This document shows, in pieces, positions 1-35,753 of a DNA stretch of 35,753 nucleotides. Positions within the stretch are counted from its first letter, which is position 1, and every line of letters starts with the position of its first letter. The DNA comes from Candidatus Zixiibacteriota bacterium (GTDB lineage: Bacteria; Zixibacteria; MSB-5A5; JAABVY01): the NCBI GenBank assembly GCA_014728145.1, contig WJMC01000149.1, positions 1 to 35,753 on the forward strand, in the 5' to 3' direction. The position numbers and the translations under genes are program-made. The notes under the pieces are model-generated. The model made no database searches. It saw nothing but the letters and a program-made list of their open reading frames with translations, and was not told the origin of the DNA.

Positions 1-1
1 A

Positions 2-811
2 CCGCTTGCGGAATCGATGATAGCCGGTACCGGCGTGGGTATGTCGGCTATGGGATTGCGGCCGGTAGTGGAGATGCAGTTCTCGGGATTTATCTATCCC
101 GCGTTTAACCAGATAATTTCTCATGTCTCCCGTCTGCGCACTCGTACCAGGGGGCATATGCACGTTCCAATGGTGATCCGTGCCCCCTATGGTGGAGGTG
201 TTCGTGCGCTGGAGATGCACAGTGAATCGATGGAAGCGATCTACGGTCATATCCCCGGCCTGAAGGTGGTTATGCCAGCCACCCCGTACGATGCCAAGGG
301 GTTGATGATTTCGGCGATAGAGGATAACGATCCGGTCTTGTTTCTGGAGCCGAAAAAGGTCTATCGCGCGATCAAGCAGGATGTCCCCGAGGAACCATAC
401 AGGATTAAACTCGGTACCGCCAAGGTTGTCCAGGAGGGCGAGCAGATTACTGTCGTCGCCTACGGCGCGATGTTGAAGACGGTTCAACAGGGTGTGGCGC
501 TGGCCAAAAAAGAAGGAATTTCGATCGAGCTTATAGATTTGCGTACGATATTCCCCATGGATACTGACACGGTCATGGATTCGGTCAAGAAGACCGGCCG
601 TCTGCTGGTCGTCCATGAGGGACCGCAGAGTTTCGGTACGGCCGCTGAGCTTATGGCTCAGGCAAACGAGGAAGCGTTCCTGTATCTGGAAGCTCCCCCC
701 ACCCGTTTGACCGGTTACGACACGATCGTGCCCCTGCCGATGGGTGAAGACTTGTATTTCCCCACCCCGGAGAGGGTCCACTACGAAATCAAGAAAGTTG
801 TCGAGTTTTAA
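2..811 (+). CDS. 2-oxoacid dehydrogenase E1 component, beta subunit (5' partial)
   Basis: The reading frame is open from base 2, so the N-terminus lies outside the window; 269 residues remain of a family usually about 325 long. It is the beta half of the thiamine-diphosphate E1 enzyme that decarboxylates a 2-oxoacid (pyruvate, branched-chain or acetoin type). The visible start, PLAESMIAGTGVGMSAMGLRPVVEMQF, was read in pieces: LAES, then GLRPVVEMQF, as in transketolase-like pyrimidine-binding domains. The motifs APYGGG and LEMHSES follow, and a transketolase C-terminal domain occupies roughly the last 120 residues (ITVVAYGAML, DLRTIFPMD, VVHEGP). The E2 gene starts 9 bases after its stop, so the two are co-transcribed, and E1 alpha should lie just upstream. 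The substrate cannot be decided: the MHSES form is closer to branched-chain enzymes, but this is only a leaning. Confidence 0.93.
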   Translation, partial: PLAESMIAGTGVGMSAMGLRPVVEMQFSGFIYPAFNQIISHVSRLRTRTRGHMHVPMVIRAPYGGGVRALEMHSESMEAIYGHIPGLKVVMPATPYDAKGLMISAIEDNDPVLFLEPKKVYRAIKQDVPEEPYRIKLGTAKVVQEGEQITVVAYGAMLKTVQQGVALAKKEGISIELIDLRTIFPMDTDTVMDSVKKTGRLLVVHEGPQSFGTAAELMAQANEEAFLYLEAPPTRLTGYDTIVPLPMGEDLYFPTPERVHYEIKKVVEF

Positions 812-820
812 GGAGGATTT

Positions 821-2185
821 ATGCTTTACGTATTCAAATTCCCGGATATCGGAGAGGGTATCACCGAAGGCAAAATCCTCGAATGGTATGTCAAAAAAGG
901 TCAGACCGTCTCGGAGGGTGACTCGGTCATCAAAGTCGAGACCGATAAAGTTGTGACCGATATCCCGATCCCTCGTGACGGCGTGATAAAAAACCTCTAC
1001 GGCAAAGAGGGCGAAGTCATAAATGTCGAGGACGCTTTAGTCGAAATGGAAGTCGAAGGAGAGGTCGCCGAGGAAGACCGTCCCGGGGCCGTCGAAAAAG
1101 AAACCGACGGAAAAGAAGCTTCCGCCGATGAAGTTGCCCATGCCGATACCGAAACCAAACCGGTTGAGGAAAAAGGCTACGGTGTGGTCGGCATGATCGA
1201 GGATGCCACAGGTGATGCATTTCTGCCATCCACCGGCGAGGGCCTGGAGGATAAGAAGGCGGCCGAAGATGCCGTCAAACCTCGTAAGAAAGCGCTGGCT
1301 ACCCCGGTGGCACGCAAGATGGCCAAAGACCTCGGGATAGATATCAACGAGGTCAAGGGCACCGGCCCCGCCGGACGTGTCATGAAAGAGGATATTCAGA
1401 AGGCGTTCGACGAGAAACAGTCGGGACCCGCTGTTCCCAGAAAGGGAAAAGCCGAAGAGATCAAGGTCGCTCCCGGACAGGAAGACCTGATCGAAACCGA
1501 AGAGCTGACCCAGATTCGCAAGACGATCATCAACCGCATGGTGCAGTCCAAACAGACCGCGCCTCATGCCACCGCTTTCGAAGAAGTCGAAGTCTCAAAG
1601 TTGGTTGCTCTCAAAAAAGAGAAAAAGGCCGAGCTGGCTGAAAAGGGTATCAAGCTCTCGTATATGCCTTTTATCATTAAGGCGGTTACCCTGGCTCTCA
1701 AACGTCATAAGACGCTCAACAGCAAACTCGACATGGCCAATAACCGGGCTATCTACCAGAAATTCTACAATATCGGATTCGCGACCGATACCCCGGACGG
1801 GCTGATGGTTCCGGTTATTCGCAACACCGACCGCAAGAGTATAATCGAGATAGCAGAAGATCTAAACGATCTGGCCGAACGTGCCCGTGACCGTAAATTG
1901 ACGTTAGACGAACTCAAGGGCGGGACTTTCTCGATCACCAACTACGGTTCGATCGCCGGTACTTATGGTGTCCCGGTCATCAATTATCCCGAGGTGGCGA
2001 TTCTCGGAATCGGCCGAATTATGAAGCGCCCGGTGGTGGATGACAACGACCAGATCGTACCCGGTCATATCCTGCCGCTTTCGATGAGCTTCGATCATCG
2101 GATCGTCGACGGTGCCCACGCGGCTAATTTCATTCGGGATCTGATGGCCATGCTGTCCGACCCGCTGACCATGTTAATGATGTAA
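821..2185 (+). CDS. Dihydrolipoamide acyltransferase (E2) of a 2-oxoacid dehydrogenase complex
   Basis: The 454-residue E2 core takes the acyl group from E1 on its lipoyl arm and passes it to CoA. Three domains are visible. The lipoyl domain is at about 1-78, with the modified lysine at K43 in ETDKVVTD. An acidic Ala/Glu/Lys-rich linker follows. The peripheral subunit-binding domain is at about 158-195 (ATPVARKMAKDLGID, GTGPAGRVMKED). The catalytic domain runs from about 225 to the end, with the active-site HRIVDG motif (H426, D430). There is one lipoyl domain, as in most branched-chain and Gram-positive-type PDH E2s. The start is fixed by an AAGGAGG ribosome site 5 bases upstream. The E3-like gene begins 13 bases after the stop, preceded by AAGGAGG. 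The lipoate-ligase-like gene at 3558 may supply K43 modification. Confidence 0.96.
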   Translation: MLYVFKFPDIGEGITEGKILEWYVKKGQTVSEGDSVIKVETDKVVTDIPIPRDGVIKNLYGKEGEVINVEDALVEMEVEGEVAEEDRPGAVEKETDGKEASADEVAHADTETKPVEEKGYGVVGMIEDATGDAFLPSTGEGLEDKKAAEDAVKPRKKALATPVARKMAKDLGIDINEVKGTGPAGRVMKEDIQKAFDEKQSGPAVPRKGKAEEIKVAPGQEDLIETEELTQIRKTIINRMVQSKQTAPHATAFEEVEVSKLVALKKEKKAELAEKGIKLSYMPFIIKAVTLALKRHKTLNSKLDMANNRAIYQKFYNIGFATDTPDGLMVPVIRNTDRKSIIEIAEDLNDLAERARDRKLTLDELKGGTFSITNYGSIAGTYGVPVINYPEVAILGIGRIMKRPVVDDNDQIVPGHILPLSMSFDHRIVDGAHAANFIRDLMAMLSDPLTMLMM

Positions 2186-2198
2186 GGAGGCACATACG

Positions 2199-3551
2199 AT
2201 GCAGACATACGATCTGATAATTATCGGAGGAGGCCCAGCCGGCTACGTGGGAGCGATCCGTGCCGCCCAGCTGGGCATGAATGTCGCCCTGGTCGAAAAA
2301 AACAAGATGGGCGGGATGTGCCTCAACTGGGGATGTATCCCCTCCAAGGCCTATATCGAAACCGCCAAACTGTTTGCCAGGCTGGGCAAAGCCAGATCTT
2401 TCGGAATCGAAGGTGTCAAGGCTAAAGATATTATGGTCAATTGGAAAAAAATGGTTTCGCGCAAAGATCGAATTGTGATGCGGCTGGTCAAGGGCGTTGA
2501 GTACCTGATGAAAAAAAACAAGGTTACGATTATAAACGGCGAAGCCAGGTTCACAGGCAAGGATAAAATCCAGGTTTCAGAAAGCGAGTACAGCGCCGAC
2601 AAATTCCTGATCTGCACCGGTTCGAGACCGGAAGAATTCCCTTATGCCGATAAAGTCGACGAGAAGAAGCTGGTCGAGATCGATCAGTTCTTTACCTTAA
2701 ACGAAGTACCCGACAATTTCCTGATCGACGGTTTCTCGGTCAACGCGGCCGAGATCGCGCAGATGTTGAGGCTGATCGGCAAGGAGGTTACAGTCTTTAC
2801 CGATCGCGAAGAGTTCGTCTTCTACCTCGATGAATCGCTGCGTGAGTTTGTCACTGACAAATTCAAGAAAAGCGGAATCAAGATCTTTACCAATGCCACG
2901 GTTACCAAGGACGCTAAAGACGGAGTTTACCTGGGCGATGAGTTCGTCAAGTGCGACATGATTATCAACAGCCGACATCGCCTGCCGGTCCTGCCGGATC
3001 TGGGTCCGAACGAACTGGAACTCGAACGAGGCGCGATTAAAACCGATGAGTTCATGCAGTCCTCGAGCGAGAATATCTATGCCGCCGGTGATGTGGCCGG
3101 GCAGTATTTTGCCCAGACCGCCTCGGCTATGGCCACGGTTGCGGTCAACCACATGAACGGAATCAAGCAAAAACTCGACTTATCCAAGATGCCCAGAAAC
3201 ATATACACCTTCCCCGAAATGGCAACCGCTGGAATGACCGAGGAAGAACTGAGGCAGAAAGGCATCGAATACAAAGTCGGAAAGTTTCCGTTATCAGTAA
3301 ACGGCAAGGCGATGATCGAAGGTGAGACAGAAGGATTCGTCAAGATCCTTTCGGAGACCAAATACGGTGAGGTCATGGGGGTTCATATCGTGGCACCGGA
3401 TGCTACCGACATGATCGCCGAGGCCGTGATGGCGATGTCTCTGGAGAGTACGGTCGAAGATGTGGCCCAGGTGGTTCATGCCCATCCGACTGTCAGCGAG
3501 ACGATGCTGGAAGCCGCTTTCGTGGCCGAGGACAAACCGGTTCATATATAG
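2199..3551 (+). CDS. Dihydrolipoamide dehydrogenase-like flavoprotein (E3) with degenerate NAD site
   Basis: At 450 residues this has the full length of class I pyridine-nucleotide disulfide oxidoreductases. The FAD-binding GGGPAG is at 10-15. The redox disulfide is C41/C46 (GGMCLNWGCIPSK). A second FAD motif, YAAGDVAG, is present, and the C-terminal dimerisation domain ends with HAHPTVSE, placing the catalytic pair at H429/E434. These fit oxidation of E2-bound dihydrolipoamide. The odd part is the NAD-binding domain: where the family has a GxGxxG stretch after the second beta strand, this protein reads LIDGFSVNAAE (175-185), so all three motif glycines are replaced. The acidic residue ending the next strand is also missing (VTVFTD). 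NAD use is therefore doubtful, although the operon position between E2 and the ligase-like gene makes an E3 role likely. No frameshift is seen. Confidence 0.9.
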   Translation: MQTYDLIIIGGGPAGYVGAIRAAQLGMNVALVEKNKMGGMCLNWGCIPSKAYIETAKLFARLGKARSFGIEGVKAKDIMVNWKKMVSRKDRIVMRLVKGVEYLMKKNKVTIINGEARFTGKDKIQVSESEYSADKFLICTGSRPEEFPYADKVDEKKLVEIDQFFTLNEVPDNFLIDGFSVNAAEIAQMLRLIGKEVTVFTDREEFVFYLDESLREFVTDKFKKSGIKIFTNATVTKDAKDGVYLGDEFVKCDMIINSRHRLPVLPDLGPNELELERGAIKTDEFMQSSSENIYAAGDVAGQYFAQTASAMATVAVNHMNGIKQKLDLSKMPRNIYTFPEMATAGMTEEELRQKGIEYKVGKFPLSVNGKAMIEGETEGFVKILSETKYGEVMGVHIVAPDATDMIAEAVMAMSLESTVEDVAQVVHAHPTVSETMLEAAFVAEDKPVHI

Positions 3552-3557
3552 ACTGCT

Positions 3558-4181
3558 ATGGCGATAGAGATCTCCGAAAAATATGACCTGCCCGATCTGA
3601 AATTGTACAGGTCGGGCAGTCTATCTCAATCCGTCATTGTCTGGCGCCCGGAGAAACTGATGGTAGTGATTGGCAAAGGCTCCGATCCTTCCGATGAGTT
3701 GATCACCGACGCTATCAGTGTTGATCATGTGCCGGTTATCCGGCGTGATACCGGCGGATGCGCTGTCGTTCTGTCTGCGGATATGGCGGTGGTATCGTTT
3801 TCGCTCAGAAACGATCCCAATAAGAAGAATCCCGAATATTTTCGTCTTTTCAACGACCTGATTATTGAAGCACTGAAAAAGCAGAGTATCAGAGGTCTCG
3901 GATTCAACGGTATTTCGGATATCACACTAAACGGCCTGAAAGTAGCCGGTTCAGCGATCTACCGCCGTCGTGAGAGTGTGCTCTACCACGTTGTCTTGAA
4001 CCTGTCCGGATCGACCGAGCAGATGGAACGCTACCTGAAGATACCTTCCCGACAGCCCGATTACCGTCGGAACAGGTCCCATAAGGATTTCGTGACTTCT
4101 TTTTCAGATCAGGGCGTTGAAGTTGACCTGGTCAGATTCGAAAACGACCTCAAAACATCATTTCTGCTGAATATCAAATAG
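3558..4181 (+). CDS. Lipoate-protein ligase A-like protein, catalytic domain only
   Basis: This 207-residue protein has the BPL/LplA/LipB fold signature. RRDTGGCAVV (about residues 61-70) matches the ligase RRxSGGGAV element, and LNGLKVAGSA carries the lysine expected to bind the acyl-adenylate. Such enzymes attach lipoate (LplA) or transfer octanoate (LipM/LipL type) to E2 lysines. Bacterial LplA is usually about 330 residues with an accessory C-terminal domain, which is absent here. It may be an amidotransferase-type enzyme, or work with a separate accessory subunit as in archaeal LplA/LplB. It begins 6 bases after the E3 stop, so it is translated with the dehydrogenase genes. The start is the first ATG; no strong ribosome site is visible, which suggests translational coupling. 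Ligase versus transferase activity is undecided. Confidence 0.8.
   Translation: MAIEISEKYDLPDLKLYRSGSLSQSVIVWRPEKLMVVIGKGSDPSDELITDAISVDHVPVIRRDTGGCAVVLSADMAVVSFSLRNDPNKKNPEYFRLFNDLIIEALKKQSIRGLGFNGISDITLNGLKVAGSAIYRRRESVLYHVVLNLSGSTEQMERYLKIPSRQPDYRRNRSHKDFVTSFSDQGVEVDLVRFENDLKTSFLLNIK
3588..3619. other. 12-bp inverted repeat (hairpin) inside the start of the ligase-like gene
   Basis: CTGCCCGATCTG and CAGGTCGGGCAG pair over 12 bp with one G-T pair, around the 8-base loop AAATTGTA. It lies 30 bases into the coding sequence. No T-run follows, so it is not a standard terminator. Confidence 0.6.
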
Positions 4182-4344
4182 ATTCCGAACTATAACCTCC
4201 TGAATCAGGCAAATTGTACAAATAATAGAATACTTTATTTGTATGATAAACATTGTGAAAAAAATAACATAATTTTCGAATCGTTTTCGTCCGAAACGTA
4301 TCTAAAAAATAAGATATATCGATACAACTGAAGGATAGTTGCAT
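4182..4344. promoter_or_regulatory. Intergenic leader of the cytochrome operon with a 9-bp palindrome
   Basis: This is an AT-rich 163-base spacer. TACAAATAA (4217-4225) and TTATTTGTA (4235-4243) form a perfect inverted repeat with a 9-base spacer, a shape suited to a dimeric regulator. An AAGGAT ribosome site at 4331-4336 precedes the ATG at 4345. No clear -35/-10 pair or T-tailed terminator was found for the upstream operon. Confidence 0.4.
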
Positions 4345-5931
4345 ATGAGGTTCCCCTGGTTGATAGTTACAATTATTGTAATACTTTTAATCACAATGTC
4401 TTCAGAAATCGGGGCTGTGACCGGCGACCATTCCGAATTCGAAATCTTAAAACAGGATTTTAAAACCGGGCCGGAGGTTACCGATGCCTGCCTGAGCTGT
4501 CATACAGAAGCCGCCAGGCAGGTTCACAAGACGATTCACTGGACCTGGGTATGTCCCAAATCGATCGACCCTATTCTGGGTAAGTCGGTGGTCATCAATA
4601 ACTTCTGTATCGCTCTACCATCTAACGAGTCGCGTTGCACAAGTTGCCATTCCGGTTACGGCTGGAGGGACAGCACTTTCGACTTCAGCTCCGAGCGCAA
4701 TGTCGATTGCCTGGTATGTCATGACCAGACCGGCACTTACGAGAAGTTTCCGACAGATGCCGGCCATCCGGCCTACGAAAAAAAAGAATTCGGCGGTCGC
4801 ATCTGGTATCCACCTGATTTGAGCTATGTGGCTCAGAATGTCGGTACTCCCAATCGGCATAACTGCGGAGTCTGCCATTTCTACGGAGGTGGTGGTGAAG
4901 GAGTCAAGCATGCCGACCTGGATGAGACCCTCGAACGTCCTACTCGCGACCTGGATGTTCACATGGACCGCGAGGGACTGAATTTCTCATGTATAGACTG
5001 CCATACGACAAAAGATCATGAGATCTCAGGACGATGCTACGCGGTTCCGGCCGCATCGGAAAGAGGGGCGTTTCCGCGCACGCCCGATGATAAACGGATC
5101 ACCTGTGAATCCTGTCATACAAAAACACCTCACCGGCAGGCCAAGATCAATGATCACATAGACAAGGTTTCCTGCCAGGCCTGTCATATTCCCTATGCCG
5201 CCAAGAAGCGCTACAGCAAGTTCTGGTGGGACTGGTCGAAGGCGGGTAAGTTCGATGAAAACGGTGATATGATCGTCGAAAAAGACGAACATGGCAATAT
5301 CACCTACCATACGATGAAGGGTGAATTCCGCTGGGACAGAATGACGGTGCCGGAATATGTCTGGTTCAACGGCTCGGCCAGCAATCATCTTGTCAGCGAC
5401 CTGATCAATGATACCACAAAACCGGTCAGGATCAACCGTCTCCTGGGTGATAAAGATGATCCGGAGTCTCGAATCTGGCCCACCAAGGTTCATCGTGGCA
5501 AGCAGGTTTACGATCCGATCAATCGGACTTTGATCATACCCAAGTTGTTCGGCCCCAAAGGCTCGGGCGCGTACTGGAAAGATTTCGACTGGGTCAAATC
5601 TGCTCAAAAGGGAATGGATTACGTCGGATTGCCGTTTTCAGGAGAGGTCGGCTTTGTTGAAACCGAGATGTACTGGCCGATTACCCACATGATTTCACCC
5701 GCTGAAGACGCGCTCAGATGCCAGGACTGCCACAGCCGTGAGGGCCGGCTGGCACAGTTAGGCGGTTTCTATATGCCTGGCCGGGACGCTTTCGAGGGAC
5801 TCGATTTCCTCGGCTGGGGTGTCGTGTTCCTCTCTGTTGCCGGAGTATTAGTCCATGCCGGCCTGCGAGTTGTCTTTAGCAGGAAAAACGACGACGATGA
5901 TGAGCCGGATGAGAGCGAGGTCGAATCATGA
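4345..5931 (+). CDS. Octaheme c-type cytochrome, tetrathionate reductase (Otr) family, membrane-anchored
   Basis: This 528-residue exported cytochrome has exactly eight CxxCH heme sites: ACLSCH, RCTSCH, DCLVCH, NCGVCH, SCIDCH, TCESCH, SCQACH and RCQDCH. The HKTIHWTW segment after the first heme and the overall layout match the octaheme tetrathionate-reductase family, whose Shewanella member reduces tetrathionate, nitrite and hydroxylamine in vitro. An N-terminal hydrophobic signal (about 5-20) sends it to the periplasm. A second hydrophobic segment near the C-terminus (from GLDFLGWGVV) and an acidic tail (DDDDEPDESE) suggest a C-terminal membrane anchor, whereas the Shewanella enzyme is soluble. 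I chose the ATG at 4345, with AAGGAT 8 bases upstream, over a TTG two codons earlier. Its stop overlaps the cytochrome b start. The physiological substrate is unknown. Confidence 0.88.
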   Translation: MRFPWLIVTIIVILLITMSSEIGAVTGDHSEFEILKQDFKTGPEVTDACLSCHTEAARQVHKTIHWTWVCPKSIDPILGKSVVINNFCIALPSNESRCTSCHSGYGWRDSTFDFSSERNVDCLVCHDQTGTYEKFPTDAGHPAYEKKEFGGRIWYPPDLSYVAQNVGTPNRHNCGVCHFYGGGGEGVKHADLDETLERPTRDLDVHMDREGLNFSCIDCHTTKDHEISGRCYAVPAASERGAFPRTPDDKRITCESCHTKTPHRQAKINDHIDKVSCQACHIPYAAKKRYSKFWWDWSKAGKFDENGDMIVEKDEHGNITYHTMKGEFRWDRMTVPEYVWFNGSASNHLVSDLINDTTKPVRINRLLGDKDDPESRIWPTKVHRGKQVYDPINRTLIIPKLFGPKGSGAYWKDFDWVKSAQKGMDYVGLPFSGEVGFVETEMYWPITHMISPAEDALRCQDCHSREGRLAQLGGFYMPGRDAFEGLDFLGWGVVFLSVAGVLVHAGLRVVFSRKNDDDDEPDESEVES

Positions 5932-6566
5932 AGAAGAGAGTCTTTTTATACAAACGTTTCGAACGATTCTGGCACTGGATGCAGGCCCTGATGGTGATCG
6001 TATTGCTCTATACCGGCTTCGAGGTGCATGGTACGTTCAATTTCATCGACTATCAACTGGCGGTTGACTTGCATAACACGGTGGTCTGGATTCTCCTGGT
6101 CTTGATTGCGTTCGCGATTTTCTGGCACTTTACGACGGGTGAATGGCGCCAGTACCTGCCCACCAAACAATACTTAAAAGAGATGATTCGCTATTACCTG
6201 GTGGGGATATTCAAAAACGAACCGCACCCTGCCGGAAAGACTGAGATATCGAAACTGAATCCGCTCCAGAGGCTGACATATCTGGGTTTAAAAGTGTTGA
6301 TCTTCCCGGTTCAGATTATCAGCGGATTCGCGTATTATTACTATAATGATCTGGATGGTTTCGGGATCGGGATTCCACTGGGGGTGATAGCGTTCGTACA
6401 TACCGGTGCGGCTTACCTGATGATGGCTTTCGTGGTGGCCCATGTTTACCTGACCACTACCGGGCATACGCCACTTTCGAATATCAAGGCCATGATTACA
6501 GGCTGGGAAGAGTTAGAGACCGATTCAGGAAAGCACAGGGGAGAAACAGCCAGCCTCAAGAGTTGA
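5928..6566 (+). CDS. Cytochrome b561-type membrane subunit (thiosulfate/tetrathionate-reductase-like)
   Basis: This 212-residue protein has four hydrophobic helices: about 19-30, 50-68, 117-138 and 150-175. The histidines typical of the bacterial b561/Ni-hydrogenase cytochrome b family lie in or beside them: H16 (RFWHW), H49 (DLHN), H158 (FVHTG) and H172 (VAHVY). Such proteins bind two b hemes and carry electrons from membrane quinol to a periplasmic partner. The start codon overlaps the stop of the octaheme cytochrome by 4 bases (ATGA), so the two are translationally coupled and very likely form one quinol:acceptor oxidoreductase. A strong GC hairpin follows at 6607. Confidence 0.9.
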   Translation: MKKRVFLYKRFERFWHWMQALMVIVLLYTGFEVHGTFNFIDYQLAVDLHNTVVWILLVLIAFAIFWHFTTGEWRQYLPTKQYLKEMIRYYLVGIFKNEPHPAGKTEISKLNPLQRLTYLGLKVLIFPVQIISGFAYYYYNDLDGFGIGIPLGVIAFVHTGAAYLMMAFVVAHVYLTTTGHTPLSNIKAMITGWEELETDSGKHRGETASLKS

Positions 6567-6606
6567 CATATATCCCCAGATAAATGTACACTGACCCTTT
6601 CGATGT

Positions 6607-6634
6607 TGCGGCAGGCTGTTTACGGCCTGCCGCA
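6607..6634. terminator. Perfect 10-bp GC hairpin between convergent genes
   Basis: TGCGGCAGGC and GCCTGCCGCA pair perfectly around TGTTTACG. It sits between the cytochrome b stop and the superoxide dismutase stop, where a bidirectional terminator is expected, but no T-run follows on either side. It may be a Rho-assisted end or an RNA-stabilising hairpin. Confidence 0.5.
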
Positions 6635-6690
6635 CGCTATATATCTATCAATGCTATCAGATTTGAGTGGTGAAGGTATGGAGCAATTAA

Positions 6691-7422
6691 TTAGCCAACC
6701 CGCAGTTTCTTGAGAAATTCATTGACCTGAGGCCAGTTAACAACGTTCCACCAGTTATTGACATATTCACCGCGCCTGTTCTGATACTTGAGGTAGTAGG
6801 CATGTTCCCAGACATCAAGAACCAGGATGGGGTGGTCGACCCACTGGGTCAGTTTCTGGTGGTTTTCAGCCTGCAGTATGATCAGGCGGTCGTCGTCGGG
6901 ACGGTAGCTGAGTATCCCCCAGCCGGACCCCTCGACAGATTTAGAGGCTGCTGAGAACTGGGCCTTGAAGGTCTCGAAGTTACCAAAGTCGGTATGAATT
7001 TTCTGTGCCAGCATACCTTCCGGTTGACCGCCACCGCCGTTGGAGGCGGGCGCCATAACTTTCCAGAAAATCGAGTGTAAAAAATGACCGGAGCCATGGA
7101 AGGCGGATTTTTTAGTCCAGTACTGCACCATGTCATAATCACCCCTGGCACGGGCCTTGGCGATTTCTTCCTCGGATTTGGTCAGGCCGTTGACATAGCC
7201 CTGGTGATGTTTGTCGTGATGAAGTCGCATAGTCTGTTCGTCGATGTACGGCTCCAGCGCGTTATAGGGGTAATCGAGAGGCGGGAGTTCATGGGCTGAA
7301 AGAATTCCCAGTGTTGGTGAACTGGTTTGCGCCTGCCCGCTTACGAAGGGTGTGCCCAAAAGTCCGGCACCCATCAGGGCACCTCCCGCACCTTTTAAAA
7401 AGTTTCGGCGTTCATTGTCCAT
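6691..7422 (-). CDS. Fe/Mn superoxide dismutase with Tat signal peptide
   Basis: This 243-residue protein converts superoxide to oxygen and peroxide. The N-terminus NERRNFLKGAGG followed by a hydrophobic stretch is a twin-arginine signal, so the folded, metal-loaded enzyme is predicted to be exported. The mature part (from about residue 44) is a full Fe/Mn-SOD. Expected metal ligands are H68 (RLHHDKHH), H116 (FLHSIFW), D203 and H207 (LDVWEHAYY). G112 matches the Mn-type glycine, but the site held by Gln146 in E. coli MnSOD is H188 (AENHQ), a substitution known from mycobacterial FeSOD, so the metal cannot be called. The start has a GAGGAGA ribosome site about 5 bases upstream. The gene stands alone, convergent with the cytochrome operon, and periplasmic protection of that respiratory chain is a reasonable inference. 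Confidence 0.94.
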   Translation of the reverse strand: MDNERRNFLKGAGGALMGAGLLGTPFVSGQAQTSSPTLGILSAHELPPLDYPYNALEPYIDEQTMRLHHDKHHQGYVNGLTKSEEEIAKARARGDYDMVQYWTKKSAFHGSGHFLHSIFWKVMAPASNGGGGQPEGMLAQKIHTDFGNFETFKAQFSAASKSVEGSGWGILSYRPDDDRLIILQAENHQKLTQWVDHPILVLDVWEHAYYLKYQNRRGEYVNNWWNVVNWPQVNEFLKKLRVG

Positions 7423-7785
7423 ATAATCTCCTCGCTTTTTAATCTGTTCGAGATGTCCAAAAGTAACCAGGTTGGTCTATAAAACAGTACGATGCTCCAC
7501 AAAGTTCATTGTTTTTGGAGTCTGGTAAATTGATCACTGTCATACTTGATTGCTTATGGCTCAAAGAATTGAGCCTATCTGACGTTCTCGTGACAGTAGA
7601 AATTAGTTAACAAGTTGCAATTTAGTTTTTGACATCGATATTCGAATTGCTATTTTATGGTTGTACACCTTGAGAGTAATGCATCCTGGAATGACATCAA
7701 TAGGGTAGATACCAGCCTTTAAACATGATGGTACAAGACAGATCCGATTGAATGTATAAACTGCTATAATTATTCTGGAGGGACT
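7423..7785. promoter_or_regulatory. Divergent promoter region between SOD and the dockerin protein
   Basis: This is a 363-base AT-rich spacer. A candidate + strand promoter is TTGACA at 7629-7634, a 16-base spacer and TATTTT at 7651-7656. GGCTCAA (7558-7564) and TTGAGCC (7569-7575) form a perfect hairpin with loop AGAA. It is nested inside ACTGTCA/TGACAGT arms about 50 bases apart. The GGAGGGACT ribosome site sits just before 7786. No further gene is visible. Confidence 0.4.
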
Positions 7786-10700
7786 ATGTATGCGAACAAG
7801 ATGGTCAACAGCTTTACTTTTACCACAGCAGTGGTGTTTGTTATCATACTGCTGAGTTCTTCATCTATACTAACTGAAGGTGACGCTTCAGAAGTGATAT
7901 TTGAACAGGCTTCTTCGAATCAACGGGTTTCCGCCGTTACAGTTTCGACATTTGAGGTTGAACAGGCCGATTTATCCGAGTCTGATATACCGGAGGATCT
8001 GCCCGCGACTTTATATCATGATCGGCAGGCGATAGCACGTTTGAAAGAGCAGGCCAATCGGGGTCAGCTGAGCTCCGAGGGAGAGCTGACTGTTGATGTG
8101 TCTTCCGGCAGTGATCGCGATAGAACTCTTGTCAACGAATACCCGGGGTTCAGCTATACCGGTTGGTTCCCGCCCGATCCGGTTTTGGCGGCAGGCAAGG
8201 AGCACCTGGTTTGCTGTGTTAATTCCGCCTTCGCTATCTATGACAAGGAAAACGGGGATCTGCTCTTCTCTACCACATTCGCGTCCTGGTTTTCAAATGT
8301 AAGTCCGCCAGGAAAGATTTTCGATCCCAAGGTGATTTACGACAACCACGAGGAACGCTGGGTGATACTGGCAGTCTCGCGCAATAATACTACAGAGGAA
8401 GCATCTTATATGATAACCATCTCCGATGATGATAATCCGCTTGGTACATGGTATCTGTATAACCTCGACGCTACTTTAAATGGATCAACTCCAACCGATA
8501 CGTGGGCAGATTTTCCCGGCTTGGCTCATGACTACGAAGGTGCAATCTATATCACCTCCAACCAGTACGAATTTGGCGGCAGTTTCCAGTATTCGAGACT
8601 GCGCCTGTTGAAGAAATCAGAAATATACTTTGGTATTTCTGCCACCTGGCATGATTTCTGGAGTATGAAGAACTCAGATGGCAGTACCGCATTTTCAGTT
8701 AAACCGGCTGAAGTGATGTCGAGTCCTGTGGGCAACTGGCTGGTGAATACGGATGCCGGGGGTGGGGACTTCATAACCGTCTGGCGTTTGATTAATCCAC
8801 TTTCGGCCACTCCGTCGCTCAGTCGTCAGGGCGATGTGGCTTCCGGTACCTATACTATTCCTCCTGATGCAGAACAGCCCGATGGTTACCCGGATATCAA
8901 CACCAATGACTGCCGGGCCTTGGAGGTGATCTACCGGTTTGGCAATCTTTATTTTGCATTTACTGCCGGGCTTGACTGGGGCGGTGGCAATGTCAGAGCC
9001 GGCCTCAAATACTATCGTGTCAACAGTGCGACGCTGGATGTAGAACATCAAAGAAACTTTGGTCATCCCGACTTTGACTACTATTACCCGAAGGTTACTC
9101 CTTCTCGTAACGGCCAATGTGTGACCATGGTCTTTAACCGCTCCGGGGTCAGCGAGTATGCCGGCATACGCTATGTACTCGATTTCGAAAACAACAACTC
9201 CAGTGCTCTCTTGAAAGCGGGTGAAGGCCCCTATGAAAATGTCTATAACGGTCGCAACCGCTGGGGGGACTACAACGGTATCTGGGTCGATCCTGAGGAC
9301 TATTCAATGTGGATGCATGCGGAATACGCTACCACTACTGACTACAAATGGGCCACCTGGATCGGAAGCGTCACCTGCGATCCTCCAGCCAGTATCACAA
9401 ATGTACAGTTCACCCCTGAATCACCGTATTCACTGAATAATGGTGACAACGTTAATATTTCATTTGATTATTTCAATCCGAGAACCGATACCGTTATGAT
9501 TTTTGGCAGACCTTATACCGATGGTCAATTGACCCCGGGTTACGGTGCCAGTGGATCGGCTTATTTCACCTACGGTTTTGGCTCAGGAAGCGACTTCTTT
9601 ACGATTATGTCAGGCGAAACCGAGGTGGATTCTTTCCGGTACGTAATGAGGTCCAAAGACTACACAGATACACTGATCGATATGTTCATCCCCGTGAACT
9701 ATTATTTTGGATATGAAAACGAGATCAAGAATGTCACACTCAATCCGCCATCGCCGAGCAATATGAGCTTCTACGAGCCGGTTGAAATAACTGTTGATGC
9801 GGAGATAAATACAACTAACGGAGCTGTAATACATGCCTGGCTCTTAGCTGACGGTTCCGGGCGCGCTCATGATAAGACTGCTCTGGAAATTCCCGGCGGC
9901 ACTGTAACTTTAGCCCCCGCCGTGTCTGGAGGAACTACATATATTGATTCGATTTTTATCTACATATCTGAAAATGTTACTTCGAATACACTTGTGAGTA
10001 TGTACATACCCGTGGAATACAACTATGAGTATTTACCCGCAAATCGAGACCTGGTCTATATATATGAAGAAGATACTGCACAGGCTAACGACTACGCCAC
10101 CTTGTTAACTATGGTGGGTGAATTCAATGTCGATGTCGTCAGCGCAGGTGATGTTCTTGCTACCGATTTAACTGCCTACGATGCTATCGTACTCGGCAGG
10201 GATCTCAACAGCAGTGTCGACAGTCTGCTGGCGGCCGAAATCGACCAGGCGCACAGGCCGGTCATCGGAATGAGTTACGGTGGGGGACGCGTGTTCGATG
10301 AAATGCTGTCAACCGATCATGTGACGAGTTTGAACTCGATGGGAATACATGGGAACGCTAACGTTGTTCTGTATCAGCAGGATCACGAACTCTACGAGCA
10401 TCCCTATTACCTCAAATCTTTTATCCCTGCGGATTCGATTGTAAAAATCGATAACTATATTGGTAATCGGAATATTTACGTGCCCGAGCCTCAGCTCGAT
10501 CTAAACTTGTTTGGCAGAAATACGGAATCAGGCTTGCACTACTTGATGGCACAGGAGGACACAAAATATTTCTTCTGGGGGAGTTCATCCTCAATGGATT
10601 CGTTGACACAATGGGGACAGTTCCTGTTAGTCAATACGATAAACTACATGCTGACCCAGAAACCTATATGCGGTGACAATAACCATGATGGGGAGATCAA

Positions 10701-10890
10701 TGTCTCCGACGTGATTCATGAGGTCAATTATATTTTCCTGGGTGGACATTGCCCGCATCCGTTCGAAGTGGGAGACTGCAATTGTGATGGGATGGTGAAT
10801 GTCAGCGATGCCTTCTACATTGTCAATTACATCTTCCAGGACGGTACCAGGCCATGTGATACTGATGGTGACGGTACACCGGACTGCTGA
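7786..10890 (+). CDS. Large secreted protein with C-terminal dockerin-like repeats
   Basis: At 1034 residues this is an exported protein of unknown function. A signal-like hydrophobic segment spans about residues 10-30. The N-terminal half (about 120-540) is rich in aromatic, glycine and asparagine residues with short repeating beta-type stretches, which suggests a beta-propeller-like domain, but no enzyme motif was recognised. Two beta-sandwich-like segments follow (about 540-770), then a region near 775-955 resembling a Rossmann/flavodoxin-like lid (LVYIYEEDTA, YDAIVLGRDL). The last 73 residues are two dockerin type I-like calcium loops (GDNNHDGEINVSD, GDCNCDGMVNVSD) plus an extra DTDGDGTPD loop. 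This C-terminal module is common on secreted proteins of Zixibacteria-like genomes. The start uses GGAGG four bases upstream. A strong terminator follows. Confidence 0.8.
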   Translation: MYANKMVNSFTFTTAVVFVIILLSSSSILTEGDASEVIFEQASSNQRVSAVTVSTFEVEQADLSESDIPEDLPATLYHDRQAIARLKEQANRGQLSSEGELTVDVSSGSDRDRTLVNEYPGFSYTGWFPPDPVLAAGKEHLVCCVNSAFAIYDKENGDLLFSTTFASWFSNVSPPGKIFDPKVIYDNHEERWVILAVSRNNTTEEASYMITISDDDNPLGTWYLYNLDATLNGSTPTDTWADFPGLAHDYEGAIYITSNQYEFGGSFQYSRLRLLKKSEIYFGISATWHDFWSMKNSDGSTAFSVKPAEVMSSPVGNWLVNTDAGGGDFITVWRLINPLSATPSLSRQGDVASGTYTIPPDAEQPDGYPDINTNDCRALEVIYRFGNLYFAFTAGLDWGGGNVRAGLKYYRVNSATLDVEHQRNFGHPDFDYYYPKVTPSRNGQCVTMVFNRSGVSEYAGIRYVLDFENNNSSALLKAGEGPYENVYNGRNRWGDYNGIWVDPEDYSMWMHAEYATTTDYKWATWIGSVTCDPPASITNVQFTPESPYSLNNGDNVNISFDYFNPRTDTVMIFGRPYTDGQLTPGYGASGSAYFTYGFGSGSDFFTIMSGETEVDSFRYVMRSKDYTDTLIDMFIPVNYYFGYENEIKNVTLNPPSPSNMSFYEPVEITVDAEINTTNGAVIHAWLLADGSGRAHDKTALEIPGGTVTLAPAVSGGTTYIDSIFIYISENVTSNTLVSMYIPVEYNYEYLPANRDLVYIYEEDTAQANDYATLLTMVGEFNVDVVSAGDVLATDLTAYDAIVLGRDLNSSVDSLLAAEIDQAHRPVIGMSYGGGRVFDEMLSTDHVTSLNSMGIHGNANVVLYQQDHELYEHPYYLKSFIPADSIVKIDNYIGNRNIYVPEPQLDLNLFGRNTESGLHYLMAQEDTKYFFWGSSSSMDSLTQWGQFLLVNTINYMLTQKPICGDNNHDGEINVSDVIHEVNYIFLGGHCPHPFEVGDCNCDGMVNVSDAFYIVNYIFQDGTRPCDTDGDGTPDC

Positions 10891-10909
10891 CTCTGTTAAG
10901 TTAATTGTG

Positions 10910-10944
10910 AAAACCCGCTTCGCTAACTGGAGCGGGTTTTTTTT
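10910..10944. terminator. Rho-independent terminator, usable in both directions
   Basis: AACCCGCT and AGCGGGTT form the stem, with loop TCGCTAACTGG, followed by eight T on the + strand. The - strand copy is followed by TTTTC. It ends the dockerin gene and also the signalling operon that converges on it. Confidence 0.9.
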
Positions 10945-10950
10945 GAGGCA

Positions 10951-11742
10951 TTAGAGTCCCAGCATCTTGATTTCGTAATCGAATTTGGAGGGTTTGAGGC
11001 GGATCAACCAGCCATCGCCATATGGATCCTGGAGCGTGCTGTCGGGATCATCGAGCACTTTCTGATTGACATCGATAACCGTCCCGGAGAGCGGGGTGAC
11101 CAGTGAATGAGATTGCAGGTCAGAAGAGAAGACCTGTAGAAGGACACCTCCCTGGCGAAGTTCATCGCCCTGTTCGGGAAGCGAGACTGTCTTGATCTGC
11201 CCGACCGTGTGCAGGAAGGTGCGCTTGACGCCCAGAAGCACTGTTCCATCCTCCTGAGTCATCAGCCAGCTGTGATCGCCGATAGTCTTGAATCCACTTT
11301 TTTCGGGCTGGCTGGAATCTGTCTTGGCCGCACTGTCATCATCATCGACCGATTCATTCTCATCTTTTGACCGCACAAGTTCCGCGGCCCGATGGAGTAC
11401 TCCCAGGAGTTCTTTTTTGGTAAACGGTTTGGCGATATAGTCGAACGCGCCCAGTTGAGTGGCCTGCAGGGCGGTATTAATGGTGGCATAACCGGTAACC
11501 ATGATGATCGGCAGATCGGGATGATCTTCCTTGACCATCGACATGAACTCGAGCCCGTCTATATCCGGCATCATCAGGTCGGTAAGGATTATATCTATCT
11601 TGTGCTGGTCTATCTTTTCAAGAGCCGGGCGTACCGCCAGGCTTGTGAAAACCGTAAAATTTTCCTTGCGCAGATGCTTTTTGACGCTGTCTAAAACGAT
11701 CTGTTCGTCGTCAACCACCAGAACATTCAAACTGCGTTGCAT
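10951..11742 (-). CDS. Response regulator fused to a GcvH-like (lipoyl-type) domain
   Basis: This 263-residue protein has two domains. Residues 1-122 are a receiver: acidic pair D11/D12, phospho-acceptor D55 (LTDLMMP), T83 and K105 (IAKPF). After a Ser/Asp-rich linker (125-148), residues about 155-263 follow the glycine-cleavage H protein along their whole length: DHSWL, GDELRQGG, TPLSGTVIDVN and the hallmark DPYGDGWLIRLK. The stretch holding the lipoylated lysine in GcvH (ESVKA) here reads SSDLQ (206-210), so the lysine position is L209 and lipoylation is not expected. No DNA-binding domain is present, so the output is probably protein contact. It lies 31 bases downstream of its cognate kinase. 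The start is supported by AGGAG 6 bases upstream. Confidence 0.9.
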   Translation of the reverse strand: MQRSLNVLVVDDEQIVLDSVKKHLRKENFTVFTSLAVRPALEKIDQHKIDIILTDLMMPDIDGLEFMSMVKEDHPDLPIIMVTGYATINTALQATQLGAFDYIAKPFTKKELLGVLHRAAELVRSKDENESVDDDDSAAKTDSSQPEKSGFKTIGDHSWLMTQEDGTVLLGVKRTFLHTVGQIKTVSLPEQGDELRQGGVLLQVFSSDLQSHSLVTPLSGTVIDVNQKVLDDPDSTLQDPYGDGWLIRLKPSKFDYEIKMLGL

Positions 11743-11773
11743 AGCTTTCTCCTGTTTGTTTTCATAAGCATCC

Positions 11774-13585
11774 TCAAGTTTCCACTATGGGAAGGATTAT
11801 CTTGAATATCGCACCGCCGTTGTCGGCCATGTCGATTTCGATCGTGCCCTTATGACGTTCTATAATACCCCAGCTGACTGCCAGGCCGAGACCGTTGGTG
11901 CCCTTGGTTGAAAAAAACGGCTCGAATATTTTGTCGATCAGGTTCTCCGGTATTCCCGGGCCGTTATCCTCGACCTCGATTATGGCCCTGTTGTGGCGTC
12001 GATCATAAATAGTCGAAAGGTGTATTTCCCCCTTGCCCTTCATCGCATCGGAGGCATTGAGCATCAGGTTTAGAATCACCTGTTGCAGTTGTTGTGGATC
12101 GCCGGAGATATCCACCATGTTTTCATCGATTTTCTTCCTGATTGCAATATTACGAAACTGCGGAAGCCGTTCAACCAAAGACAGTGTCTGCTCGATGATC
12201 TGGTTGGGATTTACCTGTATCAGGTGGGGAGCTTCCTGGCGTGCGAAATCCAGCAGGTTCCTGACGATGTCTCGGCATCGGATGGTCTCGCGGATGATGA
12301 CGTTTAAATCTTCGTTCATCGGGTCATCTTCCGGAACTTCCTCGGCCATGTCTTCGGCGTATGATAAAATACCTGTTAAAGGGTTGTTGATTTCATGTGC
12401 CACGCCGGCCGCGAGCTGTCCCAGCGCTGAGAGCTTGGAGGACTGGATTAACTGGTCACGAAGTTCGCGCTCGGAGGTGACATCTCGCATAATCGTGCAG
12501 ACACCCTGGACCTGCCCTTTGTAGTCGTTGAGTGGGAAACGCACTGTCTGGAAATGATGATCGCGCCCGTCGATATTGATGACTTCTTCATAGGTGCGAT
12601 GACATTTGCAATCGATCACTTCCTGGTCGTGATGCTGAATCGTCTGGGCCAGGTCATGGGGCAGGATTTCTTCGGCCTTTTTGCCGATAAAATCATCCGG
12701 CCTGTGGTCGAAGGCGCTTGCTGTGACCGGGTTGACGATTATGTACCTGCCGTCAAGGTCTTTCATCGAAATCCAGTCATTGGCCGAATTGATGAAGCTT
12801 CGAAAGCGTTCCTCAGCGGTTTCGACCTCACGCCTGAGCTTGACCTGCTCTGTGATTCGATGCCAGGTCGCCAGGATCGCCTGCGGATTGCCATCGGAAT
12901 CCAGAAGAGGCTTGCGGGTCACCTCCCAGTGGGTTTCATCCGGGGGAGGTGTCATCCAGATCGAGGTAAATGAATCAGCCTGATTCAGGGTCTCATCCAG
13001 GATAGCTGTGTCATCCCGGCAATGCTTTTCGAAACTCGTCCCGGCAAACATTTCCGGACAGGTTTTCCCTACCGCCTCCGAGGGAGGCAGACCTACGAAC
13101 TTGCTGAAATTCTGGTTGATTCGGATCGCTTTCTTGTCTTTGTCAAGTACCACCAGAAGCTCGGGGATGTTGTCGACCAGTTGCTGTAAGAAATGACCTT
13201 CCTGTTCGAGTTTTTGCTCAAGTTCAGCCAGTTCCTCGATCTTGCGGTTCTGTTCTTTTTGGGCATTCAGGAGGTCCCAGAAAATACGCGCAAAAGTATG
13301 GTCGATCAGCTTGACACCGGGCGGACGACTGCGCTGAATCTTCTCCAGCACATCATCTCTGCCGGTCAGCTCGATAATTGTGGCAACCTCCGGAATAGCG
13401 ATCGCCTTGATCATGTCGGTCGTGGTTTCAATACCCTGCTCGCGGGCAAATATCATTCCAGGTGCCTCCGGATCGGGATCCATCACGCAGACGATATTGA
13501 AGGTGAGCTCCTTGAGGAAACTTCCGCTGGTGAGTTCTATGATTTCCCGGCAGGCACGGCCCCCACCGATAATGACAGTTTTCAT
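11774..13585 (-). CDS. Cytoplasmic histidine kinase with N-terminal Rossmann-like domain and two PAS domains
   Basis: The order in this 603-residue kinase is as follows. A Rossmann-like domain spans 1 to about 110 (TVIIGGGRACRE, VCVMDPDPEAPG, IELTGRDD), of the type that binds dinucleotides or CoA. A short coiled coil covers about 110-137, then PAS about 138-258 and PAS about 262-380. HisKA carries phospho-acceptor H397 (GVAHEINNPL). The HATPase holds the N box LNASDAM, DNGPGIP and TNGLGLAV. No membrane helix is seen, so it should sense a cytoplasmic ligand such as NAD(P)(H); that is inference. The response regulator starts 31 bases after its stop and the kinase-like gene ends 53 bases before its start, so the three form one operon. 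The ribosome site is weak. Confidence 0.93.
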   Translation of the reverse strand: MKTVIIGGGRACREIIELTSGSFLKELTFNIVCVMDPDPEAPGMIFAREQGIETTTDMIKAIAIPEVATIIELTGRDDVLEKIQRSRPPGVKLIDHTFARIFWDLLNAQKEQNRKIEELAELEQKLEQEGHFLQQLVDNIPELLVVLDKDKKAIRINQNFSKFVGLPPSEAVGKTCPEMFAGTSFEKHCRDDTAILDETLNQADSFTSIWMTPPPDETHWEVTRKPLLDSDGNPQAILATWHRITEQVKLRREVETAEERFRSFINSANDWISMKDLDGRYIIVNPVTASAFDHRPDDFIGKKAEEILPHDLAQTIQHHDQEVIDCKCHRTYEEVINIDGRDHHFQTVRFPLNDYKGQVQGVCTIMRDVTSERELRDQLIQSSKLSALGQLAAGVAHEINNPLTGILSYAEDMAEEVPEDDPMNEDLNVIIRETIRCRDIVRNLLDFARQEAPHLIQVNPNQIIEQTLSLVERLPQFRNIAIRKKIDENMVDISGDPQQLQQVILNLMLNASDAMKGKGEIHLSTIYDRRHNRAIIEVEDNGPGIPENLIDKIFEPFFSTKGTNGLGLAVSWGIIERHKGTIEIDMADNGGAIFKIILPIVET

Positions 13586-13638
13586 ATCAAACCCGGCTTC
13601 TTACTGAATTTCTATCTATAATCTATAATTTCAAGCCG

Positions 13639-14604
13639 TCATCGCAAGGGAAAGTCCTGATCCAGCATACGGTAATAATCATCCATCAGGTCACTCAATG
13701 TATAATAGACCTTGCGAGGCCGGATCGTGAAATGATTCAAAATAGCGCTCAGGCTATCGGGGATATACGGGTAGAGCTTCTGCAGGTTCATTATCCTGTA
13801 CTCGTAAAAAGCTGATCCATCTTCCGGAACAAGGCTGTTTTTGGCTTCATCGGTAAACTCCTTCGAGCGCATTACCTGTTGAAAGGAAGTGATGCCCTTA
13901 CCGACTGCGTAGTTGAGAATGTTACCGATACTCCATGTGTCAAAGTCAGATACATTCTGCTTGAGATCGAAATCTATCCAGCGATATTGCCCGGTTTCAG
14001 GTTCGATGATGATATGGTCATTGCGAATATCGCCGTGACAGTATTTGTGTTCGTGCAGAAAACTGATAGCATCGATTGCAGCTACCAGGTTGTAAAGGAT
14101 GCGTGGCAGATCTTCATGGAAATACTGCTCATGAGATTTGGAGATGGAGTGGATGTAGTTGAAAAAAGTCTGGCCGGGTATAAAGTCGATCACCCGTACG
14201 TTATTGCCCTTTTCGTCATAAGTCGTGTAGCCCTGCATGAATCGGCGATCGCCTTTTACCAGTTCAAGGACCTCACCTTCCTTTTCCGGACTCCGGTAGC
14301 AATGGATTTTGAAGATGCCGATATGGGCGAAAAAGTCTTCGTGGAAAACCGTCTTGATAATCTTCTGTTCGCCGGTTTCGAAGTCATACGCTGAAAAGAC
14401 CCAGTACTTGGGCTGACCGCCGATTCCGAACCTGGTTTCATGCTTGTTTCCCCGTACCACGAAATCACGGCCATCGAGGCGGATTATATCCCCCCGCACG
14501 ATTCTCATCCAGTCGGAAGTGTCAACCACAATCGAGGGTGTATCGATGTAGCGCCAACCGGTCAATTCGATAATGCGTTGTTTGAGTCGCTCTAGATCAG
14601 TCAT
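13639..14604 (-). CDS. Atypical protein-kinase-like protein
   Basis: This 321-residue protein has a kinase-like fold. A candidate ATP lysine is K84 (QKIIKTVF), followed by a hinge-like VIDFIPG (138-144). The catalytic loop is HGDIRNDH (190-197), with D192 as the catalytic aspartate. The magnesium-binding segment is WIDFD (D211), in place of DFG. In both Ser/Thr kinases and aminoglycoside-type kinases the residue five after the catalytic aspartate is asparagine; here it is H197, although N195 is nearby. Activity is therefore plausible but not assured. The N-terminal 60 residues are an extra region not recognised. It is the first gene of the signalling operon with the histidine kinase and the GcvH-like regulator, so it probably acts in the same pathway. 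A 10-bp palindrome (TTACATGTAA, 14611-14620) lies just upstream of the start. Confidence 0.75.
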   Translation of the reverse strand: MTDLERLKQRIIELTGWRYIDTPSIVVDTSDWMRIVRGDIIRLDGRDFVVRGNKHETRFGIGGQPKYWVFSAYDFETGEQKIIKTVFHEDFFAHIGIFKIHCYRSPEKEGEVLELVKGDRRFMQGYTTYDEKGNNVRVIDFIPGQTFFNYIHSISKSHEQYFHEDLPRILYNLVAAIDAISFLHEHKYCHGDIRNDHIIIEPETGQYRWIDFDLKQNVSDFDTWSIGNILNYAVGKGITSFQQVMRSKEFTDEAKNSLVPEDGSAFYEYRIMNLQKLYPYIPDSLSAILNHFTIRPRKVYYTLSDLMDDYYRMLDQDFPLR

Positions 14605-14744
14605 AAATACTTACATGTAATATCGGCACCATTCAAAGTTCGTCTACAATTTCATTTATCAATAAAATCGGACAATGGGTAGTATACAAAATTTTCATAA
14701 AATTGCGTCATTGTTTATGTCTGTTAAATAACTCGCAATAACAC

Positions 14745-14772
14745 TTGCGCATTTTGAGCATATGCTTATAAT
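14745..14772 (+). promoter_or_regulatory. Sigma-70-type promoter with embedded palindrome for the zinc-ribbon gene
   Basis: TTGCGC (14745-14750), a 16-base spacer and a perfect TATAAT (14767-14772) lie 28 bases before the start codon. The spacer contains the palindrome AGCATATGCT (14757-14766), directly against the -10 box, a place where a bound repressor would block transcription. Confidence 0.6.
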
Positions 14773-14799
14773 GGTGTCTGTACATGAGGAGGTGATTAG

Positions 14800-14994
14800 A
14801 TGGTAAAACGAGACCAGGGTATTATGGGACCCGGCGGAAAATGTGTCTGTATCCGGTGTGGATTTGAAAAACCTCACCAGAAGGGCAGTCCCTGCCGTGA
14901 GGAGAAATGCCCCGAATGTGGCATCCGGCTGTTCAGGGAAGGCTCACCGGAACACCAGAAAGTAATGGCTAAGAAAGCCGAGAAGGACAAATAG
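14800..14994 (+). CDS. Small zinc-ribbon (rubredoxin-like) protein
   Basis: This 64-residue protein has paired cysteines C15, C17 and C20, then C32, C37 and C40 (CVCIRCG, PCREEKCPECG), with H26 in KPHQKG between. The spacing resembles small zinc-ribbon proteins widespread in anaerobes and archaea that carry a PHxxGxPC element. No function is assigned to that group. Expression should be high: the ribosome site GAGGAGGTGA (14786-14795) is nearly a full match to the 16S anti-SD and a TATAAT promoter lies upstream. It is a single-gene unit, closed by a terminator, and diverges from the signalling operon. The last 20 residues are charged and probably flexible. Confidence 0.82.
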   Translation: MVKRDQGIMGPGGKCVCIRCGFEKPHQKGSPCREEKCPECGIRLFREGSPEHQKVMAKKAEKDK

Positions 14995-15060
14995 TTGACC
15001 GCAATAATTTAGTTTGAGCGGAGTTAATTCGTCTCTTGAACTGCTTATTTTTTTCTGATA

Positions 15061-15090
15061 AAAACCGCCTCTAATTGAGGCGGCCTTTTT
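15061..15090. terminator. Rho-independent terminator, bidirectional
   Basis: CCGCCTC (15065-15071) and GAGGCGG (15077-15083) pair perfectly with loop TAATT. T5 follows on the + strand, and on the - strand GGTTTTTATC follows. It ends both the zinc-ribbon gene and the esterase-to-YedF operon. Confidence 0.88.
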
Positions 15091-15101
15091 ACGCCGGTTT
15101 T

Positions 15102-15449
15102 TTATGGAGATAGTATCTTTTTAAATTGTAACATCGAGTTAACGGTCGTTTTCATGTCGGTCGGGCTGCCGATTTTGAGCTTGTCCTTGCGCTTGTAATA
15201 ATCCAGGCAGGTCCCACAGCTGAGGATTTCAGCTCCCTCCTTTTCGAAGGCCTCCAGGCTGTCCAAAACCTGCGAGCCTTCGGTGGTCAGAAATATGCCC
15301 GAGTTCATGCATACGATTTTAGCGGGAATCCGTTCAGATTCGAGAATCATCTTGAGGTAACTCTGCATCAGTTTCTCACCCAGGTCGGGTTCTCCGTCTC
15401 CGATCGTTGATGATCCCAGAAACAGCATTAAATCGCTTTCGATAGCCAT
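15102..15449 (-). CDS. YedF/DsrE-like small protein
   Basis: This 115-residue protein matches the C-terminal DsrE-type domain of the YedF selenium-metabolism family. The features seen are LGSSTIGDGEPDLGEKLM, CMNSGIFLTTEGS and the CGTCLDYY element with C78 and C81. Typical YedF has an N-terminal TusA/SirA domain, which is missing here, so this is a stand-alone DsrE-like unit. Members are thought to handle reactive sulfur or selenium, but the reaction is not established. It is the last gene of a - strand run, 25 bases after the CpeT-like lipoprotein. Its ribosome site is AGGAGG upstream of the ATG. No selenoprotein machinery is present in the window. Confidence 0.82.
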   Translation of the reverse strand: MAIESDLMLFLGSSTIGDGEPDLGEKLMQSYLKMILESERIPAKIVCMNSGIFLTTEGSQVLDSLEAFEKEGAEILSCGTCLDYYKRKDKLKIGSPTDMKTTVNSMLQFKKILSP

Positions 15450-15474
15450 TATAGTCCTCCTGTGGATGTATTAT

Positions 15475-16815
15475 TTATTCTTGTGACAGAAGCATATCGT
15501 CGCCAAATAATTTGTACATACGTGCGAATTTCGGTTTTAGAGCTTTGACCGCCTTTATCACTTCTTTTTTGTTTCCTGTAACGATTGCTGTTTTCATGGT
15601 ATTTAGAGCTTTACTGTGAGCTTCGCGGTAGCTTCTGAGTGTCTCGATCTTTTCAGTATCGAATGAGTACAGGGACGGGTCGAAGTCGGCAATCAGGACT
15701 GCCTGCCAGCGTTTCTGAGCTTCTGCAGTTAGATCGCTGATGTGCTCCAGGTCGATTTCGTTGAGACGATCGCCGTATTTCAACTGCACACTTTCAAGAA
15801 GCCGGACCATGATGCCGTGATAGGAATTGAGGTAGTCTATGTAGTACTCGAGATTCAACTCGTTTCTCAGACTCGTCATTGGCATTTTGGCCTGCTCCAG
15901 AAGTTCATGAGCGGCGATCGGATTTCCCTCCGCCTCCAGTGCGCCCGCTGAGCTTACGAAGAAATTCTCGACCAGATCAAACAGGTCCTGCCAGGTCTGG
16001 CTGTCAGTATAATCGTAATGATTTGACCTGAAAACCGCCCAGGTGGACAGCAGGCTTTCGAGAGCGAGTTTGGATTTATCGAGCTTTCCCATATCCGTCA
16101 GTGCCAGTGAGGCGATGTACGCCTTATCGAGGGCAATCATATCCATAACCAGCGGGATTTCATCTGCATCGTATAGCTTGTCGAATACATAACCGCCTTT
16201 TTCAGCACCCCAGACTTGCATACCGGCAGAATCGAAACCTCGATCCCAGCTGGTCAGGTATTCATTGGTCAAAAACACCTCGCTTTCGGCGAAACTGGCT
16301 CCCCGAAGTGTCGATTCGCAGGCTTTTTCCTCGGTACTGCCATGGAAAGCGGAATCTCCCAGCGGATGTAGCCTGATCTCGCATCCCTGCCTGAGGATCA
16401 ATGAATCAGGATTCAGTTTCTCGAGAGGAATTTCATCTTTCCACGCTCCAGCATAGGTGAGAGGATCGGGCAGTTCATAGACCGCGCTCTCGTACGTCGT
16501 GTCATCTATCCTGCTCACCCGGTAAACTCGCTGGCGGTATGGTTTCTGATGATACTCTGAGACTGCCTGCTCGACATACAGCCAATGCGCGTCAGAGCGA
16601 TGACGCCAGACCGGCACCATCTTGAGGCGGATATCGTAATAGCTGGAATCCTCGATCGACTGACGGTAGCTCGAAAACGATCCGCTCATCCACGATGTCA
16701 GGCGTGCCAGATCGCTGTCTATCTTGACGGCTTGCTTCTGCTCTGCATCTGATGCGCAACCAGAAAATATGATCGTGAAAACCAAAATTGTAACTGCAAT
16801 TATACTGGATTTCAT
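15475..16815 (-). CDS. Lipoprotein with CpeT/CpcT-like domain
   Basis: This 446-residue lipoprotein has a signal ending in IIFSGC, with C20 as the lipidated cysteine. Residues about 35-215 resemble the CpeT/CpcT family: LARLTSWMSGSFSSYRQ, then WLYVEQA, RQRVYRV and LRQGCEIRL. The family is a 10-stranded barrel known as a bilin lyase in cyanobacteria, with relatives in heterotrophs whose ligand is unknown. No phycobiliprotein is present here, so lyase activity is not implied. Residues about 225-446 are mostly helical and not recognised. The gene starts 22 bases after the methyltransferase stop and leads into the YedF-like gene, so the products are co-expressed. The localisation is the periplasmic face of a membrane. 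Confidence 0.75.
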   Translation of the reverse strand: MKSSIIAVTILVFTIIFSGCASDAEQKQAVKIDSDLARLTSWMSGSFSSYRQSIEDSSYYDIRLKMVPVWRHRSDAHWLYVEQAVSEYHQKPYRQRVYRVSRIDDTTYESAVYELPDPLTYAGAWKDEIPLEKLNPDSLILRQGCEIRLHPLGDSAFHGSTEEKACESTLRGASFAESEVFLTNEYLTSWDRGFDSAGMQVWGAEKGGYVFDKLYDADEIPLVMDMIALDKAYIASLALTDMGKLDKSKLALESLLSTWAVFRSNHYDYTDSQTWQDLFDLVENFFVSSAGALEAEGNPIAAHELLEQAKMPMTSLRNELNLEYYIDYLNSYHGIMVRLLESVQLKYGDRLNEIDLEHISDLTAEAQKRWQAVLIADFDPSLYSFDTEKIETLRSYREAHSKALNTMKTAIVTGNKKEVIKAVKALKPKFARMYKLFGDDMLLSQE

Positions 16816-16837
16816 TATATATCCTCCCCTGGTAAAA

Positions 16838-17647
16838 CTAATTGCGTTTTTTTGCGGTCAGAATATAACAGAGCGGAAGGAGTTTGTCATCCTCCAAATG
16901 ACCAAAGCAATTGGAAATGTCATGCGGGTACTCATGAAACGCGTTAATCTCGAAACCGCTGGCTATGACAGTATTGAGGATTGTCGACAACTGGTGAAAG
17001 AATTCATAGCTGACATGGGCGTCATATGACTCGTTTCCGTAATAATCGATACCAGACGTGTCTTCATAGATTTCGTCGCGAAAATATGAATACGATATTT
17101 TGAAAGGATTTCTGGGATCGTATTCCGGTTCGTCATCGGTGGCAATCATGTTTAAAAACGGATGGCTTTCATAGATCATCAGGATGCCCCCGGATTTGAG
17201 CATTTTTGCCACGATTGCGAAGAAACCCCGCAGGTCAGGAAGCCATGGCAGTGCTCCAATGGTGATATAGACCAGATCAAATCTATCATGCCAGCTCGAT
17301 TCGATATCGTATACATCGATACGAACGAATTCGCAATTTGCTTTCGATATCTCGGCCAGTTGCTTTGCTTCATCGATCGCCTCATCGCAGATATCGAAAC
17401 CGACACCCGATTTCGCGCCGAGGTTGACAATCGAAATCAGTTCCTGCCCGTTGTTGCAACAGAGATGAGCCACCGACCTGCCGTCAAGACCGATTTTATT
17501 CAACATCTCGGTCTCATGTTTATCCAGAGTCGAATAGCCGCTTTCTTTGAACTTCACGTGAGGGTCGAGCGGTCTGTTTTTCTGATGATAAGGCATGGCC
17601 TGATTCCAGGCAATGCGATTAGCTTCGGTATATTTCTTGTAATCCAT
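16838..17647 (-). CDS. Class I SAM-dependent methyltransferase
   Basis: This 269-residue protein has the class I methyltransferase order. Motif I is altered: VAHLCCNNGQ (59-68), with CC-NNG replacing the common D-x-G-C-G. The acidic end of strand 2 is D85 (VGFDICDEAI). FDLVYITIGALPWLPDL (about 124-140) is the motif IV region, and LKSGGILMIYE is the post-IV strand. The substrate is unknown. Similar proteins with a variant motif I are common and are often only called methyltransferase domain proteins. The start codon overlaps the esterase stop by one base (TAATG), so the two are translationally coupled. The CpeT-like lipoprotein follows 22 bases later. Confidence 0.85.
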   Translation of the reverse strand: MDYKKYTEANRIAWNQAMPYHQKNRPLDPHVKFKESGYSTLDKHETEMLNKIGLDGRSVAHLCCNNGQELISIVNLGAKSGVGFDICDEAIDEAKQLAEISKANCEFVRIDVYDIESSWHDRFDLVYITIGALPWLPDLRGFFAIVAKMLKSGGILMIYESHPFLNMIATDDEPEYDPRNPFKISYSYFRDEIYEDTSGIDYYGNESYDAHVSYEFFHQLSTILNTVIASGFEINAFHEYPHDISNCFGHLEDDKLLPLCYILTAKKRN

Positions 17648-19209
17648 TATTCCACAACTATGATTTCAACATCTGCTATATATATCTGGCTTCGGTCGCG
17701 GTTTTCGAGAAAGTTTCTGAGCATAAAATCAAGATCCGGTTCGACCACCTGGTCGTATCTTGTTTGACCGTCGACTACGATGGTAATTTTGTGATCGGGA
17801 TTGAACAACTCTGGATTCACCCTGATCCCAAGCCTCAAAACGCGCGAGGTCTCGATTTCAATCCGGTTTGCGACAGCTTTTGCCCGGGTTAGGCCGGATT
17901 CGCGCTTGTAATCGAACAGGGGAAAGTGGTCGATTTCCGGCAGTTGGCCAGAAAGCTCAACTTCTTCACCATTTCTCAGGACAATCAAGTTTACTGAATC
18001 GCCACGGTTGACAGTCCTTTTGAAATTATCCAGGTCTTCCATTTTGACGATATCCGCCTGGTTAGCCTGAATTATTATATCGCCGGACTCGAGCCCCGCG
18101 CTGGCGGCGAAAGTCTCTTCATCGACCACCTGGTCGACCGCAACACCTTCTCCTTCATATTCCCAGAGAGGCATAAATCCGATCACGATCCGCTCATCGG
18201 TCATCTCTATATTGTAAACTTCATGCCAGTCCGGGTTTTCGCCCATGAATGTCTCTTTGATATCCAGCCACATCAACTGACCATAGTTCGTGTCAGCGGT
18301 TTCCCAGATCAGCTCGGTCGGATAAGGATCACGCACATGAGTGCTCAAAAACCTGTCAATAATCGGCAGGACTTCTTTTTCGTAGTCATCGATATTATGA
18401 GTCCCTTCGAATTCATGGTAGAGGATATCGGCGCCGGCCGAGAGCGCCAGCTCGATAGTCGGCTTCATCGTACGGGTCGGGTAGAGCTCGTCCTCGTCGG
18501 TCGTAACAGCATAGATCGGACGGTTGCGCAGGTTGATCGGATAGAGATGGTAATCTCCCGCCATACCGGCAACACCCATATGACCGTTGAGGGCGATAAA
18601 GGCGGCATAGTCGCTGGCCTTCAGCATAGCGTGAGAAAACGAGGCCGAGGCACCATCGGAAAACCCACCCAAATAAACCCGGTTGTCATCCACATTGTAT
18701 TCTCTCTTAACCGTGTGAATCTGGTTTTCGATATTGGCCATCCCGACTTCATCCCACCAGGTCGCGCCCATCTGGCCAAAAGGCCAGAGCGCCAGCCAGC
18801 CATTGTCACGGGCGATAATGCCGAACTCATGATCACGCGCGTAATCCAGCTGGGTAGAAAAAATCTCACTGCGGCTCACTCCGCCATGCAGGATCACAAA
18901 CAGCGGTGTCGGCTCTTTGGGATCATAGGTTTCGGGTACATAGAGAACATAGGGACGCATCTTACCATCGGCGCATTCAATTTCCCGCAGGAAAAAATCA
19001 CCCTTTTCGGCGGGTTCGAATTCGATGTTCTCGAGATAAGCTTTTACTTCCCACCAGTCTGGATCAGCAGAGACTACACTCGCGATCAATTCATCCGTCT
19101 CTGCGGGATTGTCAGATTTTATCACTTGATCCAGGTCGCTTTGCCAGTCGGCCATCAGTGTCAGCGACAGGCCAAGTATCAAACATAATGCGGTAATTAG
19201 TTTTCTCAT
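17647..19209 (-). CDS. Secreted alpha/beta-hydrolase (esterase) with PDZ-like domain
   Basis: This 520-residue protein starts with a signal peptide (about 1-20). The hydrolase domain (about 70-295) shows ILHGG (oxyanion hole), GGFSDGAS with nucleophile S184, TTDEDELYP holding candidate acids D238 or D240, and GTHNID with H271. This is the layout of PHB-depolymerase/feruloyl-esterase-like enzymes. Residues about 350-420 resemble a PDZ domain (AASAGLESGDIIIQANQ, VLRNGEEVELSG). A beta-rich tail of about 100 residues is unassigned. The substrate is unknown; the site of action is the periplasm or outside. The start has GGGGGGAG upstream. It heads the run with the methyltransferase, CpeT-like and YedF-like genes, and PhzF lies 60 bases upstream on the same strand. 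Confidence 0.85.
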   Translation of the reverse strand: MRKLITALCLILGLSLTLMADWQSDLDQVIKSDNPAETDELIASVVSADPDWWEVKAYLENIEFEPAEKGDFFLREIECADGKMRPYVLYVPETYDPKEPTPLFVILHGGVSRSEIFSTQLDYARDHEFGIIARDNGWLALWPFGQMGATWWDEVGMANIENQIHTVKREYNVDDNRVYLGGFSDGASASFSHAMLKASDYAAFIALNGHMGVAGMAGDYHLYPINLRNRPIYAVTTDEDELYPTRTMKPTIELALSAGADILYHEFEGTHNIDDYEKEVLPIIDRFLSTHVRDPYPTELIWETADTNYGQLMWLDIKETFMGENPDWHEVYNIEMTDERIVIGFMPLWEYEGEGVAVDQVVDEETFAASAGLESGDIIIQANQADIVKMEDLDNFKRTVNRGDSVNLIVLRNGEEVELSGQLPEIDHFPLFDYKRESGLTRAKAVANRIEIETSRVLRLGIRVNPELFNPDHKITIVVDGQTRYDQVVEPDLDFMLRNFLENRDRSQIYIADVEIIVVE

Positions 19210-19269
19210 GCAGAACTCCCCCCGATAACATTAATTACAACTCGGTTTTTAGTTTATACCGGATCAGTA

Positions 19270-20148
19270 TCAGAGCAGATTTCCTTTCGCTACCAGGATC
19301 ACTTTGCCACCGACTTCTACCCGGATTTCACTATCTTTGTAAGCAGATCTCAGATACAACAGGGAAGGGCGCTTGATTTCATAGCCCTGCTCGACGCGGA
19401 TATCGATCTCTTCGGAATCGAAATAATCGTACTTGACCAGATAACCTGCAAGGCACCCGTTGGCCGAACCAGTAGCCGGATCCTCCGGGACACCGTAGTA
19501 GTCAGCGAACATACGCACGTTCAGGTCGTTGTTGTCAGTGTATGTTTCCGGACAGAAGAGCAGGATCGCCCTGCCTTCCAGTTCATCCACCATCGACATG
19601 AATTTAGAGAGATTGATATGTGCCCGTTTGATAGCTTGCAGTGATTTCAAGGGCGCAATAATAAACGGCGTACCAGTCGAGACTTCCTGAACCGGGAAAC
19701 GGCTGTCGAGATCCTCGGTGTGCAGGTTGAGACATTCAGCCACCCTGTCGTGGTTGAGCACATGGCGAAAAACAGCCGGATTCTGGCGCATCCAGATCAC
19801 CTCGCCGTCCGAGCCGAAACTTACCGGAATCTGCCCGGCTTTCAAGTTGAGCTTGATTTCATCACTTTTTACCATCTCCATCTCGTTGCGGATAATGTAA
19901 GCTGTTCCCAGTGTCGGGTGGCCGGCAAAGGGGATTTCCTCGGCCGGGGTGAAGATACGTACATCGTAACCGCCCTCGCGTTTATCCTCGGACAGTATGA
20001 ATGTCGTCTCGGAATAGTTCATCTCGAGCGCGATGGTCTGCATCTCATCGGTTTTCAGATCACCCGCATTGCGAAAAACCGCCAGCTGGTTGCCAGCGTA
20101 TTTACTTTCAGCGAAGACATCCAGAATGTAGAATTCCAGGTTTTTCAT
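19270..20148 (-). CDS. PhzF-family isomerase/epimerase-like protein
   Basis: The 292-residue product belongs to the PhzF/diaminopimelate-epimerase fold. The N-terminal features are VFAESKYAGNQLAVF, SETTF with catalytic E47, and EIPFAGHPTLGTAY (GHP at 76-78). The C-terminal half has EDPATGSANG. PhzF itself isomerises DHHA in phenazine synthesis, but most family members have unknown substrates, and no other phenazine gene is present. I chose the ATG at 20148, which has GGGAGGA 6 bases upstream and begins with the conserved beta strand. An earlier ATG at 20199 has no ribosome site and would add unrelated residues. The upstream spacer holds an imperfect palindrome and is shared with the divergent methyltransferase. 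Confidence 0.9.
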   Translation of the reverse strand: MKNLEFYILDVFAESKYAGNQLAVFRNAGDLKTDEMQTIALEMNYSETTFILSEDKREGGYDVRIFTPAEEIPFAGHPTLGTAYIIRNEMEMVKSDEIKLNLKAGQIPVSFGSDGEVIWMRQNPAVFRHVLNHDRVAECLNLHTEDLDSRFPVQEVSTGTPFIIAPLKSLQAIKRAHINLSKFMSMVDELEGRAILLFCPETYTDNNDLNVRMFADYYGVPEDPATGSANGCLAGYLVKYDYFDSEEIDIRVEQGYEIKRPSLLYLRSAYKDSEIRVEVGGKVILVAKGNLL

Positions 20149-20179
20149 GACGTTCCTCCCACTGCCTGTCTTGATGAAA

Positions 20180-20199
20180 GTACAACATAATTGTTGCAC
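20180..20199. promoter_or_regulatory. Imperfect 20-bp palindrome between divergent PhzF and methyltransferase genes
   Basis: GTACAACA and TGTTGCAC pair 7 of 8 around TAAT. It lies in the 83-base divergent spacer, so a regulator bound here could control both genes. Confidence 0.4.
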
Positions 20200-20231
20200 C
20201 TGAAAAGAGCTAACCTATTTTATAAAAATAT

Positions 20232-20855
20232 ATGGAAAAGCCCCGAAAAATTGTATCTGCCGGTTATGATAGGATCACGGAGATATACGCGCGCGAGCGT
20301 GATCTTTTTGATAATCGGGAAATACTCAAAAAGTTTTCTGATTTCCTTCCTGATCATGCCGAGGTCCTTGATCTCGGATGCGGTTCGGCTTTACCAGTCG
20401 GTAGGTATCTCGTTGAATGCGGGTATACTTATACCGGCGTAGATATTTCCTCCTCGATGCTGAAGCTGGCGCGCGAAAACCTGTCTGGTTCAAAGTTTTT
20501 CCTGATGGATATCACAGAGCTTGATTTTGAGCCTGAAAGCTTCGATGGTGTGACCGCATTTTATTCAGTTTTTCATGTCGAACGAAATCTTCACGATCGC
20601 CTGTTCACCAGCCTGCATACGATCTTGAAGCCGGGGGGATGCATACTTTTCAGCCTGGGTAACAGCGACTGGGAAGGGGTGGAGGATTTCCACGGAGTAC
20701 CGATGTTCTTCAGTCACTATGAACCGTATTATTACATAAATCTAATGAATAGGCTGGAATTCGAGATCGAGTACCAGCAGGAAATTGAGCAGAACGGTGA
20801 GACCCATTTCTGGATCATTGCCCGCAAGAAACAGCTTCTACTTTTTGATTTCTGA
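20232..20855 (+). CDS. Class I SAM-dependent methyltransferase
   Basis: The 207-residue protein carries motif I EVLDLGCGSALPVG (44-57), the strand 2 acid D71 (GVDISSSML), a motif IV region around FDGVTAFYSVFHV and LKPGGCILFSLG. This is the typical small-molecule methyltransferase pattern; the substrate is unknown. The last residues HFWIIARKKQ form the closing strand. No clear ribosome site precedes the ATG, though the spacer is AT-rich. The 3' end overlaps by 18 bases with the end of the hybrid kinase gene on the other strand, so the two are convergent with no terminator between. Confidence 0.88.
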   Translation: MEKPRKIVSAGYDRITEIYARERDLFDNREILKKFSDFLPDHAEVLDLGCGSALPVGRYLVECGYTYTGVDISSSMLKLARENLSGSKFFLMDITELDFEPESFDGVTAFYSVFHVERNLHDRLFTSLHTILKPGGCILFSLGNSDWEGVEDFHGVPMFFSHYEPYYYINLMNRLEFEIEYQQEIEQNGETHFWIIARKKQLLLFDF

Positions 20856-23800
20856 ATTTTGTTTGCGATCGAGTACTTCCCTGACAGCAGTTGCCAGAGA
20901 TTTAAGTGTGAGAGGCTTGCGCACATAGGCCCCGGCTCCGAGCTTTAGTGCGACTTCGGCCCGGACGCGGTCGGAATAACCGGACACAATTATAGCTTTT
21001 TGCGAGGGGTTGATTTGAAGCGCGCGCCTGAAAGTCTCAGCGCCGTCAATTCCGGGCGGCATGATCAAATCCAGTGCCAGAAGATCGAACGAATGTTCAC
21101 CCAGGAGCTTGAGTGCATCTTCCCCGGAAGGGGACACGGTTACTTTATAGCCCAGTTTTTCTAAAAGCCTGAGTGTGACATCGCGCTGGATTTCATCATC
21201 ATCGACTACCAGCACCAACTCACTGCCACCGGGGATATCATCGTCTCTATCTAGTTCTTTGGTTTCCCTTGTGATCGGCAGGTAGATGTAAAAACTGGTG
21301 CCTTTACCAACTTCGCTTTTCAGGTCGATGAATCCATTATGATCCTGGATTACAGCGTGAACTACACTCAGTCCGAGGCCCGAGCCACGTTTTTTGTCGG
21401 CTGTTTTCGTAGAAAAGAATGGATCAAAAATGTTGTTGATAATATCCGCCGCAATCCCGCATCCGGTATCGGAAATGGTCAGCTTGACGTATTCACCACG
21501 AGGCACTTTGCCATACTTCTTGGAAATATCCTCTGCATAGTAGTTTTCGGTTTTGATCGTCAGACAGCCTATCTCCTGCATCGAATCCAGAGCGTTGGAA
21601 GTCAGGTTTGATATAACCCTGGTGATCTGAGATTTACCGCCCTTGATATTCATCAGCTTGCTGTCGAGCTCTTTTTCGACTGAAATGGTATCCGGCAACG
21701 GATATACCTGACCGATTACATCGAGAACGACCTCATTGAGGTTGAGAGGTTCCTGGATATAATGCGCGCGCCGTCCCAATGTCAAAAGCTGTTGATTAAT
21801 CTCGGCCATATGCTGGGCGGCCTTTTCCATATCATCGAGAAATTTTGTGCCTGAACTACCCAGGGGCAAAGACTCCCGTACAAAACCGGGGTAGGCGATC
21901 ATCGGACCCAGCAGGTTGTTAAAATCATGGGCTACCTGCCCGGCGATCTTGCCGGCTGTTTCGAGTCTCTGGGCACGGGAAGCGATCTCCTGCAGTTTGC
22001 GGGTCTCGGTGATATCCATCATGGCCGCCACGGTTCCGATAAAACCACCCCGCCTGTTAAAGCGTGGTGTAACCGAAATCAGCACGATACGCTGATTATC
22101 CCGGATCGTTTTGAGCCTGAGCTCGTACTGAGAGCTGTGACCTTCCTTGCGCATCAAAGTCTGTGCTTCGACCATGTCGATCTGGTCAGCAGGAATGAAG
22201 CGGATGAAATTCTCGCCGATAAGTTCAGAAATCGAGTCTGCCTCCAGAATTTTGGCGAAGGCAGGATTGCAGAACTGAATGATTTCGTCTTCATCGAGCA
22301 TGACCATCCCTTCCATGACCGAGTGGAACAGCTCATGGTAGCGCATCTCCGATTCCCGGAGCGCTTCCTCGATCTGCTTGCGGTCGCTGATGTCGCGGTC
22401 GATGCAGTTGTAGCCGATAATTTTCCCGGTCTCGTCACGTGTTGCGACCATGCGTGACAATATCCAGTGCCAGTGACCACGCTTGTCGCGAATTCGATAC
22501 TCAGTTTCAAACGAGGGTACACCTTCGGGATGCCTGCTGAAAAACTCCTCTGCCGTCTTGACATCTTCCGGGTGTACTATCTTACGCCAGAGTTGGGGAT
22601 CTTTGTTGAACTCCTCTATTGTATAGCCTGTAATTTTAGCATTGGCTTCGTTCAAGAGCGCCAGCGAACCATCCAGTCCCTGAAAATACACCATGTCATC
22701 GACATTCTGGATGAAACTCGTAACTCTCTCCTCAGCCTGAAGCCTCTCCTTTTCAGCCTGAATCCGTCCAATCACCCTTCCCAGTTGACCGACTATGGCT
22801 TCCAGGGCGTGACGATTGCTGCGCGGGATTGAGTGGATGCTGTGGGAACTGAAATTGATCAGGCCTGACGCACGCCCGTCATGCGTAACCGGCAGAACCG
22901 CGACCCAGGTTAGGCCTTCACGCTTTTCTTCTGTGCTGAATGTATCTTCAAGCTGAGGTTTACTATAATAAACCGATTTTCCCATCTTAGCCAGCCGGGC
23001 TCGATTGGAATCTGCATCGAAATAGCTGTTGGCTTGCACAAATTCTGCGGATATCCCACGCTGGTACACAAGTTGCAGATCACCCGTTTTGTCATCGATT
23101 ATATAGAAGCCACCGCTGTCAATACCCCGGATTTTAAAAGCGCTGTCGAAGACCGCCTTGTATGAATTTTCGAGACTGCTGAGAGCGCTCAGCTTGACAC
23201 TCAAATCCCGTTGCAGGCGCAAAAGCATTTCCGCGTTTTTACGATCGGTGATGTCAACCACAGAGGCCTGAGTCGCGGGACGACCGCGGTAGATAATCCG
23301 GGAAGCAAAGTTCTCCAGATATATGACTGAACCATCCGGACGCAACGCTCGATATTCATAGTGGCTGGGTTGTTTTTCGCCCCGCTCACGACCGTTGATT
23401 ATCCTGCGAATTCTTTCGCGGTCTTCCGGATGCAGTAAGTTGATATTTTCCTCAGGAGTCATGGCGCACAGTTCGCTGGCGGTTCGACCGAAGATTTCGC
23501 ACAGACGGGGATTGACGAATTTAATCACGCCTTGCTGGTGAATCATGTAACCGTGCAGGCTGTTTTCGATCGCCTGGGTGTAGATTTCCTCCGCCTGTCT
23601 GCGAACCAGCGCGTTGCCCAGCAGGTCGGCGCAGATCTTCAAGTAACGGATCGAATCTTCTTCCCAGCGCTGTTTCCGCCGGACTGTGTCCAATCTCAGA
23701 AAACCGATCATATCATCTTCTGAAATCAGGGGCACCATCAGAGCTGATTTTACATTCTGAGCTGCAAGATGATCATATTCATTTTTGGCTGTTTCAGGCA

Positions 23801-24515
23801 ATTCATCCAGGCTGTTGATCACCAGGGTCTCTTTGTTTTCGACATATTTCAAATAGTAAGGGAAGCTGTCAATATGGATTCCCTGGACCTGGTCAATCAG
23901 GGGGGAAAAACCATCCTGGGTCCATTCATGGGTACAGTCCACGATGGTGCCGTCATCTCGAAACAGGTTTATGTATGTATGATCGACTGCAAAGTATTTG
24001 CCGATCTCGCGCAGGGCGATGTTAATGGTTTTATCGATTGTGCTGTAAGTCAGGTTAATCATCCGGCTGGAAAGATCCGCCAGCATCATTTCGAAATCCC
24101 GGCGACGGCGAAGTTCGGCGCGCAGATCATACTCCTGCGTGCAATCACGAATTCCGACTACGATCAGCTCTTGTGAGAGTTCATTCGCGACAGCAACCGG
24201 AGTTATCTCGAGCATACGCTGGTTGCGGCCGTCATTGCGCAGGTTGATATGCTGATTTTCAGTTAGCAGTTTCGAGCTCATCTCTTCAATACTGATTCGA
24301 TTTGAAGATAGATCATGCAGAATCTGAAACAGGTTAGCCTGATAAATTGAAGAGCTGTCATCGAGATGTAGAAATGTCCGCAGGCCAGGATCAACAGTTA
24401 CTATCGTGCCGTCTTTTTTACAGACACACATTCTCCAGCCGAAGTTGTTAAAAGCCGACCGGTACAGCTTTGCTATACGGCTGGCTTCAGTTGTCAAGTT
24501 TGAATTAGTAGACAT
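20838..24515 (-). CDS. Hybrid histidine kinase with alternating PAS and GAF sensors and a receiver
   Basis: This 1225-residue soluble kinase has no membrane helix. The approximate order is PAS (20-130), GAF (150-310), PAS (315-432), GAF (440-600), PAS (615-735) and PAS (740-860). HisKA follows, with phospho-acceptor H863 (GQVAHDFNNLL), then HATPase (about 960-1083; N box TSNALDS, DTGCGIA, GSGLGLSV) and a C-terminal receiver from 1098 with phospho-acceptor D1149 (LALDLIMPPG) and K1203 (VRKPL). Four PAS and two GAF units suggest integration of several cytoplasmic signals; none of the ligands is known. The internal receiver implies a phosphorelay or self-tuning, and no partner gene is adjacent. 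A candidate promoter lies at 24557-24585. The ribosome site is weak. Confidence 0.94.
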   Translation of the reverse strand: MSTNSNLTTEASRIAKLYRSAFNNFGWRMCVCKKDGTIVTVDPGLRTFLHLDDSSSIYQANLFQILHDLSSNRISIEEMSSKLLTENQHINLRNDGRNQRMLEITPVAVANELSQELIVVGIRDCTQEYDLRAELRRRRDFEMMLADLSSRMINLTYSTIDKTINIALREIGKYFAVDHTYINLFRDDGTIVDCTHEWTQDGFSPLIDQVQGIHIDSFPYYLKYVENKETLVINSLDELPETAKNEYDHLAAQNVKSALMVPLISEDDMIGFLRLDTVRRKQRWEEDSIRYLKICADLLGNALVRRQAEEIYTQAIENSLHGYMIHQQGVIKFVNPRLCEIFGRTASELCAMTPEENINLLHPEDRERIRRIINGRERGEKQPSHYEYRALRPDGSVIYLENFASRIIYRGRPATQASVVDITDRKNAEMLLRLQRDLSVKLSALSSLENSYKAVFDSAFKIRGIDSGGFYIIDDKTGDLQLVYQRGISAEFVQANSYFDADSNRARLAKMGKSVYYSKPQLEDTFSTEEKREGLTWVAVLPVTHDGRASGLINFSSHSIHSIPRSNRHALEAIVGQLGRVIGRIQAEKERLQAEERVTSFIQNVDDMVYFQGLDGSLALLNEANAKITGYTIEEFNKDPQLWRKIVHPEDVKTAEEFFSRHPEGVPSFETEYRIRDKRGHWHWILSRMVATRDETGKIIGYNCIDRDISDRKQIEEALRESEMRYHELFHSVMEGMVMLDEDEIIQFCNPAFAKILEADSISELIGENFIRFIPADQIDMVEAQTLMRKEGHSSQYELRLKTIRDNQRIVLISVTPRFNRRGGFIGTVAAMMDITETRKLQEIASRAQRLETAGKIAGQVAHDFNNLLGPMIAYPGFVRESLPLGSSGTKFLDDMEKAAQHMAEINQQLLTLGRRAHYIQEPLNLNEVVLDVIGQVYPLPDTISVEKELDSKLMNIKGGKSQITRVISNLTSNALDSMQEIGCLTIKTENYYAEDISKKYGKVPRGEYVKLTISDTGCGIAADIINNIFDPFFSTKTADKKRGSGLGLSVVHAVIQDHNGFIDLKSEVGKGTSFYIYLPITRETKELDRDDDIPGGSELVLVVDDDEIQRDVTLRLLEKLGYKVTVSPSGEDALKLLGEHSFDLLALDLIMPPGIDGAETFRRALQINPSQKAIIVSGYSDRVRAEVALKLGAGAYVRKPLTLKSLATAVREVLDRKQNSEIKK

Positions 24516-24556
24516 CTGTCATTTACCGTGGGTGGTCCCGTCTGTTAACTTACATC

Positions 24557-24585
24557 AATATAAATGAATCCTAAAATGAGCACAA
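24557..24585 (-). promoter_or_regulatory. Candidate promoter of the hybrid histidine kinase
   Basis: On the - strand, TTGTGC (24585-24580) and TATATT (24562-24557) are separated by 17 bases, about 40 bases before the start codon. The -35 is a 4 of 6 match, so the call is moderate. Confidence 0.4.
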
Positions 24586-25275
24586 GATAGCAATAACTGT
24601 TTTTCAAATTCATTTAACGTTTCGGTAAGCTAATCCTTACAATCTGATTACGTAACATGTTCTTAAATGGCGTCTAATATATGATTATCGGCACTTCTCT
24701 TTAAATATTTGTCGGAAAGCCTTATAGAAAGATATTGCAGTAATTCAAAAACAATGTCTGGATTTTTACATGATTACCTTTCGGCGAATGAGCCATCAGT
24801 ATAGCACATTGCATTGCCGTGCAGGGCATTGCAGTTCAAAATCTGCGAGTAAGGTCACTTTTCCATGACAGTCCCGGTGAATCGGTTTGTCCCTGAGGGT
24901 TTCCCCAATTTCAGCTATAAGCCTGTCACACCCACGGGTGAAATGCTCGGAAAATCCGGGGTCACCCACTGGTTTCTCGTCAGTTACGACCTCCCTTTTG
25001 AGCACTCGCTATCTCACTTAAAGACCGCTGTACAACGAATTACGAAAAAAACGAGCTTTTCCGATGACCTCACAGCAGTCATTTTTGAGGTCTCTTAGTA
25101 ATGCCATTTTTCCCCCTTTTTGAGTCTGAATTGACCCCCTGGTAGGTCAAAATCAGCCTCTAAATAATGTGTCCGATTTTTTCCATTTTACGTTATTTAA
25201 TATAGAATGAGGCAGAAAACCTCCCGGCGCGAACGGGACATCGCGCTGAATGTGTAAACCTACTTAGGGGGCCTT
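24586..25275. other. Long intergenic region with no confident gene
   Basis: This AT-rich spacer leads to the small gene at 25276. It holds a direct repeat CATTGCA near 24800-24835 and a hairpin TTGACC/GGTCAA (25131-25150). A leader hairpin GCGCGA/TCGCGC (25227-25246) has an 8-base loop. Two short overlapping frames on opposite strands (24796-25005 and 24865-25098) are discussed among the findings and rejections. AGGGGG just before 25276 is the ribosome site of the next gene. Confidence 0.5.
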
Positions 25276-25650
25276 ATGAACCTGCAGGAAGTCAAGTTGT
25301 CCTTTACCAACACGCCCGAGAATTTCGAGTTGGTACCGGACTGCCTGGTTGCAATTTTCGATCGGGCCGGAATAGCTTTTGACGACAGTCGGCAGCTTCT
25401 GGTACTGATCGACAAGCTGATCAGCGAGCGCAGTACGACCTACGATCTCAACCATCACGAACTGGCCGAGATCCTGGTTTCGCTCGAAAGCGGACAGCTC
25501 ACACTCAGTATCTCTCTGCGCGGAAGGGTCTTTTCCTCCGGAAAAAAGGAGATGCTGATTGAGATCTTTCGAGAAGTCTGCGACACTTGCCTGATTTCAT
25601 CCGAACCGGGAGCGGAGGTGATTGTGATCAGCAAAGTACTGAATAAGTAG
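25276..25650 (+). CDS. Small protein of unknown function, possibly a degenerate RsbW-like domain
   Basis: This 124-residue soluble protein has no signal or membrane segment. I do not recognise a family with confidence. The order of elements loosely follows anti-sigma-type GHKL domains: an opening strand KLSFTNTPENFELV, a helix DSRQLLVLIDKLISE where an ATP-binding N box would lie, a strand SGQLTLSISLRG, and an ending LISSEPGAEVIVISKVL like the last strand of such domains. The catalytic asparagine and the glycine-rich lid are not visible, so ATP binding is unlikely even if the fold is right. The ribosome site AGGGGG is 4 bases upstream of the ATG. A strong hairpin follows at 25683, and the porin gene converges on it. 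Confidence 0.6.
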   Translation: MNLQEVKLSFTNTPENFELVPDCLVAIFDRAGIAFDDSRQLLVLIDKLISERSTTYDLNHHELAEILVSLESGQLTLSISLRGRVFSSGKKEMLIEIFREVCDTCLISSEPGAEVIVISKVLNK

Positions 25651-25682
25651 GATTTGATGCGGGGGAGCGCAGATATATAAAC

Positions 25683-25716
25683 GCAGTCGGCCGGATCCAA
25701 CATTCCGGCCGACTGC
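25683..25716. terminator. Perfect 13-bp GC hairpin between convergent genes
   Basis: GCAGTCGGCCGGA and TCCGGCCGACTGC pair perfectly around TCCAACAT. It lies between the stop at 25650 and the porin stop at 25774. As at 6607, the loop is 8 bases and no T-run follows. Confidence 0.55.
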
Positions 25717-25773
25717 CATCGATAGGGTAATACAGAGAATCGCAAATTCCCGTCTTTATAAAACCGCAGCTAT

Positions 25774-26967
25774 CTAAAAGTTAAATATCAATGATGTCTG
25801 GGCGCGCAGGTTGGAGACTTCGTCGAAACTGTCAGCACCCTGCTTGTATTCCGTGGTCCAGTGCGAAAGCTCAAAACCGATCGCGGCCTGGGGAATAATC
25901 GCGTACTTGATATTGCCGAATATGCTCAGGTTCTGGGAGCGATCACCGACCGAAACGTCATCGGAATCCGGATTGTCCAGGCCGGCACCAGCTGAAAGCT
26001 TGACTTTGGGCGAAACCTGGGCCCACAATGAGCCCCATCCGCCGAAGCTCTGGACACCGTCGATGGTGCTGTTGTTGAGAATACCGCCCATATAGGACTG
26101 CATATTCTGACCGCTGTAAACTTCGCCAGACAGACCGAAGCCGTTTTGGGAAGCGAACATAAAGTGACCGACGACCGCCCAGCTTTCGTAGTCCTGGTTG
26201 TTGCCCTGGTTGGTTTCGGCCTTAAGTGTGCCGTAGAGACCGGAAACACCGACTCTCATATTGCTGTTTGTGAACTCGCTCTGGACATCGAGACGGCCCT
26301 GGAAAGTCGGGATACCGGCATCAGTACCGTCATCGGAGCCCTCGGAGGTCTCGCCCGCGGCCAGAGTGAAAGTCGGGGTCAGGTCACTGCCGATAGTCCG
26401 GAAGAAACCGCCCGCCATGGTGACATCGGTGCTCTGCCCGGCCTCGAAAGTATGCCACAGGCTTACTTGCGGACGACGGTAACCGGTGTTACCGCATCCC
26501 CACAAAACCGGGTAGTTGAATGTCGACGGATTCAGAGGTGAGATCAGGTCCCAGGTCTGTCCGGCCATTAGCTTGGTGTTGCCGAACTGTATCGAAAAGT
26601 AGGCATGGCGCAACTGGAGCATCGGCTTGTTCTGGGCAACTGTTCCACCGGATACGCCGGCATACAGGTCGAACTCGATGTTGCCATTGACGGCAGTATT
26701 GTTATCAGGCTGACCATTGAGCTTGACACCGAAACGGGTCTGGTTGGCGGTCATATTGAATTGTTCGTCATCCTCACCGTACTCCTGCGGATTGACCCAC
26801 ATCGAGAAATTGCCGTGGCTGGTGAGGTTTTGATCATAGGAACCGTCCAGCTTGATATAACCGTACCAGTTCAGGTCATAATCCTGCTTGTCACCGGCAA
26901 ATGCCGAAGCGCACAACCCCAGGCTGAATACAGCCAGCATGAAAACTGTTAATACGTTCCTCTTCAT
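25774..26967 (-). CDS. Outer-membrane beta-barrel porin
   Basis: The 397-residue product begins with a Sec signal (RNVLTVFMLAVFSLGLCASAFA). The mature part has alternating amphipathic strands with frequent aromatic residues and glycines (WYGYIKLDGSYDQ, LRHAYFSIQFG, LMAGQTWDLI) and ends in SLIFNF, the terminal-phenylalanine signal for barrel insertion. The pattern resembles DcaP-like trimeric porins of Gram-negative bacteria. The cargo is unknown. I chose the ATG at 26967 because AAGGAG lies 8 bases upstream; the ATG two codons earlier (26973) leaves only 2 bases. The leader contains a second copy of the same ribosome-site sequence about 60 bases upstream. It stands alone and converges with the small gene at 25276. 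Confidence 0.88.
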   Translation of the reverse strand: MKRNVLTVFMLAVFSLGLCASAFAGDKQDYDLNWYGYIKLDGSYDQNLTSHGNFSMWVNPQEYGEDDEQFNMTANQTRFGVKLNGQPDNNTAVNGNIEFDLYAGVSGGTVAQNKPMLQLRHAYFSIQFGNTKLMAGQTWDLISPLNPSTFNYPVLWGCGNTGYRRPQVSLWHTFEAGQSTDVTMAGGFFRTIGSDLTPTFTLAAGETSEGSDDGTDAGIPTFQGRLDVQSEFTNSNMRVGVSGLYGTLKAETNQGNNQDYESWAVVGHFMFASQNGFGLSGEVYSGQNMQSYMGGILNNSTIDGVQSFGGWGSLWAQVSPKVKLSAGAGLDNPDSDDVSVGDRSQNLSIFGNIKYAIIPQAAIGFELSHWTTEYKQGADSFDEVSNLRAQTSLIFNF

Positions 26968-27754
26968 TTTCATATCTCCTTTTTACAAAAATAATGTGCG
27001 TTGACATAAATTCGATCAGTAACCTGCGATAATCCCTCCTTTTTACGCGGTCGGAAATTAGACTATACTAATTACATTCTGCTGTTTGAGAATCTCGTAC
27101 GTTTCGTCAGCACCCGAACCGGCTCAAGACGACTGCGCCTGTGAGCGAGGCGGTCGATAAGCCTGCGGATATTGAGGACAAGGATTTTAATAGATATTGT
27201 GATATTCGCGGTGATCATCTTGTCCATCTCCCTTTCAACTATTAATGATGTGGTACTAAAATATTATCATCTCTGCCTCAACCGAACGGAACTTCATGCA
27301 AAATATTACCCGATGTGGTTCAAGGCATTATGTTGCTGTTCTTATCGGTTCAGTATCAGGGATTTTTAGTCAATCTCTTCAAGGTGCGCATTTTTCGGAC
27401 ACCTGCGGTTACCATCGGCTCATGTTACATTGAATCGGTTTCGGGATGAAACGTAAAAAATGTCCTTGCTCGAAATTTAATGAAACTTTATATTTACTCC
27501 GCGTAAATACTTGTAATTGTTGATTTACCGAGAGGAGGCGTGATTTTATGTTGAAAGATGCTGTGCAGAGAGATGGAACAGTCATGCCTCGGATCGGAAG
27601 TTGATCAAATAATCATCTTTTTTTAAAACCAATCCTCAACTATTTCGACCGCGTCGCGACTGTTTCTTAATAGTCCAGTAGTGCGGGTAGTGTTTTACTA
27701 CCGCATATATTCAAATAACAATAGACAAGAGCATAATTTACGAGGTTGTATAAA
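26968..27754. promoter_or_regulatory. Long divergent intergenic region between porin and rsgA
   Basis: On the porin side, GTAAAAAGGAG occurs twice on the - strand (26976-26986 and 27036-27046), and a candidate -10 TATAGT lies at 27062-27067. On the rsgA side there is a small ORF with a strong ribosome site (27548) and a hairpin TGCGGGTAGT/ACTACCGCA (27682-27705) with loop GTTTT and one bulged G. A hydrophobic 65-residue frame from a TTG at 27172 has no ribosome site and was not accepted. No tRNA or T-tailed terminator was seen. Confidence 0.45.
27548..27604 (+). CDS. Possible 18-residue small ORF or leader peptide
   Basis: GAGAGGAGG sits about 8-10 bases before an ATG that opens an 18-residue frame, MLKDAVQRDGTVMPRIGS, ended by TGA. 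The ribosome site is stronger than that of rsgA, 150 bases downstream. No stalling motif or amino-acid run is visible. It could be a leader peptide, a small protein or chance. Confidence 0.35.
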   Translation: MLKDAVQRDGTVMPRIGS

Positions 27755-28837
27755 ATGCAATTAAGTGAACTCGGATATAGTAACAATTTCAGGGATATGT
27801 TTCACGATTACGAAGATGGCGATCACTTCCCGGGACGGGTAAGCGGTCAGGAACGTCGTCAATACCGCCTGATGTGCGAGCAAGGCGAGATGCCCGCGGT
27901 TGCGGCCGGCAGGTTGTATCATAAAGCAGATGATCCCGAGGGCTTGCCGGCAGTGGGTGACTGGACAGTTTGCCGCAAGAGCGATGCCGGCGACCTGGCA
28001 GTGATTGAGAAAGTGCTGCCGCGTGCCAGCAGTATCCAGCGCAAGTCTGCCGGCCAGGAAACCATAAGGCAGGTGCTGGCGGCCAATGTCGATGTGGTTT
28101 TTCTGGTCAGCGGGCTCGACAACGATTTTAACCTGCGCCGCATTGAACGTTTTTTGACTTTGTCTTGGGAAAGCGGGGCTCGCCCGGTGATTGTGCTGAA
28201 TAAAATCGACCTGCACGAGGATATCTCGTCTTTTATAGATTCAGTCGAGTCGATTGCTTACGGTCTCCCGCTTCTCAAAGTCAGCGCGCTCAATGGTGTC
28301 GGTGTCGACGGTCTGCATGAATTCCTGGCAGATGGCTTAACCGGGGTCTTCTTGGGCTCCTCGGGAGTCGGGAAGTCCTCATTGATCAATCACCTGCTGG
28401 GCGAAAACCGCCAGCTGGTGCATGAGGTTCGCGAAGACGACCAGCGTGGACGTCACACCACCACCAGCCGTAACCTTCTGATGTTGCCCGGTGGCGGGCT
28501 GGTTATAGACACTCCCGGATTGCGGGAAATTCAGCTCTGGAACAGCCCCGAAGGTCTGAAACGGAGTTTCGATGATATCGAGCAACTGGCCCTGGGCTGT
28601 CGATTCAATGACTGCGCTCACGAAGACGAGCCGGGATGCGCGGTCAGGGAGGCGATTGAAACGGGTGAACTCGACCGGTCACGGCTTCAGAGTTACCGCA
28701 AGCTCCAAAAGGAGCAGGCCTATCTCGAACGCAAACAGGACAGCCGTGCCTCCCGCCAGGCCTCGCGTGAGTTCCACCGCAAGGTCAGGACCTTTCATAA
28801 GCAGATGAAAGATCTTCGCAAACGCGGGCTGGCCTGA
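27755..28837 (+). CDS. rsgA: Ribosome small-subunit-dependent GTPase RsgA
   Basis: This 360-residue circularly permuted GTPase assists late 30S subunit maturation. An N-terminal OB-type domain covers about 35-90. The permuted G motifs follow in order: G4 NKID (149-152), G5 SAL (177-179), G1 GSSGVGKS (201-208), G2 threonines in GRHTTTS (232-238) and G3 DTPG (252-255). The zinc motif uses C282, C287, H289 and C295, and a basic helical tail follows. All elements of an active YjeQ/RsgA are present. I chose the ATG at 27755, with CGAGG 9 bases upstream, over a TTG three codons earlier. The gene stands alone with a long 5' spacer. Confidence 0.96.
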   Translation: MQLSELGYSNNFRDMFHDYEDGDHFPGRVSGQERRQYRLMCEQGEMPAVAAGRLYHKADDPEGLPAVGDWTVCRKSDAGDLAVIEKVLPRASSIQRKSAGQETIRQVLAANVDVVFLVSGLDNDFNLRRIERFLTLSWESGARPVIVLNKIDLHEDISSFIDSVESIAYGLPLLKVSALNGVGVDGLHEFLADGLTGVFLGSSGVGKSSLINHLLGENRQLVHEVREDDQRGRHTTTSRNLLMLPGGGLVIDTPGLREIQLWNSPEGLKRSFDDIEQLALGCRFNDCAHEDEPGCAVREAIETGELDRSRLQSYRKLQKEQAYLERKQDSRASRQASREFHRKVRTFHKQMKDLRKRGLA

Positions 28838-28904
28838 ATGGTTTCGAGATAAATCAGTTGAAAACTGATAATTGCTCTGGCCAAAGCGTAGATAATTAAT
28901 TATA

Positions 28905-28934
28905 TTGCAGGTTCAATATATGTTTAACCTGCAA
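28905..28934. promoter_or_regulatory. 12-6-12 palindrome covering the start of the MarR-GNAT gene (likely operator)
   Basis: TTGCAGGTTCAA and TTTAACCTGCAA match 11 of 12 as inverted arms around TATATG. The last base is the A of the start codon. The size and symmetry suit a MarR-type dimer, pointing to self-repression. Confidence 0.6.
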
Positions 28935-29905
28935 TGTTTTTGGCTGTGAATGATTTATTAAAACAACTCGGAGCGTTAGCGTTTGCCACCCGGCTGAAAC
29001 GTCTGGCGGAATCCCTGCAACGCGATGCATCGAAAATCTACCATTCGCTCGATGTCGCTTTTGAAGCGCGCTGGTTTGTGGTGGTGTATGCTCTCAGCAA
29101 AAAATCACCCCGGTCGGTGACCGAGATCGCGGAAGCTGTCGGATTGACACATCCGGCAGTCAACCAGATCGCGGGCGAACTCGCTCGCCACAAGCTGATC
29201 ACCTCCCGCCAGGATCGCAAAGATGAGAGGCGGCGACTGCTTGCTCTTTCAAAAAAAGGCAGGCGTATGGCATCAGATCTCCAGGAGATCTGGGACGATA
29301 TCGAAGAAGTCACCGGTAGCTTGATAAAAGACTGCGGTGTCGACCTATTGAGTGGAATAGAACAGATTGAAATCAGTCTGGCCGAAAAGTCGATCTATTC
29401 GCGGGTAAGGGAACGCTTGCGAAAAAAACTGGCCGATAAAATCGAAATCCTGACCTACCGTCCGTATTTGAAGAAATACTTCAAATCTATCAACGAGGAA
29501 TGGCTCCAATCCCATTTCAAAATAGAGGATCGGGATCGGCGGATATTGTCAGATCCAAACCGATTGATCATCAAAAAGGGTGGCCAGGTGCTGTTTGCCC
29601 GTCGCGAAAATAAAATCATAGGCACGGCGGCGTTGATTCCCTGTGGCGAGAAATGTTTCCAGCTCACCAAGATGGCTGTGCTCGAATCTGCCCGTGGCAA
29701 ACAGGCGGGCCGTAGGCTGGCCGAGGAAGCTATCGCCTGCGCTCGTTCAAACCAGGCAGACAAAATCATCCTGCAGACCAGCACCAAGCTCAAAGCAGCG
29801 CTCAATCTCTATCGCAGTCTCGGCTTCGAGAAGGTCAATTCCGACAAATACGATCTGCCACGTTATCGCAGGCGTACGATTGTAATGGAGCTCAAGCTTC
29901 GCTGA
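28934..29905 (+). CDS. MarR-family regulator fused to a GNAT acetyltransferase
   Basis: This 323-residue fusion has a MarR winged-helix domain at about 1-155: recognition region SVTEIAEAVGLTHPAVNQIA (61-80) and wing RQDRKDERRRLLALSKKG. A GNAT domain follows at about 170-320, with the acetyl-CoA loop ARGKQAGRRL (253-262) and the final LNLYRSLGFEKV motif. MarR-GNAT fusions are known; the regulator probably senses a ligand and the GNAT part acetylates a small molecule or protein, with the substrate unknown. The start codon overlaps the end of a 30-base palindrome and has no ribosome site, so a near-leaderless start is possible; a GTG at 28946 is an alternative. A hairpin with a short T-run follows at 30086. 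Confidence 0.9.
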   Translation: MFLAVNDLLKQLGALAFATRLKRLAESLQRDASKIYHSLDVAFEARWFVVVYALSKKSPRSVTEIAEAVGLTHPAVNQIAGELARHKLITSRQDRKDERRRLLALSKKGRRMASDLQEIWDDIEEVTGSLIKDCGVDLLSGIEQIEISLAEKSIYSRVRERLRKKLADKIEILTYRPYLKKYFKSINEEWLQSHFKIEDRDRRILSDPNRLIIKKGGQVLFARRENKIIGTAALIPCGEKCFQLTKMAVLESARGKQAGRRLAEEAIACARSNQADKIILQTSTKLKAALNLYRSLGFEKVNSDKYDLPRYRRRTIVMELKLR

Positions 29906-30085
29906 ATCCCTGATTCAGATCCGGATCCACACATATCTACCCGCAGGTTGATGTCATTTCTTAATTGTCTGTATTTAAGTGTCCGGAATAGCCTCTGTCG
30001 GGTTTATTTGCACATCAGTTAAGCCATTGTATTGTAACGACTTAAGATATCTTCAATATGTACGTATAAATCGTCAATCATCCTG

Positions 30086-30104
30086 AGCCCGAAGGTCGGG
30101 TTTT
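30086..30104 (+). terminator. Weak terminator-like hairpin after the MarR-GNAT gene
   Basis: AGCCCGA and TCGGGTT pair over 7 bp with one G-T pair and a 3-base loop AGG, and TTTT begins at 30101. It is 180 bases past the stop codon, so the assignment is tentative. Confidence 0.4.
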
Positions 30105-30248
30105 CACAATTTACCGTTTCTCAACAGGTTAGGATGGCGCTTGGTGATAGTTAGGGTTATGTTATCGAATAGGTACAATATAGTGTGGTTCATAATTCAC
30201 TGCGATACAATATATTGTGTTTTTGTTTGGATTTTTCCAAAATTTTTC

Positions 30249-30277
30249 TTGACTAAGGCTTGAACGTCGGTTATTAT
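30249..30277 (+). promoter_or_regulatory. Predicted thyX-nrdJ promoter
   Basis: TTGACT (5 of 6) and TATTAT (5 of 6) are separated by 17 bases. This is the best sigma-70-type match in the spacer and points at thyX. Confidence 0.55.
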
Positions 30278-30416
30278 AATTTCGCTTTTGGCTTTTAAAG
30301 TTTTGCTTTAAATGGCGGCTATAACTCGATTTAAGCAATCAAAATATTTTAATATACACATATATATAAAAGGGAAAATTTGCGCTAATTTGTAACACGA
30401 GTCTTTAAAATGATTT

Positions 30417-30433
30417 ACAGGGAAGTTCCCTGT
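30417..30433 (+). promoter_or_regulatory. ACAGGGAA-G-TTCCCTGT hairpin just upstream of thyX
   Basis: This is a perfect 8-1-8 inverted repeat, giving a 7-bp RNA stem with a 3-base loop. TTT follows the right arm, and the thyX start is 19 bases further on. As RNA it could act as a weak attenuator or control ribosome access; as DNA it could be an operator. Confidence 0.5.
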
Positions 30434-30452
30434 TTTAGATTGGTGGGTAATC

Positions 30453-31133
30453 ATGGATGATTATCAGGAAAAGGTTATGCAAGGCACGCGCGAGGCACAT
30501 CACGAGATAATACTTATGGCGGTTACACCTGCTGGTGAGGATGTGATTGAGCGCGCCTGTCGCACTTGTTATTTATCGTTTCATCGGTACGATCCACCCG
30601 CTTCGACCGAGGAGCTGATCAAGAAGGTGATTCGCAAGGGGCATCACTCTGTGCTCGAGCACGCATCGGCTACATTTCGGATCAGGGGCGGATCGAGGGT
30701 TTTCACGCATGAGATGGTCCGCCACCGGCTGGCGTCGCCGTCGCAGGAATCGCAGCGCTATGTCAAGTACGGCAAACGCAAGCCGTTCGAGGTCGTGGTT
30801 CCACAGACGATCAAGGATGCCGGGTATGCTGACAAGTACCTGGAGCTGGCCGATCAGACTTACCAGCTTTACGAAGAGATGGTAGCTGAGGGGGTGGTTA
30901 AAGAGGATGCTCGTTACATCCTGCCGGGCGGAATCACTTCCGAGATAGTGATCACTGCCAATTTCCGCGAGCTACGGCATATCTTCAAGATCCGTTGTGC
31001 TGAGAGGGCGCATTGGGAGATCAGGAAGATCTGTCTGGATATGTTGCGGATTATGAAAAAGGAGGCTCCCATAGTGTTTTGGGATTTTGAAATCGACGAG
31101 GAAAGCTGTACAGCCAGACAGGTTTCCGAGTAA
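30453..31133 (+). CDS. thyX: FAD-dependent thymidylate synthase ThyX
   Basis: This 226-residue enzyme makes dTMP from dUMP using FAD, NADPH and methylene-tetrahydrofolate. The ThyX signature RHRLASPSQESQRY is at 90-103, with the dUMP-binding S100. LEHASATF and the C-terminal RNFRELRH-like region (NFRELRHIFKIR) are also present. The length is normal for the family. GGTGGG 7 bases upstream is the ribosome site. nrdJ begins 20 bases after the stop, so the gene makes a nucleotide-synthesis operon with it. A hairpin and a promoter lie upstream. Confidence 0.96.
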   Translation: MDDYQEKVMQGTREAHHEIILMAVTPAGEDVIERACRTCYLSFHRYDPPASTEELIKKVIRKGHHSVLEHASATFRIRGGSRVFTHEMVRHRLASPSQESQRYVKYGKRKPFEVVVPQTIKDAGYADKYLELADQTYQLYEEMVAEGVVKEDARYILPGGITSEIVITANFRELRHIFKIRCAERAHWEIRKICLDMLRIMKKEAPIVFWDFEIDEESCTARQVSE

Positions 31134-31153
31134 TGGAGGAGGGTTGTTAATTT

Positions 31154-33430
31154 ATGCACGTCGACAAGAAGCTGGGTCTTTCGGAAAATGCCCTGAAAGT
31201 GCTGGAACGTCGTTATCTGATCAAGGATGATGAAGGGAAGATCGTTGAAACTCCGGCCGATCTGTTTCGCCGGGTAGCATCGCATATCGCCAAGGCTGAA
31301 TACCGCTATGGTCTTGAAGATGAGCAGGTTAAGCATATCGAGGAACAGTTTTTTCATGCCATGACGACTCGCTCGTTTATGCCAAATTCGCCTACTCTGA
31401 TGAACGCCGGCCGTCCGCTGGGACAGCTTTCGGCCTGTTTTGTTCTGCCGGTGGGCGATTCCATGGAAGAGATTTTCGAAACTATCAAACATGCCGCATT
31501 GATACATAAGTCCGGTGGCGGTACCGGGTTCGCGTTTTCTCGACTGAGGCCTCGTAATTCCGTGGTAGCGTCTACCCGCGGGGTAGCATCGGGGCCGGTT
31601 TCGTTCATGAAGGTCTTCAATGCTGCCACGGAAGCTGTCAAGCAGGGTGGTACCCGACGCGGAGCCAATATGGGGATACTCCGTGTCGATCATCCCGATA
31701 TAATGGAGTTTATTTCCTGCAAGGACGACCTGACGCAGGTGACGAACTTTAATATATCGGTGGCTGTTACTGATGATTTCATGCAGGCGGTGGAAGAGAA
31801 ACGTGAGTACGACCTGGTCGATCCGCGTACCCGCAAACCGCTTGTGGTGGAAGGTAAACCGCAGAGACTGGATGCCACTAAAGTATTCGATGAAGTCGTC
31901 AAGCATGCCTGGTTGACGGGTGAGCCGGGAGTAGTATTTATCGATCGCATGGATTCGGTCAACCCGACCTCTAAAATCGAGAGGATCGAAGCCACCAATC
32001 CCTGCGGTGAACAGCCGTTACCACCGTACGATTCATGCAATCTGGCCTCGGTTAATCTCGGAAATGTGGTCTATGACCCTCTGCCGACTGATTACAATCC
32101 TCGTCATCCTGAGAAGGGAATCAACTGGGAGATGCTCCTTGACCTGGTCAAGATGGGGGTTCGATTCCTGGACAATGTAATTGACATGAACAAATACCCG
32201 ATCCCGGAAATCGAGCAACAGACTCATGCCAACCGCAGGATTGGTCTGGGTGTGATGGGTTGGGCTGATATGCTGGTCAAGCTGGGCCTGCCCTACACTT
32301 CCGAAGAGTCTTATGCCCTGGGCGAGAAGGTCATGGAGTTCATCAATACCAAGGGCCATATCCATTCATCGGAGCTGGCCAAAACCCGTGGAAAATTCCC
32401 GAACTGGAAAGATTCGGTCTATGCCGAAGAGGGTGTGGCGATGAGAAACGCGACTATCACCACGATCGCCCCGACCGGCACGATCTCGATTATATCCGGA
32501 TGTTCCTCCGGAATCGAACCGTATTTTGCTGTCAGTTATGTCCGCAATGTGATGGACAACACCAAGCTGATAGAGGTCAATCCGATCTTTGAGGAAATCG
32601 CCAAAAAACGCGGTTTCTATTCCCAGGAGCTGATGGAGCAGATTGCCGAATCGAATTCAATCCAGGGTTTCGATGAGATTCCCGAGGATATTAAAAACGT
32701 ATTTCTGACTTCGGCCGATATCTCCGCCGGGGATCATGTGCGTATGCAGTCAGTTTTCCAGAAAAACTGTGACAGCTCGGTCTCAAAGACTATCAATATG
32801 CCCAATGAAGCGACTGAGGACGATGTCCGTACCGCCTACTGGCAGGCGTTCAAGACCGGGTGCAAGGGAATCACGATTTACCGTGACGGAAGTCGCCAGA
32901 ACCAGGTGCTCTCGACCGGCAAGGGCGACAGCAAAGATGGTCAGCCACAGCCCTCGGGTGAGGAGGTTTCTGCCGGAAGCAAGATCAAGCCGAAGGAGCG
33001 CCCGGCCAAGCTGGAGGGCTTCACGGAAAAGATCGTGACCGGTTACGGCAACCTCTATGTCACCATCAACATGCTCGGCAACAAACCGTTTGAAATCTTC
33101 GCCCAGATCGGCAAATCGGGCTTTTCCACGATGGCTGACACTGAAGCAATCTGCAGATTAACCTCTTTAGCGCTAAGATCAAACGTCCGAGTTGACGATA
33201 TAATAGATCAGTTAACCGGTATCGGCGGATCCTCACCGATCTTCCAGGAAGGGGAGATGGTGATGTCGATCCCCGATGCTATTGCCAAAGTTTTGAAAAA
33301 GCATTTTGGGAATGGTCATCACAAAGTTGATCGCGATGTGGACATGGAAGCATGTCCCGACTGTGGCGACAGGCTCCATCACGATTCCGGGTGCGTGGTC
33401 TGTCCCTCCTGTGGCTTTTCCAAATGCTGA
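31154..33430 (+). CDS. nrdJ: Adenosylcobalamin-dependent ribonucleotide reductase (class II)
   Basis: This 758-residue enzyme reduces ribonucleotides to deoxyribonucleotides, using B12 to make the thiyl radical, and so works with or without oxygen. The radical-site motif NPCGEQ gives N282, C284 and E286. The redox cysteines are expected at C95 (SACFVLPVG) and C295 (SCNLASVNL). The phosphate-binding stretch APTGTISIISGCSSG and the Gly-rich KSGGGTGF are present. The C-terminus is a zinc ribbon (CPDCG, CPSCG) with terminal cysteines that can pass electrons from thioredoxin. GGAGGAGGG precedes the ATG by about 10 bases. It follows thyX and runs into the two Roadblock-like genes with 24 bases between. 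Confidence 0.96.
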   Translation: MHVDKKLGLSENALKVLERRYLIKDDEGKIVETPADLFRRVASHIAKAEYRYGLEDEQVKHIEEQFFHAMTTRSFMPNSPTLMNAGRPLGQLSACFVLPVGDSMEEIFETIKHAALIHKSGGGTGFAFSRLRPRNSVVASTRGVASGPVSFMKVFNAATEAVKQGGTRRGANMGILRVDHPDIMEFISCKDDLTQVTNFNISVAVTDDFMQAVEEKREYDLVDPRTRKPLVVEGKPQRLDATKVFDEVVKHAWLTGEPGVVFIDRMDSVNPTSKIERIEATNPCGEQPLPPYDSCNLASVNLGNVVYDPLPTDYNPRHPEKGINWEMLLDLVKMGVRFLDNVIDMNKYPIPEIEQQTHANRRIGLGVMGWADMLVKLGLPYTSEESYALGEKVMEFINTKGHIHSSELAKTRGKFPNWKDSVYAEEGVAMRNATITTIAPTGTISIISGCSSGIEPYFAVSYVRNVMDNTKLIEVNPIFEEIAKKRGFYSQELMEQIAESNSIQGFDEIPEDIKNVFLTSADISAGDHVRMQSVFQKNCDSSVSKTINMPNEATEDDVRTAYWQAFKTGCKGITIYRDGSRQNQVLSTGKGDSKDGQPQPSGEEVSAGSKIKPKERPAKLEGFTEKIVTGYGNLYVTINMLGNKPFEIFAQIGKSGFSTMADTEAICRLTSLALRSNVRVDDIIDQLTGIGGSSPIFQEGEMVMSIPDAIAKVLKKHFGNGHHKVDRDVDMEACPDCGDRLHHDSGCVVCPSCGFSKC

Positions 33431-33454
33431 TCTGATATCGTCGACAGCGGTGTT

Positions 33455-34063
33455 ATGAGCAAGTATCAACCGCCCGGTCGGCTTTCCAAAGTCACCGGGC
33501 CGGATTTCATGATCCAGATCCAGACCGAGTTCGCCTGGTCACCTCACGCCCGGATCACCACATCCGTGATTCTGGATGGTGTTCTGATTCACAAAATCCA
33601 GAAGGAGTGGGATTCCCCGCTTGAGACCGATGACGAAAAACAGGCGGTTTCCAAGCTGATCAATAAACAGCACAACGAGGTCGAAAAGATTATCCGCACC
33701 AACCAGGACTTTATTCTCGATTACGGTAAACCTAAAAAAAAAGAGACTGACTTCGAAGCCGTACTCAAGATCGACGGTGTCTCGCGCGCATTTTTGCTCT
33801 CTGGCGATGGGATTCTGACACCATTTACCGATGAAGAAATCGAAATCGAGAAAGTGCACCTGTTCGAGAACCTGTTCGAACTGGTCGAGTTTCTGGATTT
33901 GACCACCAGCCTGGGGGGAATGCAGGAGGGCTTCCTGGTTTTAGATGACGATCGGATCATGATATTCAAGTATAAAGAAAGTTACCTGATTGTAGTCCTG
34001 ACGCAGTCGGCATCCTCGAAAGATACCGCGCGCAGGGTGATTGATTTCATCAAGGCGGCATAG
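33455..34063 (+). CDS. Roadblock/LC7-like protein 1 with N-terminal extension
   Basis: This 202-residue soluble protein has residues 105 to the end following a Roadblock/LC7 outline: GVSRAFLLSGDGIL as the first strand pair, a helix, then RIMIFKYKESYLIVVLTQ and a final helix DTARRVIDFIKAA. The N-terminal 100 residues are an extra domain I do not recognise. Roadblock proteins form dimers that bind small GTPases or scaffold signalling and motility (MglB type), but no partner GTPase is in the window. It is co-transcribed with nrdJ (24-base gap), and its stop (TAG) directly abuts the next ATG. The function is unknown. Confidence 0.7.
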   Translation: MSKYQPPGRLSKVTGPDFMIQIQTEFAWSPHARITTSVILDGVLIHKIQKEWDSPLETDDEKQAVSKLINKQHNEVEKIIRTNQDFILDYGKPKKKETDFEAVLKIDGVSRAFLLSGDGILTPFTDEEIEIEKVHLFENLFELVEFLDLTTSLGGMQEGFLVLDDDRIMIFKYKESYLIVVLTQSASSKDTARRVIDFIKAA

Positions 34064-34801
34064 ATGAGTAATCTCTTAAACCAGATCAGAGGTGTTGTCG
34101 GAGTTACCGGAGTGGTTCTCTACAAGCGCCAGAGCGGTGATTCCGACGCAATCATGCCGGCCAATTTCGAGGACAACCGCCTGACCGAGTTGAAAGAGAA
34201 GTTCACCGGTTTCAGCTACCATCTCAGCGGGGAATCGTCGGTACGGATCAAGCTCTCCAAAGGCTGGGCGATCATCAAGAGTATCGGCCAGTACAGTTTT
34301 CTTATCCTGGCGCGGGAGGATCTGAATGTTTCCACCCTCAACCTGGTAATGAAATCGGTAGCCCTGGCACTTCAGCAGGAGACCCCGGCCGAAATCGAAG
34401 AATCCGAACCAATCCAGTTTGATTTGCAATCCGTTTTTATCCTGCTTGAGGCGGTCAATATGGTCAGGGTGCATTTCGCCGATTCTCTCTCTCGCTTTCG
34501 GATTACACAGCTTCTGCGTGAGACCAAGAGCGAGTTGATGACCGGTTACCCGATATTGAAGCATTTCTCGGTCGACCCCAACGGCGAGGTGATATTGATC
34601 AAGGGCTCGGAATCTCAAATCGATGTTTCCATGATCGAGGCGATCGCCCGCTGGCTGGTAGAGTTCAAAAACCGGGTGCGTGCAGAGACCGTGATCGCCG
34701 GATTCGATCTGCAGGATATCACCCGCGAGATATCCTTCGACCTGGAGCGGATGCAGTTCTATCGTTTCTTCAAGAAGGCCGTGTCGGCCCAGAAAGTCTG
34801 A
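34064..34801 (+). CDS. Roadblock/LC7-like protein 2 with C-terminal extension
   Basis: In this 245-residue soluble protein, residues 1 to about 105 resemble a divergent Roadblock fold (IRGVVGVTGVVLYKR, KGWAIIKSIGQYSFLILA, then a helix LNLVMKSVALALQQ). The C-terminal 120 residues are predicted alpha/beta and not recognised. The start codon follows the previous stop with no gap, so the two proteins are made together and may form a heterodimer. Neither carries a signal or membrane segment. A Rho-independent terminator follows at 34821, closing the thyX-nrdJ operon. Confidence 0.62.
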   Translation: MSNLLNQIRGVVGVTGVVLYKRQSGDSDAIMPANFEDNRLTELKEKFTGFSYHLSGESSVRIKLSKGWAIIKSIGQYSFLILAREDLNVSTLNLVMKSVALALQQETPAEIEESEPIQFDLQSVFILLEAVNMVRVHFADSLSRFRITQLLRETKSELMTGYPILKHFSVDPNGEVILIKGSESQIDVSMIEAIARWLVEFKNRVRAETVIAGFDLQDITREISFDLERMQFYRFFKKAVSAQKV

Positions 34802-34820
34802 GTAATCCCCAATAAAAAAA

Positions 34821-34848
34821 GCCCCGCATGAAGCGGGACTAAATTTTT
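34821..34848 (+). terminator. Rho-independent terminator of the thyX-nrdJ operon
   Basis: CCCGC (34823-34827) and GCGGG (34833-34837) pair with loop ATGAA, the stem extends by AG/CT past one mismatch, and T5 follows. A run of seven A precedes it. Confidence 0.82.
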
Positions 34849-35253
34849 GAGAAGAGAGAGGGAAGACGGAAAAAACTCCCGTTTAGACACGCTAAAGGGT
34901 TTTTATAGCCGTCCGGGTATATTGTCATCGCTACTCCAAAAACGGAGGTCACGGCGCAAGACTCAACCTCAAGAGGGCAACCTTCATAAGATAATTGTTA
35001 GAGATTTTTCTTATGCCCTCTCTCGACTCCGCATATAATGTACGAGTGATACAGCCTGAATGCAAGCAATTTTCCTGAACAATCTGGACGATTATCCTAA
35101 TGTCATTAACATACGATGCATGCCTGTTCAGGCTTTGCGCAGTTTATATGCCACTCATTCTGTTTTACTGAAATTGGGTTAGTTTTGTTTCCTGTTCTTC
35201 CTGTTTTGTCAAGCGTCTTGACCAATCCCATTTCTGATCGTATCTTGGTTTTC
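34849..35253. other. Structured intergenic region upstream of the aldolase gene
   Basis: This 405-base spacer has several pairings. GACGG/CCGTC (34865-34913) encloses AAAAAC/GTTTTT and short inner pairs. AGAGGG/CCCTCT encloses CATAAG/CTTATG (about 34972-35024). AGCCTGAA (35053-35060) and CCTGAACA (35074-35081) both complement the segment TGTTCAGGCT (35125-35134). A TATAAT lies near 35033 without a clear -35. No convincing protein frame was seen. Confidence 0.45.
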
Positions 35254-35753
35254 ATGATTGATGACAACGAATTACGGATGCACCTGGTCGAAGTCGGTCG
35301 GAGGCTTTACGAAAAAGGCTATATCGCCGGTGCTGACGGCAATTTCTCGGCGCGTGTCGATCGCACGCAGATTATGATCACGCCCTCGGGACTTCCCAAG
35401 GGTCGCTTGACCGAGGATCAGCTGGTGCTCTTGCGCTCCGACGGCAGACCGTTATCCGGGGGGCCTAAACCATCGTCGGAATACCGGATGCATTTACTTT
35501 TATATGAAAAGATTCCTTCGATCGGTGCGGTTGTTCATGCTCATCCGCCCTTCACCACAGCATTGGCGGCCACTGATCGTGAATTTCGTCTCGACCTTCT
35601 GCCGGAGGGGTTACAGGCCTTATCTGACCTGGCTGTTGTCGATTACGCCACTCCCGGAAGCGAGGAACTTCCTGAAAAGATCGCATCCTATCTTCCGCAG
35701 GCGCGAATCCTGGTTCTCCGCAATCATGGCGTCACGGCGGTCGGGGAAGACAT
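35254..35753 (+). CDS. Class II aldolase/adducin family protein (3' partial)
   Basis: The frame stays open to the window edge; 166 residues are visible of about 210. The family includes fuculose- and ribulose-phosphate aldolases/epimerases. GADGNFSAR and TPSGLPKGRL form the phosphate-binding region. SSEYRMH carries the catalytic glutamate, VVHAHPP gives two zinc-binding histidines, and LRNHG near the end gives the third. This is the full zinc-aldolase active site, so an active sugar-phosphate aldolase is likely; the substrate cannot be told. I used the first ATG; no ribosome site is clear, and a TTG three codons upstream is an alternative. A structured spacer precedes it. Confidence 0.88.
   Translation, partial: MIDDNELRMHLVEVGRRLYEKGYIAGADGNFSARVDRTQIMITPSGLPKGRLTEDQLVLLRSDGRPLSGGPKPSSEYRMHLLLYEKIPSIGAVVHAHPPFTTALAATDREFRLDLLPEGLQALSDLAVVDYATPGSEELPEKIASYLPQARILVLRNHGVTAVGED

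Follow-up and report, generated by a model that had tools for sequence, protein, structure and literature searches.

What does a response regulator do when its output domain resembles the H-protein of the glycine cleavage system (GcvH) and lacks the lysine to which lipoate is attached? This question is raised by a gene at positions 10951 to 11742 (minus strand) of the 35,753-nucleotide stretch analysed here (the window), contig C149 in a Candidatus Zixiibacteriota genome of 3.12 Mb. The open reading frame opens with an ATG and encodes 263 amino acids, and the plus strand of the same interval is broken by stops. The original prediction, which gave no strand, described the product as a receiver fused to a GcvH-like domain, and Pfam matches bear this out: Response_reg covers residues 7-114 (11401 to 11724, minus strand; E = 2.1e-30) and GCV_H residues 155-255 (10978 to 11280, minus strand; E = 3.6e-19; score 69 bits, cut-off 22). 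Judged from sequence, both matches are far beyond chance. A variable linker joins the two domains, and both framework strings quoted earlier, TPLSGTVIDVN and DPYGDGWLIRLK, are found in the protein. A Pfam search of the whole protein found no DNA-binding domain, and no relatives of this protein, here called REC-GcvH, were found on viral contigs.

The receiver residues had been described as intact, and D11, D12, D55 (the phospho-acceptor), T83 and K105 are indeed invariant across 25 REC-GcvH proteins from Zixibacteria, as expected of a response regulator. The output domain is also recovered by genome search and Foldseek. With 64 bits for TIGR00527 (cut-off 115.85) and 70.8 bits for PRK01202 (cut-off 117), REC-GcvH stays below the NCBIfam equivalog cut-off for gcvH. 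The source genome harbours a canonical GcvH (L001, G000:C13:4169-4528), which keeps the lipoyl lysine, is adjoined by a GDC-P gene and shows 30-32% identity with REC-GcvH.

In the alignment residue 209 of REC-GcvH is a leucine and stands where canonical GcvH proteins, the copy from the source genome among them, have the lipoyl lysine. The hairpin in question (residues 204-214; 11101 to 11133, minus strand; defined by alignment and model) exceeds that of canonical GcvH by one residue, with D208 as the insertion, so the earlier statement that L209 occupies the lysine position holds in a wording that hinges on the placement of this gap. Not one of the 25 Zixibacteria proteins has any lysine within aligned residues 204-214. 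The alignment of GcvH-like domains comprised these 25 proteins, 12 REC-GcvH of other groups, 8 proteins of a second receiver-fused type, 62 lysine-bearing GcvH and 33 other lysine-less domains; the 62 were sorted by the lysine column and therefore all have a lysine there by definition. The 37 REC-GcvH represent three or more bacterial groups, and in none of them does this column hold a lysine, so the leucine is not a lone mutation. In the Zixibacteria members the column holds leucine, methionine or threonine, and five of the 12 proteins from other groups have a lysine elsewhere in the hairpin segment.

The predicted structure agrees with the domain assignment. The REC-GcvH model has a mean pLDDT of 77, a pTM of 0.49 and a linker with pLDDT below 50, which makes the single domains credible and their mutual arrangement and orientation unreliable. 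Foldseek lists receivers first and H-proteins next, and the latter (3klr, TMt 0.78; 3a7a, 0.77; 3a8j, 0.76 with an rmsd of 1.9; 1onl, 0.71) place the output domain in the H-protein fold, as the original prediction had it. Strands 200-206 and 211-215 flank a turn at 207-210 and form the hairpin which aligns with the lysine-bearing hairpin of the H-proteins.

The altered hairpin is itself conserved. All 37 REC-GcvH have the one-residue-longer form, and D208 is present in 25/25 Zixibacteria proteins and in 7/12 of the others. H212 is found in 36 of 37 (25/25 and 11/12; a glutamine in L043), at a position which is serine or glycine in H-proteins; no histidine is listed at this position for the 62 lysine-bearing GcvH. 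Q197 occurs in 37/37, and F176 in 34/37 where canonical GcvH has alanine or glycine. Conversely, the glutamate preceding the conserved first tryptophan, present in 46 of the 62 GcvH, is not among the residues listed for the 37 REC-GcvH, and the aspartate four residues past the lysine, common in canonical GcvH, is missing from the Zixibacteria proteins. Because the lysine column is free of lysine throughout while H212, Q197 and F176 are retained, the domain is under a constraint of its own and not decaying; the absence of the lysine is old and shared, and the loop is separately conserved. In a tree of the domain the 37 REC-GcvH and one protein of the second type form a single clade (support 98/88), which is sister to the clade of canonical GcvH (100/94) and not nested within it. 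As this tree is built from 107 columns, has no outgroup and leaves the root unplaced, it cannot tell loss of the lysine from primary absence. Of the original prediction, in which a lipoyl carrier seems to have been turned into an output, the missing lysine is supported; as to history, the ancestor of REC-GcvH may have had the lysine or may have been without it. An output for protein interaction or ligand binding, as that prediction put it, can reasonably be assumed for the domain.

The fusion, the missing lysine and the fold had thus been recognized, whereas the operon, its unusual kinase and the homologous clusters had been left out. REC-GcvH is the last gene of a unit of three on one strand, preceded by a histidine kinase (603 aa; 11774 to 13585, minus strand) and, as first gene, by a protein-kinase-like protein (321 aa; 13639 to 14604, minus strand), with gaps of 31 and 53 bases. 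The whole unit is present in the same order and strand in 18 of 21 Zixibacteria loci (20 regions plus the window); of the other three, two are truncated where their contigs end, and L135 lacks a kinase-like gene in its vicinity. The outer neighbours mostly vary between these loci. In the window, a short protein at 15102-15449 aligns with the selenium-linked YedF family over its C-terminal half alone (TIGR03527, 2.7e-38, profile positions 83-193), and a lipoprotein-like protein at 15475-16815 contains a domain of the CpeT/CpcT family (E = 1.3e-44), which is known from phycobilisome lyases. Positions 4339-6566 encode a multiheme cytochrome, recognized by eye, and next to it a protein of the cytochrome b561 type (Pfam Ni_hydr_CYTB).

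Within 133 Zixibacteria genomes the N-terminal domain of the kinase occurs in 28, in a single copy each. REC-GcvH is likewise found in 28, 25 times full length with one per genome and three times partial (in G003 split across two contigs, in G124 and G021 a fragment where the contig ends). Both proteins are present in 27 genomes and neither in 104, and both mismatches lie at contig ends (a kinase near one in G114, the REC-GcvH fragment in G021). The Fisher p value of 6.5e-26, which includes the 104 genomes with neither, is overstated because a single operon is inherited jointly, and the co-occurrence partly reflects shared descent.

The histidine kinase combines a Rossmann-type (NAD-binding-like) N-terminal domain (13244 to 13585, minus strand) with two PAS domains, HisKA (H397) and HATPase, as judged from Pfam and alignment. 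Its catalytic residues are invariant in the alignment, and no transmembrane segment is evident by eye. Pfam has no match for the N-terminus in the window kinase. The NAD-binding part of the acetaldehyde dehydrogenase model TIGR03215 matches 17 of 19 kinases (best 1.3e-7), the match of the window N-terminus on its own being weak (E = 0.0019), and a profile of the domain finds 1nvm_B in the PDB (E = 0.0019). In the model (pLDDT 89) Foldseek ranks 1nvm_D at the top (TMq 0.64). Within the first 114 residues G7 and G9 of a glycine-rich loop and D36, which follows strand 2 (30-35 in the model), are invariant among the 19 kinases, which is the combination of glycine-rich loop and acidic residue typical of NAD-binding Rossmann domains. 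On fold similarity, NAD(H) is a reasonable guess for the putative ligand, and a CoA-related ligand is likewise possible.

The first gene product resembles eukaryotic-type protein kinases. Pkinase matches 18 of 18 such proteins (best 4.2e-9), the window protein with 30.8 bits falling just under the cut-off of 31.7, and titin kinase is found in the PDB (1.2e-7). K84, E109, D192 and D211 are invariant and, assigned from motif and not from structure, correspond to the catalytic lysine, the glutamate, the HxD aspartate and the DFG aspartate (motifs HGDIRNDH and DFD). The metal-binding asparagine after the catalytic aspartate is absent, and an unusual histidine stands there in 18/18 (HGDIRNDH).

Outside Zixibacteria the same components recur in other settings. 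At L173 all three genes are present but arranged differently, the kinase-like gene being convergent. Among genomes of the G135 group (labelled Bacteroidetes) 6 of 61 have REC-GcvH; in most of the loci read it is accompanied by genes for FeS, NrfD and cytochrome-like proteins, and as a rule by a second receiver-GcvH protein. FeS, NrfD and cytochrome genes adjoin REC-GcvH homologues at L227-L229, L231 and L234, and HdrA and an HdrB-like gene do so at L232 and in G170. In the phylum of L074 (labelled Desulfosoma) the Rossmann-type kinase domain is present in 81 of 297 genomes; six of the same 297, L173 being one of them, pass a strict search for REC-GcvH, some on the receiver alone. Of 19 long GcvH-like genes, 10 have a Rossmann-type kinase within 5 kb, a distance that takes in about 0.5% of the sequence (p = 7e-19), in a set of 32 genomes picked for having the kinase domain and with coordinates read by hand. 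Lysine-less GcvH domains and the Rossmann-type kinase are thus linked in two ways, through REC-GcvH and through these neighbourhoods. NrfD was also considered as a co-occurrence clue and rejected, as its presence in 121/133 Zixibacteria is too general to inform.

Several of these clusters contain GcvH-like proteins of other kinds. Lysine-less ones, 304-344 aa long and with a pair of Cys-rich motifs (L074, L202-L204, L207, L209-L211), have Rossmann-type histidine kinases and NtrC-type regulators encoded nearby; among those read closely, HdrA/HdrB/HdrC-like genes stand alongside at L074 and L211 and an HdrA-like gene at L203. A FeS protein, NrfD and at least one GcvH-like protein are encoded together at L047, L073, L090, L111, L227-L229, L231 and L234; here nearly all GcvH-like proteins are lysine-less, some have receivers or apparent membrane segments, and the clusters apparently have no published name. 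A protein of about 180-200 aa, by eye similar to archaemetzincin, recurs beside the NtrC-type regulator in GcvH-like clusters (L090 4379-4924; L111 11733-12290; L211 12704-13276; L202 12028-12639).

What, then, might REC-GcvH do? Because there is no lysine for lipoate, its output probably docks on another protein and carries no chemistry itself, and we lean, with some reserve, towards a response regulator that acts in this way. For this phosphorelay we infer a ligand class, a phosphotransfer, a docking step and a target as follows. The histidine kinase would use its Rossmann-type N-terminus and PAS domains to bind a metabolite or dinucleotide in the cytosol, autophosphorylate at H397 and, as adjacency and co-occurrence of the two genes suggest, phosphorylate REC-GcvH at D55. 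The phosphorylated receiver would change its shape and thereby expose or reposition the H-protein-like domain, which could then dock on a target enzyme by the face near the lysine-less hairpin (D208/L209/H212) and alter its activity. The kinase-like protein probably works on the target or on one of the other two proteins, histidine kinase or REC-GcvH. As target, a redox enzyme of the Hdr, FeS or NrfD type would be most likely; as no Hdr or NrfD gene stands beside the unit in Zixibacteria, this suggestion is carried over from the other groups.

A different partner would be expected if the domain were an H-protein mimic regulating glycine cleavage or lipoate attachment, where it would rival lipoylated GcvH for GcvP, GcvT, dihydrolipoamide dehydrogenase or lipoate ligase. 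The preserved GcvH fold and framework would fit, and all 26 Zixibacteria genomes with REC-GcvH that were examined have a GDC-P match, though the one in G092 is weak and partial, so that in Zixibacteria this explanation may still apply. A second GcvH match is present in the listed Zixibacteria genomes bearing full-length REC-GcvH, and the window has PDH genes (E1-beta, E2 and E3-like) followed by a lipoate-ligase-like gene (2-4181, by eye), but about 7 kb off and on the opposite strand. As a general role, however, control of glycine cleavage is weakened by G170 (main contig 3.42 Mb), which has three REC-GcvH genes and no GDC-P match, and by G141, which has neither a GDC-P match nor another GCV_H match, even if absence from these assemblies is no proof of true absence. 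Moreover, GcvH occurs in nearly all Zixibacteria with or without the unit, and both acidic residues mentioned above, before the first tryptophan and four past the lysine, are missing in the Zixibacteria REC-GcvH. We therefore regard the mimic as unlikely.

Rather improbable, too, is that the domain serves as input, binding a small ligand or metal (e.g. by D208 and H212) and signalling back to the receiver. C-terminal sensory domains do occur on some receiver proteins, and the two residues are invariant in the 25 Zixibacteria proteins, H212 also in nearly all others; yet D208 in only 7/12 outside Zixibacteria and the glutamine for H212 in L043 mean that no complete metal site is common to the family. 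The intact H-protein fold might also suggest a carrier whose lipoate or other acyl group sits on some residue outside the lysine column, but the hairpin is without lysine in all 25 Zixibacteria proteins, and in the five proteins from other groups with a lysine in the segment it stands off the lysine column, which leaves this very improbable. Metagenome assemblies as source genomes could raise the suspicion of a decaying fusion or an assembly artefact, to which we give practically no credence in view of 25 full-length copies, one per genome, with strongly conserved motifs.

Docking onto a target protein would make REC-GcvH a new type of response-regulator output, acting on metabolism instead of transcription. 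The full picture, in which a dinucleotide-sensing kinase and a kinase-like partner steer a redox complex via a phospho-switched lysine-less H-protein domain, as an undescribed class of two-component system, is put forward only tentatively. Lysine-less H-protein folds, recurrent near Hdr and NrfD genes and apparently unnamed, would then be tied to phosphorelay control, and the REC-GcvH family (28/133 Zixibacteria genomes and relatives elsewhere) offers a clear signature for testing. In the literature searched, which was mostly non-subscription, neither REC-GcvH nor any GcvH-type response-regulator output is described, though domain-architecture databases may list the combination; a search of the same literature for Rossmann/NAD sensor kinases likewise found no paper matching in full.

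With the glycine cleavage H-protein (PF01597) REC-GcvH shares the fold and the motifs LPxxG, PxSGxVxxxN and DPYxxGW; it differs by the missing lysine, the longer hairpin, the histidine in place of serine or glycine, the lack of the glutamate before the first tryptophan and the fused receiver. LbpA of the Hdr-like sulfur oxidation pathway is likewise a GcvH-like protein beyond glycine cleavage and is encoded with Hdr-like genes, but it binds lipoate by a strictly conserved lysine (PMC6067878), whereas REC-GcvH has no such lysine and has a receiver. Comparable, too, are the GcvH-like proteins of the Hdr and FeS-NrfD clusters (compared for L074, L202-L204, L207, L209-L211, L073, L090 and L111, and for L037-L039 with neighbours left aside), which also have a lysine-less domain and two-component neighbours, but which lack a receiver, contain Cys-rich or membrane segments and fall on separate branches of the tree. 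Finally, response regulators with non-DNA-binding outputs share with REC-GcvH the combination of receiver and effector, the receiver of REC-GcvH being close to the NtrC type.
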